DNA from: Photobacterium sp. TLY01
GTDB lineage: Bacteria > Pseudomonadota > Gammaproteobacteria > Enterobacterales > Vibrionaceae
DNA length: 64,000 nucleotides
NCBI RefSeq assembly: GCF_021432065.1
Contig: NZ_CP090364.1
Span: forward strand, 2,556,601-2,620,600
Direction: 5' to 3'
The notes under the pieces were generated by a model. The model was given only the letters and a program-made list of their open reading frames with translations, was not told the origin of the DNA and ran no database searches. Below, in pieces: positions 1 to 64,000 of this stretch (position 1 is its first letter; each line of letters opens with the position of its first letter). The position numbers and the translations under genes are program-made.

Positions 1-417
1 CACTGCGCCGGTTACTTTCTCGCCCAGGTAGTCTTCAGCGGTTTTCTTCATTTTCTTCAGCACTTCTGCTGAAACCTGAGGCGCGGCCATTTTCTGACCT
101 TTCGCTTCCACCCAAGCATCACCGTTGTCAGCTTTCACAATTTTGAAAGGCATGATTTCGATATCGCGCTGTACTTCTTCGTCTTCGAAGCGGCGACCGA
201 TCAGACGCTTGATGGCATACAGGGTATTTTCTGGGTTTGTCACCGCCTGACGTTTCGCAGGCTGACCGACCAGTGTTTCGCCATCTTGTGTATAGGCGAT
301 GATAGACGGCGTCGTGCGATCACCCTCTGCGTTCTCAATAACGCGTGGCTTATCACCATCCAGTACAGCTACACATGAGTTGGTTGTACCCAAGTCAATA
401 CCAATGATTTTACCCAT
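1..417 (-). CDS. dnaK: Chaperone DnaK (Hsp70), N-terminal part only
   Basis: The reverse strand encodes the first 139 codons of Hsp70; the rest lies off the left edge. It opens with [18 protein letters not shown], the phosphate-1 loop of the actin-like ATPase domain, and continues through the conserved segment around [15 protein letters not shown]. DnaK is the cytosolic ATP-driven chaperone that works with DnaJ and the exchange factor GrpE. ATG at 417 is preceded by a GGAG ribosome site. A sigma-32 type promoter lies about 110 bp upstream (528-555). grpE lies upstream in the same orientation, separated by a terminator, so each gene appears to have its own heat-shock promoter. Confidence 0.97.
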
Positions 418-527
418 CTGGCTTTCTCCGAAATTCGTTGGTTTACTGGCTTCGTTCTGCGCATTGCAGAATCGAGCATCGGGGCCAAGGCCCTCAATTA
501 ATTCAATGACACTATCGTATGACTACT

Positions 528-555
528 AAATAAGGCCATCAGAGACCTTTTCAAG
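528..555 (-). promoter_or_regulatory. Sigma-32 (heat-shock) promoter of dnaK
   Basis: Read on the minus strand: CTTGAA (-35, 555-550), a 14-bp spacer, then CCTTATTT (-10, 535-528). The RpoH consensus is CTTGAA-N13..15-CCCCATnT. The -35 is perfect and the -10 matches at most positions. It sits between grpE and dnaK and points toward dnaK. Confidence 0.75.
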
Positions 556-580
556 GGGCAGGTCGAAAAAAATGTAAAAA

Positions 581-604
581 ATAAAACCCACCAGAGTGGG
601 CTTT
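581..604 (-). terminator. Rho-independent terminator after grpE
   Basis: Minus-strand hairpin with a 5-bp stem (CCCAC/GTGGG, arms 587-591 and 596-600) followed by TTTTATTTTTT. It lies about 30 bp past the grpE stop. Confidence 0.6.
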
Positions 605-631
605 CATTTCTCTGTCTGCCCGCCAGGCTGA

Positions 632-1255
632 TCAGGCCTGAGTATCCACATTGCTGCCCGGTGCAGCCTTCGCGACCATCACCATCGCCGGACGCACCAC
701 TCGGCCGTTCAGCGCATAACCTTTTTGCAGCACCATCATCACAGTGTTCGGTGCATGCTCTGCGCTTTCCTGCATCGACATCGCCTGGTGGAATTCAGGG
801 TTGAAGGCTTCGCCCATCGGGTTAATCGCTTTCAGGCCGAATTTCTCTACCGTGTCGGTCATGGTTTTTAAGGTCAGCTCAACGCCTTCCAGCATTGGCT
901 TGAGCGCTTCGTCGGTTTTATCCGCCAGTTCCAGCGCACGCTCCATGTTGTCGATCACAGGTAGCAATTCACCGGCAAACTTTTCCAGTGCAAATTTACG
1001 GGCCTTGTCGATTTCCTGCTCGGTACGACGGCGCATATTTTCCATATCAGCGCGGGCGCGCAGCACAGAGTCCTGCTGCTCTTTCACTGTGGCTTCACTG
1101 GCTGCCAGCGCGGCTTCCAGTTCTTCAATACGCGACAGTGCCAATTCGTCCAGCGTCAGTTCTTCTGCGCTGTCTGCGGCCGCTTCAGCCTCTGCTGCTT
1201 CTGTCTGCGCCTGCTGCAGTTCTTCTTCGTTCAACACTTCGTCTTTCTTGCTCAT
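632..1255 (-). CDS. grpE: Nucleotide exchange factor GrpE
   Basis: A 207-aa protein of normal GrpE length. The N-terminus is acidic and Ala/Glu-rich, followed by a long coiled-coil helix, then the family signature region [21 protein letters not shown] and a C-terminal beta domain ending in a [13 protein letters not shown] strand. GrpE dimers release ADP from DnaK in the cytosol. It is transcribed toward dnaK, with a terminator between them. A good sigma-32 promoter lies upstream at 1354-1382. The start at 1255 fits the typical MSKKDE-like N-terminus. Confidence 0.97.
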
Positions 1256-1353
1256 GCTTTCGCTACTCCGCTAAGCTCAAAAAGGGTGATATTCATGGCC
1301 GGTGGGTTACGCAAAGCGCAGCTTGCCGGCCACTATTAAAACGTGATGGGCAT

Positions 1354-1382
1354 ATTATGGGGATGAAGTTCAACGATTCAAC
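1354..1382 (-). promoter_or_regulatory. Sigma-32 (heat-shock) promoter of grpE
   Basis: On the minus strand: GTTGAA (1382-1377), 14-bp spacer, CCCCATAAT (1362-1354). This matches the RpoH consensus at nearly every position, with the same 14-bp spacing as the dnaK promoter. The predicted leader to the grpE ATG is about 90 nt. Confidence 0.8.
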
Positions 1383-1461
1383 CCGATATCGACGACAAAG
1401 GGCGACATTTCCTTAGCGCTAAGGCTATACTGGCCCCATTCTTACCCGTTGGATCAAGGAC

Positions 1462-2340
1462 ATGACGCGCCCGTTTGAAATCATCGCCCTGGTTGGCAAA
1501 CCGAGAAATCCTGACGCGCTGCACACGCACACCAGCCTGTACAACTGGCTGACCGCCAAAGGCTACCAAGTTCTGGTGGATCACCGTCTTGCCCATGATC
1601 TGGATGTGCCCGCCGAAGCGCTGTGCGATTTGCTCACCATCGGCGACCGCGCCAGCCTGGCCATTGTCGTCGGGGGTGACGGTAACATGTTAGGCGCCGC
1701 ACGGGTACTCTCGCGCTTTGATATCTCAGTGATCGGCGTGAACCGGGGCAATCTGGGCTTCCTGACCGATCTAGATCCGGACAACTTCGAGCAGGAACTG
1801 GAAAAGGTGTTGGACGGCGAATTCGTCACCGAACAGCGTTTCCTGCTGGAAGCCGAGGTTCACCGCCATGGCCAGATAAAAAGCCGCAATACAGCGCTTA
1901 ATGAAGCTGTGCTGCACCCGGACAAAATCGCCCATATGATCGAGTTCGAGGTCTATATCGATGAAAGCTTTGCCTTTTCGCAGCGCTCCGACGGCCTGAT
2001 CATCGCCACGCCAACCGGTTCGACTGCCTATTCGCTGTCCGGTGGCGGTCCGATTTTATCGCCGAGCCTCAATGCCATCACCCTGGTGCCTATGTTTCCC
2101 CATACGCTGTCATGCCGCCCGCTGGTGGTAGACGGCAACCGCAGGATCAAGCTGATTGTGCCTGACGACGGACGGACACTGGAAGTGAGTTGCGACGGAC
2201 AGGTGTCGCTGCCCGTCAGCCCGGGCGATGAAATTCACATCTACCAGAGCCCAGATCACCTGCAGCTGATCCACCCGAAAAGCTACAGCTACTACAACAT
2301 ACTGCGCGGTAAATTAGGCTGGTCGAGTAAGTTATTCTGA
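1462..2340 (+). CDS. nadK: NAD kinase
   Basis: A 292-aa protein that phosphorylates NAD+ to NADP+ in the cytosol using ATP. It has the diagnostic GGDGN motif at residues 71-75, the NxGxLGFLTD segment, and the [15 protein letters not shown] block that forms the NAD-binding and catalytic region. Length is typical of the enterobacterial and Vibrio enzymes. It is divergent from grpE and followed by its own terminator, then by recN on the same strand, the usual gamma-proteobacterial order. The ATG at 1462 has AAGGA just upstream. Confidence 0.97.
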
Positions 2341-2360
2341 AGCCAACCCCAGGTCAGTAC

Positions 2361-2386
2361 AAAGCCAGCCATGTGCTGGCTTTTTT
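2361..2386 (+). terminator. Terminator after nadK
   Basis: Hairpin AAAGCCAGC / GCTGGCTTT around the loop CATGT, followed by six T. It separates nadK from the SOS-controlled recN. Confidence 0.85.
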
Positions 2387-2449
2387 AATGTCACCAGAAA
2401 CTTAACCTTAATCACAATTTTCACGATAAATCCGTTCGCCGCTACTTTA

Positions 2450-2465
2450 CTGTATGTAGATACAG
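2450..2465 (+). promoter_or_regulatory. LexA box 1 of recN
   Basis: CTGT-N8-ACAG palindrome (CTGTATGTAGATACAG), an exact match to the SOS consensus CTGT(N8)ACAG, 49-64 bp before the recN ATG. Confidence 0.9.
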
Positions 2466-2471
2466 TATATA

Positions 2472-2487
2472 CTGTGCAAATAAACAG
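2472..2487 (+). promoter_or_regulatory. LexA box 2 of recN
   Basis: A second exact CTGT-N8-ACAG (CTGTGCAAATAAACAG), 22 bp downstream of box 1. Two adjacent boxes imply tight SOS repression, as known for recN in E. coli. Confidence 0.85.
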
Positions 2488-2513
2488 GTGTTGATTTAGA
2501 CAGGTGAACACAG

Positions 2514-4181
2514 ATGCTGGCACACATGACGATCTCTAATTTTGCAATTGTCAAAAATCTCGAGTTTGAAATGAAATCTGGGATGACAACCATCACAGGT
2601 GAAACCGGTGCAGGTAAATCTATAGCTATTGATGCCCTTGGCTTATGCCTTGGCGACCGTGCTGAAGCCAGCATGGTCCGTCCGGGAGAAGACAAAGCAG
2701 AAATTCATGCAACCTTCTCGCTGCGCAACAATCAGGCTGCCCGCCGCTGGCTGGAAGACAACGAACTGATTGAAGGCGACGAATGTATTCTTCGCCGTGT
2801 GGTGACCAAAGAAGGCCGCTCCCGTGGCTTCATCAATGGCAGTCCAGTGCCCGCCTCTCAGCAAAAAGCATTAGGCCAGCTGTTGATCAATATTCACGGC
2901 CAACATGCACACCAGTTGCTGATGCGCCCGGAACACCAGCAGGAAATGCTGGACAACTATGCCGGCCATCATGCCCTGATGGAAAAAGTCAGCAGTGACT
3001 ATCAGGCCTGGCGACATGCCAAAAACGAGCTGAACCGCCTGAGCCAGAGCCGCGCCGATAACGAAGCGCAAAAGCAGCTGATCCAGTATCAGGTCAAAGA
3101 GCTCAACGAGCTGGCGCTGGGCGAAGACGAATTTGCTGAGATCGAAGAAGAGCACAAGCGCCTGTCTAATTCCGGCGATCTGGCGCTCACCAGCCAGCAT
3201 GCCCTTGCCTTATTGTACGAAGGTGACGAAGTGAATGCGCTGCAGCTACTGCAGCAGGCCAGCCAGCAATTGATCGACCTGGGCGAAATGGACAGCAAGC
3301 TCAGCACCCTCGCCCCTATGCTGGAAGAAGCCATGATTCAGGTGCAGGAAGCCAGCCAGGAGCTGCGCGGCTATATGGACGATCTGGATATGGATCCGCA
3401 GCGTCTGATCTATCTCGAAGAGCGTCTGGCGAAAATCATGTCGCTGGCCCGTAAACACTATGTGATGCCTGCAGAGCTTTGGCAGAAGCATCAGGATTTA
3501 CTGCTGGAGCTTGAAAACCTCGACGGTAGCGACGAAAAACTCGATGCTCTGGCCGATGCAGTAGAAGCCAAACGCCTGAGTTTTCTCGACAGCGCAGAAA
3601 AACTGAGCAAAAGCCGCCAGCGTTATGCCAAAGAGCTGAACAAAAAAATCTCGCACAGTATGCATGAGCTGAGCATGGAGAAAGCGATTTTCCAGATTGA
3701 TATTCACAGCGATCCGGAACGCATGCTGACCCCATTGGGTTTTGACACCATTACCTTTATGGTTTCCACCAACCCAGGCCAGCCGCTGCAACCGCTGGGC
3801 AAAGTTGCCTCGGGTGGTGAGCTGTCACGGATTTCTCTGGCCATTCAGGTGATCACCGCGCAGAAAGTGGAAACGCCAAGCCTGATTTTTGATGAAGTGG
3901 ATGTCGGTATCAGTGGCCCGACGGCGGCGATTGTCGGTCGTATGCTGCGCACATTGGGCACATCGACCCAGGTGATCTGTGTGACCCACTTGCCTCAGGT
4001 TGCCGGTTGCGGGCATCAGCAGATGTTCGTGGCCAAGAAAACCACCAAGGGCCAGACCGAAACGAATATGAAAACGCTGGATGAAACCTCACGCATCAGC
4101 GAGCTGGCACGTCTGCTGGGCGGCAGTGAGATCACAGAGCGCACGCTGGCCAATGCCAAGGAGTTGCTGGTCGCAGCATGA
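2514..4181 (+). CDS. recN: DNA repair protein RecN
   Basis: A 555-aa SMC-like ATPase acting in double-strand break repair. Walker A is GETGAGKS at residues 29-36, inside the family-typical [14 protein letters not shown]-terminus. The middle is a long Glu/Gln/Leu-rich coiled coil. The C-terminal half carries the ABC signature [12 protein letters not shown] and the Walker [13 protein letters not shown]. It is full length. Expression should be SOS-inducible because two perfect LexA boxes lie just upstream. It is followed by bamE, as in most gamma-proteobacteria. Confidence 0.98.
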
Positions 4182-4356
4182 TCCGGCGCAGAAAGTGGCT
4201 CAATTATCGCGCCACAGATGCAACTTTCTGAACATTCAAGCGTCTGAACTCCCGCTTAATCTTTGCATTATGCGGGCGTTCCCCGTCGAGTGCTTTTACT
4301 TCTGCCACTAACTTGCTTATCATCACAAGCAGAACTGATTATTTTGCCGGGATGCT

Positions 4357-4713
4357 ATGAACTGGAAAACTTTTGCCGCGTTAGCGTTGAGCGTCAGCCT
4401 GCTGGGCGGCTGCTCTTTGGTTGAACGCTTGGTCTATCGTATTGATATCAATCAGGGCAACTATCTGGATGAAAAAGATATCAATAACCTCAGATACGGC
4501 ATGAATCAGGAACAGGTACGGTATGTACTTGGCTCGCCGATGCTGGTGGAACCTGAATACCCGAACACCTGGTACTATGTGTTCTACCACAAACCGGGCC
4601 ACGATGAGCCGGAACAAAAAGATCTGATTTTAACCTTTGATCAGAACCGCTTGCTGACCCGCATGACCGGGGATTATCAGCCCGGGCCGAACTTCAACGA
4701 TCCGCTAAATTAA
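4357..4713 (+). CDS. bamE: Outer membrane assembly lipoprotein BamE (SmpA)
   Basis: A 118-aa lipoprotein of the BAM complex, which folds beta-barrel proteins into the outer membrane. A short signal peptide ends in the lipobox LLGGC with the lipidated Cys at residue 19. The mature part has the BamE hallmarks: the YRIDINQGNYL segment, LRYGMNQEQVRYVLGSP and WYYVFYHK. No aspartate follows Cys+1 (it is Ser), so outer membrane sorting is expected. It sits between recN and the convergent ratA-rnfH pair, as in Vibrio and E. coli. Confidence 0.97.
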   Translation: MNWKTFAALALSVSLLGGCSLVERLVYRIDINQGNYLDEKDINNLRYGMNQEQVRYVLGSPMLVEPEYPNTWYYVFYHKPGHDEPEQKDLILTFDQNRLLTRMTGDYQPGPNFNDPLN

Positions 4714-4741
4714 GCGGCTCACGACTTCAGCGCCAGAACAC

Positions 4742-4771
4742 AAAAAAGCTCGCCGAGGCGAGCTTTTCTTT
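4742..4771. terminator. Bidirectional terminator between bamE and rnfH
   Basis: Perfect 8-bp stem AAGCTCGC/GCGAGCTT (4746-4753 and 4758-4765) flanked by A6 on the left and a T-rich run on the right. It can serve both convergent genes. Confidence 0.85.
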
Positions 4772-4832
4772 TTCATTTTAACTTCTGTTCTTAGCAGCCA
4801 GTCCATTCACCACGCGGGCAATCACCTCTGCG

Positions 4833-5216
4833 CTAGCGCTCGGTATCATTGCCTTTCGCATCTAACGTGTCTGACGCTGCTGCAGCGTCGCCTTTGGCCT
4901 TCTTGGCCGCCAGGGCTTCCTGCTTGGCCTGCTCGGCGCGCTTGCGGCGGATCTCTTTCGGGTCGGCCAGCAAAGGGCGATAAATTTCGATGCGATCCCC
5001 TTCATGGACTGTGGCATCCAGCTTCACAGTCCGGCTGAACACCCCGACCTTGTTCTTTTTCAGGTCAATCTCCGGATACATCTCCAGCACCCCGGAGCGT
5101 TCAATGATCTCCTGTACAGGTGTATCCGGGGTAATCGCCAGCTTGATTACCCGCTGGGTATTGGGCAGTGCGTACACCACCTCGACATGAATCAGATGAT
5201 TTTGCTCAGAGCTCAT
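4833..5216 (-). CDS. rnfH: RnfH/RatB family protein (UPF0125)
   Basis: A 127-aa protein with a ubiquitin-like beta-grasp fold of the RnfH family. It begins with strands like HVEVVYALPNTQRVIKL and has the conserved IYRPLLADPKEIRRKRAEQAK stretch (here residues about 80-100). The tail is Lys/Ala-rich and low complexity. The function is not established; it is almost always the partner of ratA. The start overlaps the end of ratA by 11 bp, indicating translational coupling. Confidence 0.93.
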   Translation of the reverse strand: MSSEQNHLIHVEVVYALPNTQRVIKLAITPDTPVQEIIERSGVLEMYPEIDLKKNKVGVFSRTVKLDATVHEGDRIEIYRPLLADPKEIRRKRAEQAKQEALAAKKAKGDAAAASDTLDAKGNDTER

Positions 5217-5640
5217 AAACTTCCCTGGCCCGTTGGGTAAATGCGTTCACCATGTTGTTGGTCAGCTCATGAAACACCTTGCCAAACACAGCTTCCACCA
5301 GCGCATTGGTAAATTCGAAATCCAGCTTCAGTTCCACTTTGCAGGCATCGGCATCCAGCTCGGTAAAGTGCCAGCCACCGACCAGTTTACGGAACGGCCC
5401 TTCCACCAGCTGCATGTTGATCTTATGAATGCCCTCTAACTGATTACGAGTCACAAAGGTTTTTTTGATCCCAGCCTTGGAAACGTCTACTGCCGCCATC
5501 ATATGTTCAGTAGAGCTTTCCAGAATTTTGGTGCCAGAGCATCCCGGCAAAAACGCCGGATAAGACTCAACATCGTTCACCAGGTCAAACATTTGCTTGG
5601 CACTGAACGGGACCAGTGCAGAGCGACTGATTTGAGGCAT
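5206..5640 (-). CDS. ratA: Ribosome-associated toxin RatA / coenzyme Q-binding START protein
   Basis: A 144-aa START/polyketide-cyclase-like protein. The N-terminus MPQISRSALVPFSAKQMFDLV and the YPAFLPGC motif are typical of RatA/YfjG, related to Coq10. In E. coli RatA was reported to bind 50S subunits, and the family may also act in ubiquinone handling, so the physiological role remains debated. A good AAGGAG site precedes the ATG at 5640. It is transcribed with rnfH and divergent from smpB. Confidence 0.93.
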   Translation of the reverse strand: MPQISRSALVPFSAKQMFDLVNDVESYPAFLPGCSGTKILESSTEHMMAAVDVSKAGIKKTFVTRNQLEGIHKINMQLVEGPFRKLVGGWHFTELDADACKVELKLDFEFTNALVEAVFGKVFHELTNNMVNAFTQRAREVYEL

Positions 5641-5782
5641 AGTTTCTCCTTAACCCAATATCGCTGGTAATGATACCATTAGTCGGCGATCTGCCAAAGA
5701 TTCAGTGAGTGTGTGTCTCCATGGCCTATTGCCTCTGGGAAAAACGTTCCCCTAACAACTTGAATCCGTATAATAAGAAGCT

Positions 5783-6265
5783 ATGGCAAAGAAAAAACCA
5801 AACAAGCCGGGCAGCAACACCATTGCGCTGAATAAGTCTGCCCGCCATGAATTTTCGATTCATGATGAATATGAAGCCGGCATTTCGCTCCAGGGTTGGG
5901 AAGTGAAGTCCCTGCGTGCGGGTAAAGCCAACATTTCCGAAAGCTATGTGTTTATCCGGAACGGTGAGGCATTTCTCTCGGGTGCCACCTTCACACCGCT
6001 CAATGCCGCCTCGACCCACGTGGTGGCTGAGCCGACTCGTGTACGTAAACTGCTGCTCAACCGCCGCGAACTGGACCGCTTAACCGGGGCGGTAAACCGC
6101 GACGGCGAAACCATTGTGGCACTTTCCATGTACTGGAAGGGTTCATGGGTTAAACTGAAGTTAGGGACCGCGAAAGGTAAAAAGCTTCACGATAAACGTT
6201 CAGACGCGAAAGACCGCGACTGGCAGCGTGATAAAGCGCGAATCATGAAGCACAGTTCGCGGTAG
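5783..6265 (+). CDS. smpB: SsrA-binding protein SmpB
   Basis: A 160-aa OB-fold protein that delivers tmRNA to stalled ribosomes. The core includes [20 protein letters not shown], the [13 protein letters not shown] segment and a basic C-terminal tail ([23 protein letters not shown]) that enters the mRNA channel. Its partner RNA gene ssrA starts about 45 bp downstream, with a separate promoter just after the smpB stop. Confidence 0.98.
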
Positions 6266-6268
6266 TCA

Positions 6269-6296
6269 TTGACCTGACAGAATTTTCTGCTAGTAT
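6269..6296 (+). promoter_or_regulatory. Sigma-70 promoter of ssrA
   Basis: TTGACC (6269-6274), 16-bp spacer, TAGTAT (6291-6296), ending 13 bp before the tmRNA 5' end. Confidence 0.65.
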
Positions 6297-6309
6297 TGAA
6301 CACCTCACT

Positions 6310-6677
6310 GGGGCTGATTCAGGATTCGACAGGATCAAGAAGGCCCGTGGAGCATGCAGAGGTGCGGTTTGCCTCTTTAAAAAGCCGCAAAAAAATAGTC
6401 GCAAACGACGAAAACTACGCACTAGCAGCTTAATAACCTGCTTAGAGCCTGCCCTCCCTAGCCTTAGCTCGTAGGACGGGGATTCAGGGCAGTCAAACCC
6501 AAACGAGATCGCGTGGAAGCTTTGACCTGGGAGCGGAAGCGTTAAATTTAATTCAGGTGTGTCTCAGCATGGCGTGTTTGTTCGCAGTGCTTTGACGAGA
6601 TTAAAGACAAACTAAGCATGTAGCGCCATTGGTTAGACTGATTTTGGACGCGGGTTCAACTCCCGCCAGCTCCACCA
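6310..6677 (+). ncRNA. ssrA: tmRNA (SsrA)
   Basis: The 5' end GGGGCTG pairs with the 3' CAGCTCC-ACCA to form the tRNA-like acceptor stem, and GGTTCAACTCCCGCC gives the T-arm. The tag reading frame begins with the resume codon GCA at 6401 and reads ANDENYALAA, then TAA at 6431-6433, the tag known from Vibrio. It rescues stalled ribosomes with SmpB. The gene's 3' end is a classic integration hotspot: V. cholerae carries its pathogenicity island here. In this window a restriction-modification island follows. Confidence 0.97.
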
Positions 6678-6690
6678 AATCGTATACGAA

Positions 6691-6745
6691 GACATCTTCG
6701 GATGTCACAAAGCCCGCTAAGGTCCTGACCTGGCGGGCTTTTTGT
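6691..6745 (+). terminator. tmRNA 3' processing hairpin and terminator
   Basis: First a 6-bp stem with a TTCG tetraloop (GACATC TTCG GATGTC, 6691-6706). Then a strong terminator with arms AAAGCCCGC (6709-6717) and GCGGGCTTT (6733-6741), an inner AGGTC/GACCT stem, and a T-run. Confidence 0.9.
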
Positions 6746-6918
6746 TTGTGTCATCAAAACCTCTCTTTTGAGTTATCCCAATATTGGATAAAGATGTAAT
6801 GAGCCAGTTTGGATAGCCATACCGTTATCCACATCACTGATAAGTCAGTATCTTTTCTGATTCTATGCATCCTTTGATATAGTCATAAAAATGCATTTGT
6901 ACTGAGCTGGCTAATCGC

Positions 6919-9369
6919 ATGGAATCGACAATAAATAAATCAAAGCTGTCTGAAACAGACATCATCACGAAATTTATTCTACCAGCCATCAAAGATGCTG
7001 ACTGGGATGACATGTCCCAGATCCGTCAGGAAGTAAAACTCCGAGACGGTAAAGTGATAGTGCGTGGCCAAGCGGCAGCAAGAAAAAAAGTTAAGTCAGC
7101 AGATATCGTTCTGTACCACAAGCCAAGCATGCCCTTAGCCGTTGTCGAAGCCAAAGCCAACAAACATGAAATTGGAAAAGGTATGCAGCAGGCGCTGGAC
7201 TACGCCACCTTGCTCGACGTTCCGTTCGCTTTTGCTTCAAATGGTGACGGTTTCATTTTTCATGACAAAACCAACACAGCTCAGCTAGAAACTGAAATTC
7301 GTCTGGAAGATTTCCCAACGCCTAAACAACTTTGGGATAAATATTGCGTTTGGAAAGGTTATAAAACTGAACACCTATCCGTTATTACTCAGGATTATCA
7401 CGATGATGGTAGTGGCAAATCTCCGCGCTATTATCAACTGCAAGCCATAAACAAAACGGTCGAAGCCGTGGCAGCAGGCCAAGACCGAGTGCTACTGGTT
7501 ATGGCAACAGGCACAGGGAAAACCTACACCGCTTTTCAAATTATTTGGCGTTTGTGGAAGTCACGAGCCAAAAAACGCATCCTGTTTTTGGCAGATAGAA
7601 ACATCCTGGTCGATCAAACCAAAACCAACGACTTCCAGCCTTTTGGCACCGCAATGACAAAAGTCACAGGACGAACAGTCGATCCTGCATACGAAATCCA
7701 TCTCGCGCTTTATCAGGCGCTCACTGGGCCAGAAGAACATCAGAAAGCCTATAAACAAGTCGATCCTGACTTCTTTGACCTGATTGTTGTCGACGAGTGT
7801 CACAGAGGGAGCGCCTCCGAAGACAGTGCATGGCGAGAGATTCTTGAATACTTTGGTTCTGCTACTCAAATCGGTTTAACTGCCACGCCAAAGGAAACCG
7901 ATATCGTTTCAAATACTGAGTACTTTGGCGATGCCATTTATACTTATTCCCTCAAACAAGGCATCGAAGATGGCTTCCTTGCACCTTACAAAGTAGTGCG
8001 TGTTGATATTGATGTGGATCTTCAAGGTTGGCGACCAACCAAAGGTCAAATCGATAAGCATGGTGAAATCATTGAGGATAGAATCTATAACCAGAAAGAT
8101 TTCGATAGAACCATGGTCATCGATGAACGTACTGAGCTTGTCGCACAAACCATTACCAACTATCTCAAGCACACCGATCCGATGGCGAAAACGATTGTGT
8201 TCTGTAATGACATTGACCATGCAGAACGCATGCGCCGAGCGCTAATCAACTGTAACCCAGAGCAAGTTGCCAAAAACGAAAAATACGTCATGAAGATTAC
8301 GGGCGATGATGAAATCGGTAAAGCACAGCTCGATAACTTCATCAACCCGAAAAGGTCTTATCCTGTCATCGCAACCACTTCGGAGCTGATGACAACGGGC
8401 GTCGATGCAAAAACTTGTAAGCTGGTTGTTCTTGACCAAGGCATACAGTCGATGACCAAGTTCAAGCAAATTATTGGTCGCGGTACTCGAATTGATGATC
8501 GTTACGGAAAGCTATGGTTTACCATCCTCGACTTCAAAAAAGCCACAGAGCTGTTTGCTGATGAACGCTTTGATGGCATTCCTGAACGTGTCAAAGATAC
8601 AACACCAGAAGATTTTGAAACTGATGAAGGGCTCGATGAAATCATTGATGATGTAAACGAGTCTGAACAAGATAATCCATTTGAAGAAGAAGACCTCGAT
8701 CCAACCAGCATTCATGAACCTGAAGCTTCATATGAGTCTGGAAATACCTATTCTGATGGTAGCAACTCGGTCGATGATGCTGATTGGCAAGACGAAAACC
8801 GCGTTCGCAAATTCCATGTCAATGGTGTCACCGTTAAAGCCATTGCCGAGCGTGTTCAGTACTATGACGCAGATGGAAAGCTAGTCACCGAGTCATTTAA
8901 AGACTACACACGCAAGACGATGGCAAAACAGTTCACCTCAATGGATGACTTTGTTAAGCGCTGGCAAGATGCCGACAAGAAGCAAGCAATCATTGATGAG
9001 CTTGCTGAAGCAGGTATCATCTGGGAGGCGTTAGAACTAGAGGTCGGTAAGGACCTCGATCCATTCGATATGATTTGTCATGTCGTCTACGATCAGCCGC
9101 CGCTAACAAGGAAAGAACGCGCTGAAAATGTCAAAAAGCGTAACTACTTTACGAAGTATGGCGAAACCGCTCAGCAGGTGCTCAATAACCTTCTTGATAA
9201 ATATGCTGACGAAGGTGTGCAAGAAATTGAGAACATCCATGTACTGAAAGTAAAACCTTTTGATGAAATGGGTCGCCCTCTCGAAATCATCAAAAAAGGT
9301 TTTGGTGGTAAAGAGCAGTACTTGGAAGCCATCACTGAACTGGAGTTTGCAATTTATCAGTCGGCGTAG
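6919..9369 (+). CDS. hsdR: Type I restriction enzyme R subunit (type IB-like)
   Basis: An 816-aa motor and nuclease subunit. An N-terminal PD-(D/E)xK nuclease is visible as D62 and VVEAK at 75-79. The SF2 helicase part has Walker A ATGTGKT (196-202), DECH (292-295), LTATP, a TTGVDAK segment and the Q-x-x-GRGTR motif VI. Length and layout fit the EcoAI/EcoEI (IB) group. With M and S subunits it cleaves unmodified DNA after translocation. The cognate hsdM lies 1.5 kb downstream and is interrupted by an IS, so restriction is probably off. Three opposite-strand genes separate it from hsdM. Confidence 0.95.
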
Positions 9370-9390
9370 CACTTAACTTAATTTCGTCAC

Positions 9391-9420
9391 ACGGCTACCA
9401 TCAAGTAGCCGTTCAATTTA
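9391..9420. terminator. Hairpin between convergent hsdR and the methyltransferase
   Basis: Perfect 7-bp stem CGGCTAC/GTAGCCG (9392-9398, 9405-9411) followed by TTCAATTTAA. It lies between two convergent stop codons; the T-tract is weak. Confidence 0.5.
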
Positions 9421-10092
9421 ACTTACTTTCTTGCTTTCAGGCAAAATACGCTGACGAAAATGTTCATGTGCTGCTGACGATATATCATTTCCTTTAAACC
9501 GTCTTTTTAAGTTATCAGCAGCCATCAACGTTGAACCCGAGCCAAAAAACGGGTCTACGACTAACTCCCCTTCCTTGCTGCTTTGAGTAACAAGTACTTC
9601 AAGTAAACTTACTGGCTTTTCAGTTGGATAGCCTTTAAATACCCGCTTATGCGTTAATATATCTGGCATTCCCAGATCATTCAGCTTTCTCTTACCTTTT
9701 TCAAAAAATAAGATGTACTCATGGCGTGCGCGGTAATGGTATCCCATACCGATGCAAACCTTATCCCAAATAATAGGCTTCCAAAACTTAAACCCGACTT
9801 TCTCTGCAATAGGTTTAATGGCAAACATAGTTTCTTGGTCGCAAAAAAGGTAAAAGTGGGAATTTTTCTTGAGTACCCGATATATTTCGAGAAGAAGCTC
9901 TTCAAACCTTTGGTTAGGAAATATATCAAACCATTGGTTGCTTGAGGATTTGCTCACTTTTAGTCTGGTCGTCGTACCAATTTTTCGATGCTTTTCTAAA
10001 GACTCATAAGGCGGATCTGTGATGATTAAATCAACGCTCTCAGAATCGAGCGTTGATAACCATTTTACTGCATCGTCTTGATATAAATTCAT
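9418..10092 (-). CDS. Beta-class DNA methyltransferase (N6-adenine or N4-cytosine)
   Basis: A 224-aa protein when started at ATG 10092, which has AGGAA before it and follows the preceding stop by 7 nt; an in-frame ATG at 10128 would overlap that gene. Motif IV DPPY (26-29) precedes motif I-like DPFFGSGST (about 180-188), the beta order. A short central segment probably contains the target recognition residues. It methylates DNA using S-adenosylmethionine; the site is unknown. It is the last gene of a minus-strand group with a zinc-ribbon protein and a 72-aa protein, sitting between hsdR and hsdM. No cognate endonuclease is recognisable beside it, so it may be orphan, anti-restriction or part of an undescribed module. 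Confidence 0.88.
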   Translation of the reverse strand: MNLYQDDAVKWLSTLDSESVDLIITDPPYESLEKHRKIGTTTRLKVSKSSSNQWFDIFPNQRFEELLLEIYRVLKKNSHFYLFCDQETMFAIKPIAEKVGFKFWKPIIWDKVCIGMGYHYRARHEYILFFEKGKRKLNDLGMPDILTHKRVFKGYPTEKPVSLLEVLVTQSSKEGELVVDPFFGSGSTLMAADNLKRRFKGNDISSAAHEHFRQRILPESKKVS

Positions 10093-10099
10093 CAGATTC

Positions 10100-10381
10100 C
10101 TATACAAGACTACCGCATGTTTTCCCATTCATATAGGTTTGAGATTGCACACCTCTATCGAGTCGACGACAATCAATGCAGTAGCTTTGGTATCCTTCTG
10201 GGTTTCGAGCCGTAACTCTAGCAGGTGTTTTACCAAAGGACGATGGGTAAGGGTGAAAAATGTGCTCTCCCCCATTAGCATCAGAACAGTGAGGACATGA
10301 TTTGAACTTCTGACCCGTGTAAGGATCTTTTTTATGAATCATCCCTATATTTAAACGCTTGTGACAGCAGCTACATGTCAT
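10100..10381 (-). CDS. Small cysteine-rich (zinc-ribbon-like) protein of unknown function
   Basis: A 93-aa protein. Cysteines occur as CSCC (3-6), CPHC (29-32) and CIDC (68-71), spaced like zinc ribbons, with histidines at 7, 16, 31, 40 and 43. A strong AGGAG lies 6 bp before the ATG, so the gene is probably real. It ends 7 nt before the methyltransferase start and is presumably co-translated. I do not recognise the family. The paired CxxC motifs could bind DNA or form the metal site of an HNH-like nuclease, but no HNH catalytic motif is evident. It may partner the methyltransferase. Confidence 0.65.
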   Translation of the reverse strand: MTCSCCHKRLNIGMIHKKDPYTGQKFKSCPHCSDANGGEHIFHPYPSSFGKTPARVTARNPEGYQSYCIDCRRLDRGVQSQTYMNGKTCGSLV

Positions 10382-10471
10382 ATTAATCTCCTATCTCAGA
10401 CGGAAAATATGATACGAGTAGCTTAAAAACAAAACAGTGAGTCAGGTAGCATAACCTTAATATCTAAGTGG

Positions 10472-10690
10472 TTAATCAGAGGTAGACAATTTACATATCA
10501 ACATACGCTTGGTCCCTTCGATTGAAATCAGCCCCCAATTCAAGTTCTCATTCATTACGATCAAGCGAGTATCTGGCAAGACACTCATTGCTTCATCTAA
10601 AGCTAGCTGAAGCGATTCAAAGTCTAAAGTCATCGCCCTCAGGTCGGTTCGCTTTTTTCCCATCACGTCATACCAATGTCCTTTATACAT
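10472..10690 (-). CDS. Small hypothetical protein
   Basis: A 72-aa protein with a strong AAGGAG site before the ATG at 10690 (MYKGHWYDVMGKKRTDLRA). No signal peptide, membrane segment or cysteine pair is visible. A predicted alpha/beta mix follows, with the segment SLQLALDEAMSVLPDTRLIV. The family is not recognised. It is the first gene of the minus-strand trio inside the type I locus and is separated by 90 bp from the zinc-ribbon gene. It may be a regulator or accessory of that unit, which is inference from position only. Confidence 0.5.
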   Translation of the reverse strand: MYKGHWYDVMGKKRTDLRAMTLDFESLQLALDEAMSVLPDTRLIVMNENLNWGLISIEGTKRMLICKLSTSD

Positions 10691-11317
10691 ATTGCTCTCC
10701 TTGGGAAATACATGAATCCATTCTTATACAGCGGTAAAAATGAAGTCGGTTATCTTTACCTTCACAGCGACATATTAAAATCACGAATACTCACTTAGTA
10801 TCATAATGTTAAGTTCACTTATTTCGCATCAAATCTGCTATAATCCGACCCAATTTTTTGTCCGTTAGCAGTAGTAAAACCATGTCAATCAGTTCAGTGA
10901 TTAAGTCCATTCAAGACATCATGCGTAAAGATGCAGGTGTTGATGGTGACGCACAGCGTCTGGGCCAAATGTCTTGGCTTTTATTCCTTAAAGTGTTTGA
11001 TGCCCAAGAAGAAGAGCTGGAGTTCGAGCTAGATGATTACCGCGAACCAATCCCAGCGAAGTACCTATGGCGTCACTGGGCGGCAGATAATCAAGGCATT
11101 ACAGGTGATGAACTGCTTGAGTTTGTTAACGATGACTTGTTCCCTAAACTGAAGAACCTAACGGCACCGAGTGATATTAACCCGCGCGGCTATGTGGTGA
11201 AAGAAGCCTTTAGTGATGCCTTCAACTACATGAAAAACGGCACGTTGCTTCGTCAGGTGATTAACAAGCTCAACGAAATTGATTTTACCGACTCCAATGA
11301 GCGACACCTGTTTGGTG

Positions 11318-11321
11318 ATAT
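11318..11321 (+). repeat. Target site duplication ATAT (left copy)
   Basis: ATAT at 11318-11321 flanks the left inverted repeat. The right copy is 12526-12529. Removing one copy plus the element restores the hsdM frame. Confidence 0.85.
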
Positions 11322-11337
11322 TGTAACCCTCCCTACT

Positions 11338-12159
11338 TTAATGGCAGCCTAAATTAGAGTTTTTCCTGCTTTCGTACCTTGCTAAGTATTCCCACGGGGT
11401 CAGATCATCCAGGGCATCATGAGGGCGTTCATCGTTATATTCCTTCATCCATTGTTCGGTTAACTCTCGAACTTCACTCAGCGTTTTAAAAACGTACATA
11501 TCGAGAAGTTCTGTGCGATAGGTTCGATTAAAGCGCTCAATATATGAGTTCTCAGTGGGTTTTCCTGGTCGAATAAATTCAAGTTCAACTCGATTTTCTT
11601 CGGCCCATTCGGCTAACGCTGTGGAGATAAATTCTGGACCATTATCCATCCTGAGTTTGCCGGGCATCCCGCGCCACGCTGTGATACGCTCCAAAACCCG
11701 GATGACTCTTGGGGCTGGTAAATTTAAGTCCACTTCGATGGCTAACACTTCGCGGTTAAAATCATCGACAACATTAAACGTACGAAAACGTCTGCCGCAA
11801 GCCAGAGCGTCACTCATAAAATCAATCGACCAACAGCAGTTCACCCCGTCAGGACGTGCCAGCGGGACTGGCTCCCGTTTCGGTAACCGCTTTTTTCCTT
11901 TGCGCCTCATATTGAGCTTGAGTGAGCAGTAAACACGGTAAACGCGCTTGTGGTTCCATGGATATCCCCAGCGTCTGAGAACTTTAAATAACTTGCCAAA
12001 ACCATAAGCAGGATATCGCTCTACGGCTTCTTGCAACTTGGCGATGACCTCATCATCTCGATGAGGGTCTGGTTGATATCGATAGACAGAATCACTGATG
12101 CCAACTGCGCGGCAGGCCATTCTGAGACTGACCCGAAATTGCTGACGAACATACTCCAC
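11338..12159 (-). CDS. IS3-family transposase OrfB (DDE integrase)
   Basis: 273 aa from the first Met; the open frame continues upstream to the slippery run near 12190, so the natural product is an OrfAB fusion. An HTH_21-like region precedes the rve integrase core with catalytic D in WSIDFMSD, D in MDNGPEF and E in YIERFNR. It catalyses cut and join of the IS ends. The stop codon lies within 20 bp of the left inverted repeat. Confidence 0.95.
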   Translation of the reverse strand: MEYVRQQFRVSLRMACRAVGISDSVYRYQPDPHRDDEVIAKLQEAVERYPAYGFGKLFKVLRRWGYPWNHKRVYRVYCSLKLNMRRKGKKRLPKREPVPLARPDGVNCCWSIDFMSDALACGRRFRTFNVVDDFNREVLAIEVDLNLPAPRVIRVLERITAWRGMPGKLRMDNGPEFISTALAEWAEENRVELEFIRPGKPTENSYIERFNRTYRTELLDMYVFKTLSEVRELTEQWMKEYNDERPHDALDDLTPWEYLARYESRKNSNLGCH

Positions 12160-12182
12160 GAGTTCGCGTTTAACCGCTGGCT

Positions 12183-12452
12183 TTACAGCTTTTTTTCCAG
12201 AATATCTTTCACAATACGATGCTCAAGGCTGAGGTCAGCGAACATCTGCTTGAGTCGGCGATTTTCATCTTCAAGCTCTTTCAGCCGCTTCACATCGGAC
12301 GCTTCCATACCACCATATTTCGATTTCCAGTTGTAATAGGTAGCGTCAGAGATACCGTATTCACGACAGACTTCGTTGACCTTACGGCCAGCCTCCACTT
12401 CCTTCAGGATCTTCACGATCTGTGTTTCTGTGTAGCGTGATTTTTTCATCAT
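12183..12452 (-). CDS. IS3-family transposase OrfA
   Basis: An 89-aa helix-turn-helix protein (YTETQIVKILKEVEAGRKV, then YYNWKSKYGGM) with a C-terminal leucine-zipper-like helix RLKELEDENRRLKQMFADL. It binds the IS ends and is fused to OrfB by -1 frameshift at A7G. Reading -1 at that run gives KKAVKPAVKRELVEYVRQQ, the usual junction. Confidence 0.95.
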   Translation of the reverse strand: MMKKSRYTETQIVKILKEVEAGRKVNEVCREYGISDATYYNWKSKYGGMEASDVKRLKELEDENRRLKQMFADLSLEHRIVKDILEKKL

Positions 12453-13579
12453 GCGTTCTCCGTTTATTTCAGTGTAAACGGAAAAGCTCTAATTACTAGC
12501 GACATGTTTTTCGGGGAGGGTTACAATATCTACGAGCAAATCCTACGCGACCTTCAAAGCGCTGGGAATGCGGGTGAGTTTTATACCCCTCGTGCAGTGA
12601 CTCGCTTTATCGTTAATCGTCTTGACCCTAAGCTGGGTGAGCAGATTATGGACCCCGCCTGCGGTACGGGCGGATTCCTGGCTTGCTCATTCGATCACGT
12701 CAAAGAGAACTACGTGACAAGCGCAGCCGACCACCAAACGCTGCAAAAGCAAATCCATGGTGTAGAGAAGAAACAACTGCCACATTTGCTGTGTATCACC
12801 AATATGATGCTTCACGGCATCGAAGTCCCTGTGCAGATCAAGCACGGCAACACGCTTAACAAGCCGCTTTCAAACTGGGACAGCAATATCAATGTGATTG
12901 CGACTAACCCACCGTTTGGCGGCACAGAAGAAGACGGGATTGAAAAGAATTTTCCTGCCGAAATGCAAACTCGTGAAACGGCTGATCTGTTCTTGCAGCT
13001 TATTGTCGAAGTCTTGGATAAAAATGGTCGCGCTGGTGTGGTGTTACCTGATGGCACCTTGTTTGGTGAAGGCGTAAAAACCAAAATCAAAAAGATGCTG
13101 ACGGAAGAGTGTAACCTGCACACAATTGTTCGCTTACCGAATGGCGTGTTCAACCCTTACACAGGCATTAAGACCAACATTCTGTTCTTTACCAAAGGCC
13201 AGCCGACCAAAGAAGTATGGTTCTATGAGCACCCTTACCCAGAAGGCGTGAAGAACTACAGCAAAACCAAACCGATGAAGTTTGAGGAGTTCCAGCAAGA
13301 GATCGATTGGTGGGGCAACGAGGCCGATGGATTCGCTAGCCGTATCGAGACCAAGCAAGCTTGGAAGGTATCGATTGAGGAGATCATCGAGCGCAACTTT
13401 AACCTTGATATTAAAAATCCGTATCAGGACGAAGTCGTCAGCCATGACCCTGAAGAGTTGCTGGCGAGCTATCAACAACAGCAACAAGACATCAAAGCAC
13501 TGCGTGACCAACTGAAAGGCATTCTCGGTGATGCGCTTAGCTCTACCATTCAAGGTAAAAAGCAAGGTGGAGAACAATA

Positions 13580-15349
13580 ATGGCAGTCGACCAATCTCCT
13601 ATAAATAAGCTAATCACCGAACATATTGATATTTGGACTTCGGCAGTAAAGACCAAATCGACCTCTGGTCGTGGCAGCAGTAAGAAGTTAGAACTGTATG
13701 GCGTTAAAAAGCTACGTGAGCTGATTTTAGAGTTAGCTGTACGAGGCAAGCTTGTTCCTCAAGATCCTAATGATGAGCCTGCTTCAGTGTTGCTTGAACG
13801 CATTGCGGCTGAAAAAGCAAAGTTGGTGAAAGCGAAGAAGATTAAGAAACAAAAATCTTTGGGGCAAGTATCCAAAGACGAAGAACTTTTTGATACACCA
13901 ACTGGTTGGGCATGGACAAGGATTTCTGAAATAGCTGAAATTAGCCCTCGAAATAGCACAACCGATGATGATGCTGAAGTGTCGTTTGTGCCTATGCCAC
14001 TAATTACGACTAACTATGATGGTTCACATGGTTCTGAAAAGCGAATTTGGAAAGAAATCAAAAAAGGCTACACGCACTTTCAAGATGGTGACATTGCGTT
14101 AGCTAAGATCACACCATGTTTTGAGAACAGCAAAGCCGCGGTGTTCTCGGGCCTTGAAGGAGGAGTTGGTGCGGGAACTACCGAATTGCACGTGGCTCGT
14201 CCTCTATCAGATTGCATTAACCCACTATTTGTATTGTTGTACTTAAAGGCTCCTATATTCCTGAAAATTGGCGAAACGAAGATGACAGGTTCTGCAGGAC
14301 AAAAACGAGTCCCTAAAGACTTTTTTTCAGAGAACCCTTTACCTTTTCCTCCAAGCAATGAACAACACCGCATCGTCGCCAAAGTCGATGAGCTAATAAC
14401 GCTCTGCGACCAGTTAGAACAACAAACCGAAGCCAGTATTGAAGCGCATCAAGTACTAGTGACAACGCTGTTGGACACACTCACCAACTCTGCCGATGCT
14501 GACGAGTTAATGCAAAATTGGGCGCGAATCAGTGAGCATTTCGATACTTTATTCACTACTGAAGAAAGCATCGACCAGCTTAAGCAAACCATTCTACAAC
14601 TGGCAGTGATGGGTAAGTTGGTTCCACAAGATCCAAGCGATGAGCCTGCTGCTGAGTTACTGAAAAGAATTGCGGAAGAAAAAGCACAGTTAGTCAAAGA
14701 GAAAAAAATCAAAAAGCAAAAAGCGCTACCGCCGATTGCAGAAGATGAAAAGCCGTTTAAACTGCCGAATGGGTGGGAGTGGTGTCGTTTACCTGACTTA
14801 GGTGAGCTTGCTAGAGGCAAATCAAAACACAGACCTCGTAATGACCCGAAACTATATGAAAACGGTAATGTCCCTTTAGTTCAGACTGGTGATGTAGCTC
14901 GTGCAAATGGAACAATACTAACGTATACCGCAAAGTATAATGAATTTGGTCTAGCGCAGAGTCAGCTTTGGCCAAAAGGGACATTGTGCATCACTATTGC
15001 TGCGAATATTGCGGATACAGCAACTCTAGGATTTGACGCTTGTTTCCCTGATAGTGTTGTCGGTTACACACCTTATGACAAGGAAATTCCAACTGTTTAC
15101 TTTGACTATTTCATCAAAACAGCCAAAGAAAACTTAGAGCGTTTTGCTCCTTCAACAGCACAGAAAAATATTAACTTAGAAATTTTGAGCAATGTATTAG
15201 TTCCTTGCCCACCAAAGCAACAATTCCCTCGTATCGTTGAAAAGGTAAACCTACTTCTAGGTATTTGCGATGAGTTGAAGGAGCGTTTGAAGGAATCTCA
15301 AATGTCGCAACTACAACTCACTGACGCTATTGTCGAACAAGCAGTATAA
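13580..15349 (+). CDS. hsdS: Type I restriction-modification specificity subunit S
   Basis: A 589-aa protein with two target recognition domains. Conserved repeats frame them: LAVRGKLVPQDPNDEPA near residue 55 and LAVMGKLVPQDPSDEPA near 350, each followed by a KIKKQK helix. Each half ends in a coiled-coil spacer (VAKVDELITLCDQLEQQTEAS; VEKVNLLLGICDELKERL). The size equals that of type IB HsdS such as EcoAI. It sets the bipartite DNA site recognised by the M and R subunits. The start overlaps the hsdM stop (TAATG). It is intact although hsdM is broken. Confidence 0.94.
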   Translation: MAVDQSPINKLITEHIDIWTSAVKTKSTSGRGSSKKLELYGVKKLRELILELAVRGKLVPQDPNDEPASVLLERIAAEKAKLVKAKKIKKQKSLGQVSKDEELFDTPTGWAWTRISEIAEISPRNSTTDDDAEVSFVPMPLITTNYDGSHGSEKRIWKEIKKGYTHFQDGDIALAKITPCFENSKAAVFSGLEGGVGAGTTELHVARPLSDCINPLFVLLYLKAPIFLKIGETKMTGSAGQKRVPKDFFSENPLPFPPSNEQHRIVAKVDELITLCDQLEQQTEASIEAHQVLVTTLLDTLTNSADADELMQNWARISEHFDTLFTTEESIDQLKQTILQLAVMGKLVPQDPSDEPAAELLKRIAEEKAQLVKEKKIKKQKALPPIAEDEKPFKLPNGWEWCRLPDLGELARGKSKHRPRNDPKLYENGNVPLVQTGDVARANGTILTYTAKYNEFGLAQSQLWPKGTLCITIAANIADTATLGFDACFPDSVVGYTPYDKEIPTVYFDYFIKTAKENLERFAPSTAQKNINLEILSNVLVPCPPKQQFPRIVEKVNLLLGICDELKERLKESQMSQLQLTDAIVEQAV

Positions 15350-15351
15350 CC

Positions 15352-15700
15352 ATGAGCCTATACAATATCGCCAACAAAAACCTCACCGCACTGACTCCGA
15401 CCACTTTTGCAGCCGAAGGGCTGCAAGAGCGGCACGATTTACAAGAAGCGCTGAAAGGCTGTATTGATGCCATCGCTCCTGATTGTTTGGTGATATCAGA
15501 AGAGTTTTCAGACTGGGAAGACAGCCGTCGCCGTATCGACCTGTTAGCCATCGACAAAAATGCCAACTTCGCGGCTTTTAAACTTACGCGTGTGACTACT
15601 TTGCCCATTAATTGAAGCAGAAAGAGCTAGATATCGACGCCCATGAAGCCATCCTGTTCCTGAATAAGTTAACCACGACAAACTCAACTTCCAGAGTAAG
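15352..15700 (+). pseudogene. Decayed PD-(D/E)xK nuclease-like gene of the RM locus
   Basis: An 87-aa frame starting 3 bp after hsdS (MSLYNIANKNLTALTPTTFAAEGL...) resembles the N-terminus of a protein often next to type I systems. In relatives I remember the DSRRRIDLLxxD strand is followed by VVIELKR. Here that position reads NFAAFKLTR, so the catalytic Glu and Lys seem replaced, and the frame stops soon after. A remnant (KELDIDAHEAILFLNKL) follows in another frame. It is probably nonfunctional. The exact 3' limit is uncertain, and the family call is from memory of motifs. Confidence 0.5.
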
Positions 15701-15770
15701 CGATAGAAAAAACAACACATTCGTATTAGCATGCTTTGAATTAATCTCTTCGAATTCAAAGGCTTTTCAG

Positions 15771-16631
15771 ATGGCGCGTGGCACACAACTCAAAATTTAT
15801 CTCGCAAACGGAACGGTGACCGGCATTCGCCATGCAGAGATTGTCAATTGGACCGGACAAGCCATTGCTGTTCCCCGCATTCATGTCAAAGATCTGACGG
15901 ATTGGGAAGAGACACAAAGGCCGGGCGTTTATTTTCTGTTTGGGTTTGATTCCGACACCGGCAAAAACCTTGTTTATATTGGTAAAGCAGAACACATCCA
16001 GAGGCGGTTGCAGCAACACATCGCGGCAAAAGATTTCTGGAATGAAGCCATCTGCTTTACCAACAAAGATGAAAACCTGACCAAAGCCCATGTGAAATAC
16101 CTGGAAGCCCGGCTCATCGAGATTGTCATGTCATCGAATCGCTACGCGCTAGATAACGACAAACGCCCACCAACATCTTCTCTGCCCCGTGGAGACAGAG
16201 ATGCGATGGAAACATTCATCGACAGCATCCGCGTTGTGATTGGCTCCCTGGGCCATAAATTACTCGAGCCGAAAGTCATCTTTGATGCTCAGGAAACCGA
16301 AGCGCAGCAGAAAAGCCTGTTAAAGCTGAAAGTTAAAAAGATTGACGCAACTGCCAAGTTAACCGATGAAGGCATTGTGGTCCTCAAAAACTCTCAGGCA
16401 TTGCCGGAAGTACAGAAGAGTCTTTCAAATGGCTACACCAATCTGAGAGCCAACCTGAGAGAAAAAGGGTTGTTAATCGAGAGCGGTGACAAGCTGATTG
16501 CCACCGATGATATTTTATTTACCAGTGCCTCGCAGGCCTCCGCTGTTCTGCTTGGGTATCCCTGCAGCGGGCCTGACTACTGGCGAGACGCCAAAGGCCG
16601 ATCGCTGAAAGAAATCGAGATGGAAGTCTAA
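15771..16631 (+). CDS. GIY-YIG nuclease family protein with DUF4357 domain
   Basis: 286 aa from ATG 15771. An in-frame upstream extension exists to 15612 but looks like remnant sequence. The GIY-YIG core shows GVY (52-54), VYIG (68-71), Arg 78/79 in IQRRL and a Glu in YLEARLIEI. The C-terminal 100 residues have the DUF4357 look: GIVVLKNSQALPEV, LRANLREKGLL, YWRDAKGRSL. It is probably a nicking or cleaving DNA enzyme of the defence island. Its true partner and target are unknown. No close downstream gene is co-directional within 260 bp. Confidence 0.85.
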   Translation: MARGTQLKIYLANGTVTGIRHAEIVNWTGQAIAVPRIHVKDLTDWEETQRPGVYFLFGFDSDTGKNLVYIGKAEHIQRRLQQHIAAKDFWNEAICFTNKDENLTKAHVKYLEARLIEIVMSSNRYALDNDKRPPTSSLPRGDRDAMETFIDSIRVVIGSLGHKLLEPKVIFDAQETEAQQKSLLKLKVKKIDATAKLTDEGIVVLKNSQALPEVQKSLSNGYTNLRANLREKGLLIESGDKLIATDDILFTSASQASAVLLGYPCSGPDYWRDAKGRSLKEIEMEV

Positions 16632-16744
16632 TCATCCCGTAATTATCAGCAGCACTTCGCCGTCGCAGCTCCCATAACGTCCAAAGCATTTTTGTATACA
16701 AACGAACAGCCGAGCTCAATCTGTACCAGCCCGCAGTTTTTTAT

Positions 16745-16773
16745 CTGGGGGCTTTACCACTATCAGCCCCCAG
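16745..16773. repeat. Perfect 9-bp inverted repeat without T-run
   Basis: CTGGGGGCT (16745-16753) and AGCCCCCAG (16765-16773) surround an 11-nt loop. There is no U-tract on either side, so it is not a standard terminator. The 16632-16865 region otherwise shows no gene. Confidence 0.6.
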
Positions 16774-16865
16774 TAAAAACACAACCATCCCCCATTCCCC
16801 ATACCCTTTCAGTTGCTTAGGTGAGCTTTTGCTTTTCTCGCTGATATGTTTATGTATAATCAAAC

Positions 16866-16884
16866 GAGAATAGATATCATTATT
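16866..16884. promoter_or_regulatory. Fur box upstream of the siderophore-interacting protein
   Basis: GAGAATAGATATCATTATT matches the consensus GATAATGATAATCATTATC at 13 of 19 positions. It begins just after a TATAAT -10 element (16855-16860) and ends 16 bp before the ATG. Confidence 0.65.
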
Positions 16885-16899
16885 GATTAAGGAAACAAT

Positions 16900-17745
16900 A
16901 TGACCGTGCCCGACAACAGGGAAAAACGTCTGCCGGTGCTACTCACGGTGAAATCTGTCCGGGATTTGGGCCCGCGTTATCGCCGTATCACTTTCACATC
17001 GCCGGCGCTGGCGCACTACCCGGCTTGCAGTAACGGCGCGCACATTAAGATCATGCTTGCTCAGGAGGGACAATCCGAGCCTGTGCTGCCGACCATGACG
17101 GCAACAGGGCCGAAGTGGGAATCCCCCGAGGACAAGCCGCTGCTGCGTACCTTCTCGGTCCGTGAGTTGCGCCGGGAAACCGGTGAGATGGATATCGACT
17201 TTGCCCTGCACGGCGATCTGGGCCCGGCGTCGCGGTTTGCGCTCAATGCTTGCCCCGGCGATCAACTGGGGATTTCCCCGCCGGGTGGCCCGCACCCGAT
17301 GCTCAAACCGGCCTCGCAGTATTATCTGGCCGGGGATCTGACGGCCTTACCGGCGATCAGTGCCATGCTGGAAGACATGCCGGCAGACAGCCGCGGCTAT
17401 GTGGCGATTCAGGTCGGTGATGAAACCGATATCCAGGATCTCCGCGCTCCGGCTGGGGTTCAGGTTCAGTGGTTTATCGGCCAGCCGGATCAGGTGCAGC
17501 CGCTGATCGACCAGTTCTGCCAGCAGCTTCTCAGCGCCAAAACGACTGCCGAATCAAATGCCGAACAGCTTGCCGACAGTTATTTCTGGCTGGGCGGTGA
17601 AGAGCAGATTGTTGTGGGCTTGCGCCGCTTTATCCGCCGTGAACTGGATGTTGAGCGCACTCAGGTCTATGCCATTCCCTACTGGCGTTTTGGGATTGAT
17701 GAAGACAGCTATCACACCAGTCGCCACCAGGTTGTTGATAACTAA
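16900..17745 (+). CDS. Siderophore-interacting protein, FAD-dependent ferric reductase (ViuB/VuuB-like)
   Basis: A 281-aa flavoprotein of the SIP family. It removes iron from ferri-siderophore in the cytosol by NAD(P)H-driven reduction. Visible features are an N-terminal FAD domain with RTFSVRE (RxYS/T type), the DFALHGDLGPASRFA segment and PGDQLGISPPGGP, then a C-terminal NAD(P)H half with YYLAGDLTALPAI and YFWLGGEE. The tail resembles the ViuB/VuuB end (YWRFGIDEDSYH). The Fur box and promoter directly upstream and the adjoining catecholate cluster support a role in releasing iron from the siderophore made here. Confidence 0.93.
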   Translation: MTVPDNREKRLPVLLTVKSVRDLGPRYRRITFTSPALAHYPACSNGAHIKIMLAQEGQSEPVLPTMTATGPKWESPEDKPLLRTFSVRELRRETGEMDIDFALHGDLGPASRFALNACPGDQLGISPPGGPHPMLKPASQYYLAGDLTALPAISAMLEDMPADSRGYVAIQVGDETDIQDLRAPAGVQVQWFIGQPDQVQPLIDQFCQQLLSAKTTAESNAEQLADSYFWLGGEEQIVVGLRRFIRRELDVERTQVYAIPYWRFGIDEDSYHTSRHQVVDN

Positions 17746-17836
17746 TAATAATTCAGACCGATCCGGTACTTGCCTGTATGGGCACTTTGAAGCACAAGAG
17801 TGATGTCATCTCCCGATGACAACAAAGGAAACAGTA

Positions 17837-18916
17837 ATGGCTATTGACCCTTCAGTGATCCGCGCCCATTCATGGCAGGCACTACCCACACCCGCTGCAC
17901 TGGCAAACGCAATCCCCTGCCCGGCAGCATTGAGCGAGCAGATTGCAGACTCGCGCAGCACCATCAGAGAGATTTTGCACGGCCAGGACGACAGACTGCT
18001 GGTCGTCATCGGCCCGTGTTCGATTCATGATCCGGACGCGGCCATCGAATATGCCGAGCAACTGGCCCAATGCGCCGAGCGATATCAGGATCAGCTGGTG
18101 GTGGTGATGCGCACCTATTTTGAAAAACCGCGCACCACAGTCGGCTGGAAAGGCATGCTGTTTGACCCGGATCTGGATGGCAGCGATCAAATCGGCAAAG
18201 GCCTGCAGCAAGCCAGAGAGCTGCTGATCCGCATCAATGCACTGGGCCTGCCGGCCGCGACAGAATTTCTTGATACCACCAGTTTTACCTATCTGTCCGA
18301 TCTGATGAGCTGGGGTGCCATCGGCGCCAGAACCACAGAGTCTCAGCCGCACCGTCAGCAAACGTCCGGCCTGCCGTGTCCGGTCGGCTTTAAGAACGGC
18401 ACCGACGGCAATGTCAGTGTGGCGATGGATGCCATTATTGCCAGCCGCCACCCGCACCTCTACACCACCACAGGTCAGGACGGACAGCTGTATGCCGTCA
18501 CCAGTGCAGGGAATCCGGACTGTCACCTGATCCTGCGTGGCGGAAAAGCCCCGAACTACAGCGAAGCAGACATTCACCATGCGCTGCAGCAGCTGGAAGC
18601 CAAAGGGATCACCACAGGGGTGATGGTCGACTGCAGCCATGGCAACAGCCTGAAGCAGTTCCAGCGCCAGTTGCTGGTGGCCGAAGAGCTGTGCCGTCAG
18701 ATTGGCAACGGCAACCATGCCATTAACGCGATCATGGCCGAGAGCTTTCTGGTTGAAGGGCGGCAGGAGATTTCGGATACCATGACCTATGGTCAGTCCA
18801 TCACCGATGCCTGTCTGGGCTGGGACGATACCGAGACCCTGCTGTCGATGCTGGCCAGCGCTGTCGAGCAGCGTCGTGAGGGAAATCCTGTCCGATTAGC
18901 CGCCAACGAGGGATAA
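17837..18916 (+). CDS. 3-deoxy-7-phosphoheptulonate (DAHP) synthase, type I
   Basis: 359 aa from ATG 17837, which has AAAGGA 7-11 bp upstream; ATG 17816 lacks such a site. It condenses phosphoenolpyruvate and erythrose 4-phosphate, the first step to chorismate. Motifs include VVIGPCSIHDP, YFEKPRTTVGWKG, GAIGARTTESQ and DCSHGNS. A dedicated copy beside catechol siderophore genes (as with vabG in vanchrobactin loci) likely boosts chorismate for 2,3-dihydroxybenzoate under iron limitation. It follows the SIP gene by 91 bp on the same strand and may share its Fur-controlled transcript. Confidence 0.93.
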   Translation: MAIDPSVIRAHSWQALPTPAALANAIPCPAALSEQIADSRSTIREILHGQDDRLLVVIGPCSIHDPDAAIEYAEQLAQCAERYQDQLVVVMRTYFEKPRTTVGWKGMLFDPDLDGSDQIGKGLQQARELLIRINALGLPAATEFLDTTSFTYLSDLMSWGAIGARTTESQPHRQQTSGLPCPVGFKNGTDGNVSVAMDAIIASRHPHLYTTTGQDGQLYAVTSAGNPDCHLILRGGKAPNYSEADIHHALQQLEAKGITTGVMVDCSHGNSLKQFQRQLLVAEELCRQIGNGNHAINAIMAESFLVEGRQEISDTMTYGQSITDACLGWDDTETLLSMLASAVEQRREGNPVRLAANEG

Positions 18917-18968
18917 ATACCGGTGGTCTGTCCCCAGCCAGGAGTCAAACGACACACGGCAGATAAAC

Positions 18969-18998
18969 GAAAGCCAGCCGTTTCAGGCTGGCTTTTGA
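18969..18998. terminator. Terminator between DAHP synthase and the ABC ATPase gene
   Basis: Perfect 9-bp stem AAGCCAGCC/GGCTGGCTT (18971-18979, 18986-18994) with TTTT. It lies between convergent genes. Confidence 0.8.
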
Positions 18999-19017
18999 TT
19001 GCAATTAAGCGGACCGG

Positions 19018-19818
19018 TTAACCGGCGATCTGCTGCCAGTCCGCCTGACGACGCGGCACAATCACAGGCGCATCATCAAACGGCGCTTTCAGAATATCGA
19101 CATGGGTATTGTAGAGCTTGTCGATCATCGGCTTGGTAATCACTTCCGCCACTGGCCCTGCTGCGACCACGCCCTGCTCACCAATCGCCACCAGTTCATC
19201 ACAGTAACGCGCGGCTGCGGCCAGATCATGGATCACCAGCACCACGGTTTTACCCATCGCCACCATCTGGCTGATGCTTTCCATCACTTCAATCTGATGG
19301 CCGATATCCAGCGCACTGGTCGGCTCATCAAGCAGGATCACATCGGTATCCTGCGCCAGAATCATCGCCAGCCAGGCACGCTGGCGCTGGCCGCCGGACA
19401 AACTGGCCACAGGTTGCTGCAGCAAAGCTTCCAGCTTCATCCACTGAATGGCTTTGGCGACCTGAGCGGCATCGTCGTCGCTCCACTGGCTGAACCAACC
19501 CTGATGGGGATGACGACCGTACTGCACCAGTTGTTCCACCGTGATCCCGGCCGGGCTGATGGGCTGCTGCGGCAGGAAAGCCAGTACTTTGGCCAGCGCT
19601 TTCATCGAGTAGTCCGCCAGCGATTTGCCGTTCAGGATGATCTCGCCCTGCTGCGGTGCCAGTTGTTTGGCCATCATCTTGAGCAGCGTCGATTTGCCGC
19701 CACCGTTCGGACCGACAATGCCCACCAGCTTGCCTTTACCCAGACAAAATGAGACATCCTTGAGGACGGTCTTGCTCTCGTAGGAAAACCCTACGCCTGT
19801 CATCGTTAACGCGGTCAT
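19018..19818 (-). CDS. Ferric-siderophore ABC transporter, ATP-binding protein (FepC-like)
   Basis: A 266-aa ATPase with Walker A GPNGGGKST, Q-loop FLPQQP, signature LSGGQRQRAWLA, Walker B VILLDEPTSALD and the switch His in VIHDLAAA. It belongs to the FecE/FepC/FhuC family and powers periplasm-to-cytosol import of ferri-siderophore. Its ATG overlaps the upstream permease stop by one base (TAATG), so the three genes form one coupled operon. The substrate is most likely the catecholate made by the adjacent NRPS genes. Confidence 0.95.
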   Translation of the reverse strand: MTALTMTGVGFSYESKTVLKDVSFCLGKGKLVGIVGPNGGGKSTLLKMMAKQLAPQQGEIILNGKSLADYSMKALAKVLAFLPQQPISPAGITVEQLVQYGRHPHQGWFSQWSDDDAAQVAKAIQWMKLEALLQQPVASLSGGQRQRAWLAMILAQDTDVILLDEPTSALDIGHQIEVMESISQMVAMGKTVVLVIHDLAAAARYCDELVAIGEQGVVAAGPVAEVITKPMIDKLYNTHVDILKAPFDDAPVIVPRRQADWQQIAG

Positions 19819-20918
19819 TAGTCGGCCTGTCCTTTATCTCGCAGTAGAAAAATAAATAGCATGATACCGCCCAGAATACGGGTCATAATCCCGGTCGCCA
19901 CTTCGTGAGGATCGGCTAGCACCCGGACCAGAGTATCACTCAGCAGGAGTAACAATGCGCCCAGCATGGCCGCGGTCCAGAGCGGCACAATGCGCCCCCG
20001 GAGCAAAAAGCTCGCAATAATGGGGGCCGCCATGGCGATAAACACCACAGGGCCGCCGATGGCCGTGCCCAGCGCGGCGATCAGGATCGCCAGCATCAGA
20101 ATCGCCACCTGCACCCGGCTGACGTTGACGCCCAGACTTTGGGCGGTCGGCAGTCCCAGCCGCAGCACATCCAGCTGGCGGGAGAAGTAAATCACCGCCG
20201 GACTGAGTAACAGCAGCAGCCCGGCCACCGGCAGGCTGACGCTGTAGCCCTGACCGACAAAGTTGCCCATGGTCCAGAAGTACACGCTGCTGACATGCAC
20301 GATAGATTCAGTCGACATCAGAAATTCGCCCACAGCGCGCATCAGCTCCGAGACCCCGATGCCGATCACCACAAACAGATAGCCCTGCTCGCCGGGGTTA
20401 CGGCACAGCATATAGAGCATTACCGCCGCCACCACCGCACCCAGTGGCGCAGCCCACCAGGGCCAGGAGCCCAGCGTGAGGTACAAGGTAAAAAAGGTGA
20501 TCGCCAGTGTGGCCCCTTCATTGACCCCGACCATATCCGGGGTCGCCAGCCGGTTACGTACCAGCGTTTGGATCATACAGCCCGACAGCCCCATGGCCGC
20601 ACCAGCCACCAACACGGCCACCACGCGGGGCAGACGAATTTTAAACACCATGATCTCGACCATGCGGGTCGATTCCCCCAGCAGGGCTTTGAGCGCCAGC
20701 CAGGGCGTGAGTTTGGCCGAACCGATACTGATCGCCAGCAGGCTCATCGCCACCAGCGCCAGCATCAGCAAAGCACCAATGAAAACGGCCCGTCGCTCCA
20801 CCAGCAGGGTCTTGTTACCGAACTGCCACAACCACTTACCGTGCGGAACATGCGGCGGCGTAAACGCCTTATCCTGACTCGGGCTTGCAGCCATGTGCTG
20901 CGAGAGACTCTTTTCCAT
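19818..20918 (-). CDS. Ferric-siderophore ABC transporter permease (FepG-like)
   Basis: 366 aa from ATG 20918, with AGGAG 9 bp upstream; a TTG at 20921 is an alternative. It is a FecCD-family permease with about nine or ten membrane segments. Conserved parts include RLPRVVAVLVAGAAMGLSG, the NRLATPDMVGVNEGA region and the GGPVVFIAMAAP loop, the EAA-like site that contacts the ATPase. It has a cytosolic N-terminal extension of about 40 residues. It pairs with the 348-aa permease upstream to form the channel. Confidence 0.94.
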   Translation of the reverse strand: MEKSLSQHMAASPSQDKAFTPPHVPHGKWLWQFGNKTLLVERRAVFIGALLMLALVAMSLLAISIGSAKLTPWLALKALLGESTRMVEIMVFKIRLPRVVAVLVAGAAMGLSGCMIQTLVRNRLATPDMVGVNEGATLAITFFTLYLTLGSWPWWAAPLGAVVAAVMLYMLCRNPGEQGYLFVVIGIGVSELMRAVGEFLMSTESIVHVSSVYFWTMGNFVGQGYSVSLPVAGLLLLLSPAVIYFSRQLDVLRLGLPTAQSLGVNVSRVQVAILMLAILIAALGTAIGGPVVFIAMAAPIIASFLLRGRIVPLWTAAMLGALLLLLSDTLVRVLADPHEVATGIMTRILGGIMLFIFLLRDKGQAD

Positions 20919-20929
20919 CAACTGTGCTC

Positions 20930-21976
20930 CTACTTCACCGCCAGCAAGGAGCGGAAACCACCGCGCCGGACCACGCCAATCAGCACAGGCGCTCCGATCA
21001 TCGCCAGCAATACCCCATTCGGCATTTCATAAGGCTGAATCATCCAGCGGGCCAGAATATCGGCAATCAGGATAAAACAGACCCCGAACAGCGCCGAGAA
21101 AATCACCTGTACCGACAGCCGAACCGGCTCCACCATGCGGGCACAATAAGCCGCCAGAAAACCGACAAAGCTGATCGGCCCAGCCACCGAAATGGCACAG
21201 GCGGTAAACAGGGTCGAGGCCAGCAGTACGCCGATGCGTACCCAATGCGTATTAATGCCCAGCGATCGGGCCTGCTGTTCGCCAAGCTGCATCATGGTGA
21301 GCTGACGGGCCAGCAGAAAGGTCAGCACGATGGCGGCCAGCATAAAGGGTGATATCAGCGCCATCGCCGTCATATCGGCCGCGGCCAGCGAACCCAGGTT
21401 CCAGAACCGGAACTGATCCAGCACCACCTGGTTCGACAGCAAAATATAATTGGATAAACCGCCAAAGGTCGCGTTCATCGCCACCCCGACCAGGATCAGT
21501 TTGAGCGGGCTGGACTTGCCCATCACATGGCCCACCAGCAGCACCACGATGTTACCGGCCAGCGCCCCCAGTCCGGACCAGACCAGATACCCCTGAGCGG
21601 ATTCGACACCAAAATAGGTCAGACCGGTGACCAGCCCCAGCACCGCGCCGGCATTGACGCCAAGCAACCCCGGCTCAGCCAGCGGGTTACGGGTGGCGCT
21701 TTGAAGTAAAGAGGCGGCCAGTGACAGGCTGACACCGACCATCAGGGCACACAGGGTGCGCGGCAAGCGCAGGGTATCCATCACCATGGTCATGTGTTCT
21801 GACGGCTCAATGGCAGAGAAATAGTAGGCCAGCGCTTCTGCTGCGCCGTATTCCCCGGCACCAACCGACATCGACATCACTGAAAAAAAACAGACACTGA
21901 ACACGCCTGCTCCGAGCCAGACGAGTTGACGTTTCGACACGCTTGCAACTCCATGTATAACAACGAGGCTGAGCAT
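20930..21976 (-). CDS. Ferric-siderophore ABC transporter permease (FepD-like)
   Basis: A 348-aa FecCD-family permease with LRLPRTLCALMVGVSLSLA, the RNPLAEPGLLGVNAGAVLG signature and AGPISFVGFLAAYCARM near the C-terminus. About ten transmembrane helices are expected. The start could be ATG 21976 or a GTG about 12 codons later that has GGAG before it. It is the first gene of the permease-permease-ATPase operon. It is divergent from the binding-protein gene, with a Fur-like site between them. Confidence 0.93.
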   Translation of the reverse strand: MLSLVVIHGVASVSKRQLVWLGAGVFSVCFFSVMSMSVGAGEYGAAEALAYYFSAIEPSEHMTMVMDTLRLPRTLCALMVGVSLSLAASLLQSATRNPLAEPGLLGVNAGAVLGLVTGLTYFGVESAQGYLVWSGLGALAGNIVVLLVGHVMGKSSPLKLILVGVAMNATFGGLSNYILLSNQVVLDQFRFWNLGSLAAADMTAMALISPFMLAAIVLTFLLARQLTMMQLGEQQARSLGINTHWVRIGVLLASTLFTACAISVAGPISFVGFLAAYCARMVEPVRLSVQVIFSALFGVCFILIADILARWMIQPYEMPNGVLLAMIGAPVLIGVVRRGGFRSLLAVK

Positions 21977-22012
21977 GATATCAATCCGCCTTTTCTTAGA
22001 ACAGCATTAAAT

Positions 22013-22031
22013 AAAAATAGTTCTCAATATC
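22013..22031. promoter_or_regulatory. Fur-like site in the fepD/fepB divergent promoter
   Basis: On the minus strand GATATTGAGAACTATTTTT matches the 19-bp Fur consensus at about 13 positions. It is placed between the divergent transporter genes. Confidence 0.45.
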
Positions 22032-22095
22032 TTTATTAAGTACAATTCGAAAAGATTCATTCACTTCATTGAGATGCATAATAAGGAGCGTTATT

Positions 22096-23028
22096 TTGCT
22101 ACGAAGTCTGTTTACGGCCCTGATTCTGTTCTGCATGGCGAGTCAGGCCAGTGCTGCCGACACCCGCATCATCGAAGATGCCCTGGGTGAGAAAGTTACC
22201 GTCCCCGCCCATCCGAAACGTGTCATTACCCTCAGCGAGATCGATCTGGATACCGCCCTCGCGCTGGGCATGACGCCGATCGGCACTGTCAACGGTCGCG
22301 GCCAGCAAACCCTGCCCCGTTATCTGACCCCGGCGATTCAGGGCGATATTCAGATCGTTGGCGATCTGTCCCGCCCGAATCTGGAAACCATTCTTGAGCT
22401 GGAGCCGGATCTGATCCTGACCGCACCCAACCGTCCTGAGGTAATTGAACTGCTGGGCGAAATCGCCCCGACTGTGGTGACCTTCAACTACGGCGAAAAC
22501 TGGAAAAGCGTGTTCCAGCGCACCGCCAATATCCTGAACCGCCAGGCGGACGCCGATGCCTTCATGGCGCGTTATCAGGCACATGCGGAACAAACCAAAC
22601 AGGCAATTGGTGACAAACTGGGCCAGACCATCAGCGTGGTGCGCTGGAACCCGAAAGGACCGGCTTATATGTTCCACGACTCCTTTGCCAGCCAGGTGAT
22701 TGCCGATGTCGGCATGAAACGACCTGAGAACCAGCAGGATCCGGGTCATACTCACTCTATGTCCCTGAGCCTGGAAGCCTTGGCTGTACTGGACGGCGAC
22801 TGGATGGTGATCGGCACGCTGAGCACGTCAGGGGAAGCCGTTGAAGCCATGAAGCAGGCCGAGAATACTCCAGCCTTCCGCCAGTTGAGCGCCATCGAAT
22901 CCGGCCGCTTCGCACCGGTTGACGGTTCGCTGTGGACCTCGGTCGGCGGCCCGCTGGCTGCGCTGAAAGTGATGGATGACATCGCCAGACTGGTCAATAC
23001 GCCGGATGCTCAGCAGCTGACGCAGTAA
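22096..23028 (+). CDS. Periplasmic ferric-siderophore-binding protein (FepB-like)
   Basis: 310 aa if started at TTG 22096, which has AAGGAG 8 bp upstream. No ATG exists in frame near the N-terminus; TTG 22069 is the next option. A signal peptide (LFTALILFCMASQASA) is followed by the class III binding fold with PKRVITLSEIDLDTALALGM, NLETILELEPDLIL and GGPLAALKVMDDIA. It captures ferri-siderophore in the periplasm and hands it to the FepDG-like permeases encoded divergently. Confidence 0.93.
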   Translation: MLRSLFTALILFCMASQASAADTRIIEDALGEKVTVPAHPKRVITLSEIDLDTALALGMTPIGTVNGRGQQTLPRYLTPAIQGDIQIVGDLSRPNLETILELEPDLILTAPNRPEVIELLGEIAPTVVTFNYGENWKSVFQRTANILNRQADADAFMARYQAHAEQTKQAIGDKLGQTISVVRWNPKGPAYMFHDSFASQVIADVGMKRPENQQDPGHTHSMSLSLEALAVLDGDWMVIGTLSTSGEAVEAMKQAENTPAFRQLSAIESGRFAPVDGSLWTSVGGPLAALKVMDDIARLVNTPDAQQLTQ

Positions 23029-23103
23029 GCGCTCACCGAGCCAACGTTGTCCTCAGAAGCGCTTCGATAAGTAAGAAAGATGATAAGTAAGAAAGATCAG
23101 CGA

Positions 23104-23139
23104 TAAAAAAACCGCCTGACGTCAATCAGGCGGTTTTTT
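23104..23139. terminator. Strong bidirectional terminator
   Basis: Perfect stem CCGCCTGA/TCAGGCGG (23112-23119, 23126-23133) with A6 before and T6 after. It separates the binding-protein gene from the convergent NRPS operon. Confidence 0.9.
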
Positions 23140-23159
23140 CGTTGTGGCAACAGGCCAGA

Positions 23160-24701
23160 TTAACCGGCAGCGAGCCGTTTGCGATCCACTTTTCCGCTGG
23201 CGGTTGTCGGCAGGCGGGCCAGCCAGACAAAGCGCCCCGGGATCATATAACCGGGCAGATGGGCAGAAAGCGCCTTGCGCAGTTGCAGACGAGTCATCGC
23301 CGGCGCATCGCTCCCGCTTTGCTCACCCTGTTCCAGATAGGCAACCAGCGTTGCCTGCTCGCCTTCGCCTTCCAGCGTGACGGCTGCATCCCTGACTGCA
23401 TCCAGATGACGAAGCCGCGCTTCAATCTCACCCAGCTCGATCCGGTAGCCTCGCAGTTTGACCTGACCGTCCAGGCGACCAAAATACTGATAGCGGTCTT
23501 CCGCCAGTCGCCGGACGCGATCTCCGGTCCGGTAATAGCGCAGGCCGTCGCTGCGGGTGACAAACTGACGCGCGGTCAGATCTGCCCGTTGCCAGTAACC
23601 GTCACTGAGCGCATCGCCATGAATACACAGCTCCCCTTCCTGACCCACAGCGACCAGCTGATCCGTTTCATCCAGCACCAGATGACCATAACCGGCCAGA
23701 CTGTGGCCGATGGTGATCGGCTGATCTGGCTGCACCTGTGACATCAGTGACCAGACCGTCGCTTCTGTCGGACCATAGCAGTTCCACAGCACCGCGCAGC
23801 GTGATAATAACTGCTGCGCCAGTCCGCTATCCAAGGCTTCCCCGCCAGTGAGTGCGGTCAGACCGGCCTGCCCTTGCCAGCCGGTATTGACCAGCATTCG
23901 CCAGAAAGTCGGCGTGGCCTGAAGCGTATTGACCGAGGGATAACGTGTCAGAATAGCGGCAACCGCATGGGGATCTTTATGTTCCTCACTGTTGGTTAGG
24001 CGCAAACGGCCCCCCACCAGCAAAGGAGCAAAAATCTCCAGCATCGAGATATCAAACGCAATCGTAGTGATCAGCAGCCAGTGACACTTGTCATCCAGTC
24101 CCAGTCGTTCCACGGCGGCGCACAAGAAGGTTACCAGCGCCTGATGGCTGATCACCACCCCTTTGGGCTTGCCGGTCGAGCCTGAAGTAAACATCATGTA
24201 GGCCGTGGTGTCCGGACCCAGCGAAGGCGAACGCATGGGTGTCGTATGACCTGCTTGCGAATCCGCTGCAGCGTCAGGATCCAACGCCAGCACCGGACAG
24301 CAAAAGTCGATCAGCGCAGCATGCTCCCTTGCCGTTTCCAGTACCGCATCCAATTGCGCTTCTTGCGCAATATCTTTTAACCGCCCCGCAGGAAACAAGG
24401 GATCCAGCGGCACGAAAGCAATACCAGAGAACAGACAGGCCAGTAAGGTCGCGATCAGGGCCGGTGAACGCTCGACATGGATCCCCACCCGACTGCCCGG
24501 CTGCAAACCCGCCTGACTCAGCTGCTGCTGAACCCGGCTGACTTCCGCCAGCAATTCGCGATAACTGATGGATTGCTCGCCAAAGGCAATCGCCTCCCGT
24601 CCGGATTCGGCCGCCCCGATCAGGGCGGCCTCCAGCATAGCGGTGAAGTGAAGCGGTGTGAAAGCCAGGCTTTCCTCACCGGGATCGTTACTCACCAACA
24701 T
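23160..24701 (-). CDS. amoH: Stand-alone NRPS adenylation domain, glycine-type code (AmoH-like)
   Basis: 513 aa from ATG 24701, which has GGGAGG 6 bp upstream; it overlaps the preceding NRPS stop by 14 bp. It is a lone A domain: TSGSTGKPKG (A3, about residue 165), NCYGPTEATVW (A5), YRTGDRV (A7), GRLDGQVKLRGYRIELGEIE (A8) and the A10 Lys in TTASGKVDRKRL. The specificity residues read by eye are D-I-L-Q-L-G-C-V-W-K, equal at 8 of 10 positions to the common glycine code DILQLGLIWK. It has no carrier or condensation domain, so it must load a carrier in trans. The best candidate is the A-less terminal C-PCP of the preceding gene. Its position and type match AmoH of amonabactin loci as I remember them. 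Confidence 0.85.
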   Translation of the reverse strand: MLVSNDPGEESLAFTPLHFTAMLEAALIGAAESGREAIAFGEQSISYRELLAEVSRVQQQLSQAGLQPGSRVGIHVERSPALIATLLACLFSGIAFVPLDPLFPAGRLKDIAQEAQLDAVLETAREHAALIDFCCPVLALDPDAAADSQAGHTTPMRSPSLGPDTTAYMMFTSGSTGKPKGVVISHQALVTFLCAAVERLGLDDKCHWLLITTIAFDISMLEIFAPLLVGGRLRLTNSEEHKDPHAVAAILTRYPSVNTLQATPTFWRMLVNTGWQGQAGLTALTGGEALDSGLAQQLLSRCAVLWNCYGPTEATVWSLMSQVQPDQPITIGHSLAGYGHLVLDETDQLVAVGQEGELCIHGDALSDGYWQRADLTARQFVTRSDGLRYYRTGDRVRRLAEDRYQYFGRLDGQVKLRGYRIELGEIEARLRHLDAVRDAAVTLEGEGEQATLVAYLEQGEQSGSDAPAMTRLQLRKALSAHLPGYMIPGRFVWLARLPTTASGKVDRKRLAAG

Positions 24702-27700
24702 CGACGGCCTCCCTTTCGGATTGAACGGCACCAGCGCGTTGCACACGATCACCACTCAGTGCCCGGCACATCGCATCCGGTGTGGCATGCTGATACAGGA
24801 AGGCTAAAGTCACAGGCTGGGTGACCCCCACCGCCGACACATCATGCATATTCAGCGCATGATTCAGACGTTGTACCAGGCCAATGGCCGCCAGAGAATC
24901 GATCCCCAGCGCACACAGAGGCTGATGCCAGGCGTCATGGTCCGGTGTGACTGACTGCGACGTGCTTTGTTGCCAGACTTCACTGATCAAGAGTGCCACT
25001 TCAGCTGACATCACGCCCGGCTCAGGGTGCGTTTGATCCGGCTCTGACTGAGTCTTCGCCGCCTGAGACGACAAGATCTGAGTCGCTCCCTCGACCGGGG
25101 TCAGCGGCAATGCCTGTTGCGGATCGGCGGCGATCACTTGCTGCAGCTCCACCTGCCATAACCTCAGCACCTCGCTGGCCCGTGATGGCGCCACCTGCAT
25201 GGCATCAAACTCAAAGCGCAGCGATAACTGGCCGCCCACTTCATTGACCACCAGACTGAGCGGGATCTCCACTTTTTCAAACGCCGGGCCAAACTCAGGA
25301 CGCAGTCTTGCATCATCCGCTCGGGCCTGAGGATTCGCCTCAGCGCGCGGATAGTTCTCATAAACAAACACGCAGTCAAACAGTCGGCTGCGTCCGGCCT
25401 GCAAGGCCATCAGCGACTGAGTCGCATGCTGGTTCAGCGCCATGGCTTCTCCCTGCAACTGCGTCAGCTGGCTGGCCAGCGAGTCGCCATCCTGCCAGCG
25501 CATAACCAGCGGCAAGGTGTTGATATACAGGCCGACACTGGCAGCAATCCCGGTTACCGGCGCATCTCGCCCCGGCACCACATTGCCCACAATGGTCGTG
25601 TTTTTCGATGGCTGGCCGGTCAGGCGGGCAACCAGTCGGTGCCAGGCAAATTGTGCCACGGTACTGTGAGTCACACCGACCTGACGCGCAAAGTCTTGCA
25701 GCGCCGTCTGAGCTGGCGTGCTCAGCACGGTTTTCACGACTTCAGGCTGTTGTTGCAGTGGTGATGATGCAAAGTCCGGCCCGAACAGCGCCGTTAAATC
25801 ATCAGCCTGAGCCGTTGCCAGCGCTTTACCTGCCCAGAAGGCCGCCGTATCCGACTGGCTGCGTACCGCGTACGCTGCGTGATCCAGATAGGCCTGATCG
25901 ACTGGCAGCCCCCCGGAGCAATCGTCACCCTCATGATCCGCCAGTGCCTCATAAGCCTGATGCAGCGCGGCAAACAGACGCGGGCCACTCCAGCCGTCAA
26001 TCGCAGCATGGTGACAACTGAAGATCACCCGGATGTCATCCTCAGCCAGTCGGAAACAGCGCACACGCAGCAAGGCATCGCCATCCAGCGCCATACCACG
26101 CTGACGATCGTGCTGGCAGTATTCGGCGATCAGTGCTTCAGCATCGTCCTCACCCATCAGATCCACCACCTCGAACGGTAGAACCGGCTGACGTTGCACC
26201 ACCTGGATCAGTTGATCACCCATGTGATGCGGGCCGCTCAGCACGGTGCGTAAGGCCGGGTAAGCTGCCAAGACGGCCTGCCATGCCTGCTGGTAACGCA
26301 TCAGATCCACCGGCTGACGGTAACGGATCGGCGTTTGCAGCAGATAGGCTTCATCGTCCGGGCAACGCTGCTGATGGGCAAACATACTTTGCTGCAGCGA
26401 CGAAGCCGGCAGCAATGTTTCGATCGCAAAGCGCTTGCTCAGCCCGTCCAGTTCCGGCTGTGTCAGACGCACCAGCGGATAATCCGATGGTGTCGACTGC
26501 CGCCCGTGGGACTTCGCATGCTGCTCGCAGAAGTGGATCATCTCCAGCAGGTTGGCTTTGAAAGCCGCCATGAACTGTTCGCTCAGCGCCTGATCCAGCA
26601 CCCCGACCTGACGCAGTGTCAGCTGGCCGTCGTAGATCCCGCCATGCAGACTGAGCAGCTCAGCGCCCGGATTCAGTGGTGAAGCCGTTTGTCCCGGCAC
26701 CACAGGTAAGGGCCGCCACAGTTCAGCCTGCTGCCCCTGCTTCTGGGTCTGACGGCCCAGATAATTCAGGACAACCGGCGAGAAAGTGAGCTGTTCACCC
26801 TGTGGGTGGTAGCTGCGCAGCGCGTTGAAACCCACCCCGTTATCCGGGATCCGGCGCAGATTTTCCTTGGCCTGTTTGATGGTTTCTGCCAGTGATGGCT
26901 GTACCGCCACTGTGCAAGGATAAGCACTGGTAAACCAGCCTACGGTACGACTGACATCCAGCTGTGCACCAATCTCTTCCCGGCCATGGCCTTCGAGCAT
27001 CACAGTGGACTGTTCGCCCCAGCCCAGCGCCTTGATCGTCACACTCAGGGCAGACAGCAACAGATCCCGCACTTCAGTGCTGAACGCGGTATTGGCCGGT
27101 CCCACCAGACGGTCAGTCTCTGCCTGATCCAGCTGCAATATGGCCTGACTCGGAATGACATTGCCGTCTTTGTCTTGGTTGCGTGTGGCAGGCAGCGCGC
27201 TGTGATTGACGTGCTCAAGCTGGCTGCGCCAGTAATCAAACTGCGCCGGATGGCGCTCGGCGTAATCCTTCAGCGCTTCGCCCCACTGACGGTAGCTGGA
27301 GGTTTTCTCCGCCAGCGGCAGTCCTTGTGACAAGCGCTGCAGATCATCAGCCAGAATCCGCCAGGAGACCGCATCCACCACCCAGTGGTGCAGCGCCAGG
27401 AACAGACCGGTCTGGGACGTCGTCGCATCCTCACCCGGTAAATGACGAATTCGAGCCCAGGCCATCACAGGCCCGTTTTCCAGATCAAACTGCGACTGCA
27501 GCGCTGTCAGGGCATCATACAATTGCTCTTGCGTCATCCCGGCGGCATCCAGCTCTGTCAGCTCAGGGACAGTCACAGAGGCCTGATAACGCTGGCGCCG
27601 CACGCCATTTTCTTCAGTGACCCGCAGACGCAAGGCATCATGATGGGCCAGTAACCGGGTCATGATCTCAGTCAGGCGGGCCGAATCCAGATCCGGAATG

Positions 27701-30700
27701 GCCAGCACCACCGCCTGGTTCCAGTGCGCCGGACGGGCGAAAGGCTGGGCATCGAACCAGCGCTGAATCGGATGCAAATCAAAGCTGCCGGACAGCTGGC
27801 CCTGCTCAGCATCAACCGCCCGTTCAGTCTCAGCATGCGCAGCCAGGGTCCGGCACAGTTTGCGTACCGTCTTGGCTTCAAACACATCTTTGACGGTACA
27901 GGCAAAACCGGCATCACGCAGGCGGGTATTGAGCTGGATACTCAGGATTGAGTCACCGCCGAGGCGGAAGAAATCGTCTTCCACGCCCAGTTCGGTATTG
28001 AGCACCTCACGCCAGATAGCCAGCACCCTGGCTTCCATCTCATTTTCCGGCTGGACCCCGTCTCCTGTCGCGATCTGACGCTCAGGCAGGCGGCTGATAT
28101 CCAGCTTGCCGTTGACCGTCAGTGGTAATTCATCGAGCACAATCAGTTCGACCGGCACCATGTACTCCGGCAAGATCCGTGCGGCGGCAGAGAGGATCTG
28201 CCCCGGAACCGGCGACTGGTTCGCAGCCGATGAAGTTTCTGCGGTGGCATAAGCCACCAGCTGTCGCTGCGCGCCTTCACCGGCGACAATCACCCGCACC
28301 TGATGCAGTTGCGGCGCCACTTTGGCGATCTGGCTTTCAATTTCGGCCAGTTCAATCCGGTAACCGCGCAGTTTCACCTGCTGATCCATGCGTCCCAGAT
28401 ATTCCACTTCGCCGTGATTGAGCCAGCGCGCCTTATCGCCGGTGCGATAACAGCGTACCGTCTGTCCCGCGACCTCCACGGTCACAAAGACTTTGGCCGT
28501 CAGTTCCGGCTGATTCAGATATCCCCGCGCCAGACCCAGACCAGCCAGACACAACTCACCCGCGACACCCACAGGGCATAGCTGGCCGTGCGCATCCAGG
28601 ATCAGCGCCTGCGTATTGTCGACCGGATGGCCGATAGTCACCGGCTCACCCGGTTGCAGTTCTTTCACCAGCGCGGTGACGGTAAATTCAGTCGGGCCAT
28701 ACATGTTCAGCAGGCGCAGTTTCCCCTGCCAGCTGGCTGCCAGTGTGGCCGGGCACGCTTCGCCACCGAAGCCGACCGTTCTGAGCGAACTCAACGGGCG
28801 CGGTGTCATGGCAGCAAACAGTGCCGTTGAGCTGATCATATGTGTGGCGCCGTGCGCCTCAGCCTGATCGAGCAAGGTTTCATCCGGTGTCCCGAGGGCC
28901 AGTTTTGCCCCGGCAAACAGCGGCAGGATGGCGGTCATATTCCCGGCGTCAAAAGCCAGCGACATCGGGTTCAGCATCACACTGTCCGGGGTCAGCGCCA
29001 GCCGGGCGGTATGGTCGGTCAGCACATTCACAAACGCGCCGTGCTCGACCTCCACCCCTTTCGGCAAACCGGTCGAGCCCGAGGTATAAATGACATAAGC
29101 CAGATCTTCCGCGCTGACATTCACGGCGGGCGGTGTGTCCGGCGCCTGAGACAGCGACGCGATGATCGGCCCATCGGTCACATTGATGATCTGGCAGCCC
29201 GTCAATGCCGCATGAGATTCAGCAAACTGCGCATCCGGTGCAATCACCACCGCCAGTTGGGCATCATCGACCAGATGCTGCAAGCGTGCGGTCGGATAGG
29301 CCGGGTCCAGCGGCACATAACTCATGCCAGCTTTCCAGGCAGCCAGCGCTGCCACCGCATACTGGGAAGTCCGACTGGCCACCACACCGATTTTCTTGTC
29401 TGTCTGCTGAGCCTCACCCGCCGGATGCTGACTCAGCAGGTAATGCGCCAGCCGGTTCGACGCCTGCTCCAGTGCCTGATACGTCAGTGTCTGGTCGCGC
29501 CCGGTCACCGCAGGCTGTGCAGGTGAGTCTGCGGCATGACGACTCACCTGCTCGTGGATCAGCATGGGTGCATCGACACGTGCCGGCAGATTTGCCAGTG
29601 CCTGAGCGATGCGGTCCTGATGCGCTTCATCCACCATAGGCAATTGCATGACATTAGCGAGCGGCGCCGCCAGAATGCCGTCCAGCAACGTCAGGAACAT
29701 CTGGGCAAAACGGGCGACCGTCTGATGTTCAAACACCCCTTTACTGTAGAGCCACTCCAGCCGGACACCGTCCACCAGTTCGGTGACTTTCAGTGACAGG
29801 TCGGTTTTTGCCGGCAGTACCGGCGTGGGTTCTTCCACCGCGCCACACCCCGGGATCAGATCATTGAAATCCACCTTGGCCTGATAGACCAGCATGATCT
29901 GGAAAATCGGGTTCAGGGCTGTGGTCCGGTCGGCCCCGATGGCTTCGCTGAGCGATTCAAAACGGAACAGCTGATGATCAAAGGCCGCCAGATCCTGCTC
30001 ACGGCAGTAGCGCAGATAGTCGCTAAAGCTCAGGTGCTCATCAAGCTGGGTCCGCAGCACGATGGTATTGACGAAAAAGCCCACCACATCTTCGATATCG
30101 GCACGCTCACGGTACGCCAGCGGTGTCCCGATCACTACGTCGTTATCGCCACCCAGGCGAGCCATCAGCAGCGAGAACACGGCATGCAGGCCGATAAAAT
30201 AAGAGCTGCTGTTCTGCTGACACAGACGCTGGAACTGCTGCCACTTCGGCAGGGGGATGGCAGAAAACACCAGCGCACCGTCATTGTTGTGGCTGGCCGG
30301 ACGCGGTTTATCCAGCGGCAGCGCATGCACTTCCGGGATGCCTTTCAGGCGCTCAACCCAGAACGGACGGAACTCTTCATGATAGTCCCGAAATGCCGGG
30401 GAATTGAGCCAGTGGGCGTAGTCGATATAGTTGACCGCGGTTGGTTTGACCGGCTGCTGCTGGTTATTCTGATAGGCCAGAAACGCCTGCTTGAAGTCGG
30501 CAAACATGTTTTTGACCGACCAGCCGTCAGAAATAATGTGGTGCTGGGTCAGCATCAGCAGATGTTCCGCCTCCCCAAGCTTCACCAGCTCAACCCGGGT
30601 CAGGCCGCCCTGCTCCAGATCAAACGGCCGGTAAATGTCTTCCTCGACCATTTTCAGCAGTGCCTGCTCCCGCGTGGCTTTGTCCAGGTGCGACAAGTCA

Positions 30701-31155
30701 TGGTGAATCACCGTCAGCTCAGTCTGCGGCGCAATATGCTGCTCGCCTTTGCCCTGGCTGTTGCGGATAAAACGGGTTCGCAGGCTGGCATGCTTTTGTG
30801 CCAGTGCCGAGAAGGCATACTCCAGCGCCCCGACATCCAACTTGCCGGTCAGACGAAAATGCACCGGCATGTTGTACAGGTGCGAGTTGTCTTCGTATTG
30901 CTCAATAAACCACAAACCGCTTTGCGAGAAAGAAAGCGGCCCGGAGGCCGCCTGTTGTAAGGGGATCGGTTGTTCATACGCCTGGCGAGCGCTCAGGCAA
31001 CGGATGATGGCGTCTTTATTGTCGCGGATCTGCTGTCCGATTTCCGGTGTCAGCGCCTGCTTGCTGCACTGAGAAGTCAGCTGACCTTTTTCATTCAGTG
31101 CCAGCCGAATGCCTTTGCGCTCAAGATCCGCCAAAAATGAAATCATATCTGTCAT
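24688..31155 (-). CDS. amoG: NRPS with layout docking-C-A-PCP-E-C-PCP (AmoG-like)
   Basis: A 2155-aa synthetase. Rough order: TubC-type docking region (1-55), C (70-510, HHIISDGW near 215), A (540-1020, TSGSTGLPKG near 690), PCP (LGGDSI near 1067, the GGDS form that precedes E domains), E (HHWVVDAVSW near 1257), second C (HHAAIDGW near 1715) and a final PCP (LGIDSL near 2085). There is no second A domain and no thioesterase. The A code by eye is D-A-M-S-G-G-M-V-T-K; two glycines suggest a large pocket. With the E domain, a bulky D-residue such as D-Phe or D-Trp would fit amonabactin. ATG 31155 has AGGA upstream. It is cytosolic and needs the phosphopantetheinyl transferase encoded near 42.5 kb. 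Confidence 0.9.
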   Translation of the reverse strand: MTDMISFLADLERKGIRLALNEKGQLTSQCSKQALTPEIGQQIRDNKDAIIRCLSARQAYEQPIPLQQAASGPLSFSQSGLWFIEQYEDNSHLYNMPVHFRLTGKLDVGALEYAFSALAQKHASLRTRFIRNSQGKGEQHIAPQTELTVIHHDLSHLDKATREQALLKMVEEDIYRPFDLEQGGLTRVELVKLGEAEHLLMLTQHHIISDGWSVKNMFADFKQAFLAYQNNQQQPVKPTAVNYIDYAHWLNSPAFRDYHEEFRPFWVERLKGIPEVHALPLDKPRPASHNNDGALVFSAIPLPKWQQFQRLCQQNSSSYFIGLHAVFSLLMARLGGDNDVVIGTPLAYRERADIEDVVGFFVNTIVLRTQLDEHLSFSDYLRYCREQDLAAFDHQLFRFESLSEAIGADRTTALNPIFQIMLVYQAKVDFNDLIPGCGAVEEPTPVLPAKTDLSLKVTELVDGVRLEWLYSKGVFEHQTVARFAQMFLTLLDGILAAPLANVMQLPMVDEAHQDRIAQALANLPARVDAPMLIHEQVSRHAADSPAQPAVTGRDQTLTYQALEQASNRLAHYLLSQHPAGEAQQTDKKIGVVASRTSQYAVAALAAWKAGMSYVPLDPAYPTARLQHLVDDAQLAVVIAPDAQFAESHAALTGCQIINVTDGPIIASLSQAPDTPPAVNVSAEDLAYVIYTSGSTGLPKGVEVEHGAFVNVLTDHTARLALTPDSVMLNPMSLAFDAGNMTAILPLFAGAKLALGTPDETLLDQAEAHGATHMISSTALFAAMTPRPLSSLRTVGFGGEACPATLAASWQGKLRLLNMYGPTEFTVTALVKELQPGEPVTIGHPVDNTQALILDAHGQLCPVGVAGELCLAGLGLARGYLNQPELTAKVFVTVEVAGQTVRCYRTGDKARWLNHGEVEYLGRMDQQVKLRGYRIELAEIESQIAKVAPQLHQVRVIVAGEGAQRQLVAYATAETSSAANQSPVPGQILSAAARILPEYMVPVELIVLDELPLTVNGKLDISRLPERQIATGDGVQPENEMEARVLAIWREVLNTELGVEDDFFRLGGDSILSIQLNTRLRDAGFACTVKDVFEAKTVRKLCRTLAAHAETERAVDAEQGQLSGSFDLHPIQRWFDAQPFARPAHWNQAVVLAIPDLDSARLTEIMTRLLAHHDALRLRVTEENGVRRQRYQASVTVPELTELDAAGMTQEQLYDALTALQSQFDLENGPVMAWARIRHLPGEDATTSQTGLFLALHHWVVDAVSWRILADDLQRLSQGLPLAEKTSSYRQWGEALKDYAERHPAQFDYWRSQLEHVNHSALPATRNQDKDGNVIPSQAILQLDQAETDRLVGPANTAFSTEVRDLLLSALSVTIKALGWGEQSTVMLEGHGREEIGAQLDVSRTVGWFTSAYPCTVAVQPSLAETIKQAKENLRRIPDNGVGFNALRSYHPQGEQLTFSPVVLNYLGRQTQKQGQQAELWRPLPVVPGQTASPLNPGAELLSLHGGIYDGQLTLRQVGVLDQALSEQFMAAFKANLLEMIHFCEQHAKSHGRQSTPSDYPLVRLTQPELDGLSKRFAIETLLPASSLQQSMFAHQQRCPDDEAYLLQTPIRYRQPVDLMRYQQAWQAVLAAYPALRTVLSGPHHMGDQLIQVVQRQPVLPFEVVDLMGEDDAEALIAEYCQHDRQRGMALDGDALLRVRCFRLAEDDIRVIFSCHHAAIDGWSGPRLFAALHQAYEALADHEGDDCSGGLPVDQAYLDHAAYAVRSQSDTAAFWAGKALATAQADDLTALFGPDFASSPLQQQPEVVKTVLSTPAQTALQDFARQVGVTHSTVAQFAWHRLVARLTGQPSKNTTIVGNVVPGRDAPVTGIAASVGLYINTLPLVMRWQDGDSLASQLTQLQGEAMALNQHATQSLMALQAGRSRLFDCVFVYENYPRAEANPQARADDARLRPEFGPAFEKVEIPLSLVVNEVGGQLSLRFEFDAMQVAPSRASEVLRLWQVELQQVIAADPQQALPLTPVEGATQILSSQAAKTQSEPDQTHPEPGVMSAEVALLISEVWQQSTSQSVTPDHDAWHQPLCALGIDSLAAIGLVQRLNHALNMHDVSAVGVTQPVTLAFLYQHATPDAMCRALSGDRVQRAGAVQSEREAVDVGE

Positions 31156-31188
31156 TTTGATTTTCCTGTTTCACTGTGGAGCGCCTGC

Positions 31189-31983
31189 TCAGGCGTTCAG
31201 AATGGCTCCGCCGTCGACCACGATGTCCTGCATGGTGACATGGCTGGCCAGATCGGACGCCAGGAAGACCACAACCTGAGCGATTTCCCGGGGCTGAGCG
31301 ATTTTACCGAGCGGGATCCCCAGCTTGAACTGCTCAGGGAAACCGGCGATGGTACGCTGCTCGGCATCGTCGCTGTGCCACAGTGAACGCTGCATCTGGG
31401 TATCGGTCGACCCCGGTGACACCAGATTGCAACGCACGCCATAGGGTGCCAGCTCCAGGGCGGCGCAGTTGGCCAGACTGCTGAGCGCAGCCTTGGAGGC
31501 ACAGTAAGCGGTCATGTGCTGACGCGGAACGTGCGCCGCATTGGAACTGACAGTCACCACAGCGCCGTGACGTTGCTGCTTGAACACAGGGATCACCTGC
31601 TGTAACAGGTAAAACACGCCGGACGCATTCACGTTGAGGCAGGTGTGCCAGTCTTCCACTGTCAGTTCCTCGGTCTGCCCCATCCGCAGAACCCCGGCGA
31701 CATTCGCCAGCACATCAATCACAGGGAAGGCCGCCAGAATCGTTTGTGCCACCGCGCTGACCGCGTCCGGGTTGCTGATATCCACCGCATAGGTGGCAAA
31801 AGGATGTTCAATGCCCGCTTCACGCGCGGCGCTGAAATCAATATCCAGACCAATCACCTGAGCACCCAGCTGGTGGAAGCTCATGGCGACCGCGTGACCG
31901 ATGCCACGGGCGGCACCGGTCACCCACACGACTTTATTGTCAAACTGACCGCTGAAGGTCATTGCTGTTTGCTGCGCTGTCAT
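31189..31983 (-). CDS. 2,3-dihydro-2,3-dihydroxybenzoate dehydrogenase (EntA/AmoA-like)
   Basis: A 264-aa short-chain dehydrogenase. The NAD site TGAARGIG is near the N-terminus, NVAG lies in the middle, and the catalytic Ser in VSSNAA is followed by YCASK (Tyr/Lys). The SPGSTDTQMQRSLW motif is typical of EntA. It oxidises 2,3-dihydro-DHB to 2,3-dihydroxybenzoate. ATG 31983 overlaps the previous NRPS stop (TGATG). It lies between two NRPS genes, the position of amoA in the remembered amoCEBFAGH order. Confidence 0.94.
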   Translation of the reverse strand: MTAQQTAMTFSGQFDNKVVWVTGAARGIGHAVAMSFHQLGAQVIGLDIDFSAAREAGIEHPFATYAVDISNPDAVSAVAQTILAAFPVIDVLANVAGVLRMGQTEELTVEDWHTCLNVNASGVFYLLQQVIPVFKQQRHGAVVTVSSNAAHVPRQHMTAYCASKAALSSLANCAALELAPYGVRCNLVSPGSTDTQMQRSLWHSDDAEQRTIAGFPEQFKLGIPLGKIAQPREIAQVVVFLASDLASHVTMQDIVVDGGAILNA

Positions 31984-34900
31984 CACCACACCATCTCCAC
32001 TTCGTCTTCGCTTTGTTGCTGCATCTCATCGAGATAGCGACAGAAATCACTCAGGATCGGCCGATCAAACACATCGGAGACCTTAATGCTGACGCCAAAC
32101 TCCGCGCCCAGACGGTTCACAATCTGAATGGTCTGCAGGGACTGCCCGCCCAGCTCAAAGAAATTATCCTGTGACTGAATGGCACTGACTCCGAGGATCT
32201 GCTGCCAGATCGTGCCGACCCGGCTTTCAGTTTCACTCGCCAGTTCCTGCTCGGCGCTGTCATTCTGATAGCCAGCCACCAGGGCTTTGCGATCCACCTT
32301 GTTGCTGCCGGTTTTCGGCAGGCTGGCAAAAAAGCGGAAATCGGTCGGGATCATGGCCGCTGGCAGATGGGCCTGCAGCGTTTTTTTGATGCTCAGCGCA
32401 TCAAAATCTTCGTGCTGTTCGCCGGCCACAAAGGCCACCAGGCGCCGGATGCCGTTATCGAACACCATGCCCTGCACACAGGCTTCTTCCACCCCGTCCA
32501 AGGCCAGCAGATGAGATTCCACTTCACCCGGCTGGATACGGTAACCGCTGATTTTGAATTCGTTATCGATGCGTCCCAGATAGGTCAGCTGGCCATCCGT
32601 CAGCGTGACACGGTCGCCGGTGCGATAAGCCCGGCGCTGCACATCGCCCACCTGCAGGTGAGTAAAGGCCGGATGGGTCTGTCCCAGATAACCGTCCGCC
32701 AGTGTATTGCCCAGAATCACCAGCTCACCGGTGGTCGCCGGACGGAACTGCGCATCCAGCACCAGCACTTCAACGCCAGGCAGTGGCAGACCAATGGGTA
32801 ACAGGCTGTGCTGACCATGAAAATCCTGCAGTTCGCTGCAGGTGGCTACGACTGTGGTTTCTGTCGGGCCATAGGTGTTAAACAGGCGGACACCGTTCGC
32901 GATCCCGGCTTGCTCAACTACCTTCTGCCATTGAGCCAGCGGTTCGGGGTACACGGCTTCTCCGCCGATAATCACGGCTTTTAAGCGGTTTGGCAGGGTC
33001 GCTGTGCCTGCCTGCAGGCTGACGACCCATTCATTCCAGAACGCGGTCGGCAGATCCAGCAGGCTGATCCCTGCGGCGGCGACTGAATCAGAGAAGGTGG
33101 CCATTGATTCGAGCATGGCATCGGTTCGCAAGACCAGCGTCGCGCCCTGACTTAAGGTGACAAAGATTTCTTCGATGCTGGCATCGAAGTTGAACGGAGC
33201 AAATTGCAACACCCGATCGCTCGCATCAATGCCATAACGGATCGCGGCGGCAGCGACGAAATGATTCATCGCCTGATGGCTGATGGCCACGCCTTTTGGC
33301 TGTCCGGTTGAACCGGACGTGAACATGATATAGGCCAGATCCGAGCTCGCCGTATCCGGCAAGGCAACAGGTGCAGCATGCAGATGACCGGCCAGCTGAA
33401 TCGTAACCGGCAGCACCGACAGACGGTGCTGATGCTGGGCCTCGGTGATCACCATGCGAATCCCGGCCTGACTGACGATACTGCTCTGGCGCTCCATCGG
33501 CTGTTCCGGATCCAGCGGCACGTAGACCGCGCCGCTCAGCATCACCCCCAGTACTGTGGTGATACAAGGCAGAGAGCGGCTCAGTGCCACCCCGACTTTC
33601 TCTCCCGGCTGTACGCCCTGTGCCAGCAAAGCACTGGCAGCAGCATCGGCTTTTTCCATCAGGCTCTGATAGGTCAGTGACACGCCATCCTGCTCCAGCG
33701 CTATCGCGTCAGGGTGCTGATCCGCATGGTGACGGATCGCGGCCAGCACTGAAGTCACTTCCGTACCGGCCAGTGTGATTTCCTCATTGCGGATCACGGC
33801 GTCCAGTCTGGCCTGAGCATGCAAACCGCCAAGCAATGTCTCCGTCGCCTGAGTCGGTGCCGCTAACCAGCTCGCCAGCAGGTTCAGCAGTTCCTGTTGC
33901 AGGTTGGCCAGCTCACCTGGCGCATACACGGCCGGGTTGGCATCAAAGTCCACCACCGGCAGGCCTTCTGATTTCGCATGCAGCTCGATGGTCAGATCTT
34001 CCACCGGGCCCGCGCTGAGATTCAGGGTCTCAGCCGCCAGATTGGCGTACTGCAGCGGATGATCGAACGGCATGATATTGACCAGCGCGCCATATAAACG
34101 CTGGCTGCCGCCGACCCGGTTCAGATCGCGGCGCAGATCTTCATAGCGATAATGCTGGAAACGGCGCATTTTCTTTTTGTGTGCCGCAACCTTGCGCGCC
34201 ACACTCAGCAGATCGTCATCACCGCAAACCTCAACCACCAGCGGCACTATGTTCATCTGCATGCTGGGCACTGTCAGGGATTTCGAACCCAGACGGTTCA
34301 TCACCATCATCCCCAGTACAACCTGCTCAGTGTCGCTGTAGTGACGCAGATGCGTACACAGTGCGGCGAGGAAGATATCGACCCAGGTCAGCTGATACTG
34401 ATCGGCCAGACTCTGGCACTGCTGCCAGAGGTTGTCGTTGAAAGTGCTGCTCTGGCGGTGAAAACGGGCCGCAATCGGTGCAACCTCACGGCTGTACGAT
34501 GAGGGCGCCGAATTCCCGGCCAGAGTATCGAGCCAGAACTGACGGGCTTTGTCATAGGCGCCGGAGTCGCGACGCTGCTGATCTTCATCCAGCACCGCCT
34601 GGAAAGATCCGAAAGGTGAAGGCGTGACCGGCACGCCCTGCATCAGCAGGGAATAAATCTCGGCGATCCGCTGAAAGATCAGCGTGGTCCCGAAGCCATC
34701 CAGCGCAATGTGGTGGACGCAGTTATAAAGATAATCCTGCTGTTCGCCGCGAAGCAGCGCAAAGCGGCCGGGCAACTGCTGCTCAAGATCAAACGCCAGC
34801 GTCATATCCTGTTCGGCCCAGCGCCGGACGGCCGCGAGCTCGGCGTCCTGTCCGCCGCACGGTTCGAGATCCGTCACAGTAAATGCCACAGGCTCAGAAG

Positions 34901-35111
34901 CAGCATCCCGATAAGGCTGTTCATTCTCGCTGCGGTAGTAACAGGACAGACATTCGCTTTCCGCCACCGCCTGGCGCACAGCTACCTCCAGTTTGCCGGC
35001 ATCCACTTTGCCGTCAAACACGATGCATTCGGCGGTGTTGAACAGCGCCTTGTCTTCGTTAAGCGTGTGCCCCAGCCACAGCCCGTGCTGAGCGGTATTG
35101 AGTGCTGTCAT
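31983..35111 (-). CDS. amoF: NRPS C-A-PCP module (AmoF/EntF-like, no thioesterase)
   Basis: 1042 aa from ATG 35111, which overlaps the ArCP gene stop (ATGA). It is EntF-like at the N-terminus (C domain with HHIALDG near 132). The A domain has TSGSTGQPKG near 594 and NTYGPTETTVV, and the PCP has LGGQSLQ near 989. It ends there: the thioesterase of EntF is absent. The A code by eye is D-A-E-D-I-G-T-V-V-K; acidic residues at positions 239 and 278 suggest a basic amino acid such as lysine. The C domain would accept DHB from the ArCP protein and acylate the amino acid. The Lys assignment is inference supported by the amonabactin-like gene order. Confidence 0.92.
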   Translation of the reverse strand: MTALNTAQHGLWLGHTLNEDKALFNTAECIVFDGKVDAGKLEVAVRQAVAESECLSCYYRSENEQPYRDAASEPVAFTVTDLEPCGGQDAELAAVRRWAEQDMTLAFDLEQQLPGRFALLRGEQQDYLYNCVHHIALDGFGTTLIFQRIAEIYSLLMQGVPVTPSPFGSFQAVLDEDQQRRDSGAYDKARQFWLDTLAGNSAPSSYSREVAPIAARFHRQSSTFNDNLWQQCQSLADQYQLTWVDIFLAALCTHLRHYSDTEQVVLGMMVMNRLGSKSLTVPSMQMNIVPLVVEVCGDDDLLSVARKVAAHKKKMRRFQHYRYEDLRRDLNRVGGSQRLYGALVNIMPFDHPLQYANLAAETLNLSAGPVEDLTIELHAKSEGLPVVDFDANPAVYAPGELANLQQELLNLLASWLAAPTQATETLLGGLHAQARLDAVIRNEEITLAGTEVTSVLAAIRHHADQHPDAIALEQDGVSLTYQSLMEKADAAASALLAQGVQPGEKVGVALSRSLPCITTVLGVMLSGAVYVPLDPEQPMERQSSIVSQAGIRMVITEAQHQHRLSVLPVTIQLAGHLHAAPVALPDTASSDLAYIMFTSGSTGQPKGVAISHQAMNHFVAAAAIRYGIDASDRVLQFAPFNFDASIEEIFVTLSQGATLVLRTDAMLESMATFSDSVAAAGISLLDLPTAFWNEWVVSLQAGTATLPNRLKAVIIGGEAVYPEPLAQWQKVVEQAGIANGVRLFNTYGPTETTVVATCSELQDFHGQHSLLPIGLPLPGVEVLVLDAQFRPATTGELVILGNTLADGYLGQTHPAFTHLQVGDVQRRAYRTGDRVTLTDGQLTYLGRIDNEFKISGYRIQPGEVESHLLALDGVEEACVQGMVFDNGIRRLVAFVAGEQHEDFDALSIKKTLQAHLPAAMIPTDFRFFASLPKTGSNKVDRKALVAGYQNDSAEQELASETESRVGTIWQQILGVSAIQSQDNFFELGGQSLQTIQIVNRLGAEFGVSIKVSDVFDRPILSDFCRYLDEMQQQSEDEVEMVW

Positions 35112-36025
35112 CCCTGCACCTCCTGGTCCACATTGTTCAGGGCTTCTTCCAGTAATCCCCACCAGTGGTTGAAGGTCGGCGTTTCGGCCAGCTGGACAAA
35201 ATTCATCACCACCCCGTGCTTACGCCATTCGGTGATCAATGACATGATCTGCACCGAATCCAGGCCGTAGTCGATCAGGTTCTCCTCAGGATCAAACTCG
35301 TCTTCCTCTTCTTCCACCAGCCTGGCAATGCGAGCCAGCAAGCCGCCGCGGGTCAGGACTTCCGGCAACTCGCTGTGCGGTGAGCCAGCCCGCTGAGCTG
35401 TGCCGATCAGCGAAGCGGTCGAGACCACCATACCGGCACGACCGGCCACATACTTGAGCGCCATTTCATGCTCTTCCAGTGAGAAATCGGCAATCGCATC
35501 GCCGATCATGAAAGGCTTGATGTCGCGCATAAAGGCGTCCACCGCCGTCATCAGGCAGCCAATGTGGCCGTATATTCCGCCGATCAGCAGTTGATCCCGG
35601 CCCAGCTCTTTGAGCATGTGCTCGAGCGGCGAGCGCTGAAACGCCGAGTAACGCCATTTGTCGAGCACGGTATCGCCCGCCTCCGGCGCCAGCGCCGCAA
35701 CCACCTGTTGCAGTTCAGGGGATTTGTTCAGGCCCGGCCCCCACATGTCGTTCAGCAATGCCCGGTCGGCCATGTTCTGCTCTTTGGGCTGGGCTGTGTA
35801 GATCACCGGAATGCCGTTGGCTTTACAGAAGCCCTTCAGGGCAACCAGATTGCTGAGCAGGGTTTGCATCAGGGCACTGTCACGCTCATAGAAACTGACG
35901 AAGTACTCCTGCATATCGTGGATCAGGAACGCCGCTTTTTGCGGTTCAAAGGCCCACGACACTTTGTTGGCGGGAAAAGCCTCGGCAGCAGGCATGGTAT
36001 AAGTCGGTAATGCTGGAATAGTCAT
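35108..36025 (-). CDS. Isochorismatase with aryl carrier domain (EntB/AmoB-like)
   Basis: A 305-aa bifunctional protein. The N-terminal isochorismatase begins MTIPALPTYTMPAAEAFP, with catalytic Asp in LIHDMQEYF and DKWRYSAFQRSPLEHML. It makes 2,3-dihydro-DHB and pyruvate. The C-terminal 80 residues form an aryl carrier domain with the phosphopantetheine Ser in YGLDSVQIM. The start overlaps the DHB-AMP ligase stop (ATGA), and the end overlaps the NRPS start. Confidence 0.96.
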   Translation of the reverse strand: MTIPALPTYTMPAAEAFPANKVSWAFEPQKAAFLIHDMQEYFVSFYERDSALMQTLLSNLVALKGFCKANGIPVIYTAQPKEQNMADRALLNDMWGPGLNKSPELQQVVAALAPEAGDTVLDKWRYSAFQRSPLEHMLKELGRDQLLIGGIYGHIGCLMTAVDAFMRDIKPFMIGDAIADFSLEEHEMALKYVAGRAGMVVSTASLIGTAQRAGSPHSELPEVLTRGGLLARIARLVEEEEDEFDPEENLIDYGLDSVQIMSLITEWRKHGVVMNFVQLAETPTFNHWWGLLEEALNNVDQEVQG

Positions 36026-37707
36026 GATAAAACGTCCTTTTCTGGCTGAGGCTGTGACTGGGCTTGTACTTGGTTGGCAATTAGCTGTCGCAGGGCTTTT
36101 TTGTCGATTTTGCCGACGTGCGTCATGGGTAAGGCGTCGACTTTCTCAATACGGTCCGGCAGCTTGTAATCGGCGATACCGCACGTCCGCAGGTGCTTTC
36201 GGATGCTGAGGGTTTTCAGCTTGGGATTAGAGGTGACAATGAAGGCACAGCTTTTCTCGCCCATGACGGCATCCGGCATGGCAACCAGTGCGGCCTGGGT
36301 GATTTCCGGCAGGGCCAGCAGCTGGTTTTCGATCTCTTCGGCAGCCACTTTTTCGCCGCCGCGGTTGATCTGATCTTTGTCACGGCCGACCACTATCAGG
36401 TAACCGTCTCCGGTCATCACCACCACATCGCCGGAGCGGTAAAAACCGTCCTGATCAAACGCGACGCGATTGTGTTCCGGGCTGTTGTAATAGCCGCGGA
36501 AGGTGTAAGGACCGCGGGTCAGCAGGGCGCCGGGGGTGCCGCGCGGCACATCCTGACCGTCTTCATCCACGATGCGCACTTCGTCATCGTCGCTGATTGG
36601 GCGTCCCTGGGTGTTCAGCACATGCCACTCGCTGTCATCAAACCGGGTGTAATTGACCAGGCCTTCGGCCATGCCGAACACCTGCTGCAAACGGCAGCCC
36701 AGTTCGGGTTCAATACGACGGGCAAGGCTTTCCCCGAGGCGGGCGCCGCCGACCTGCAGCCATTGCAGGCTGTCCAGCGCCGAGCGATCATCCGCGGCGG
36801 CCTGCAACCACAGGGTGACAGCCGGTGGCACCAGAGACGTCATGGTGACCTGGTGGCGCTTGATCAGCGGAAAACAGGTCATCGGGCTTGGCTCCGCCGC
36901 CAGTACCACGGCACCCCCGGCGTAGAATACGCCCAGCGCGCCCGGTGAGCTCAGGGTAAAGTTATGCGGCGCCGGTAAGGCACACAGGAAGACGGTGTCG
37001 GTGTCCAACTGACAAATGTCTGCACTGGCTCGCACGCTGTAGTAATAGTCGTTATGGGTACGGGGGATCAGTTTCGGGGTGCCGGTACTGCCACCGGACA
37101 GCTGGAAAAAAGCCACTTCAGCAGCGGACAGCACCGGCCAGTTCAGCGCCTCATCGGCCTGATTCTGTGGCGCGTGTTGATCCGCCGATCTGCCTGCTAT
37201 AGCCGCGGCGAGCGAGTCGCCAAACTCCGCATCGCCATCGACCAGCCAGTGCTTCAGCGTCGGCACTTGCTGGCTGAGCGCCTGCGCAAACGCGCCGTCC
37301 GTAAATAAACTGTGGCGGGACGAGACGATCGCCAGTGTGGGCTGAATCTGCTCAGCATAGGCGGTCAGTTCATGCCGGTTATGGCTGAACAAGGCATTTA
37401 CAGGTACGACGCCCACTTTCATCAGCGCAAAGAAAACAATATAGAACTCCGCCACATTCGGCAGATGCACCAGCGCGGTGTCACCGGATTTCACCCCCAG
37501 CTGCAGCAGGGATACCGCCAACTGCTCAGCATCGCGCTCAAGCTGGCGGTAGGTCCAGCGGCGTTCACCGCACACCAGCGCCCGGTGATCGGCACGCTCA
37601 TCCTGATGGCGCGTCAGGATGTCAGTCATGGGCACATCGGTCCAATAGCCTTTCCGGCGGTACTGTTCGGCAAGCGCGGGTGGCCAGGGTGTAAAGGCAA
37701 TGCTCAT
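36022..37707 (-). CDS. 2,3-dihydroxybenzoate-AMP ligase (EntE/AmoE-like)
   Basis: 561 aa from ATG 37707, which overlaps the upstream stop (ATGA); the open frame extends 23 codons further but inside the upstream gene. It is an aryl-acid adenylating enzyme with FQLSGGSTGTPKLIPRTHNDY, the ALPAPHNFTLSSPG substrate loop (an Asn in the HNF motif as in EntE/DhbE), GRPISDDDEVRIVDEDG, YRSGDVV and GRDKDQINRGGEKV. It activates DHB and loads it onto the neighbouring ArCP. Confidence 0.95.
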   Translation of the reverse strand: MSIAFTPWPPALAEQYRRKGYWTDVPMTDILTRHQDERADHRALVCGERRWTYRQLERDAEQLAVSLLQLGVKSGDTALVHLPNVAEFYIVFFALMKVGVVPVNALFSHNRHELTAYAEQIQPTLAIVSSRHSLFTDGAFAQALSQQVPTLKHWLVDGDAEFGDSLAAAIAGRSADQHAPQNQADEALNWPVLSAAEVAFFQLSGGSTGTPKLIPRTHNDYYYSVRASADICQLDTDTVFLCALPAPHNFTLSSPGALGVFYAGGAVVLAAEPSPMTCFPLIKRHQVTMTSLVPPAVTLWLQAAADDRSALDSLQWLQVGGARLGESLARRIEPELGCRLQQVFGMAEGLVNYTRFDDSEWHVLNTQGRPISDDDEVRIVDEDGQDVPRGTPGALLTRGPYTFRGYYNSPEHNRVAFDQDGFYRSGDVVVMTGDGYLIVVGRDKDQINRGGEKVAAEEIENQLLALPEITQAALVAMPDAVMGEKSCAFIVTSNPKLKTLSIRKHLRTCGIADYKLPDRIEKVDALPMTHVGKIDKKALRQLIANQVQAQSQPQPEKDVLS

Positions 37708-38918
37708 GCGACCCCCTGCTCGCCCAGCCCGAAGGCGTTGAGCATGGTGCCCAGCTTGGCTTCGGTTTCCGCCCATTCGGCCTGCGGGCAGGATGCGTCA
37801 ACAATACCGGCACCGGCAAACAGGCGAACGGATTTTTCGCGCACTTTACCGCAGCGGATCGTCACCGCCCATTCGCCGTTGCCCTGGGAATCACACCAGC
37901 CGACCATGCCGGTAAACATGCCGCGCTCATAGCCTTCCAGCTCTTTGATTGCATCGCGCGACAGATTAAACGGAAAACCGCATACCGCAGGGGTCGGGTG
38001 CAGCAGGCACGCCAGTTGCAGCACGTTATAAGGTGAGGCTTGTGGATTGGCCGGCGGGTTGAGCTGGCCTTCGATCCGGGTCGACAGATGCCACATGGTT
38101 GGGGTATGGATCAGAGACGGACCGGCAGGCACATCCAGCTCGCGGCAGTAAGGCTTAAGTTGCTGGGCAATCTCATCGATCACCAGACGGTGTTCATACC
38201 TGTCTTTGACCGACTGCAGCAGCGCTTCACTGACTTGCTGATCAGCGTCTGCACTGGGCTGTCGCTTCGCCGAACCCGCCAGCGGGTTGGACAGAATATG
38301 CCGCCCTTCCTGGCGGATCAGCAGCTCAGGGCTGGCGCCCAGTAAGACAGACTGATCCTGCTGCGGAATGGCAAAATGGAACCCGGTCGGGTTTTGTTTG
38401 ATCAGCCGGGCCAGAATGTCACTGGCTGATATGTCATCGCTCAGCTCAATGTTCAGTACCCGTGACAACACGGCTTTTTCCAGCTGAGTGCGCTGAAATT
38501 TTTCCACCGCCTGCGCGACAGCCTGCTTGAACACGGATTCTTCCGGCTCACTGCGCCTGGCCACAACCTGCAATGGTTTGCTGACTGACATCCCGCTGAG
38601 CGCGCCGAAGGCATCCGGCTGATGTTCGGTCACTTCAACACTTTCAGGAATGTACAGGCAGGATGGTTCGGAGACATCAAACGGAATCGAACCGATCAGG
38701 ATAGGATTATCAACGCCTTTGGCTTTTTCGGCGGCGAACGCCTGATGTATGACCTGCTGGAATTCACTCTGGCTGTCTTCACCGTGAATGGCAGGGGTGG
38801 TGATAACTTGGCTGATCCCTTTCCCTCTGACAGTCCGGTACACAGACGAGAAGAAAAGATCACTATTCGGTGAGAATACCGTATTCAGTATTGGATTCTC
38901 ACTTTGAGTCTGTTGCAT
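37704..38918 (-). CDS. Isochorismate synthase (EntC/AmoC-like)
   Basis: A 404-aa chorismate-utilising enzyme that starts the DHB pathway by converting chorismate to isochorismate. Conserved parts are [40 protein letters not shown] and [15 protein letters not shown] 38918 has GGGAG 7 bp upstream. It is the first gene of the seven-gene overlapping operon. No convincing Fur box was found in the 120 bp before it, although other promoters of the locus have one. Confidence 0.95.
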
Positions 38919-39042
38919 GTCACAACTCCCTTTTTACGCAAGAATATGTGCAGCTTATGACGCATCGTAAACTGACTGATTGGGTGTTAATTCGTTAGGG
39001 TTTTAATTGTTAGAAAGTGACATCACATTGCTTGTGCTGGGG

Positions 39043-39071
39043 AAAAAAGAGCCAATTGTCATTGGCTCTTT
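39043..39071 (-). terminator. Terminator of the TonB-dependent receptor gene
   Basis: Perfect 11-bp stem (AAAGAGCCAAT/ATTGGCTCTTT, arms 39046-39056 and 39061-39071) with a T6 run on the minus strand. It shields the isochorismate synthase gene from receptor transcription. Confidence 0.85.
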
Positions 39072-39102
39072 CGGTGTCAGGTTATCCTGACTGATCTTGT
39101 TA

Positions 39103-41019
39103 TCAGAAATCGTATGAAACACCGGCATAGACGCTGCGGGCTTTCAGGATGTAATCCAGTTTTGTCGCGGCTTCGTCCCGCTCTTCGTTGGTCAGGTTAG
39201 TGACACCCAGCTTCAGATTCAGATTGTTAATCGCTTCGTAGCGTGCGCCCAGATCCATGGTGCCGTATGCCGACAGTTTCTCCCCGGAACGGACATACTG
39301 AGAGCCTGTGTACTGATAAGAGGTGTACGCATACAGGTTATCCATCGCCTGCCAGTCAAGCTGAACATTGGCGGTGTGGCTTGGCGTCAGGATCAGATCT
39401 TTTTTGGTGTCTTTATCTTCCGCACTGGTGTACATGTAGTTCGCAGACAGGCTCACCGTGTCTGTGATATCCACCCAGGCCATGGTTTCCACGCCTTTCA
39501 CTTCCGCTTCTGCCACATTGAAGTAGCTCAGCTCGGTGCTGACGCGGTCCCAGTTTTCGGCCTGGATCATGTCGTCAATGTCGTTCTGGAACAGTGTCAG
39601 ACCCGCACCCCAGCGAGCCGCTTCATAGCTGGTGCCCAGCTCATAGCTCAGCGAGGTTTCTGCTTTCAGATCCGGGTTACCGACTACGCTACATTTACCA
39701 CGGCAGGCCAGGACTGAGTAAGAGTCACTGTACTGGTTCAGACTCGGTGCTTTGAAAGCTTTACCCACGCCACCTTTGACGACCCAGCTGTCGCTGATTT
39801 TATAAACCGCATACGCACGCGGACTGAACTCACCGCCGTACACTTCGTGATCGTCATAACGACCACTCAGAGTCAGGGCCAGATTGCCCAGCGAGAACTC
39901 ATCTTGCAGGTAAACCGCCGCCTGGCTGTAGTTCACAGAATCCGTGTTCAGAGTCAGGTTATTTTTCACCTTGGTATCCCGGTATTCCGCGCCGCCGGTT
40001 AGCAGGTGATCACCCAGGTAGCCGGACAGCTGCCCGTCCACGGTATTATTGGTCTGATCAATATTACCAACCGCGCCGTTCAGTTCTGAATCGTCTCTCA
40101 GCTCAGACTTATCCAGGTTGTAACGCAGGCGGGAGTCAAAGTTAGCCCAATAGCCATAATGCGTCAGGGCGACGTTATAACGCTCCATCTCCTGCACGTT
40201 GTTAGCCGCAGTCCCATAATTGTTCCAGTCGGCATCACGATCATCTTTGCTGTAGATCAAATCCAGATCGATATCCTGCTGCTCATTCACCAGCCACTTC
40301 AGGTTGGAGTACAGATTCAGCTCGTCGCGCTCTTCCAGCACATCGGTATCCGGGTTAACCGATTTATCCGTGCGCCAGGCATCACGATCGCTTTTTTCAA
40401 CAATCAGGTTACCCAGCAGGGTTTCTGGGATCAGTGCACCGCTGACGTAAGCATTGATCTTATTGGTGTCGCCGCCGGAGCCTTCGGTGATACCGTCATA
40501 CTGGTAACCGACAGAGCCCTGTGTTTCTTCCGTGGGTTTGCGCAGGATAACGTTCACCACGCCACCCAGTGCATCCGCACCGTAAAGGGATGACATCGGG
40601 CCACGGATAACTTCGATACGCTCAACCGCTGACATAGGAATGCTGGACAGGTCAAAGTCGTTGCCGTAGGCGCTGAGCAGACCATCACGTGAGTTGATAC
40701 GGCGACCATTGATCAGCAGCAAGGTGTAGTCTGCACTTAGACCACGGATTTTGATTTCATTCCGGCCATAACCGGTGCTTGGATTGATATTGATACCCGG
40801 CAGCTTTTTGATCGCTTCGCCGACATCATTCACCACCAGATTATCCAGTTCTTCACGCGTGATATAAGACACAGAAGCAGGAGCCGTTAATTCAGGGTGT
40901 TCCGTCTGACTAGCCGTCACCACCATCACTTCTTTGTTGGCCACTTCGGCCATCGCCGTGAATGAAGAGACCATACCGACAACACATAAAGCCCGGTTCA
41001 AACGAGTTAACTTAATCAC
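39103..41019 (-). CDS. TonB-dependent catecholate siderophore receptor
   Basis: 638 aa from GTG 41019, which has AAGGAG 5 bp upstream; the ATG at 41043 lies before that site. The signal peptide ends at TAMA. The TonB box region reads EVMVVTAS. The plug domain contains IKIRGLSADYTLLLINGRR and RIEVIRGPMSSLYGADALGGVVNVI, and the beta-barrel ends in aromatic Phe (YAGVSYDF). It resembles IrgA/VctA/FepA-type enterobactin receptors and may correspond to FstC of amonabactin producers. It sits in the outer membrane and imports ferri-siderophore with TonB energy. A strong Fur box is upstream. Confidence 0.94.
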   Translation of the reverse strand: MIKLTRLNRALCVVGMVSSFTAMAEVANKEVMVVTASQTEHPELTAPASVSYITREELDNLVVNDVGEAIKKLPGININPSTGYGRNEIKIRGLSADYTLLLINGRRINSRDGLLSAYGNDFDLSSIPMSAVERIEVIRGPMSSLYGADALGGVVNVILRKPTEETQGSVGYQYDGITEGSGGDTNKINAYVSGALIPETLLGNLIVEKSDRDAWRTDKSVNPDTDVLEERDELNLYSNLKWLVNEQQDIDLDLIYSKDDRDADWNNYGTAANNVQEMERYNVALTHYGYWANFDSRLRYNLDKSELRDDSELNGAVGNIDQTNNTVDGQLSGYLGDHLLTGGAEYRDTKVKNNLTLNTDSVNYSQAAVYLQDEFSLGNLALTLSGRYDDHEVYGGEFSPRAYAVYKISDSWVVKGGVGKAFKAPSLNQYSDSYSVLACRGKCSVVGNPDLKAETSLSYELGTSYEAARWGAGLTLFQNDIDDMIQAENWDRVSTELSYFNVAEAEVKGVETMAWVDITDTVSLSANYMYTSAEDKDTKKDLILTPSHTANVQLDWQAMDNLYAYTSYQYTGSQYVRSGEKLSAYGTMDLGARYEAINNLNLKLGVTNLTNEERDEAATKLDYILKARSVYAGVSYDF

Positions 41020-41075
41020 ACTTTCTCCTTGTTGCTGAAACATTTCAACACTCCATTAATAACAATGGCGCAAAT

Positions 41076-41094
41076 GATAATTATTGTTATTATC
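41076..41094. promoter_or_regulatory. Fur box of the receptor gene
   Basis: GATAATTATTGTTATTATC matches the 19-bp Fur consensus at about 15 positions and lies 57-75 bp before the receptor GTG. Confidence 0.8.
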
Positions 41095-41232
41095 AACGTC
41101 AATAAAAGTTCAATCGAATTGATAACTTTTTTTATTCGCGTTCAAGTGCAACGGAAAGACTGAGACTGATCACTTATCAAAACGATGTTTTTATATGCGC
41201 CATAGGGAGTATTGGCGGGGAGAATAAAATGG

Positions 41233-41261
41233 ATAAAAAAACTCCGGGATTAACCCGGAGC
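41233..41261 (-). terminator. Terminator overlapping the MFS stop codon
   Basis: The minus strand reads CTCCGGG-ttaat-CCCGGAG then T7 (arms 41254-41260 and 41242-41248). The stop codon of the exporter gene lies in the loop. Confidence 0.85.
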
Positions 41262-42500
41262 CTGTTGTGAAACCTGAGCCTGTTTCAGCGAAGGGATAAA
41301 CCAGAAGGCCAGCAGTGGCACAGCAAGAGCGCTTGCTATTGTAGCGGTTGCCAGAACATCCAGTCCTAGCAATTGGTGCCCCGGCCCCGATGTCAGGTAT
41401 ATCGAGCCCATGATGCTGGCGGCACCGGCTGCCAGGTTTGACATCGTTGACTGATACGTCATAAAAGCCGCACGATACTGGGGCGGCGGCACCCTTGAAG
41501 TGAATGCTGCCAGCACAGCACTGCGCGCCGAACTCGATGCCATCAGAATCATAAAAATCAGATAGACCCATTTGTCCGTACTGTCACTGACAAACCCGTA
41601 GTACACCACTGCCGCCACCGTCGCGCTGAGACCGAACAAGGCCGCCTGACCTGAACCTTTATCCATCATCCTGCCGCAGTAGCGCATGGCGAGTATGCTC
41701 ATGAGTCCGCCCAGCAGATAGAGATAGCTGATTTCATCCCGCGGGAAACCGAGATTGAACTGGAAATATGCCGACAGGTTCGGCACCAGTAAGAAATGCC
41801 CGAACAGGCTGATCCCCATCATTGTCATCGCCAGGATAAAGGGCATTGAGCGGATCATCCCGGACAGCCCGGCCGATTGGGGGGCTGGTTGCTCAGAGGG
41901 GTGTTTCGGTGGCACCAGCGATGGCATACAGATGCGTACCGCGACAGCCAGTATCAGGCCCAGCCCACCAAAAAAGAAAAACGTCATCTGCCAGTTCAGC
42001 CACTGCGCCAGCAGCAAGGAAGCCGGCACAATGATGATCGCCGCCAGTGAAAACCCGCTGGCCACAAAGGCCATAGCCCTGCCCCGCTCTGTTACTTTGG
42101 TCACATCAAGAACTGATGCCATGATCAATCCACTGAGCGGGCCGGAAAAACAGCCTGCGGCAATGAACATCAGCAGCAGCTGTTCCGGCGTGGCAGCCAG
42201 CCCGCACAGCGCAATCAACACAGAGCGGAGCAACAGAAACAGCGTCAGCGCTGCCCGCCTGTCATAGCGGTCCAGCACTGGTGCAAGAAAAAAGCCAATG
42301 ATCGCGGAGCCGAACGTCGCACCGCCGCTGATGTACCCGATATGCTCGCCTTGCAAACCAATATCCCGGACTAAATCCGGCCCCAGCGGCATCACCATCA
42401 TCAGGGTACCGACCGAGAGCATATTAATAAGCAGGGCAAGCCTTAACACTGGCTTAGTATTCAGCGTGTTACTGTCCATGACGACACGATCCATCCGCAA
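41250..42500 (-). CDS. MFS transporter, probable siderophore exporter
   Basis: A 416-aa, 12-helix major facilitator. It begins near ATG 42500; ATG 42494 or 42479 are possible. The first loop has the LDRYDRRAAL motif A. It has AraJ/EntS-like proportions and no obvious ligand signature. It is controlled by a near-perfect Fur box just upstream and lies between the receptor and the phosphopantetheinyl transferase. Export of the finished catecholate across the inner membrane is therefore the likely role (inference from context). Confidence 0.85.
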   Translation of the reverse strand: MRMDRVVMDSNTLNTKPVLRLALLINMLSVGTLMMVMPLGPDLVRDIGLQGEHIGYISGGATFGSAIIGFFLAPVLDRYDRRAALTLFLLLRSVLIALCGLAATPEQLLLMFIAAGCFSGPLSGLIMASVLDVTKVTERGRAMAFVASGFSLAAIIIVPASLLLAQWLNWQMTFFFFGGLGLILAVAVRICMPSLVPPKHPSEQPAPQSAGLSGMIRSMPFILAMTMMGISLFGHFLLVPNLSAYFQFNLGFPRDEISYLYLLGGLMSILAMRYCGRMMDKGSGQAALFGLSATVAAVVYYGFVSDSTDKWVYLIFMILMASSSARSAVLAAFTSRVPPPQYRAAFMTYQSTMSNLAAGAASIMGSIYLTSGPGHQLLGLDVLATATIASALAVPLLAFWFIPSLKQAQVSQQAPG

Positions 42501-42536
42501 AAAAGAAAGCGATTGTAACTGTCGATAGGAATAAAC

Positions 42537-43265
42537 TCAATAATGATAATTATTATCAGTAAAATACTCAGAACGGGTAAACGTCAGCACAGACTGTCCT
42601 ATGCTGGAGTAGTAAACCTTGCCTTGCCGGCCGCAGGGTAAAGCTCCGGCCAACTCAGTGTTCAGTGCAAAATGCAGCCATTGTTCGTCCCTGCCCACAA
42701 ACGACACATCCAGAAAATCAAAATAGCGCTGAACTTGCGGATATAACGCCTTAAAAATGCTCTCTTTAGCGGAAAAAATCAGGGTCATCAACTCGATTTG
42801 ATTTTGCTCATTGATGTCCAGCCTGACCAGCTCCTGGTCATTGACGACTACGCCCGGCATACCCGTCGCCGTATCGGCTGTCACAGGCAATTCGATATCT
42901 AATCCCACACCGGCCATCTCATGGTGCTGAGGACAAATCACGCAGGCAGCCAGCTGCTCATGATGGCTGATACTGCCCGTCAGCCCCTGTGGCCAGACAG
43001 GCGCACGGTTGTCAGCAATTGTTATCTCAACCGGTGCGATGCCCTCCTTTTTCAGCAGTTGCTGCGCCAGATAACGGCCGGCCAGAAATTCCGCCTGTCG
43101 CTTGGGCACCGCCCGGCTGAGTGTCGCTGGCATGTTGACGCCAAGCTGGCTGAACAGGGAGGGCGAATAATGGCACAGATCAAACTCAGCCAGGAGCACC
43201 TCAGCACTGCATTCAGGTAAAGGAAATGAGCGTAGCGACTGGACAAACGCAGACTGCGGGGTCAT
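42537..43265 (-). CDS. 4'-phosphopantetheinyl transferase (EntD/AmoD family)
   Basis: 242 aa from ATG 43265; a TTG at 43292 would add nine residues. Family motifs: GSISHH near residue 100, GVGLDIE, and FSAKESIFKALYP, in which Asp, Glu, Glu and Lys bind Mg and coenzyme A. It converts the apo ArCP and PCP domains of the synthetases to holo form. Its size and EntD-like spacing fit a siderophore-dedicated enzyme. No convincing Shine-Dalgarno is seen. Confidence 0.93.
   Translation of the reverse strand: MTPQSAFVQSLRSFPLPECSAEVLLAEFDLCHYSPSLFSQLGVNMPATLSRAVPKRQAEFLAGRYLAQQLLKKEGIAPVEITIADNRAPVWPQGLTGSISHHEQLAACVICPQHHEMAGVGLDIELPVTADTATGMPGVVVNDQELVRLDINEQNQIELMTLIFSAKESIFKALYPQVQRYFDFLDVSFVGRDEQWLHFALNTELAGALPCGRQGKVYYSSIGQSVLTFTRSEYFTDNNYHY
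42539..42557. promoter_or_regulatory. Fur box of the MFS exporter, inside the PPTase 3' end
   Basis: AATAATGATAATTATTATC matches the Fur consensus at 17 of 19 positions. It overlaps the last codons of the phosphopantetheinyl transferase (ending NNYHY) and lies about 40 bp before the exporter start. Confidence 0.9.
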
Positions 43266-43384
43266 AAACAGCAAAGCCAAATCAGAAAACAATGACTGCC
43301 ATTATTATGATTGCAGTGCCGCCACACAATCCTTTGTTGGGTTTATGTATTCAGAGAGCCGGTGCAATGCGTGAGACTCACCGC

Positions 43385-45814
43385 TCAGTCACCCGAATCC
43401 GCTTTTCTCTCCTCCCACGCTTTCAATAACCTTTCCAGCCCTTTGATGCTGACATCACGTTGCGGGAAAGGAATGCTGACGCCCTGCTCGGTCAGCGTTT
43501 GATAGATATCGAACAACAGTTCGGATTTGATAATCATGTATTGCTTGATATCGCGGACAAAGCAACGGAGCTCAAACAGCAAAGCGCTGTCGGCCATCTC
43601 GGTGAAGACAACGGTCGGTTCGGGATAGCTGAGGATCATGGCATGTTTTTTTGCCGCGTCCATCAGCACTTGTTTGACGGTATTGAGATCGCTGCCATAG
43701 GCCACCCCAACAGGGACAATCAATCGGCCGTGGTCCGATCGCAGGGTCATATTTTTCACAATACCGGCGATCAGATCCGAATTGGGCACCACGACATCCT
43801 GCAGATCAAAGGTTTCGATGCGTGTTGAGCGCACGGCTATTTTGCGGACGAAACCCGAATGCCCGGACACTTCAATCCAGTCTCCCTCTTTGATCGGCCG
43901 CTCAATCAGCAGAATAATCCCAGAGACAAAATTCGAGACGATGGTCTGCAGGCCAAAGCCAATCCCGACCGACAATGCCCCGGCCACCACGGCCAGGCTG
44001 GATAAATTCAGACCCGCCGCAGACACCGCAATAATGATAGCCAGGGTATAACCCACATAACCCAGGCCTGTCACAATCGCGGTTCGTGCGCCAGGGTCGG
44101 TCTTGGTTTTCGGCAGCACGGAATGACGCATGACGTGCTGAATCCACCGGGTAAGCAGCACACCGACAAACACCACCACCAGAAAGGTAATCATCACATC
44201 CAGAGAAATACGGACATCCCCCAGCTCGATGCCATCAGACAGCAAGCGCCAGATTTCGGCGATGTCGGTCAGCCGGGCGCCCCATGTGAGTGCCAGCATG
44301 GGGGCAAACAGCATAAACATCATGACAATCAGCACGATGGGTAGCAGCCCTTCGCTGACACTCGCTTCTGTGTCTTGCGTTTTGTCACCTGCCATGATCC
44401 GGTTGATGACATTCAGCAGGCCGTAGTAAATGACCATAGCAAAGGCAATCAGCGCAATGGACATCACCATGGGTATAATAGCCTGCCGCGCCAGGCTGTC
44501 GTAGCCGACACAGACAAAAACGACACTGAGAATACTGGACGCCTTCATCAGCCAGACCAGCGCGTTCAGCACGCCACGACTGACATGATTGGCCTGCTCG
44601 CTTTGCGCGTCGGCCTCGTCGGCTTGCTTGGCGGCCTTGCTTAATACTTTCGCCAGTTGCCACATCAGCCAGCTACCGAACACGATCACAGGTAAGGTCA
44701 ACAATGCCGAACTGGCCGCTGAAAAGGCATGATCCGTTTTGACTGCCGTCAAAAGGATAATCAGACCAAGGAAAATCCCGAGCAGCTGACAGATCCGCAT
44801 GCCACGCCGGGCGGAAGCGTCATCAAGATGGATAATTCGCTGTTCTGCTGCCTTGGGCCGGAATATCAAAAAACCCAGCCAATGGCTGACCACGATATAC
44901 ACAGCCGCGCCCGCCAGTGCGCTGATCGTCGCTTTGACAGACGGTAAAGGCAGCTTCAGCTGGCCGATTGCCACGATCAACAGGAACGCGGTGAGCAAAG
45001 GAAAGAACAGCCGCAGTAAGGTTGAGAATAGATTGCAGATCAGAATCTGGCTTTTCCTGGTCAGGCTCTGGCTGAATCGGTCCAGCCGGTTGATCACCCA
45101 AGGCTGTACCAGCAGCATAGTCAGGAGAGCGAACGTCATGAACACCAGAAACGGGGTTATAGATGCACTCATCTCACGGGCTTGTTGCGGATCTTGCCTG
45201 ACGGCTTGGAACTGCTGTCCTAACACGCCGACATACTGTTTCAGTTCGTTCAGCGCGCCTCCCCAGTTCCCCGGCCATAACGGCGTCGGGCTTTTATTGA
45301 GCAATTTTTCGGACAGGTTCTGGCGGATCACCCTGTCAACTTCGCCCACCAGGAGGTTAGCCCGTTCATACGCTGCGTCGGCCAGAAATATCGGTGCACT
45401 GACTGTGGCCAGTTCATTTTCCAGCTCGGCACGACGGCTGGCTATGACCTCGGGTTCGCTTTCCCCTTCCTTCGGTTCCGGACCGAGTGATTTAAGCTGT
45501 GCTTCCAGCCAGCGAACATCCACCGATTTATCTTGTGATAACTGATACGCCTCACCCCGCTGTTCAGCCAGGGTTGCGCGAATACGCTCTAGTTTGGGGG
45601 TCTCTGCGGTTTTGTCCTGCAGCAGCATGCGTGCCTCTGAGGCCGTCCGATCCCAGCTGGCATAGGGCTCTTTTTGGTGCAGCGCTTTCAGTTCAGGGGC
45701 TTCTGCGCTGGCTGCACTGGCACTCAGCACCCCCTGAAGCAGAATGACAAAGAAACCACTCAAGACGGCTGCGATAAGTCGATGCCACTGACCAGACCTG
45801 ATTTGTTGCTGCAT
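43385..45814 (-). CDS. MscS-family mechanosensitive channel with large N-terminal domain (DUF3772-like)
   Basis: An 809-aa inner-membrane protein. A signal peptide (FFVILLQGVLSASAASA) is followed by a periplasmic helical domain to about residue 190. Next come about ten hydrophobic helices, then the MscS pore region (VAGALSVGIGFGLQTIVSNFVSG) and the cytosolic beta domain (RPIKEGDWIEVSGHSGFV, VVPNSDLI). It opens on membrane tension to release solutes. It is not obviously linked to the siderophore genes. It is transcribed alone on the minus strand. Confidence 0.93.
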   Translation of the reverse strand: MQQQIRSGQWHRLIAAVLSGFFVILLQGVLSASAASAEAPELKALHQKEPYASWDRTASEARMLLQDKTAETPKLERIRATLAEQRGEAYQLSQDKSVDVRWLEAQLKSLGPEPKEGESEPEVIASRRAELENELATVSAPIFLADAAYERANLLVGEVDRVIRQNLSEKLLNKSPTPLWPGNWGGALNELKQYVGVLGQQFQAVRQDPQQAREMSASITPFLVFMTFALLTMLLVQPWVINRLDRFSQSLTRKSQILICNLFSTLLRLFFPLLTAFLLIVAIGQLKLPLPSVKATISALAGAAVYIVVSHWLGFLIFRPKAAEQRIIHLDDASARRGMRICQLLGIFLGLIILLTAVKTDHAFSAASSALLTLPVIVFGSWLMWQLAKVLSKAAKQADEADAQSEQANHVSRGVLNALVWLMKASSILSVVFVCVGYDSLARQAIIPMVMSIALIAFAMVIYYGLLNVINRIMAGDKTQDTEASVSEGLLPIVLIVMMFMLFAPMLALTWGARLTDIAEIWRLLSDGIELGDVRISLDVMITFLVVVFVGVLLTRWIQHVMRHSVLPKTKTDPGARTAIVTGLGYVGYTLAIIIAVSAAGLNLSSLAVVAGALSVGIGFGLQTIVSNFVSGIILLIERPIKEGDWIEVSGHSGFVRKIAVRSTRIETFDLQDVVVPNSDLIAGIVKNMTLRSDHGRLIVPVGVAYGSDLNTVKQVLMDAAKKHAMILSYPEPTVVFTEMADSALLFELRCFVRDIKQYMIIKSELLFDIYQTLTEQGVSIPFPQRDVSIKGLERLLKAWEERKADSGD

Positions 45815-45964
45815 GCTTCAACCCAGCACAGAAACACAGACTGAGCTTAAGCAATCGCAGCGAGTGATGTCGTCATAAGAGTAAGAAATCCGGGTCGTTA
45901 ACTGTCATCAGCACCAAAGTGACAGTGACCGGTTTTCCCTTCACTCACACACGGCATACCCGCA

Positions 45965-45991
45965 TAAAAAATGCCGCACCAGGCGGCATTC
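45965..45991 (-). terminator. Terminator after amtB
   Basis: Stem AATGCCGC/GCGGCATT (45970-45977, 45983-45990) followed by a T-run on the minus strand. Confidence 0.8.
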
Positions 45992-46014
45992 GAAAATACT
46001 GGGCCGAGCCCGTT

Positions 46015-47235
46015 TTATTCCAGATTGGTGGCACTGATCTTATGGATGGCCAGATCCGCGCCGTTGAACTCGTCTTCTTCGCTCAGGCGCAGGCCAGACA
46101 GCTTATCTACCAGACCATAGACGATCAACGAGCCAACCATTGCAATCCCGATACCTATCACAGTGCCCAGCAATTGCACGAAAAAGCTGACGCCGCCTAA
46201 TCCGCCCAGCGATTGCAGGCCAAAGATACCGGCCGCAATGCCGCCCCAGGCGCCACATACGCCATGCAGCGGCCAGACGCCGAGTACATCATCAATCTTG
46301 GTGTGATTTTGCATGTAAGTGAACAGCCAGACAAAAATAGCAGCCGCCACGATGCCGGTGATCAGCGCACCCAGCGGATGCATCAGATCCGAGCCGGCGC
46401 ACACAGCCACCAGACCGGCCAGCGGGCCGTTATGAATAAAGCCCGGGTCATTTTTCCCCAGCACCACGGCAGCCAGAATCCCGCCCACCATGGCCATCAG
46501 CGAGTTGACGGCAACCAGTCCGCTGACACCGTTGATCGACTGCGCCGACATCACGTTAAAACCAAACCAGCCGACACTTAATATCCAGGCTCCCAGCGCC
46601 AAAAACGGAATATTCGATGGCGCAAAGTTCGTGTGTTTGCCTGCCCGGATCCGCCCTTTGCGCATGCCCAGCAACATCACAGCCACCAGCGCAATCCAGC
46701 CGCCGACCGCATGCACGACCACAGAGCCGGCAAAATCATGGAAAGCGGCGCCAAACCGGCCTTCAAACCACGCCTGCAGGCCAAAATTACCGTTCCAGAT
46801 CATGCCTTCAAACAACGGATAAACAAACCCGACAATAAAGAAGGTCGAAATCAGTACAGGGTTAAAACGGGCCCGCTCCGCAATCCCGCCGGAGACGATC
46901 GCCGGGATCGCGGCGGCAAAGGTCAGCAGGAAGAAGAATTTGACTAAGGCAAACCCATTGCCTGCTGACAAGGTTTCTGCATCAGCAAAAAAGGTGGCGC
47001 CATAGGCCAGCCAGTAGCCGATAAAAAAGTAAGCAATCGTTGATACGCCAAAATCGGCCAATATCTTTACCAGCGCATTCACCTGGTTTTTCTGCCGTAC
47101 CGTGCCCACTTCCAGAAACGCAAAACCGGCATGCATCAGAAATACCATGATGGCACCGAGCAACAGGAACAAAGTGTCCGCACTTTGCGTCAGCGCCTGC
47201 ACGGCTCCCGTCACCTGTGTCATAGATTCAGTCAT
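46015..47235 (-). CDS. amtB: Ammonium transporter AmtB
   Basis: 406 aa from ATG 47235 (MTESMTQV), which has GGGAAGAG 4 bp upstream; the open frame runs 31 codons further but that part looks noncoding. It has eleven expected helices, with family segments FLMHAGFAFLEVG, DFAGSVVVHAVGGW (phenylalanine gate and channel region) and the PLHGVCGAWGGIAAGIFG conserved His. It conducts ammonium across the inner membrane under nitrogen limitation. The usual partner glnK is not adjacent. Upstream are a sigma-54 promoter and two NtrC-like sites, which fit nitrogen control. Confidence 0.96.
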   Translation of the reverse strand: MTESMTQVTGAVQALTQSADTLFLLLGAIMVFLMHAGFAFLEVGTVRQKNQVNALVKILADFGVSTIAYFFIGYWLAYGATFFADAETLSAGNGFALVKFFFLLTFAAAIPAIVSGGIAERARFNPVLISTFFIVGFVYPLFEGMIWNGNFGLQAWFEGRFGAAFHDFAGSVVVHAVGGWIALVAVMLLGMRKGRIRAGKHTNFAPSNIPFLALGAWILSVGWFGFNVMSAQSINGVSGLVAVNSLMAMVGGILAAVVLGKNDPGFIHNGPLAGLVAVCAGSDLMHPLGALITGIVAAAIFVWLFTYMQNHTKIDDVLGVWPLHGVCGAWGGIAAGIFGLQSLGGLGGVSFFVQLLGTVIGIGIAMVGSLIVYGLVDKLSGLRLSEEDEFNGADLAIHKISATNLE

Positions 47236-47323
47236 TGAACTCTTCCCTAAGTCACGCACAAAACATGTGCAAAAATGAACCACAAGCCCCAAATTAGGGC
47301 GAATCAATCCTATTGAAGGTGCA

Positions 47324-47339
47324 AGCAATAACTGTTCCA
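47324..47339 (-). promoter_or_regulatory. Sigma-54 promoter of amtB
   Basis: The minus strand reads TGGAACAGTTATTGCT. It has the invariant GG and GC ten bases apart and matches TGGCAC-N5-TTGCW except one base. It gives a leader of roughly 75-80 nt to the amtB ATG. Confidence 0.8.
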
Positions 47340-47443
47340 GTTTGACAGGCTCATCGCTAAATTCGCCAGTAAAACTAAGTGATTGAAAATCAATAACAAA
47401 AAATTACACTTGATGCAGTCAGTTCTCACTATGAAGTCAACAC

Positions 47444-47458
47444 GCACCAATACCGTGC
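47444..47458. promoter_or_regulatory. NtrC-like binding site 1
   Basis: GCACCAATACCGTGC, a near palindrome of the form GCACC-N5-GGTGC with one mismatch, about 110 bp upstream of the sigma-54 element. Confidence 0.65.
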
Positions 47459-47463
47459 TATTC

Positions 47464-47478
47464 GCTCCACATTGGTGC
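47464..47478. promoter_or_regulatory. NtrC-like binding site 2
   Basis: GCTCCACATTGGTGC, the same GCACC-N5-GGTGC pattern with one mismatch, 20 bp from site 1 and so on the same helix face, as expected for an NtrC enhancer. Confidence 0.65.
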
Positions 47479-48024
47479 AATTTCGATTCTTTTTCGTGCC
47501 CAATCCTGGGGAAATGCAACGCAGGTGCAAAAAAGCATCGGCCTGAGCCTCAAAGCAGGCAAGTCTCTCAGGCAACCTCGCTCTTGACTGACTCATTGTC
47601 GGGCTGGCAGATCAAATGGGCCGGATATACCAAATTGACATAATATTCGCTAGGTTTATTGATAACCTGCACATATTCACGATTAAAATGAAATCGATCT
47701 CATTCACAGAATGAATTCATCAATCACTCTGCCATTGGGCAGATCTTTAAGAAATCCTGTTTAACCTTGGGTTGCATATCATAAAATATGCATAAAACCC
47801 CCTATCCCATGCAGTTTCCTTATTTCTTGGTCGGAACTGATATGTTACTTTTGTCAGCAGTTGGCGGTATTTTTTCTTACGGGCTTATTTTACTGAAAAA
47901 AAATTGTCCCTTTTTTTACCCAATTGAGTGCAAATGCATATTCCTTTAACGAAATCCATCGCACTTTTCAGCTTGAGTAAAACCTTTAGACAAGGATATC
48001 AGTAAAATAATTTATGACTTTTGC

Positions 48025-48048
48025 GAATGCCTTTCGCATTCTTTTTTT
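48025..48048 (+). terminator. Orphan terminator/attenuator hairpin before the XRE regulator
   Basis: Stem GAATGC/GCATTC (48025-48030, 48036-48041) followed by T7, ending 23 bp before the ATG. No gene lies upstream on this strand. Confidence 0.65.
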
Positions 48049-48071
48049 ACTGCGAGCGGGAAGCCATTCAT

Positions 48072-48713
48072 ATGGAATATTTAGAGCGGATTAAGCGCCT
48101 GGCCAAAATTCAGGGGATTAGCCAGAAACAACTGGGTGAAACGCTGGGCTTACAACAAGGCACTATGAGCCGTAAACTGTCAGGCAAATACGGCATTGAA
48201 GTGCGTGAGCTGGAAAGAATTGCTGAAACCCTGAACACGTCAATCAGCTATTTACTGACCGGACAGATTGATTCCGGCACACAGGCCACAACGGCCATCA
48301 GTCACGAAACAGGGCACAACACCACCTCAACCTATATCCCTGTGATCCATCGCAAAGACTACTTGTCCTATCGCGATGGCGGTAAAGTCGATGTCCTGAG
48401 CAAGCGGGCGATCCCGCATCACTTAGATCGTGACGATTGCCTGGGTCTGCTGGTCGATAACGAAAACATCGCTCAGTGTGCGCCGCTGGGCAGCTATGCG
48501 CTGGCCACCCGCAAAGCGCCTTATCGCCCGAAGCAGCCGGTGTTTGCGTCGGTACGTGGCAGCGAGCCTGATTTCTATCACATGACACAGCTGGCCGATG
48601 GCGTGGTGTTTTCTACTTCCCAGCCGGATTTTCCGAATCTGTTTGTCAACCACGACGAGTTCAAGATCCACGGTTACATTATCCAGTCTGACTGGTCATT
48701 CGACCGTCTCTGA
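48072..48713 (+). CDS. XRE-family regulator with S24-like C-terminal domain
   Basis: 213 aa from ATG 48072 (MEYLERIKRL); the frame upstream to 48021 covers the hairpin and is unlikely to be translated. An N-terminal HTH (residues about 5-60: ISQKQLGETLGLQQGTMSRKLSG) is followed by a CI/LexA-type fold ending in HGYIIQSDWSF. The Ser-Met-x-Pro and Lys catalytic motifs of self-cleaving repressors are not evident, so it may sense a ligand rather than be cleaved. Its target is unknown. The T7 hairpin in the leader suggests regulated readthrough. Confidence 0.8.
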   Translation: MEYLERIKRLAKIQGISQKQLGETLGLQQGTMSRKLSGKYGIEVRELERIAETLNTSISYLLTGQIDSGTQATTAISHETGHNTTSTYIPVIHRKDYLSYRDGGKVDVLSKRAIPHHLDRDDCLGLLVDNENIAQCAPLGSYALATRKAPYRPKQPVFASVRGSEPDFYHMTQLADGVVFSTSQPDFPNLFVNHDEFKIHGYIIQSDWSFDRL

Positions 48714-48834
48714 TGACACCGCGGGTGATCCTGCCGCCTCCCCCCTGATTGGCTCATGCTCCGGCAGATGCCCGTCAGGGGTGACAGCGCCCTTCCAATC
48801 CGTACAATAATGACGTGAACTGAAGGAGCCCATC

Positions 48835-49410
48835 ATGCACACCCCCATTCCAGCACCAGCGCACCAGATTCGCATTATTGTCGCCTCGACAAATCCGGCC
48901 AAAATCCGGGCGGTCGAACACGCCTTCCAGCAAGCCTTCCCGACACAGATCATGCAAATCCGTGGTGTCGCCGTGGAGAGCGGCGTCAGAGCACAGCCGA
49001 TGTGTGCCGAAGAAACCCTGACCGGCGCCCGTAACCGGATCGTCCATGCCCGACAACTGCAGCCTGGCGCGGACTACTATGTCAGTCTGGAAGCCGGGCT
49101 TGACGGCTGCGCGACGTTTGCCTGGATGGTGATCGAGAGCAGTACCCAGCGCGGAGAATCCCGTTCAGCTTCTCTGCCTTTGCCGCCCAAAGCGCTGGCC
49201 CGGCTGCATGCCGGAGAAGAACTGGGGGATGTGATGGACGATATGTTTCAGCAGCAGAATGTGAAGCAACAAGGGGGCGCCATCGCCATGCTCACTGAGC
49301 ACAAGCTCAGCCGCAGCAGTGTTTATCAGCAGGCGCTGATCCTGGCTCTGATCCCTTTCATGAACCCGGGACTGTACGATCAGACAGGCACTGAGTTCGT
49401 ACAAAAGTAA
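48835..49410 (+). CDS. yjjX: Inosine/xanthosine triphosphatase YjjX
   Basis: A 191-aa house-cleaning NTPase that hydrolyses ITP and XTP. It has the N-terminal ASTNPAKIRAVEHAF, GVRAQPMCAEETLTGARNR and VSLEAGLDG segments of the YjjX/NTPase family. AAGGAG precedes the ATG. It neighbours trpR and slt as in other gamma-proteobacteria. Confidence 0.94.
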   Translation: MHTPIPAPAHQIRIIVASTNPAKIRAVEHAFQQAFPTQIMQIRGVAVESGVRAQPMCAEETLTGARNRIVHARQLQPGADYYVSLEAGLDGCATFAWMVIESSTQRGESRSASLPLPPKALARLHAGEELGDVMDDMFQQQNVKQQGGAIAMLTEHKLSRSSVYQQALILALIPFMNPGLYDQTGTEFVQK

Positions 49411-49450
49411 TGTCGCTTTCGCTCTGAGGATTGACTAAGGGAATCTTCAT

Positions 49451-49641
49451 GGTTTCAGTGAGCTCTGTTCGCGTTATTCGAACCCCACCCTAACCCTCCC
49501 CTTGCCAAGGGGAGAGAATATCTGTGGTTTCAGTGAGCAATGTACTGTCCCTCCCCCTTTTCAAGGGGAGAGAATATCCGTGATTTCAGCGAGCTCTGTA
49601 CTGTCCCTCCCCCTTTTCAAGGGGGAGGCTAGGAGGGGGTG
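49451..49641. repeat. Three tandem imperfect copies of a C-rich hairpin repeat
   Basis: Units start at 49451, 49526 and 49582. Each begins G(G/A)TTTCAG(T/C)GAGC and contains a CCCTCCCC...AAGGGGAG inverted repeat. They are 75, 56 and about 60 bp long and noncoding. They sit between yjjX and trpR and could act as REP-like elements or transcription terminators. Confidence 0.8.
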
Positions 49642-49651
49642 ACTGGGTACT

Positions 49652-49969
49652 TCAGCCTTTCGGCTGCTGTTTGAGCAGGAATTCAGCTAACCAGTCGCGC
49701 GTCTCCGCATCATGGTGCTTGAGCTCGTTCGAGCCCCGTGTGATGGTCGCCACACCAACGCCCAGCAACTCACTGATTTTACGCTGGCTCCGCTCACCAT
49801 TGAGCAGCTCGTGGAAGATATTTACCCGGGCGATCAGCGACTCACGCTCATCCGGGGTTAACAGCAGGCGAAGGAGTAACTCATCTTTGCCTTCGGCAGA
49901 GGCCTGACGAAACAGAGAGACGATTTGTTGCCAGTCAGAAAAGTCCGGCGTATCGGCTTTGGTTGACAT
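49652..49969 (-). CDS. trpR: Trp operon repressor
   Basis: 105 aa from ATG 49969, with GAGGAAAACC just upstream. The helix-turn-helix reads QRKISELLGVGVATITRGSNELK, the tryptophan-dependent DNA-reading helices of TrpR, and the ELLLRLLLTPDERESL core forms the dimer. With bound tryptophan it represses trp and aro genes. It is downstream of slt on the same strand. An imperfect inverted repeat lies just before the start. Confidence 0.96.
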   Translation of the reverse strand: MSTKADTPDFSDWQQIVSLFRQASAEGKDELLLRLLLTPDERESLIARVNIFHELLNGERSQRKISELLGVGVATITRGSNELKHHDAETRDWLAEFLLKQQPKG

Positions 49970-49986
49970 GGTTTTCCTCAAAAATT

Positions 49987-50018
49987 GCCTGCATTGACAA
50001 TTAGTAACCAATACAGGC
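49987..50018. repeat. Inverted repeat upstream of trpR
   Basis: GCCTGCATTG (49987-49996) and CAATACAGGC (50009-50018), 10-bp arms with one mismatched pair and a 12-bp centre ACAATTAGTAAC. It ends 18 bp from the trpR start and may be an operator or a leader hairpin. Confidence 0.45.
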
Positions 50019-50085
50019 GTATGAACTCTGCCCGGATTCTACCCCGAACCACAGCCTTGCACCAAACGTATAGCCGCAGTTTGTC

Positions 50086-52023
50086 TCAATACTTGGCGTT
50101 CAGTTCCTCTGTGGTCAGCAATTGGACCGGCTGATTGGTCAGCTTGTCGTAGTAGACCTCAAACATCAGCACATTCTGGACATAACCGCGCGTCTCACCG
50201 AAAGGAATGGTTTCCATGAAAGCAAAGACATCCAGCTTGCCGTCGCTGATTTTACGCCAGCTGGTAACTCTGCCCGGACCGGCATTGTAGGCCGAGAAAG
50301 CAAAAATACGGTTGTTGTCGTAACGCTCCAGCATCATTTTCAGATAGCCGCTGCCCAGCCTGATATTGACCTCTGGCTCAAAAAGACTGCTGCTGCCCGC
50401 GTATTTATAGTTCAGCTTACCTGCGGTTTCTTTGGCTGTGGCGGGCATCAGTTGCATCAGACCGCGGGCACCGACCGGCGACATCGCCTGTGGATTCAGT
50501 GCACTTTCCTGACGCGCCAGCGCCATCATAGTCGTCACAGAAAGCTCACGCTGCTGACCGAATGACTTGAAGGTCTCAGCAAAGGCCAGCGGGAAACGTA
50601 ACGACAGGTGCTCCCACATCCGGCCATAAATCGTGGCCTGCACCGTCAGATGGTGCCAGTTTTTCTTATCTGCGTAACCAGCCAGCGGCCAGATAGCTTT
50701 CGGCTCGAGATCTTTCATCAGATACCACCACTCCAGGTTGGCATCAAACACCTTATCCTGGGCGATCATTTCCTCAATCCGCTTTAACGCCGGCAGATAA
50801 GGGGTCACGTCCTGCTCTTTTTCATTCAGGGATTCCACCGGAAAATCGATCACTTCACCGAGAACCGTAGCGGCCGCGGCACTGTAAAAGTTCCGCTCAC
50901 CCAGCAATTGCTGATATTTCGGCTTGGCAACCACAGGATCGGTTTTGGCCAGCAAATGCGCCTGCCAGAACTTCCAGCGCAGCGTGTTCTGCTCTTCCGC
51001 CGAGAGTTGCGGGATCCATGCCTGCGCTTCGGTCCAATTACCTTCACGAAGGGCCAGCCGGATGCGTCGTCCAATTAAATCATCATCACTGCTTTTACGC
51101 AGGATGGCATCGCGCCAGCGGATCAGATCCGCGTCCTCAGCATCCATCAGTCGTGACGCCGTATAATCCGCCAGTGACTGCTTCTGTGCTTTATCCAGCT
51201 TTTGCCCGTCCGCAACCCGCTCTAACTGGCGCAAGGCTTCTTCGGTATTCACCCGTACCAGACGCTTGTAGGCCGCCACCGTCAATTGCCGGTTATAGTC
51301 CGTGACTTTGCTTTTTTTTGCAAAGTCTGCCACACCCTGAGGTTTGGCAAACAGCGCGAGCAACGTATCGCCTTCTTTTCTGGCGTTCCCTGTCAGCTGT
51401 TTATCGAGATATTTCAGCAGCCCCTGATTGCCGGCTTCAAACACCAGCAGCATCCGATCCAGAATCAGCTGATTGGTACGCTTTCCTGCTTTTGCCCAGG
51501 CATCCAGCATGGGATCACAATCGTCGTCAAGCGACTGGCCGGTCAGCCAGAGTGACTGCGCGCCCTGCCAGGCTTCATTCTTGCGGCCCACTTTGCTCAG
51601 CGCCAGATAATACTGGCACTGATAACTTTCTCTGAACGGCGGCTCCGTCTGAAAGGTCACCAGATCCTGCCAGCGATTCGCCTCTGCCAGCACATCCTGA
51701 TAGGCATACCCCAGCTTGATGGTAAAAGGCAGATCCTGATGCTTTTTGATGAATGCGCTCACTTCGGCTGGGGAGCGCTTTTCCAGATCATCCTGAAACT
51801 GGCGATAATCGAGATATGGGGTCAGCGGATAGTCATTGAGCCTTGCACGATAGCGCTGATAAGCCGACTCATCCTTGCGTTCCAGCGCATCTTTCGCGGC
51901 TTCATACCATTCTCTCTGCTCTTCCAGCGAGGCGGCCTGTGCCACGCTTCCTCCCAACAGCACCCAGACTCCCAGGCCCAGAATCCAACGACTACAACGG
52001 TGCATCACGGCTTCAGACTGCAT
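50086..52023 (-). CDS. slt: Soluble lytic murein transglycosylase
   Basis: 645 aa from ATG 52023, with GGAAAGAG just upstream; a later ATG (MHRCSRW) is also possible. The signal peptide is WILGLGVWVLLGGSVAQA. A long alpha-helical U-domain follows, then the C-terminal lysozyme-like domain with catalytic Glu in ARQESALNPQAMSPVGA and the motifs GLMQLMP and FAFSAYNAGPGRV. In the periplasm it cleaves peptidoglycan to 1,6-anhydro products. Size fits Slt70. Confidence 0.95.
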   Translation of the reverse strand: MQSEAVMHRCSRWILGLGVWVLLGGSVAQAASLEEQREWYEAAKDALERKDESAYQRYRARLNDYPLTPYLDYRQFQDDLEKRSPAEVSAFIKKHQDLPFTIKLGYAYQDVLAEANRWQDLVTFQTEPPFRESYQCQYYLALSKVGRKNEAWQGAQSLWLTGQSLDDDCDPMLDAWAKAGKRTNQLILDRMLLVFEAGNQGLLKYLDKQLTGNARKEGDTLLALFAKPQGVADFAKKSKVTDYNRQLTVAAYKRLVRVNTEEALRQLERVADGQKLDKAQKQSLADYTASRLMDAEDADLIRWRDAILRKSSDDDLIGRRIRLALREGNWTEAQAWIPQLSAEEQNTLRWKFWQAHLLAKTDPVVAKPKYQQLLGERNFYSAAAATVLGEVIDFPVESLNEKEQDVTPYLPALKRIEEMIAQDKVFDANLEWWYLMKDLEPKAIWPLAGYADKKNWHHLTVQATIYGRMWEHLSLRFPLAFAETFKSFGQQRELSVTTMMALARQESALNPQAMSPVGARGLMQLMPATAKETAGKLNYKYAGSSSLFEPEVNIRLGSGYLKMMLERYDNNRIFAFSAYNAGPGRVTSWRKISDGKLDVFAFMETIPFGETRGYVQNVLMFEVYYDKLTNQPVQLLTTEELNAKY

Positions 52024-52264
52024 ATATACTCTTTCCGGCTCCAGCTTTACTGAGATTAAAATCAGCACGTTTCATTCACACTGTCATCCTAACGTCCCAT
52101 CCCTGCATCCACGTCAGCCCTGGGTCAGGCTCAGGTCAATAACGAAAATCTGCGGTGAAGGGCATGTATTCATCTTAACCGTCATTGTGAGACATTGCTG
52201 TTAAACTTAGGGCCAGAATGGTTAAAATACCCCTTTCTCCAATCATTAGAGATGACCTACAGAA

Positions 52265-53932
52265 ATGGCTGAATACGTCTATACCATGTCGCGAGTGAGC
52301 AAAGTTGTGCCACCTAAGCGACAGATTCTGAAAGATATTTCATTAAGTTTCTTCCCTGGCGCCAAAATCGGTGTTCTGGGCCTGAACGGTTCCGGTAAAT
52401 CCACCCTGCTGCGCATCATGGCGGGTATCGATACCGATATCGAAGGGGAAGCCCGCCCGCAACCGGGTCTGAATGTCGGTTATCTGCCGCAGGAACCGGT
52501 ACTGGACGAAAGCAAGACAGTACGTGAAGTGGTTGAAGAAGCCGTCTCCGATGTCAAAAACGCCCTGACTCGCCTGGATGCCGTCTATGCGGCTTACGCT
52601 GAGCCGGATGCCGATTTCGATGCCCTTGCCAAAGAGCAGGGTGAGCTGGAAGCCCTGATTCAGGCCAAAGATGGCCACAATCTGGACAACACACTGGAGC
52701 GTGCTGCAGATGCACTGCGCTTGCCGGAGTGGGACGCTCAGATCAAATTCTTGTCGGGGGGCGAACGCCGCCGCGTGGCGATCTGCCGCCTGCTGCTGGA
52801 ACAGCCTGACATGCTGCTGCTCGACGAACCGACCAACCACCTGGATGCCGAATCTGTGGGCTGGCTGGAACGTTTCTTAGTTGATTACACTGGGACTGTG
52901 GTCGCCATCACGCACGACCGTTACTTCCTGGACAACGCCGCCGGCTGGATTCTGGAACTGGACCGTGGTGAAGGGATTCCATGGCAGGGCAACTATACCT
53001 CCTGGCTGGAGCAGAAAGACGCCCGTCTGAAACAGGAAGCCTCTCAGGAGAAAGCGCGTCAGAAAACCATTGAGAAAGAGCTGGAGTGGGTTCGTCAAAA
53101 CCCGAAAGGTCGTCAGGCCAAATCCAAAGCTCGTATGGCCCGTTTTGAAGAGCTGAACACCACAGATCACCAGAAACGTAACGAAACCAACGAGCTGTTC
53201 ATCCCGCCGGGTGATCGTCTGGGCGACAAGGTGATCGAAGTCAACGGCCTGACCAAATCCTTTGGTGACCGTGTGCTGATCGACAACCTGTCTTTCAGCA
53301 TGCCAAAAGGTGCCATCGTCGGCATCATCGGTGCCAACGGTGCCGGTAAGTCAACCCTGTTCAAGATGCTGAGCGGCTCTGAGCAGCCCGATGCAGGCAC
53401 AATCGAGCTGGGTGAGACCGTCAAACTGGCCTCTGTCGAGCAGTTCCGCGACAGCATGAATGATAACAACACTGTGTATCAGGAAATCTCTGAAGGCAAC
53501 GATGTGATTCGCATCAACAACTTCGAGATTCAGGCGCGTGCTTACGTGTCCCGCTTTAACTTCCGGGGCAGCGATCAGCAGAAACGCATTGGCGAACTGT
53601 CTGGTGGTGAACGAAACCGTGTCCACTTGGCAAAACTGCTCAAAGCCGGCGGCAACGTGCTGCTGCTCGATGAACCGACCAACGACCTGGACGTCGAGAC
53701 TCTGCGTGCGTTGGAAGAAGCGCTGCTGGAATTCCCGGGCTGCGCCATGGTGATTTCGCACGACCGCTGGTTCCTGGACCGTATCGCAACGCACATTCTC
53801 GACTACCGCGATGAAGGCCAGGTGAATTTCTTCGAAGGTAACTACAGCGAGTATACCGACTGGCTGAAGAAAACACTGGGCGCGCAGGCTGCAGAGCCGC
53901 ACCGGATTAAGTACAAGCGTATTGCCAAATAA
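52265..53932 (+). CDS. ettA: Energy-dependent translational throttle protein EttA
   Basis: A 555-aa ABC-F ATPase with two nucleotide-binding domains. Walker A is GLNGSGKST and GANGAGKST, signatures LSGGERRRVAI and LSGGERNRVHL, Walker B LLLDEPTNHLDA and LLLDEPTNDLDV. The Arm segment and the P-site tRNA interaction linker (RQKTIEKELEWVRQNPKGRQAKSKAR) lie between and after the domains. It binds the ribosomal E site and gates early elongation according to the ATP/ADP ratio. It is divergent from slt and has its own terminator. Confidence 0.97.
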   Translation: MAEYVYTMSRVSKVVPPKRQILKDISLSFFPGAKIGVLGLNGSGKSTLLRIMAGIDTDIEGEARPQPGLNVGYLPQEPVLDESKTVREVVEEAVSDVKNALTRLDAVYAAYAEPDADFDALAKEQGELEALIQAKDGHNLDNTLERAADALRLPEWDAQIKFLSGGERRRVAICRLLLEQPDMLLLDEPTNHLDAESVGWLERFLVDYTGTVVAITHDRYFLDNAAGWILELDRGEGIPWQGNYTSWLEQKDARLKQEASQEKARQKTIEKELEWVRQNPKGRQAKSKARMARFEELNTTDHQKRNETNELFIPPGDRLGDKVIEVNGLTKSFGDRVLIDNLSFSMPKGAIVGIIGANGAGKSTLFKMLSGSEQPDAGTIELGETVKLASVEQFRDSMNDNNTVYQEISEGNDVIRINNFEIQARAYVSRFNFRGSDQQKRIGELSGGERNRVHLAKLLKAGGNVLLLDEPTNDLDVETLRALEEALLEFPGCAMVISHDRWFLDRIATHILDYRDEGQVNFFEGNYSEYTDWLKKTLGAQAAEPHRIKYKRIAK

Positions 53933-53964
53933 GTCCATCGGACAGATGTGCAATCACGGAACTC

Positions 53965-53989
53965 AGGCTGCCCTTTGGGCAGCCTTTTT
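53965..53989 (+). terminator. Terminator after ettA
   Basis: Perfect 9-bp stem AGGCTGCCC/GGGCAGCCT with a TTT loop, then T5. Confidence 0.9.
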
Positions 53990-54197
53990 ATTGCGCGATT
54001 ACTTAATAAGCAAATCATCAAAGTCGCCTGTTTCATCTGATTCGGGGCTAATTCTGCACAGGGTCAATCGCATCCCGATTTCCCAGTGCAGCTGCAGTTC
54101 TGCAAACCGATATCGCGTCAACATAGAAAAAACAGACCCCAAAAGGCCAACAGACCCTAAACTCGACAATATAGGCTCATACAGGTAATCACAGACT

Positions 54198-54563
54198 ATG
54201 AACGAAAGACGCCAGTTTATCCGTATTGTTTATCAGGCTCCGGCGCTGGTGCGTCAGGCTCAGTCCCACTGGTTTGCTGATGTTCGGGATATCTCGCTGC
54301 ATGGTATTCTGCTCAGCCGGCCTGAACGCTGGCAGCCGGATGACAAGGCCCCGTTTGAAGTCGATGTCACCCTGCACGATACAGAAATTCACATGACCAT
54401 GATCACTGAGCTGGTCGCCCATGACAGTGACTGTCTGCGGATGAAAATCGTGAATATTGATATCGACAGTATTTCACACCTGCGCCGCCTGATTGAGCTC
54501 AACGTAGGGGACGACGAACTGCTTTATCGCGAACTGGCACTTCTTGCCGATCTTGCAGACTGA
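54198..54563 (+). CDS. Small PilZ-domain c-di-GMP receptor (PlzA-like)
   Basis: A 121-aa single PilZ domain. The c-di-GMP motifs are RxxxR at residues 5-9 (RQFIR) and DxSxxG at 31-36 (DISLHG). It has no output domain, so it probably acts by protein contact or senses c-di-GMP for motility or biofilm control. A small PilZ gene near slt and yjjX recalls V. cholerae PlzA (from memory of gene order). Confidence 0.87.
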   Translation: MNERRQFIRIVYQAPALVRQAQSHWFADVRDISLHGILLSRPERWQPDDKAPFEVDVTLHDTEIHMTMITELVAHDSDCLRMKIVNIDIDSISHLRRLIELNVGDDELLYRELALLADLAD

Positions 54564-54638
54564 AGCGGAGCGCTCAGCGATTCCGCCCGGAGAGAACCTC
54601 ACGCAGAAAAGCTCGCGGTTGGCCCGCCCGCGCCATGT

Positions 54639-54761
54639 TCAGGCAAGCACAGCCTGGCAGGGTTTCAGATAACGGCACTCACCACAGCATTCCGCTGTTT
54701 CAAGCGTTTCTGTGCCGATCTCATTGCCTATCACGTTATTCACATCATCATTCATGTTCAT
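54639..54761 (-). CDS. Possible small Cys-rich peptide, RiPP-precursor-like
   Basis: A 40-aa frame starting at the minus-strand ATG near 54760 (MNMNDDVNNVIG...), acidic for about 24 residues, then a Cys-rich end CCGECRYLKPCQAVLA. An in-frame start 23 codons upstream also exists. The Shine-Dalgarno is weak (CAGG at about -14). The leader/core look and the position next to the Lrp-regulated oxidase/ATP-grasp cluster make it a candidate precursor or small metal-binding peptide, but it could be fortuitous. It is the only coding candidate in the 54564-54906 gap. Confidence 0.3.
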   Translation of the reverse strand: MNMNDDVNNVIGNEIGTETLETAECCGECRYLKPCQAVLA

Positions 54762-54906
54762 ATTGACAAGATACCTGAGGTGTATGGTAAGTATGCAGTT
54801 GCTTATCAAAAAAGCAGAAAAAATATCCATCTAAAAACAGAATATAATTAAAAGAATCTTCTGTTTCCTGAGAATCAAAAAGTCACCAGGCTAGTTAGTA
54901 ACCATC

Positions 54907-55344
54907 ATGAATTTAGATAAAGTGGACATGAAAATCATTGAGTTATTGAGAGATAACTCAAGAGAAAGCATCCAGAAAATTGCAGAACAGGTCAACCTCT
55001 CACGCAGTGCCGTAGACAAAAGAATACAAACCCTGATCCAGGAGAACATCATCACCGGCTTCACTATCAGTACTTGCTTTGATCAGCGCTTATCCCCTTC
55101 TGATGATATTCATTCTTACCTGTTGGTCAAATCCGGAAGCCTAGACTGTAAACAGATTTTCAAACACCTCAAAAGTGCTGGCTATGATTTTCACTTTGAA
55201 TCTATCTATGGCGAATTTGACTGCCTGATCCGAGTCAACAGCACCCGACTGCCATTACTGTATGAAATCAAAAAATGCATCGTCGAAATGGGTGGCATTG
55301 AGTCCATCCATATTCTTCCCGTCTTAGACATTAAACACGAGTAA
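54907..55344 (+). CDS. AsnC/Lrp-family transcriptional regulator
   Basis: A 145-aa protein. The N-terminal winged HTH reads DMKIIELLRDNSRESIQKIAEQV, then LSRSAVDKRIQTLIQENIITGF. The C-terminal half is a RAM-type ligand domain (SYLLVKSG..., YGEFDCLIRVNS). Lrp-type proteins usually sense amino acids. It converges with the six-gene oxidase/ATP-grasp operon and is probably its regulator, responding to the amino-acid substrate or product (inference). No strong ribosome site is seen. Confidence 0.9.
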   Translation: MNLDKVDMKIIELLRDNSRESIQKIAEQVNLSRSAVDKRIQTLIQENIITGFTISTCFDQRLSPSDDIHSYLLVKSGSLDCKQIFKHLKSAGYDFHFESIYGEFDCLIRVNSTRLPLLYEIKKCIVEMGGIESIHILPVLDIKHE

Positions 55345-55366
55345 AGGGGCTGAACAGCCCCCTATT
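55345..55366. terminator. Hairpin between convergent genes
   Basis: GGGGCT/AGCCCC stem (55346-55351, 55356-55361) with short T-rich flanks on both strands. It separates the regulator and the deacylase gene. Confidence 0.65.
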
Positions 55367-55852
55367 TTAACTCGCGTAAAAGTACATCTCATTGTTCAGG
55401 CTTTCAAAGACACTGACCAGCACTTCAGATTCAACAATAAATGTGTAACTGGGATCAGCTGGCGTAAACATCACTTCTTTATGATCCAATAAAGAGACAT
55501 CTAAAATAATCGGGATCGAGGGTTCTAAGACAAAAGGACATAAAGCACCGGGAATACAGCCGGTCATGGTTTCCATTTCTTCGTTGTTGCAGATAGACAC
55601 TCGCTCGCCAATGACTTCACGAATCTTCTTCTGATCGAAACGGTTTTCTTTATGGGTCACAAACACACAATAGCCGCCGCTTTTACGTTTCAGAAATAAG
55701 CTTTTACTGGGAGCTGCAGTCCAGCCTAACTCCTGCGAGACTTTCAGATCAGTGTCGTAATCCAGGATAGGTTCATGTTTATACGAACGATAATCCAGAT
55801 TTAACGCTTCAAACAACTTCACATTGTGACTATATAAAGTAGAAATATTCAT
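55367..55852 (-). CDS. YbaK/ProX-type aminoacyl-tRNA deacylase
   Basis: A 161-aa single-domain protein of the YbaK/ProXp family of trans-editing enzymes, which hydrolyse mischarged tRNA such as Ala- or Cys-tRNA(Pro). The probable catalytic Lys is K50 in PSKSLFLKRK, and the GxxPGxxxPF pocket loop is at 98-107. AAGG precedes the ATG. It is the last gene of an operon with an oxidase and an ATP-grasp ligase, which is unusual for this family. A role in protecting translation from an amino-acid analogue made by the operon is a reasonable inference. Confidence 0.85.
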   Translation of the reverse strand: MNISTLYSHNVKLFEALNLDYRSYKHEPILDYDTDLKVSQELGWTAAPSKSLFLKRKSGGYCVFVTHKENRFDQKKIREVIGERVSICNNEEMETMTGCIPGALCPFVLEPSIPIILDVSLLDHKEVMFTPADPSYTFIVESEVLVSVFESLNNEMYFYAS

Positions 55853-55859
55853 AATTACC

Positions 55860-56144
55860 TTAAGCTAACTCAACCTCAGAATCCCTGACTAAAGTACACT
55901 GGCACAAGAGTCTGTATTCACTCGGACATAAAGCCAGTATCTCTAACGTGCCTTTTTCGCCCTCATGGACTTCACCAAGATGCGCAATATTCGTAACCGG
56001 TTTAACCGCACAAGAACCACAGATGCCACGCATGCAATTAAATGGAACACTCCTGGGTCCGTCAAACTCAAATAAGTCTGAAACGGGTGTCCCGGCTTCT
56101 GCTTCTATTGTTTCATCTGTATCTTTAATGATTAACTTAGGCAC
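55860..56144 (-). CDS. Plant-type [2Fe-2S] ferredoxin
   Basis: A 94-aa protein with cluster ligands C37, C42, C45 and C81 (CMRGICGSC ... LLCQC). It starts at GTG 56144, inside the last codons of the ATP-grasp gene (8-bp overlap), so translation is coupled. It probably donates electrons to the diiron oxidase of the same operon, in parallel with or after the Rieske protein. Confidence 0.92.
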   Translation of the reverse strand: MPKLIIKDTDETIEAEAGTPVSDLFEFDGPRSVPFNCMRGICGSCAVKPVTNIAHLGEVHEGEKGTLEILALCPSEYRLLCQCTLVRDSEVELA

Positions 56145-57375
56145 CGATCAACTCCCTGTGAAATACACCATTCAGAATATGTTCAACTTCCTGAATGTCA
56201 GACTCTAAGTCAAAGGCATTATCGTTCGCTAACCACACCAGACACGGACAGGTAAATAAGTCTTCCGTCGCTGGCAGTGCTTGCCCCTCCTTCGCCGTAA
56301 CAAAATAGTCAATCAGCGATGCGATGCGTCGTAATTTCCCATCACTGACAGGATCGACACCAGAAAAATTGGCCGCGTGTTTATTGACATGGAAATACAC
56401 TCTTCCCTGTTTGATGAGTTTTGAGTCTTGTTCCGGGACTCGCTTTTCTGCCACCAGTAACGTCAACGCATCCAGTAAGCTTGGCGAATAACAGCTTTCA
56501 AATAGGGATGGAGCCACACCGCCGTGAATCCGCGTTGCTGCTTCAATCATGACCGGACCTTGTGACGGACTCAGCATCAGTTCCATGTGCACAAGCCCGT
56601 AGCGGATATCCAGCGCTCGGGTCGCTGCAACAGCGTACGCGCGGATTGGTGCCAACTCAGGGTCATCAGGATCCAGAAGTTCCAGTCGATTATAAACAAA
56701 CGGATTATCACCAGACTGACCCTTCACGTATTTACAAATGGCCACTAAAGCGAGTTGGTCTCCATTGACTATCAGATCTAAAACATACTCCTCGCCTTCA
56801 ATAAACTCCTGGACCAGAAACTGATCGTTTCTTTTTCCGGTGCTATTAATTTTCCCCCAGGGCAGCGAAGATATTTTATTAATGACCTCATCTCTGCTAT
56901 TGCAGAAGTAGACGTTTTCAGAACCTGCAGAGTTCACAGGTTTGATGATGTACTTACTGCATTTCATATCATTGAGTTCACTCAGCCCTTTTCCATCCAT
57001 ATCGACCAGGAAGGTCTGAATGTAGGCTAAGCCATGCTGCTTCAATGCTTCCTGCATTTCATCTTTATTTCTGCGCAACCCGGTCGTCGATGGCGAGTTG
57101 CCCGGCAATCCCAATGCACTGGCGAGCTTATCTGCCAGCTCAACACCGAGTTCAGATCCGGCAATCACGGCATCATAATGCTCATTTTTCAACGCATCGA
57201 GACTGAAACCGGAAACATTCTGATCATAATTATCGATGTGAATCGTATCCAGCATGCCTTTCGGATCATGCTCCGAATCAAAATACACATCGCATCGAAT
57301 ATAATTGTCCTGCAATTTAGGTCTGATCATTTTTCCGCTGGATGCAGGATTTACTATCAGTACTTTACTTTTCAT
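56137..57375 (-). CDS. ATP-grasp ligase (amino-acid ligase-like)
   Basis: 412 aa from ATG 57375, with GGAAGG 5 bp upstream; GTG 57381 is an alternative. An N-terminal Rossmann-like part is followed by the ATP-grasp fold: IIKPVNSAGSENV, FLVQEFIEGEEYVLDLIVNG, and a metal/ATP site MIEAATRIHGG (EAxxRxxGG). It is similar in layout to L-amino-acid alpha-ligases (BacD/YwfE type) that form dipeptides. The substrate is unknown. It overlaps the MFS gene end by 11 bp and the ferredoxin start by 8 bp. Confidence 0.88.
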   Translation of the reverse strand: MKSKVLIVNPASSGKMIRPKLQDNYIRCDVYFDSEHDPKGMLDTIHIDNYDQNVSGFSLDALKNEHYDAVIAGSELGVELADKLASALGLPGNSPSTTGLRRNKDEMQEALKQHGLAYIQTFLVDMDGKGLSELNDMKCSKYIIKPVNSAGSENVYFCNSRDEVINKISSLPWGKINSTGKRNDQFLVQEFIEGEEYVLDLIVNGDQLALVAICKYVKGQSGDNPFVYNRLELLDPDDPELAPIRAYAVAATRALDIRYGLVHMELMLSPSQGPVMIEAATRIHGGVAPSLFESCYSPSLLDALTLLVAEKRVPEQDSKLIKQGRVYFHVNKHAANFSGVDPVSDGKLRRIASLIDYFVTAKEGQALPATEDLFTCPCLVWLANDNAFDLESDIQEVEHILNGVFHRELIGA

Positions 57376-58537
57376 ATGCACCTTCCAATGTGACTGTTTT
57401 TTTAGTTCGGGTTAACAGCAGAATAACGACAGCAGAGAAAACACCCACCAATATCAGCGATACACCATAAGCTTGGCTTGAGAATGAAAAATACGTTAAG
57501 CCCATAGTCACCAGCATTGGAATGGTGCCGGATACAATATAAAACAAATAATTAGAATGACTGATGGCGTTATTGACATCGCTCTGATCAGCATCAGATT
57601 TCAAAATTTCTGTTCTTGATGTAATTCTGACAGAATTAACCGCATAGCCAATACAGAAACAGAACAGCACGGAAAGATAAGGCATATCCATGAAAAACAG
57701 CCCGATATCCCCGACCAGTAACAGGACTGCGCTGAGTAAATAAACATGTTTATTCTGAGGAAGAAGCGCTGCACATAAGGCGCCTATCCCTGCCAACCCG
57801 GATGCAAATCCCAGAATATCAGGCCCCCACTCTCTGAACAGCTGATAATACACAGGCACAAAAGTATTGAAGGCACCAATGTGTAAGCCGGTTAACACCG
57901 ACAAGGTCACCTGGATAATAAAACGTTCTCTTTTCCCTGACAGCGCCTGCTGATCACTTTTTTCAGCGACGGCCTCTTCTTTATCCACATCAGAAACAAA
58001 CAGGTAAGAGACAGATAATAAGATAGACATCACGGCAATATAATAAATGAAGTTTTCAAACCCCATCGCTTTGAGATACCACCCGCCAAACAGCGCGCCA
58101 AAGAAAGCACCAAACTGAATGGTTGTCTGCAGGACTCTGGAGGCCTTCGAGGCTTCAATCAGTTTGCTTTTCACAAAACTGGAGTTTTTCACTTCAAAGG
58201 TATTGATACTGCAAACCATATTGCATGATGAGAAAACAGCAATCATAAAGATGATGTAAATCATACCCGTTGCATCAAAATATAAAACGGTCGCCATGCA
58301 AGCAAAGAAAACAGCCCTGAGTGTTGTGATTGTTGATTTCTTATAAAAGATATCTTTCTTTTGAATGATTTTGCTCAGTATGAAAGGTGTCACGGCACCA
58401 ATGCTGACAATCATCCCCATATAGACAGTCGAACTTGTTATTTCAAGTATTTTCCAGATCATGACAATTTGAATTGACATATCAAGAAAAACAGAAAATG
58501 CAAGCAATAGATACGTTTTTAATAAGGTACTATTCAT
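57365..58537 (-). CDS. MFS transporter of the oxidase/ATP-grasp operon
   Basis: A 390-aa protein with about 12 hydrophobic segments and a polar central loop (DKEEAVAEKSDQQALSGKRERF). GAAGGA precedes the ATG. Motif A is weak. It is embedded between the Rieske and ATP-grasp genes, so export of the operon's product is the natural guess. A role in import cannot be excluded. Confidence 0.85.
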   Translation of the reverse strand: MNSTLLKTYLLLAFSVFLDMSIQIVMIWKILEITSSTVYMGMIVSIGAVTPFILSKIIQKKDIFYKKSTITTLRAVFFACMATVLYFDATGMIYIIFMIAVFSSCNMVCSINTFEVKNSSFVKSKLIEASKASRVLQTTIQFGAFFGALFGGWYLKAMGFENFIYYIAVMSILLSVSYLFVSDVDKEEAVAEKSDQQALSGKRERFIIQVTLSVLTGLHIGAFNTFVPVYYQLFREWGPDILGFASGLAGIGALCAALLPQNKHVYLLSAVLLLVGDIGLFFMDMPYLSVLFCFCIGYAVNSVRITSRTEILKSDADQSDVNNAISHSNYLFYIVSGTIPMLVTMGLTYFSFSSQAYGVSLILVGVFSAVVILLLTRTKKTVTLEGAYEK

Positions 58538-58554
58538 TCCCTATTCCTTCATTA

Positions 58555-58860
58555 TTAACTTTCTGACCATATGCGATAGTTATCATTCGGCAACACCACA
58601 TGAATTAAATCTTTATTGGAAATCGCTGGCAGCGAACTTCTTTTGATACAATGCATGCTGATTCTGTTATCGTGCCAGGGACAAACAATTGCACCTGTTT
58701 TTTCGCATTGTTTACCTAAATGTAGCGGGCCACCGCGGTGTGGACATTCAGACGGCAAGACCCAAACTTTACCGTCATGCTCAACACGCTTAATGAAAAA
58801 CTTTTGGTCATTCACAGCAAGCCTGTTATTTTTTCTTGAATCAACAGAGACAACCGTCAT
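58555..58860 (-). CDS. Rieske [2Fe-2S] protein
   Basis: A 101-aa stand-alone Rieske domain. Ligands C39-x-H41 (CPHRGG) and C60-x2-H63 (CPWH) are complete. It starts at the base next to the oxidase stop. It likely passes electrons to the adjacent heme-oxygenase-like diiron enzyme. Confidence 0.92.
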   Translation of the reverse strand: MTVVSVDSRKNNRLAVNDQKFFIKRVEHDGKVWVLPSECPHRGGPLHLGKQCEKTGAIVCPWHDNRISMHCIKRSSLPAISNKDLIHVVLPNDNYRIWSES

Positions 58861-60186
58861 TTACGCCACCTCAATATGTTTCACTGAATAACGACATGTG
58901 TCTGAAGTAATTTTCGACAGATGCAGGATGCCTGACGGTATGATGATTTTATCTCCTGCCTTCATATGCACCACTTTATCGGGTGAGAAATAAAGATCTA
59001 ATTCTCCTTCATCAACCATGAATAACTCATCATTATTGTGGATATGCGATACCGACACCTCACCCAGGACTTCTTCAAATTTCACAGCACCGCTGACATC
59101 GTGATATTTTTTCGCTTTTGCGATCAACTCATCAAGCGAGTCGTGTACCTCGATATGACGGTACAACTCTTGATCAGCGACATCCTGCAGTGAGGCAAAC
59201 TCTTCAAATCCGGATAGAATATCCGGAATAATATGCTCACCATGTAATTCCACCAACGGAATGATAATTTTTTCTAATGCCATTCTGCCATGATGAATAT
59301 CAATATGACTGTGTTCATCAAAGTAGAGTGAGCTCACCCGACCTTGAAATACATCTTTGACAATTTTGGACTGGCTCTTGGTGGTAAATGCTAGCGTCGC
59401 TTCTGTATAATACAGCGCGCCAAGGTATTTAAAGAATCGACTGTGATTTTTAGAGATGTAATGAAAGTAATTAATGAGCGACAAACTGCCTGGCGTATAA
59501 AAATTCCAGTAGTAGTGAATCATTTCATTTAAGCCAACATCTTTCATCATCCCTTCAAAAATACTGGAGTGTTTTTTCTCGTGCACTCCGTATCCGTACT
59601 CGTCGATCAGCACTTTAAAGAGCTCAGAGGTCGCAGAACCATAATTTCCTAACACATTCCGCGCCATCGCTGACGCTTCTGACAAAAAATCCCCCGCACA
59701 TTGAATAAAGAAAAACCTAGCCGCTGACTCAGGATCTTTCGACCCTGTTATTTTTTTATAAAGTGTTGACTCACTGTTGGCAACATCTTTGATTTTTGTT
59801 TTGGTATATTGAATAAAATCCTGCAGGGTCCAGTGACCTGACACATTGATGCTTTTTTCCAGAGATGAAAAAGCAAGCTGTTCAAAAGAAGGCAATATTG
59901 CAGCTGCATTTTGATAGTTTTCGTCACAGTAAAATGTTTTGAATTCCTTCAGGTTTACAGCTTTACTAAATGGCAGGAACACCAGATCTAACTCATAGGC
60001 GTTTAAAATCGAACGCTGGATGAACAGGTTTTCATTCGAAGAGTATTTTTCCAGCGAAACGGGCTCAGATAAATCCAGTGCCTTTAAATCTTGCGGCCGA
60101 CAAGGACGTTGATACGGTGATTCCATGAAAACATCTTTCGGTGCATCTTTAAAATGAGAACAGCTCAGAAATGATTCAATTGCCAT
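58861..60186 (-). CDS. Heme-oxygenase-like diiron oxidase fused to a C-terminal cupin
   Basis: 441 aa from ATG 60186, with a perfect AGGAGG 6 bp upstream; the frame runs 24 codons further. Residues about 150-310 resemble the Haem_oxygenas_2/HDO family: DEYGYGVHEKKH (E196, H202/H206), a Glu at 262, and EHSHIDIHHGRM with H292/H294, D296 and H298 as candidate iron ligands. Residues about 370-441 form a cupin with H381, H383, E387 and H422. HDO enzymes oxidise amino or fatty acids (CADD, BesC, UndA, PolF types). I do not know this fused form. First gene of the operon; substrate unknown. Confidence 0.82.
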   Translation of the reverse strand: MAIESFLSCSHFKDAPKDVFMESPYQRPCRPQDLKALDLSEPVSLEKYSSNENLFIQRSILNAYELDLVFLPFSKAVNLKEFKTFYCDENYQNAAAILPSFEQLAFSSLEKSINVSGHWTLQDFIQYTKTKIKDVANSESTLYKKITGSKDPESAARFFFIQCAGDFLSEASAMARNVLGNYGSATSELFKVLIDEYGYGVHEKKHSSIFEGMMKDVGLNEMIHYYWNFYTPGSLSLINYFHYISKNHSRFFKYLGALYYTEATLAFTTKSQSKIVKDVFQGRVSSLYFDEHSHIDIHHGRMALEKIIIPLVELHGEHIIPDILSGFEEFASLQDVADQELYRHIEVHDSLDELIAKAKKYHDVSGAVKFEEVLGEVSVSHIHNNDELFMVDEGELDLYFSPDKVVHMKAGDKIIIPSGILHLSKITSDTCRYSVKHIEVA

Positions 60187-60273
60187 GTATGACCTCCTAT
60201 GTAATGAGGCAATTTTACTGAAGGGCGATTGAAAATATTTACTAAAGATAAAGGGCAATTCACTTTTTTCAGC

Positions 60274-60304
60274 GTGAAATTAACACCCAAAGTGTGAAAT
60301 TAAC
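60274..60304. promoter_or_regulatory. Phased direct repeat upstream of the oxidase operon
   Basis: GTGAAATTAAC occurs at 60274-60284 and 60294-60304, exactly 20 bp apart, about 90-120 bp before the oxidase ATG. Two-turn spacing suggests a regulator binding the same helix face, perhaps the Lrp-type protein. The rest of 60187-60473 shows no gene. Confidence 0.55.
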
Positions 60305-60473
60305 GACAGCGAATCGAACAAAGGGGGAGCTCTCTCGATAGCAGATGTATTTCGAGCGCATCACTCAGGCTGGGCGCTGGCTCCCTCTTCCGCGCCGGCG
60401 CTCAAAGCATTGAACCGGTTGCTGGCCTTGCGCGCAACAACCGGCTCAAACAGCAGAGTAAAGGCGTTGCTCG

Positions 60474-61865
60474 TCAGACGGCAACCCGTTCAAATGCGGC
60501 CAGCGCTTCTTGCAGATCCTCAACCGGCATGATCTCAATCCCGGGAAGTGAGCGGCTCGCATTGGCTTTTGGGATAATCGCACGGGTAAAGCCTTGCTTG
60601 GCCGCTTCCCGGATCCGCTCCACCCCGTTGGCGGACGGACGGATATCACCGTTCAGGCCAATTTCACCAAACACCAGCACATCTTGCGGGATCGGGGCGT
60701 TTTTGAAACTGGAGAAGATCGCCAGCAACACAGATAAATCCGCCGACGTTTCTTCAATCCGGATGCCCCCGACACAGTTTACAAAGATGTCCATGTCCGA
60801 CAGCATCACCCCGCCATGACGTGCCAGCACTGCAATGGACATCGCCAGCCGGTTGGAATCGTACCCGACGCTCAGGCGGCGCGGCACTTCAGTCATCGAC
60901 TGGTTACACAGCGCCTGAATCTCCACCAGCAGCGGACGGGTACCTTCCCAGAGCGTAGTGCAGACCGACCCGGCATGGTTTTTGTTCGAGCGGCTGAGAA
61001 ATATCGCAGACGGGTTTTTAACCTGCTTCATGCCGGTTTCTGTCATGGCAAAGAAACAGGATTCAGAATCGGCCCCGAAACGGTTCTTCGAGGTGCGTAA
61101 GACCCGGAATTTTTCATCCGACGTCGATGACAGGGCGAACAAGCCATCAACGATGTGGATCAGCTGCATCGGACCGGCCACATTCGAGTCTTTATTGATG
61201 TGGCCGACAATCATGAAAGTCACGCCTTCGGTCTTGGCAAAACGGGTCAGTGCCGCCGCCGATTCTTTGACCTGGCTCGGGCTCCCCGCCGCCGATTCAT
61301 TGTGCGCGACTGTCATGGTCTGGATCGAGTCAATAATCACGAAAGCGGCTTTCTGCTCAACCACGTGATTGAGGATCTGCTCGACCGAGGTTTCGGCCAC
61401 CACCTGTATTTTATCGATATTCGGTGTTGCCAGACGTTTGGCCCGCTGCGAAATCTGGTGAATGGATTCCTCACCGGATACATAAAGCGCCTGACGGGAT
61501 TCCGCGACCGCCCCGATGCTTTGCAGTAACAGGGTCGATTTACCGGCACCGGGATCCCCACAGAGCAGGAGCACAGAGCCCGGCACAATCCCGCCGCCCA
61601 GCACACGGTCAAGCTCGGAGATCCCCGAGCTGAAACGCGGTAAATCTTTACTTTCAACTTCCGACAACGTCTGCACTTTGGTCGACGAACCGGCATAGCT
61701 GCTGACCGCACCGCCACCACCTGCACCGCCCAGCGCAGATTTGGTTTTGGGGATCGTAAATTCAGTAATGGTATTCCAGGCGGCACACGCACTGCACTGG
61801 CCCTGCCAGCGTGGAAAATCGGCGCCGCAGTCACTGCAGACGTAAGCTCTCTTGGTTTTCGCCAT
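60474..61865 (-). CDS. radA: DNA repair protein RadA (Sms)
   Basis: A 463-aa branch-migration ATPase. The N-terminal zinc finger is CSDCGADFPRWQGQCSAC, Walker A GDPGAGKST, the RadA-specific KNRFG motif (SKNRFGADSES), and a C-terminal Lon-like domain with NGDIRPSANGVERIREA. It processes recombination intermediates with RecA. It is divergent from the PilZ gene. Confidence 0.97.
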   Translation of the reverse strand: MAKTKRAYVCSDCGADFPRWQGQCSACAAWNTITEFTIPKTKSALGGAGGGGAVSSYAGSSTKVQTLSEVESKDLPRFSSGISELDRVLGGGIVPGSVLLLCGDPGAGKSTLLLQSIGAVAESRQALYVSGEESIHQISQRAKRLATPNIDKIQVVAETSVEQILNHVVEQKAAFVIIDSIQTMTVAHNESAAGSPSQVKESAAALTRFAKTEGVTFMIVGHINKDSNVAGPMQLIHIVDGLFALSSTSDEKFRVLRTSKNRFGADSESCFFAMTETGMKQVKNPSAIFLSRSNKNHAGSVCTTLWEGTRPLLVEIQALCNQSMTEVPRRLSVGYDSNRLAMSIAVLARHGGVMLSDMDIFVNCVGGIRIEETSADLSVLLAIFSSFKNAPIPQDVLVFGEIGLNGDIRPSANGVERIREAAKQGFTRAIIPKANASRSLPGIEIMPVEDLQEALAAFERVAV

Positions 61866-62053
61866 TGTATCCCTTTTTCATCATCAAGCTGTGACCGAAA
61901 AGGGCCACTCAGTGCAGGTGCCAGCCAATCTGTGGCGAAGAAACAGACAGGACATGCGCCATGCCTGACTTTCCGCTTACAAGCTTATGACAATTCTTCG
62001 TTTTACTGCACAATAGGGATCATACCCGATAGAGACCTGTTGCTAAAACCACT

Positions 62054-64000
62054 ATGTTGCTGGATGAATACAAAGGACTGATAGAACAACTGCTCCCGGC
62101 TTATGACAGCGGAGATTTTAATGACTTGTTTCAGCACCTGACCGCGGATCTCAGTGGCCCGGTTCGCTTGCAGGTCAAAATGGAGCTCAACCGTCTGATG
62201 GCGCCGTGTCGTCAGCCGGTCGATTTACGCGGCAAAGTCAGCGGTGAGTGCCGTCCTTATGACATGCACGGGATGACGCACTGGCTGGATGACGTGGCCA
62301 TGAATGTCTATCGCCGCCGGATCAAAACCTATGGCGAACAATACCGGGTTGGCCTGTTTGAATCCCTGATGAATACCCGCAACAACTTCCGGGTCATGAA
62401 GCAGCAGGACACACCGGCGCCACCACCCGAGGCGCCGGCCGAAGCGCTGCCTTTTGGCGCCGAGCTGCTGCGCTTTGGTTACCACCTCAGCCGCAGCGAA
62501 CAACGCATTCAGATCACCACCCCGGTTGTGCTGACACTGCCCTATTCACAGGAAGTGAACGGCACCACATCGGATATATCGCCTTCAGGCGCACGCTTTC
62601 GGGTCTCTTCCGCATTCCGCTACCATATCGGACAGGAGGTCACCGCGTTTTTCCCCGAACTGGCCAAGCAGCTCAAAGACGAACGGCTGGTACAGGGGAT
62701 CCGTTACCGGATTCTGGGGGTCTCGCCCCATGCAGATAACGACAGCTATACCTGGCTGCGCCTGATGCTGATTGAATCCAGCGACGCGCTGAAAGATGCC
62801 ATTGAAGCCCGCCAGAAAATGGCGGCCAGTCGCTCGCGCCAGAACCACGAAGACAAAATCATTCAGTCGCGTACCCGGGGCTACGAGCACTGCTTCCTCA
62901 AGCATACCAGCAGCATCCCGCTGTTTTTTGCCGGTCATGAGCTGAAGTATTGCCTGCAGACCGAACATAACCGTCACCTGTGGGAGCACTGGCATGACGA
63001 ACGAAACCAGTCGGTGATCAATCATCTGCTGTCTGAAGATCGTATCCGCACGCTGGGCCAGGAAGGCCTGAGTCAGGGCAGCACTCTGATCTACAGTTTT
63101 ACCCATCAGCACGAAGGCAAAACCTATTTTTATTCCGCTGCCTTGCCTGAGATGAGCGTTGAGGAGCGGCAGTTGTTCTGGCAAATCGGGGCGACACGAG
63201 AAAGCTGGCGGGTTGTCCGCCTGACGCTTTACCCGATCAGCCAGGATGACAAAATCCAGCTGCAGGAAATTGCTCCTGAACTGCTGGAAACCCTCTCCAG
63301 CCTGACCCATATCGGGGTGTTACAGAATCTGACCAACATGGCAGGTCGCAATGACTACCGGCTGACAGATAAGCCGGCCCTGCCAAGCAAACATTTACAG
63401 ACCTTCCGTCACCCGCGAAACCCTGTTGCCGGCACCCACGCCATTTTCTTTGATCCCAAGCCGCAGCGCAGCGAATCTCGTTTTTTGTTCCGCACCCCGG
63501 TCTCCCTGCTGCAGCCCGGCACACAGGACCAGGAAGCCCGTATTCTCAGCGGCGCCAGCATCGATGTGTCCACCCGCGGCCTGAATCTCCGCCTGGCTGA
63601 ACCTCTGGATGCCAAACGGGGCGATGTGCTGAAAGTCACTTTCGATGAACTGCTGAAAATGGCTAAAGAGGCGCCGCTCAAACGGATTCCTTATCAGGTT
63701 GTCCGTTTGAGTCCCGACAGACGGAATGTGCAACTGGAAACCGGCCGGGGTGATGATGCCACCCGCAGCGAGCATTTCCTGCGACGTCTCATCAAGCACA
63801 ATGAAGAGCGACTACCTGTCAGTGAAGAAATCATGCCAGCCGGCCCACTGCTGCTGGCCATGCACCAGATGCTGCTGACACGGCTCAACAGTTTGCCCTT
63901 TTTCTGCGAGAAAATTGAGAATCAGGTGAAAGTGCGTGCCTTAGGTGCGAACCAGCCGCTGCCGCCGCTGGGTAAGCTGATGATGGAGCTGGGGGATGGC
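62054..64000 (+). CDS. PilZ-domain protein (PlzC-like), 3' end beyond the window
   Basis: The frame is open from ATG 62054 to the right edge (649 codons, no stop). An N-terminal helical region is followed by two PilZ-like segments: DISPSGARFRV near residue 175 and, after RFLFR (RxxxR), DVSTRGLNLRL near 500. It lacks transmembrane segments so far. Its position next to radA matches V. cholerae PlzC (VC2344) from memory. It is a c-di-GMP-linked protein of motility or virulence control. Confidence 0.8.
   Translation, partial: MLLDEYKGLIEQLLPAYDSGDFNDLFQHLTADLSGPVRLQVKMELNRLMAPCRQPVDLRGKVSGECRPYDMHGMTHWLDDVAMNVYRRRIKTYGEQYRVGLFESLMNTRNNFRVMKQQDTPAPPPEAPAEALPFGAELLRFGYHLSRSEQRIQITTPVVLTLPYSQEVNGTTSDISPSGARFRVSSAFRYHIGQEVTAFFPELAKQLKDERLVQGIRYRILGVSPHADNDSYTWLRLMLIESSDALKDAIEARQKMAASRSRQNHEDKIIQSRTRGYEHCFLKHTSSIPLFFAGHELKYCLQTEHNRHLWEHWHDERNQSVINHLLSEDRIRTLGQEGLSQGSTLIYSFTHQHEGKTYFYSAALPEMSVEERQLFWQIGATRESWRVVRLTLYPISQDDKIQLQEIAPELLETLSSLTHIGVLQNLTNMAGRNDYRLTDKPALPSKHLQTFRHPRNPVAGTHAIFFDPKPQRSESRFLFRTPVSLLQPGTQDQEARILSGASIDVSTRGLNLRLAEPLDAKRGDVLKVTFDELLKMAKEAPLKRIPYQVVRLSPDRRNVQLETGRGDDATRSEHFLRRLIKHNEERLPVSEEIMPAGPLLLAMHQMLLTRLNSLPFFCEKIENQVKVRALGANQPLPPLGKLMMELGDG

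Follow-up and report, generated by a model that had tools for sequence, protein, structure and literature searches.

What would a bacterium make with a tightly packed set of genes for a diiron oxidase, a Rieske protein, a transporter, an ATP-grasp ligase, a ferredoxin and a tRNA-editing protein? We addressed this question in the marine bacterium Photobacterium sp. TLY01, in a stretch of 64,000 nucleotides referred to here as the window (contig NZ_CP090364.1 of GCF_021432065.1, positions 2,556,601 to 2,620,600). The initial annotation had proposed that the operon makes an oxidised amino acid or dipeptide, exports it and guards translation. Of this interpretation, the amino-acid chemistry, the peptide ligase and the export are supported by context, but the oxidase had been placed in the wrong family. 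The reading that we favour, with some reserve, is that of an SznF-type operon devoid of an arginine methyltransferase (PRMT), in which unmethylated arginine would be N-oxidised or N-nitrosated, a dipeptide exported, and the cell protected by tRNA deacylation.

Layout and conservation of the operon

The seven-gene set at 54907-60186 and its operon were confirmed, and every one of the seven genes gave the expected Pfam domain match:

54907-55344, plus strand: Lrp/AsnC regulator (PF13404, 1.4e-12), convergent with the operon
55367-55852, minus strand: YbaK/ProXp-type aminoacyl-tRNA editing protein, 161 aa (PF04073, 3.3e-20)
55860-56144, minus strand: plant-type [2Fe-2S] ferredoxin, 94 aa (PF00111, 9.5e-7)
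56137-57381, minus strand: ATP-grasp ligase of the L-amino-acid-ligase kind, 414 aa (PF13535, 6.4e-11)
57365-58537, minus strand: MFS transporter, probably an exporter, 390 aa (PF07690, 4.8e-11)
58555-58860, minus strand: Rieske [2Fe-2S] ferredoxin, 101 aa (PF00355, 3e-9)
58861-60186, minus strand: SznF-type HDO-cupin oxidase, 441 aa (phmmer to SznF 6m9r, E 7e-97)
60187-60304, minus strand: region upstream of the oxidase, conserved in an alignment of three Photobacterium species, in which the TTAATTTCAC motif is repeated and a ribosome-binding site follows

The junctions and Pfam matches bear out the packed minus-strand genes of the annotated classes. The oxidase and Rieske genes adjoin (0 bp), gaps of 17 bp and 7 bp separate Rieske from MFS and ferredoxin from YbaK, and the ATP-grasp and ferredoxin genes overlap by 8 bp, as had been reported. 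The MFS/ATP-grasp overlap is 17 bp, and the 11 bp given earlier applies only from an inner ATG at 57375, a possible alternative start of the ATP-grasp gene. The operon had also been described as facing the Lrp gene; the two are in fact arranged tail-to-tail with 22 bp between their stops, and share no promoter region. A GGAGG box precedes the oxidase start at 60186, and the region with the repeats upstream of it may have a regulatory role. An Rfam scan of 50000-64000 returned nothing above the gathering scores, while promoter and terminator scans gave 15 observed against 11.8 expected and 5 observed against 5.2 expected, respectively.

The complete set of seven is present in Photobacterium salinisoli (L003) and P. 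arenosum (L004), where radA and the PilZ/ettA genes flank it, and its proteins are 86-95% identical to those of the window. More widely, the order sznF-Rieske-MFS-ATP-grasp was found in 32 of the 86 fetched loci, so that the genes stay together rather than being scattered among relatives. Conservation at these two levels indicates that the operon is more than a chance assembly. In a close relative, Photobacterium L204, the copy has decayed: Lrp, MFS and ATP-grasp are whole, ferredoxin and YbaK were matched as fragments only, and the oxidase and the Rieske protein were unmatched. A related Lrp gene is present in 27 of the 86 loci.

The oxidase, its redox partners and the ligase

The oxidase is almost certainly a member of the SznF family. 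SznF is the N-nitrosating enzyme of streptozotocin biosynthesis. Like SznF, and over its full length, the window protein consists of an N-terminal region, a diiron heme-oxygenase-like domain (HDO) and a C-terminal mono-iron cupin. Its AF2 model (pLDDT 90.7) superimposes on SznF 6vzy_B with a Foldseek TM of 0.92. The HDO ligands (E170, E196, H206, E262, H292, D296, H299) and the cupin residues (H381, H383, H422 and the catalytic Y433) are retained, 11 of 11, as the iron motif and cupin of the initial annotation would have it, and the same set (EEHEHDH/HHHY) occurs in 79 of 88 aligned rows. Ten of the residues align with SznF residues named in PMC11705231; E170 is the extra glutamate, E189 in SznF. 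The likeness to BesC, CADD and PolF suggested by the initial annotation did not hold: CADD reached a TMq of 0.41 compared to 0.92 for SznF, and neither BesC nor PolF was among the 50 Foldseek matches listed. Nor is the oxidase an orphan, and SznF clusters have already been mined, with over 400 cryptic gene clusters according to PMC10849742.

From full-length homology to SznF, N-hydroxylation and N-N bond formation on a guanidine group are to be expected. We regard the protein as very probably an N-oxygenase and probably also the enzyme that forms an N-N bond; unmethylated L-arginine is its moderately favoured substrate. Positions that differ between the oxidases of PRMT-containing and editing-type loci were listed, leaving out three PRMT-type rows with degenerate cupins, and none was linked to substrate.

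The operon might instead provide a graminine-type diazeniumdiolate metallophore, with L-arginine converted to graminine as a metal ligand. This requires no methylation, and arginine is the graminine precursor in pathways with SznF homologues (PMC10849742). We nevertheless consider it unlikely, as no reading frame of NRPS size lies at 52000-63000 (none above 660 aa overlaps this interval), and the Tistrella enzyme, which is probably MobE, has a sequence identity of only 23.7%, differs at 5 of 7 HDO ligand positions and has no Rieske match. When a phylum-wide sample of 398 genomes was searched with this protein for GrbD-type enzymes, matches came from three: that of the window and two carrying the Pseudomonas operon. 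Free graminine may still be an intermediate of the window pathway.

The Rieske protein likely serves as electron donor to the diiron site. Its ligands (CxH-x(n)-CxxH), like those of the ferredoxin (Cx4CxxC), are complete, in agreement with the initial annotation. Of 87 loci, 85 have a Rieske gene no more than 6 kb from SznF, and in 80 of the 87 it follows on the same strand at most 250 bp downstream; the gene is therefore not peculiar to the window operon. A strict rule that a Rieske gene stands beside every intact HDO is broken by L172 and L173, distant Pseudomonas HDO proteins with intact ligands and no Rieske match nearby, and by L039, from whose locus the gene is also missing. The window ferredoxin has weak, YfaE/PaaE-like NCBIfam matches, and with the window protein as sole seed it was found in 2 of 86 loci, those of P. 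salinisoli and P. arenosum.

The ATP-grasp protein is similar over its full length to L-amino acid ligases (PDB 30vh, 1.1e-43 over 7-398); its NCBIfam matches to PRK07206 (4.5e-71) and to DdaF, the dapdiamide A synthase (2.4e-39), both fall below the curated cut-offs. A dipeptide is, by a modest preference, the product we expect. Of the loci that have ATP-grasp, 42 of 65 also contain an MFS gene, versus 1 of 22 of those without it, and the MFS protein is probably an exporter. Amino-acid transporters, at 14 of 65 versus 10 of 22 loci (Fisher p 0.051), were not used as evidence. The dedicated ligase and transporter, together with the tRNA-editing gene, are more in keeping with a stable amino acid or dipeptide than with a nitric-oxide donor or signal as the operon's main product, for example in host association. 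Such a role is improbable, even if the SznF product can release nitric oxide (PMC11705231) and Aliivibrio fischeri carries a 66%-identical oxidase, since the operon is rare within the window's family (3 of 329 genomes).

tRNA editing and methylation across SznF loci

The window's editing protein resembles ProXp-ala (5vxb, 1.9e-7), and its PF04073 domain contains the lysine of an SKSLFLK stretch, which is presumably catalytic. Characterised YbaK relatives act on tRNA(Pro) charged with small amino acids. Five PF04073 domains occur in the window's genome, the other four unmatched to the operon protein at E 0.01. Homologues are widespread in Vibrionaceae without SznF (matches in 125 of 325 genomes, including the three operon copies), non-operon proteins among the matches listed being 37-49% identical. 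A domain test assigned the window protein to PF04073 and not to PF03483, for which the genome's sole match is a 797-aa frame taken as PheT. The same slot is filled by a B3/4 (PF03483) gene in most relatives' operons and by the YbaK type in Photobacterium; six of the B3/4 copies gave only weak PheT matches in NCBIfam.

Among 398 Pseudomonas genomes, 22 have a standalone B3/4 gene, in all 22 inside an SznF operon, and these very genomes, which overlap with the named Pseudomonas loci of our survey, have the strong SznF matches (E<1e-130). The sample's one PRMT-containing SznF locus, L171, has a PRMT, Ada and an HhH-GPD glycosylase and no B3/4 match. Standalone B3/4 proteins deacylate canavanyl-tRNA(Arg) and not Arg-tRNA(Arg), and a lowered guanidine pKa was suggested as the basis of this discrimination (PMC10018355). 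N-hydroxyarginine should share this lowered pKa. Elsewhere, B3/4 and LysE genes accompany a gene annotated as guanidine N-hydroxylase GntA in a Rahnella plasmid operon (one record examined of four matching), and Halovibrio has the order SznF-B3/4-Rieske-LysE. LysE seeds match 18 of 87 loci, 15 of them PRMT-containing, so LysE is not special to B3/4 loci.

We consider it probable that tRNA deacylation is a means of self-protection. A biosynthetic role, in which an aminoacyl group is transferred from tRNA to an N-hydroxy intermediate, would fit the tight linkage of the editing gene to SznF and has a precedent in VlmA, which uses seryl-tRNA in valanimycin biosynthesis (PMC11705231). We think it unlikely, as B3/4 and YbaK are families of tRNA-editing hydrolases, two different ones occupy one slot, a ligase of the ATP-grasp type is already encoded in the operon, and at two loci (L032, L060) B3/4 is present with ATP-grasp unmatched. 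Literature searches returned no paper joining a tRNA deacylase with hydroxyarginine, none on SznF and tRNA that concerned a deacylase, judged by title, and none joining nitrosourea, biosynthetic gene cluster and Rieske.

Unlike szn clusters, the window operon has no PRMT (SznE). In the survey, tRNA-editing genes were found in 31 of 46 loci without PRMT versus 0 of 40 with it. Of the 32 loci that have the four-gene order, 29 carry such a gene, which lends contextual support to the earlier idea that the operon guards translation. No editing gene was found in the remaining 15 loci without PRMT, including three with the four-gene order (L069, L082, L083); contig ends truncate L029 and L035. A streptozotocin-like methyl-nitrosourea, made with a PRMT encoded elsewhere in the genome, would agree with the enzyme family but is very unlikely, since neither PRMT nor Ada/AlkA matched in the 32 four-gene-order loci and no PRMT homologue was found in the window's genome (a search without a positive control in that genome), whereas the DNA-alkylation repair genes Ada or AlkA occur in 23 of 40 PRMT-containing loci. 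A caveat to these counts is that the Ada/AlkA seeds were drawn from clusters with PRMT and the B3/4 seeds from clusters without it. Many PRMT-containing relatives likewise have Rieske and ATP-grasp genes.

The split between PRMT and editing largely tracks two clades of the SznF phylogeny. Supported branches yielded three independent pairs for PRMT against editing, none with an editing difference, and three for PRMT against Ada/AlkA, with the same direction in 1.2 on average; these contrasts, too few for a test, come from a quick tree with several long branches flagged. The fewest changes on the tree were 4 for PRMT, 5 for editing and 11 for Ada/AlkA.

Proposed pathway and known systems

In the pathway that we propose, the HDO domain would introduce one or two hydroxyl groups at nitrogen of a guanidine amino acid, for which unmethylated L-arginine is the likeliest candidate. 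Electrons would come from the Rieske protein, perhaps joined in Photobacterium by the ferredoxin. By rearrangement, the cupin would turn the dihydroxylated intermediate into an N-N product, N-hydroxy-N-nitroso-citrulline or a graminine-like amino acid, to which the ATP-grasp ligase would join a second amino acid before export of the dipeptide through the MFS protein. The hydroxylated or nitrosated arginine analogue might be mischarged on tRNA and cleared by the operon's deacylase (B3/4 or YbaK-type), while the Lrp protein would sense an amino acid. Tentatively, this may extend to a branch of SznF enzymes in Pseudomonas, Photobacterium, Reinekea, Chitiniphilus and relatives, which would make unmethylated arginine antimetabolites of the N-oxygenated or N-nitroso type and export most of them as dipeptides. 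Self-protection would then follow the reactive group, with a tRNA deacylase of two families in one slot here and DNA-alkylation repair in the methylating, streptozotocin-like branch, and the Rieske protein would be the physiological reductant of the family.

The operon is now a testable prediction: L-arginine as substrate, Rieske as donor and an N-N or N-oxy arginine dipeptide as product, whose identity the specificity of the self-protection gene, for tRNA(Arg) or tRNA(Pro), would report. If the prediction is true, the resistance gene beside SznF could tell genome miners whether to expect an antimetabolite of protein synthesis or a compound that alkylates DNA, N-N chemistry extends to a branch present in many pseudomonads, and standalone B3/4 proteins gain a second role beyond canavanine.

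Among known systems, the GrbD/MobE/ChmM graminine pathways share an arginine precursor and an SznF-like cupin (PMC10849742), but their NRPS neighbourhood is missing here, and few HDO ligands survive in the Tistrella relative. The mangotoxin mbo cluster, with the HDO protein MboA and the ATP-grasp proteins MboC/MboD, also modifies an amino acid and makes a small peptide by ligation (PMC13185094); MboA, however, is an acetylenase with a 3H/3C ligand set, compared to 3H/4C in SznF and the window oxidase (PMC13108848). The streptozotocin cluster szn/stz has the same multi-domain enzyme, SznF/StzF, with all ligands; the window operon has neither PRMT nor Ada/AlkA, and has a tRNA-editing gene, Lrp and MFS instead. 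At the domain level, the canavanyl-tRNA(Arg) deacylase CtdA shares PF03483 with the gene of the sister operons, and the logic of an arginine analogue, but the window protein is YbaK-type and CtdA serves canavanine use, not biosynthesis. In Streptomyces cattleya, the fluorothreonyl-tRNA deacylase is a self-protecting enzyme beside an antimetabolite pathway, and differs from the window's protein in its AlaX-type domain and in its target, fluorothreonine.

An SznF-like oxidase in a possibly imported operon

The seven genes listed by the initial annotation were recovered at the positions it had named, by gene calls and domain matches in the window. They encode an oxidase-cupin, a Rieske protein, an MFS transporter, an ATP-grasp ligase, a [2Fe-2S] ferredoxin, a YbaK-type protein and a convergent Lrp/AsnC regulator.

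60186 to 55367, minus strand: six-gene operon reading leftward from an ATG at 60186 that has a good ribosome-binding site; it stops at 55367, where the Lrp gene converges on it tail-to-tail
60187 to 60304: region preceding the oxidase gene in which a TTAATTTCAC motif is repeated; three Photobacterium species conserve it, and it is a candidate operator

The 441-aa oxidase matches SznF over residues 22-436 (E 7e-97). Its AlphaFold model (pLDDT 90.7) superposes on the SznF structure 6vzy with a TM score of 0.92 (443 aligned columns, 40% identical), followed by the N-oxygenases HrmI and RohS. The residues reported as essential in SznF are E215, H225, E281, H311, D315 and H318, and in the cupin H407, H409, H448 and Y459 (PMC11705231). 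The window oxidase keeps the residues aligned to these, together with the additional Glu that completes a 3H/4C site, and all eleven metal and catalytic residues are kept in 79 of 88 alignment rows. Judged by sequence and predicted fold, the window oxidase is SznF-like. SznF hydroxylates methyl-arginine twice on nitrogen, after which its cupin makes the nitrosourea (PMC13108848). Among 426 SznF homologues, one network cluster holds SznF and 135 proteins from streptozotocin-type clusters, and diazeniumdiolates are possible family products besides nitrosoureas (PMC10849742).

Three SznF relatives from Acidobacteriota (L065, L075, L079), which have arginine methyltransferase (PRMT) and Rieske matches nearby, have lost part of their cupin ligands and retain those of the heme-oxygenase-like diiron oxidase (HDO) domain (one Glu replaced by Asp). 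From these ligands, they possibly N-hydroxylate without forming an N-N bond. A weak second HDO-like match in the window's genome (L002, G000:C1:1733371-1734090; 21% identity, E 2e-9, one TAA within the span) lies about 3 kb from the only B3/4 (PheT) gene there.

The G+C content of the operon is 42.1%, versus 56.5% for radA and 55.5% for ettA. The oxidases of the nearest named relatives, P. salinisoli and P. arenosum, are 93-94% identical, on which grounds the genus is taken to be Photobacterium. The radA locus with 1.5-kb flanks was available for 30 among 52 Photobacterium genomes, one being the window's own. Of the 29 others, 26 have PilZ and/or EttA in the flank and none of the operon's genes, two (L175, L177) have the oxidase there and one (L176) has the MFS gene. 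When 329 genomes of the family were searched, no more than three held the oxidase, each of them a Photobacterium; the protein search added a relative in Aliivibrio fischeri (66% identity). Taken together, these data suggest that the operon was inserted between radA and PilZ recently, as an import.

Rieske, transporter and ligase genes beside sznF

We compared 86 loci (80 named loci, the best of 145 relatives, and six of eight matching plasmid records), and 87 after the later addition of L171 from Pseudomonas. Many loci are close kin, so the following counts are not independent: a Rieske match lies beside SznF in 84/86 loci, all 84 with CxH/CxxH ligands, and within 6 kb in 85/87, on the same strand and at most 250 bp downstream in 80/87; the order sznF-Rieske-MFS-ATP-grasp on one strand occurs in 32/86 (counted by hand from seed matches, not full gene calls); and an MFS gene is found in 42 of 65 loci with ATP-grasp versus 1 of 22 without, the latter on a contig that ends shortly past the MFS gene. 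The four-gene order is present in Photobacterium, Pseudomonas, Reinekea, Chitiniphilus, Jeongeupia, a Legionella species, Gloeothece and gamma proteobacterium L18. Given its near-constant linkage, the Rieske protein is the best candidate electron donor to the diiron site. The co-occurrence of MFS and ATP-grasp fits a transporter whose cargo is the ligated product.

The oxidase gene of Reinekea blandensis has another ATP-grasp ligase gene immediately upstream (L005, 8594-9901), so that this relative may add two amino acids. A Sulfitobacter MAG locus (L047, 11426-15152) encodes SznF, a 159-aa protein without a Pfam family, a PLP decarboxylase, a Rieske protein and LysE, and is a possible amine variant.

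The close relative G011 (RadA 98-99% identical) retains Lrp, MFS and ATP-grasp at 86-94% identity. Its genome gave no match to the oxidase or the Rieske protein, and matches to the ferredoxin and YbaK span only 49 and 32 residues. Loss of redox partners and deacylase alongside the oxidase is expected if they serve it; this is a single example and proves nothing.

DNA repair versus tRNA editing

Loci with a match to PRMT, which has the SznE role, carry the alkylation-repair genes Ada or AlkA in 23/40 cases and a tRNA-editing gene in 0/40, whereas loci without PRMT carry them in 1/46 (L036, weak, E 3e-5) and 31/46 (29 B3/4, 2 YbaK), respectively. Within 6 kb, the figures are 20/41 and 0/41 (L171 included after inspection) versus 1/46 and 31/46. 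Two caveats apply: the Ada/AlkA seeds were taken from clusters with PRMT and the B3/4 seeds from clusters without it, and in the SznF tree the two kinds fall mostly into separate clades, leaving too few independent contrasts for a test. A less biased check, although its genomes overlap with the named Pseudomonas loci, was a B3/4 query of 398 Pseudomonas genomes: all 22 matches lay inside the operon, and the same 22 genomes held SznF at E<1e-130. Among the 398, no B3/4 match was found in three genomes with weaker SznF relatives. One of these relatives (L171) lies in a PRMT cluster that also has Ada and an HhH-GPD glycosylase; the other two (L172, L173) each adjoin an aminotransferase gene, and neither PRMT nor Ada nor a Rieske protein was matched nearby. 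Pseudomonas sp. MYb60, which has the four-gene order without B3/4, counts against the linkage.

The L172 and L173 proteins are distant 416-aa HDO-cupins with degenerate cupin ligands; in L172 an A-domain/reductase protein is also adjacent. SznF clusters on plasmids of Pantoea dispersa (L085) and Methylobacterium indicum (L087) have PRMT and Ada nearby, the latter also AlkA.

The standalone B3/4 protein of Pseudomonas canavaninivorans deacylates canavanyl-tRNA(Arg) and spares arginyl-tRNA(Arg); a distant clostridial homologue also prevents canavanylation, and no editing of homoarginyl-tRNA was seen, hence a selective activity, for which the authors suggest the lowered pKa of the oxyguanidine as basis (PMC10018355). 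By analogy, N-hydroxyarginine should share this property. Halovibrio has the order SznF-B3/4-Rieske-LysE. In Photobacterium, the slot after ATP-grasp holds the ferredoxin and a YbaK/ProXp-type editing protein, of a Pfam family other than B3/4. Related YbaK genes occur in 125 of 325 family genomes (E<=1e-25), three as operon copies and the others without SznF, which makes recruitment of a local editing gene plausible; the Photobacterium protein may serve tRNA(Arg) or tRNA(Pro).

A Rahnella sikkimica plasmid operon (L100, 1076-6361) encodes a heme N-hydroxylase annotated as GntA, an SDR, an unknown protein, a 2Fe-2S protein, LysE, B3/4 and MOSC; going by the GntA annotation, it pairs guanidine N-oxidation with tRNA editing, a second operon of this sort. 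MOSC-domain genes also lie near SznF in two cyanobacteria (L032, 3172-4032; L083, 13336-14163); we take these to be mARC/YcbX-like, possibly N-hydroxyl reductases.

Proposed pathway and known systems

The sequences and the model show the enzyme family, the ligands, the predicted fold and the linkage of the genes; the steps of the pathway are inferred. The most likely pathway leads from L-arginine through an N-N amino acid to a ligated, exported product, with tRNA cleaning. The HDO domain would N-hydroxylate L-arginine with electrons from the Rieske protein or ferredoxin, and the cupin would rearrange the product to an N-N amino acid. ATP-grasp would ligate this, perhaps to a dipeptide, for export by the MFS protein, while the deacylase would clear mischarged tRNA and the Lrp protein may respond to a signal.

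In the texts consulted, we found no published account of a PRMT-less, tRNA-editing SznF operon, nor a description of a Rieske partner of SznF ('Rieske' is missing from the main texts of PMC10849742 and PMC11705231), which does not establish absence from print. SznF enzymes and genome mining for them are already known, and clusters combining HDO and ATP-grasp have been surveyed before, in at least 25 kinds (PMC13185094).
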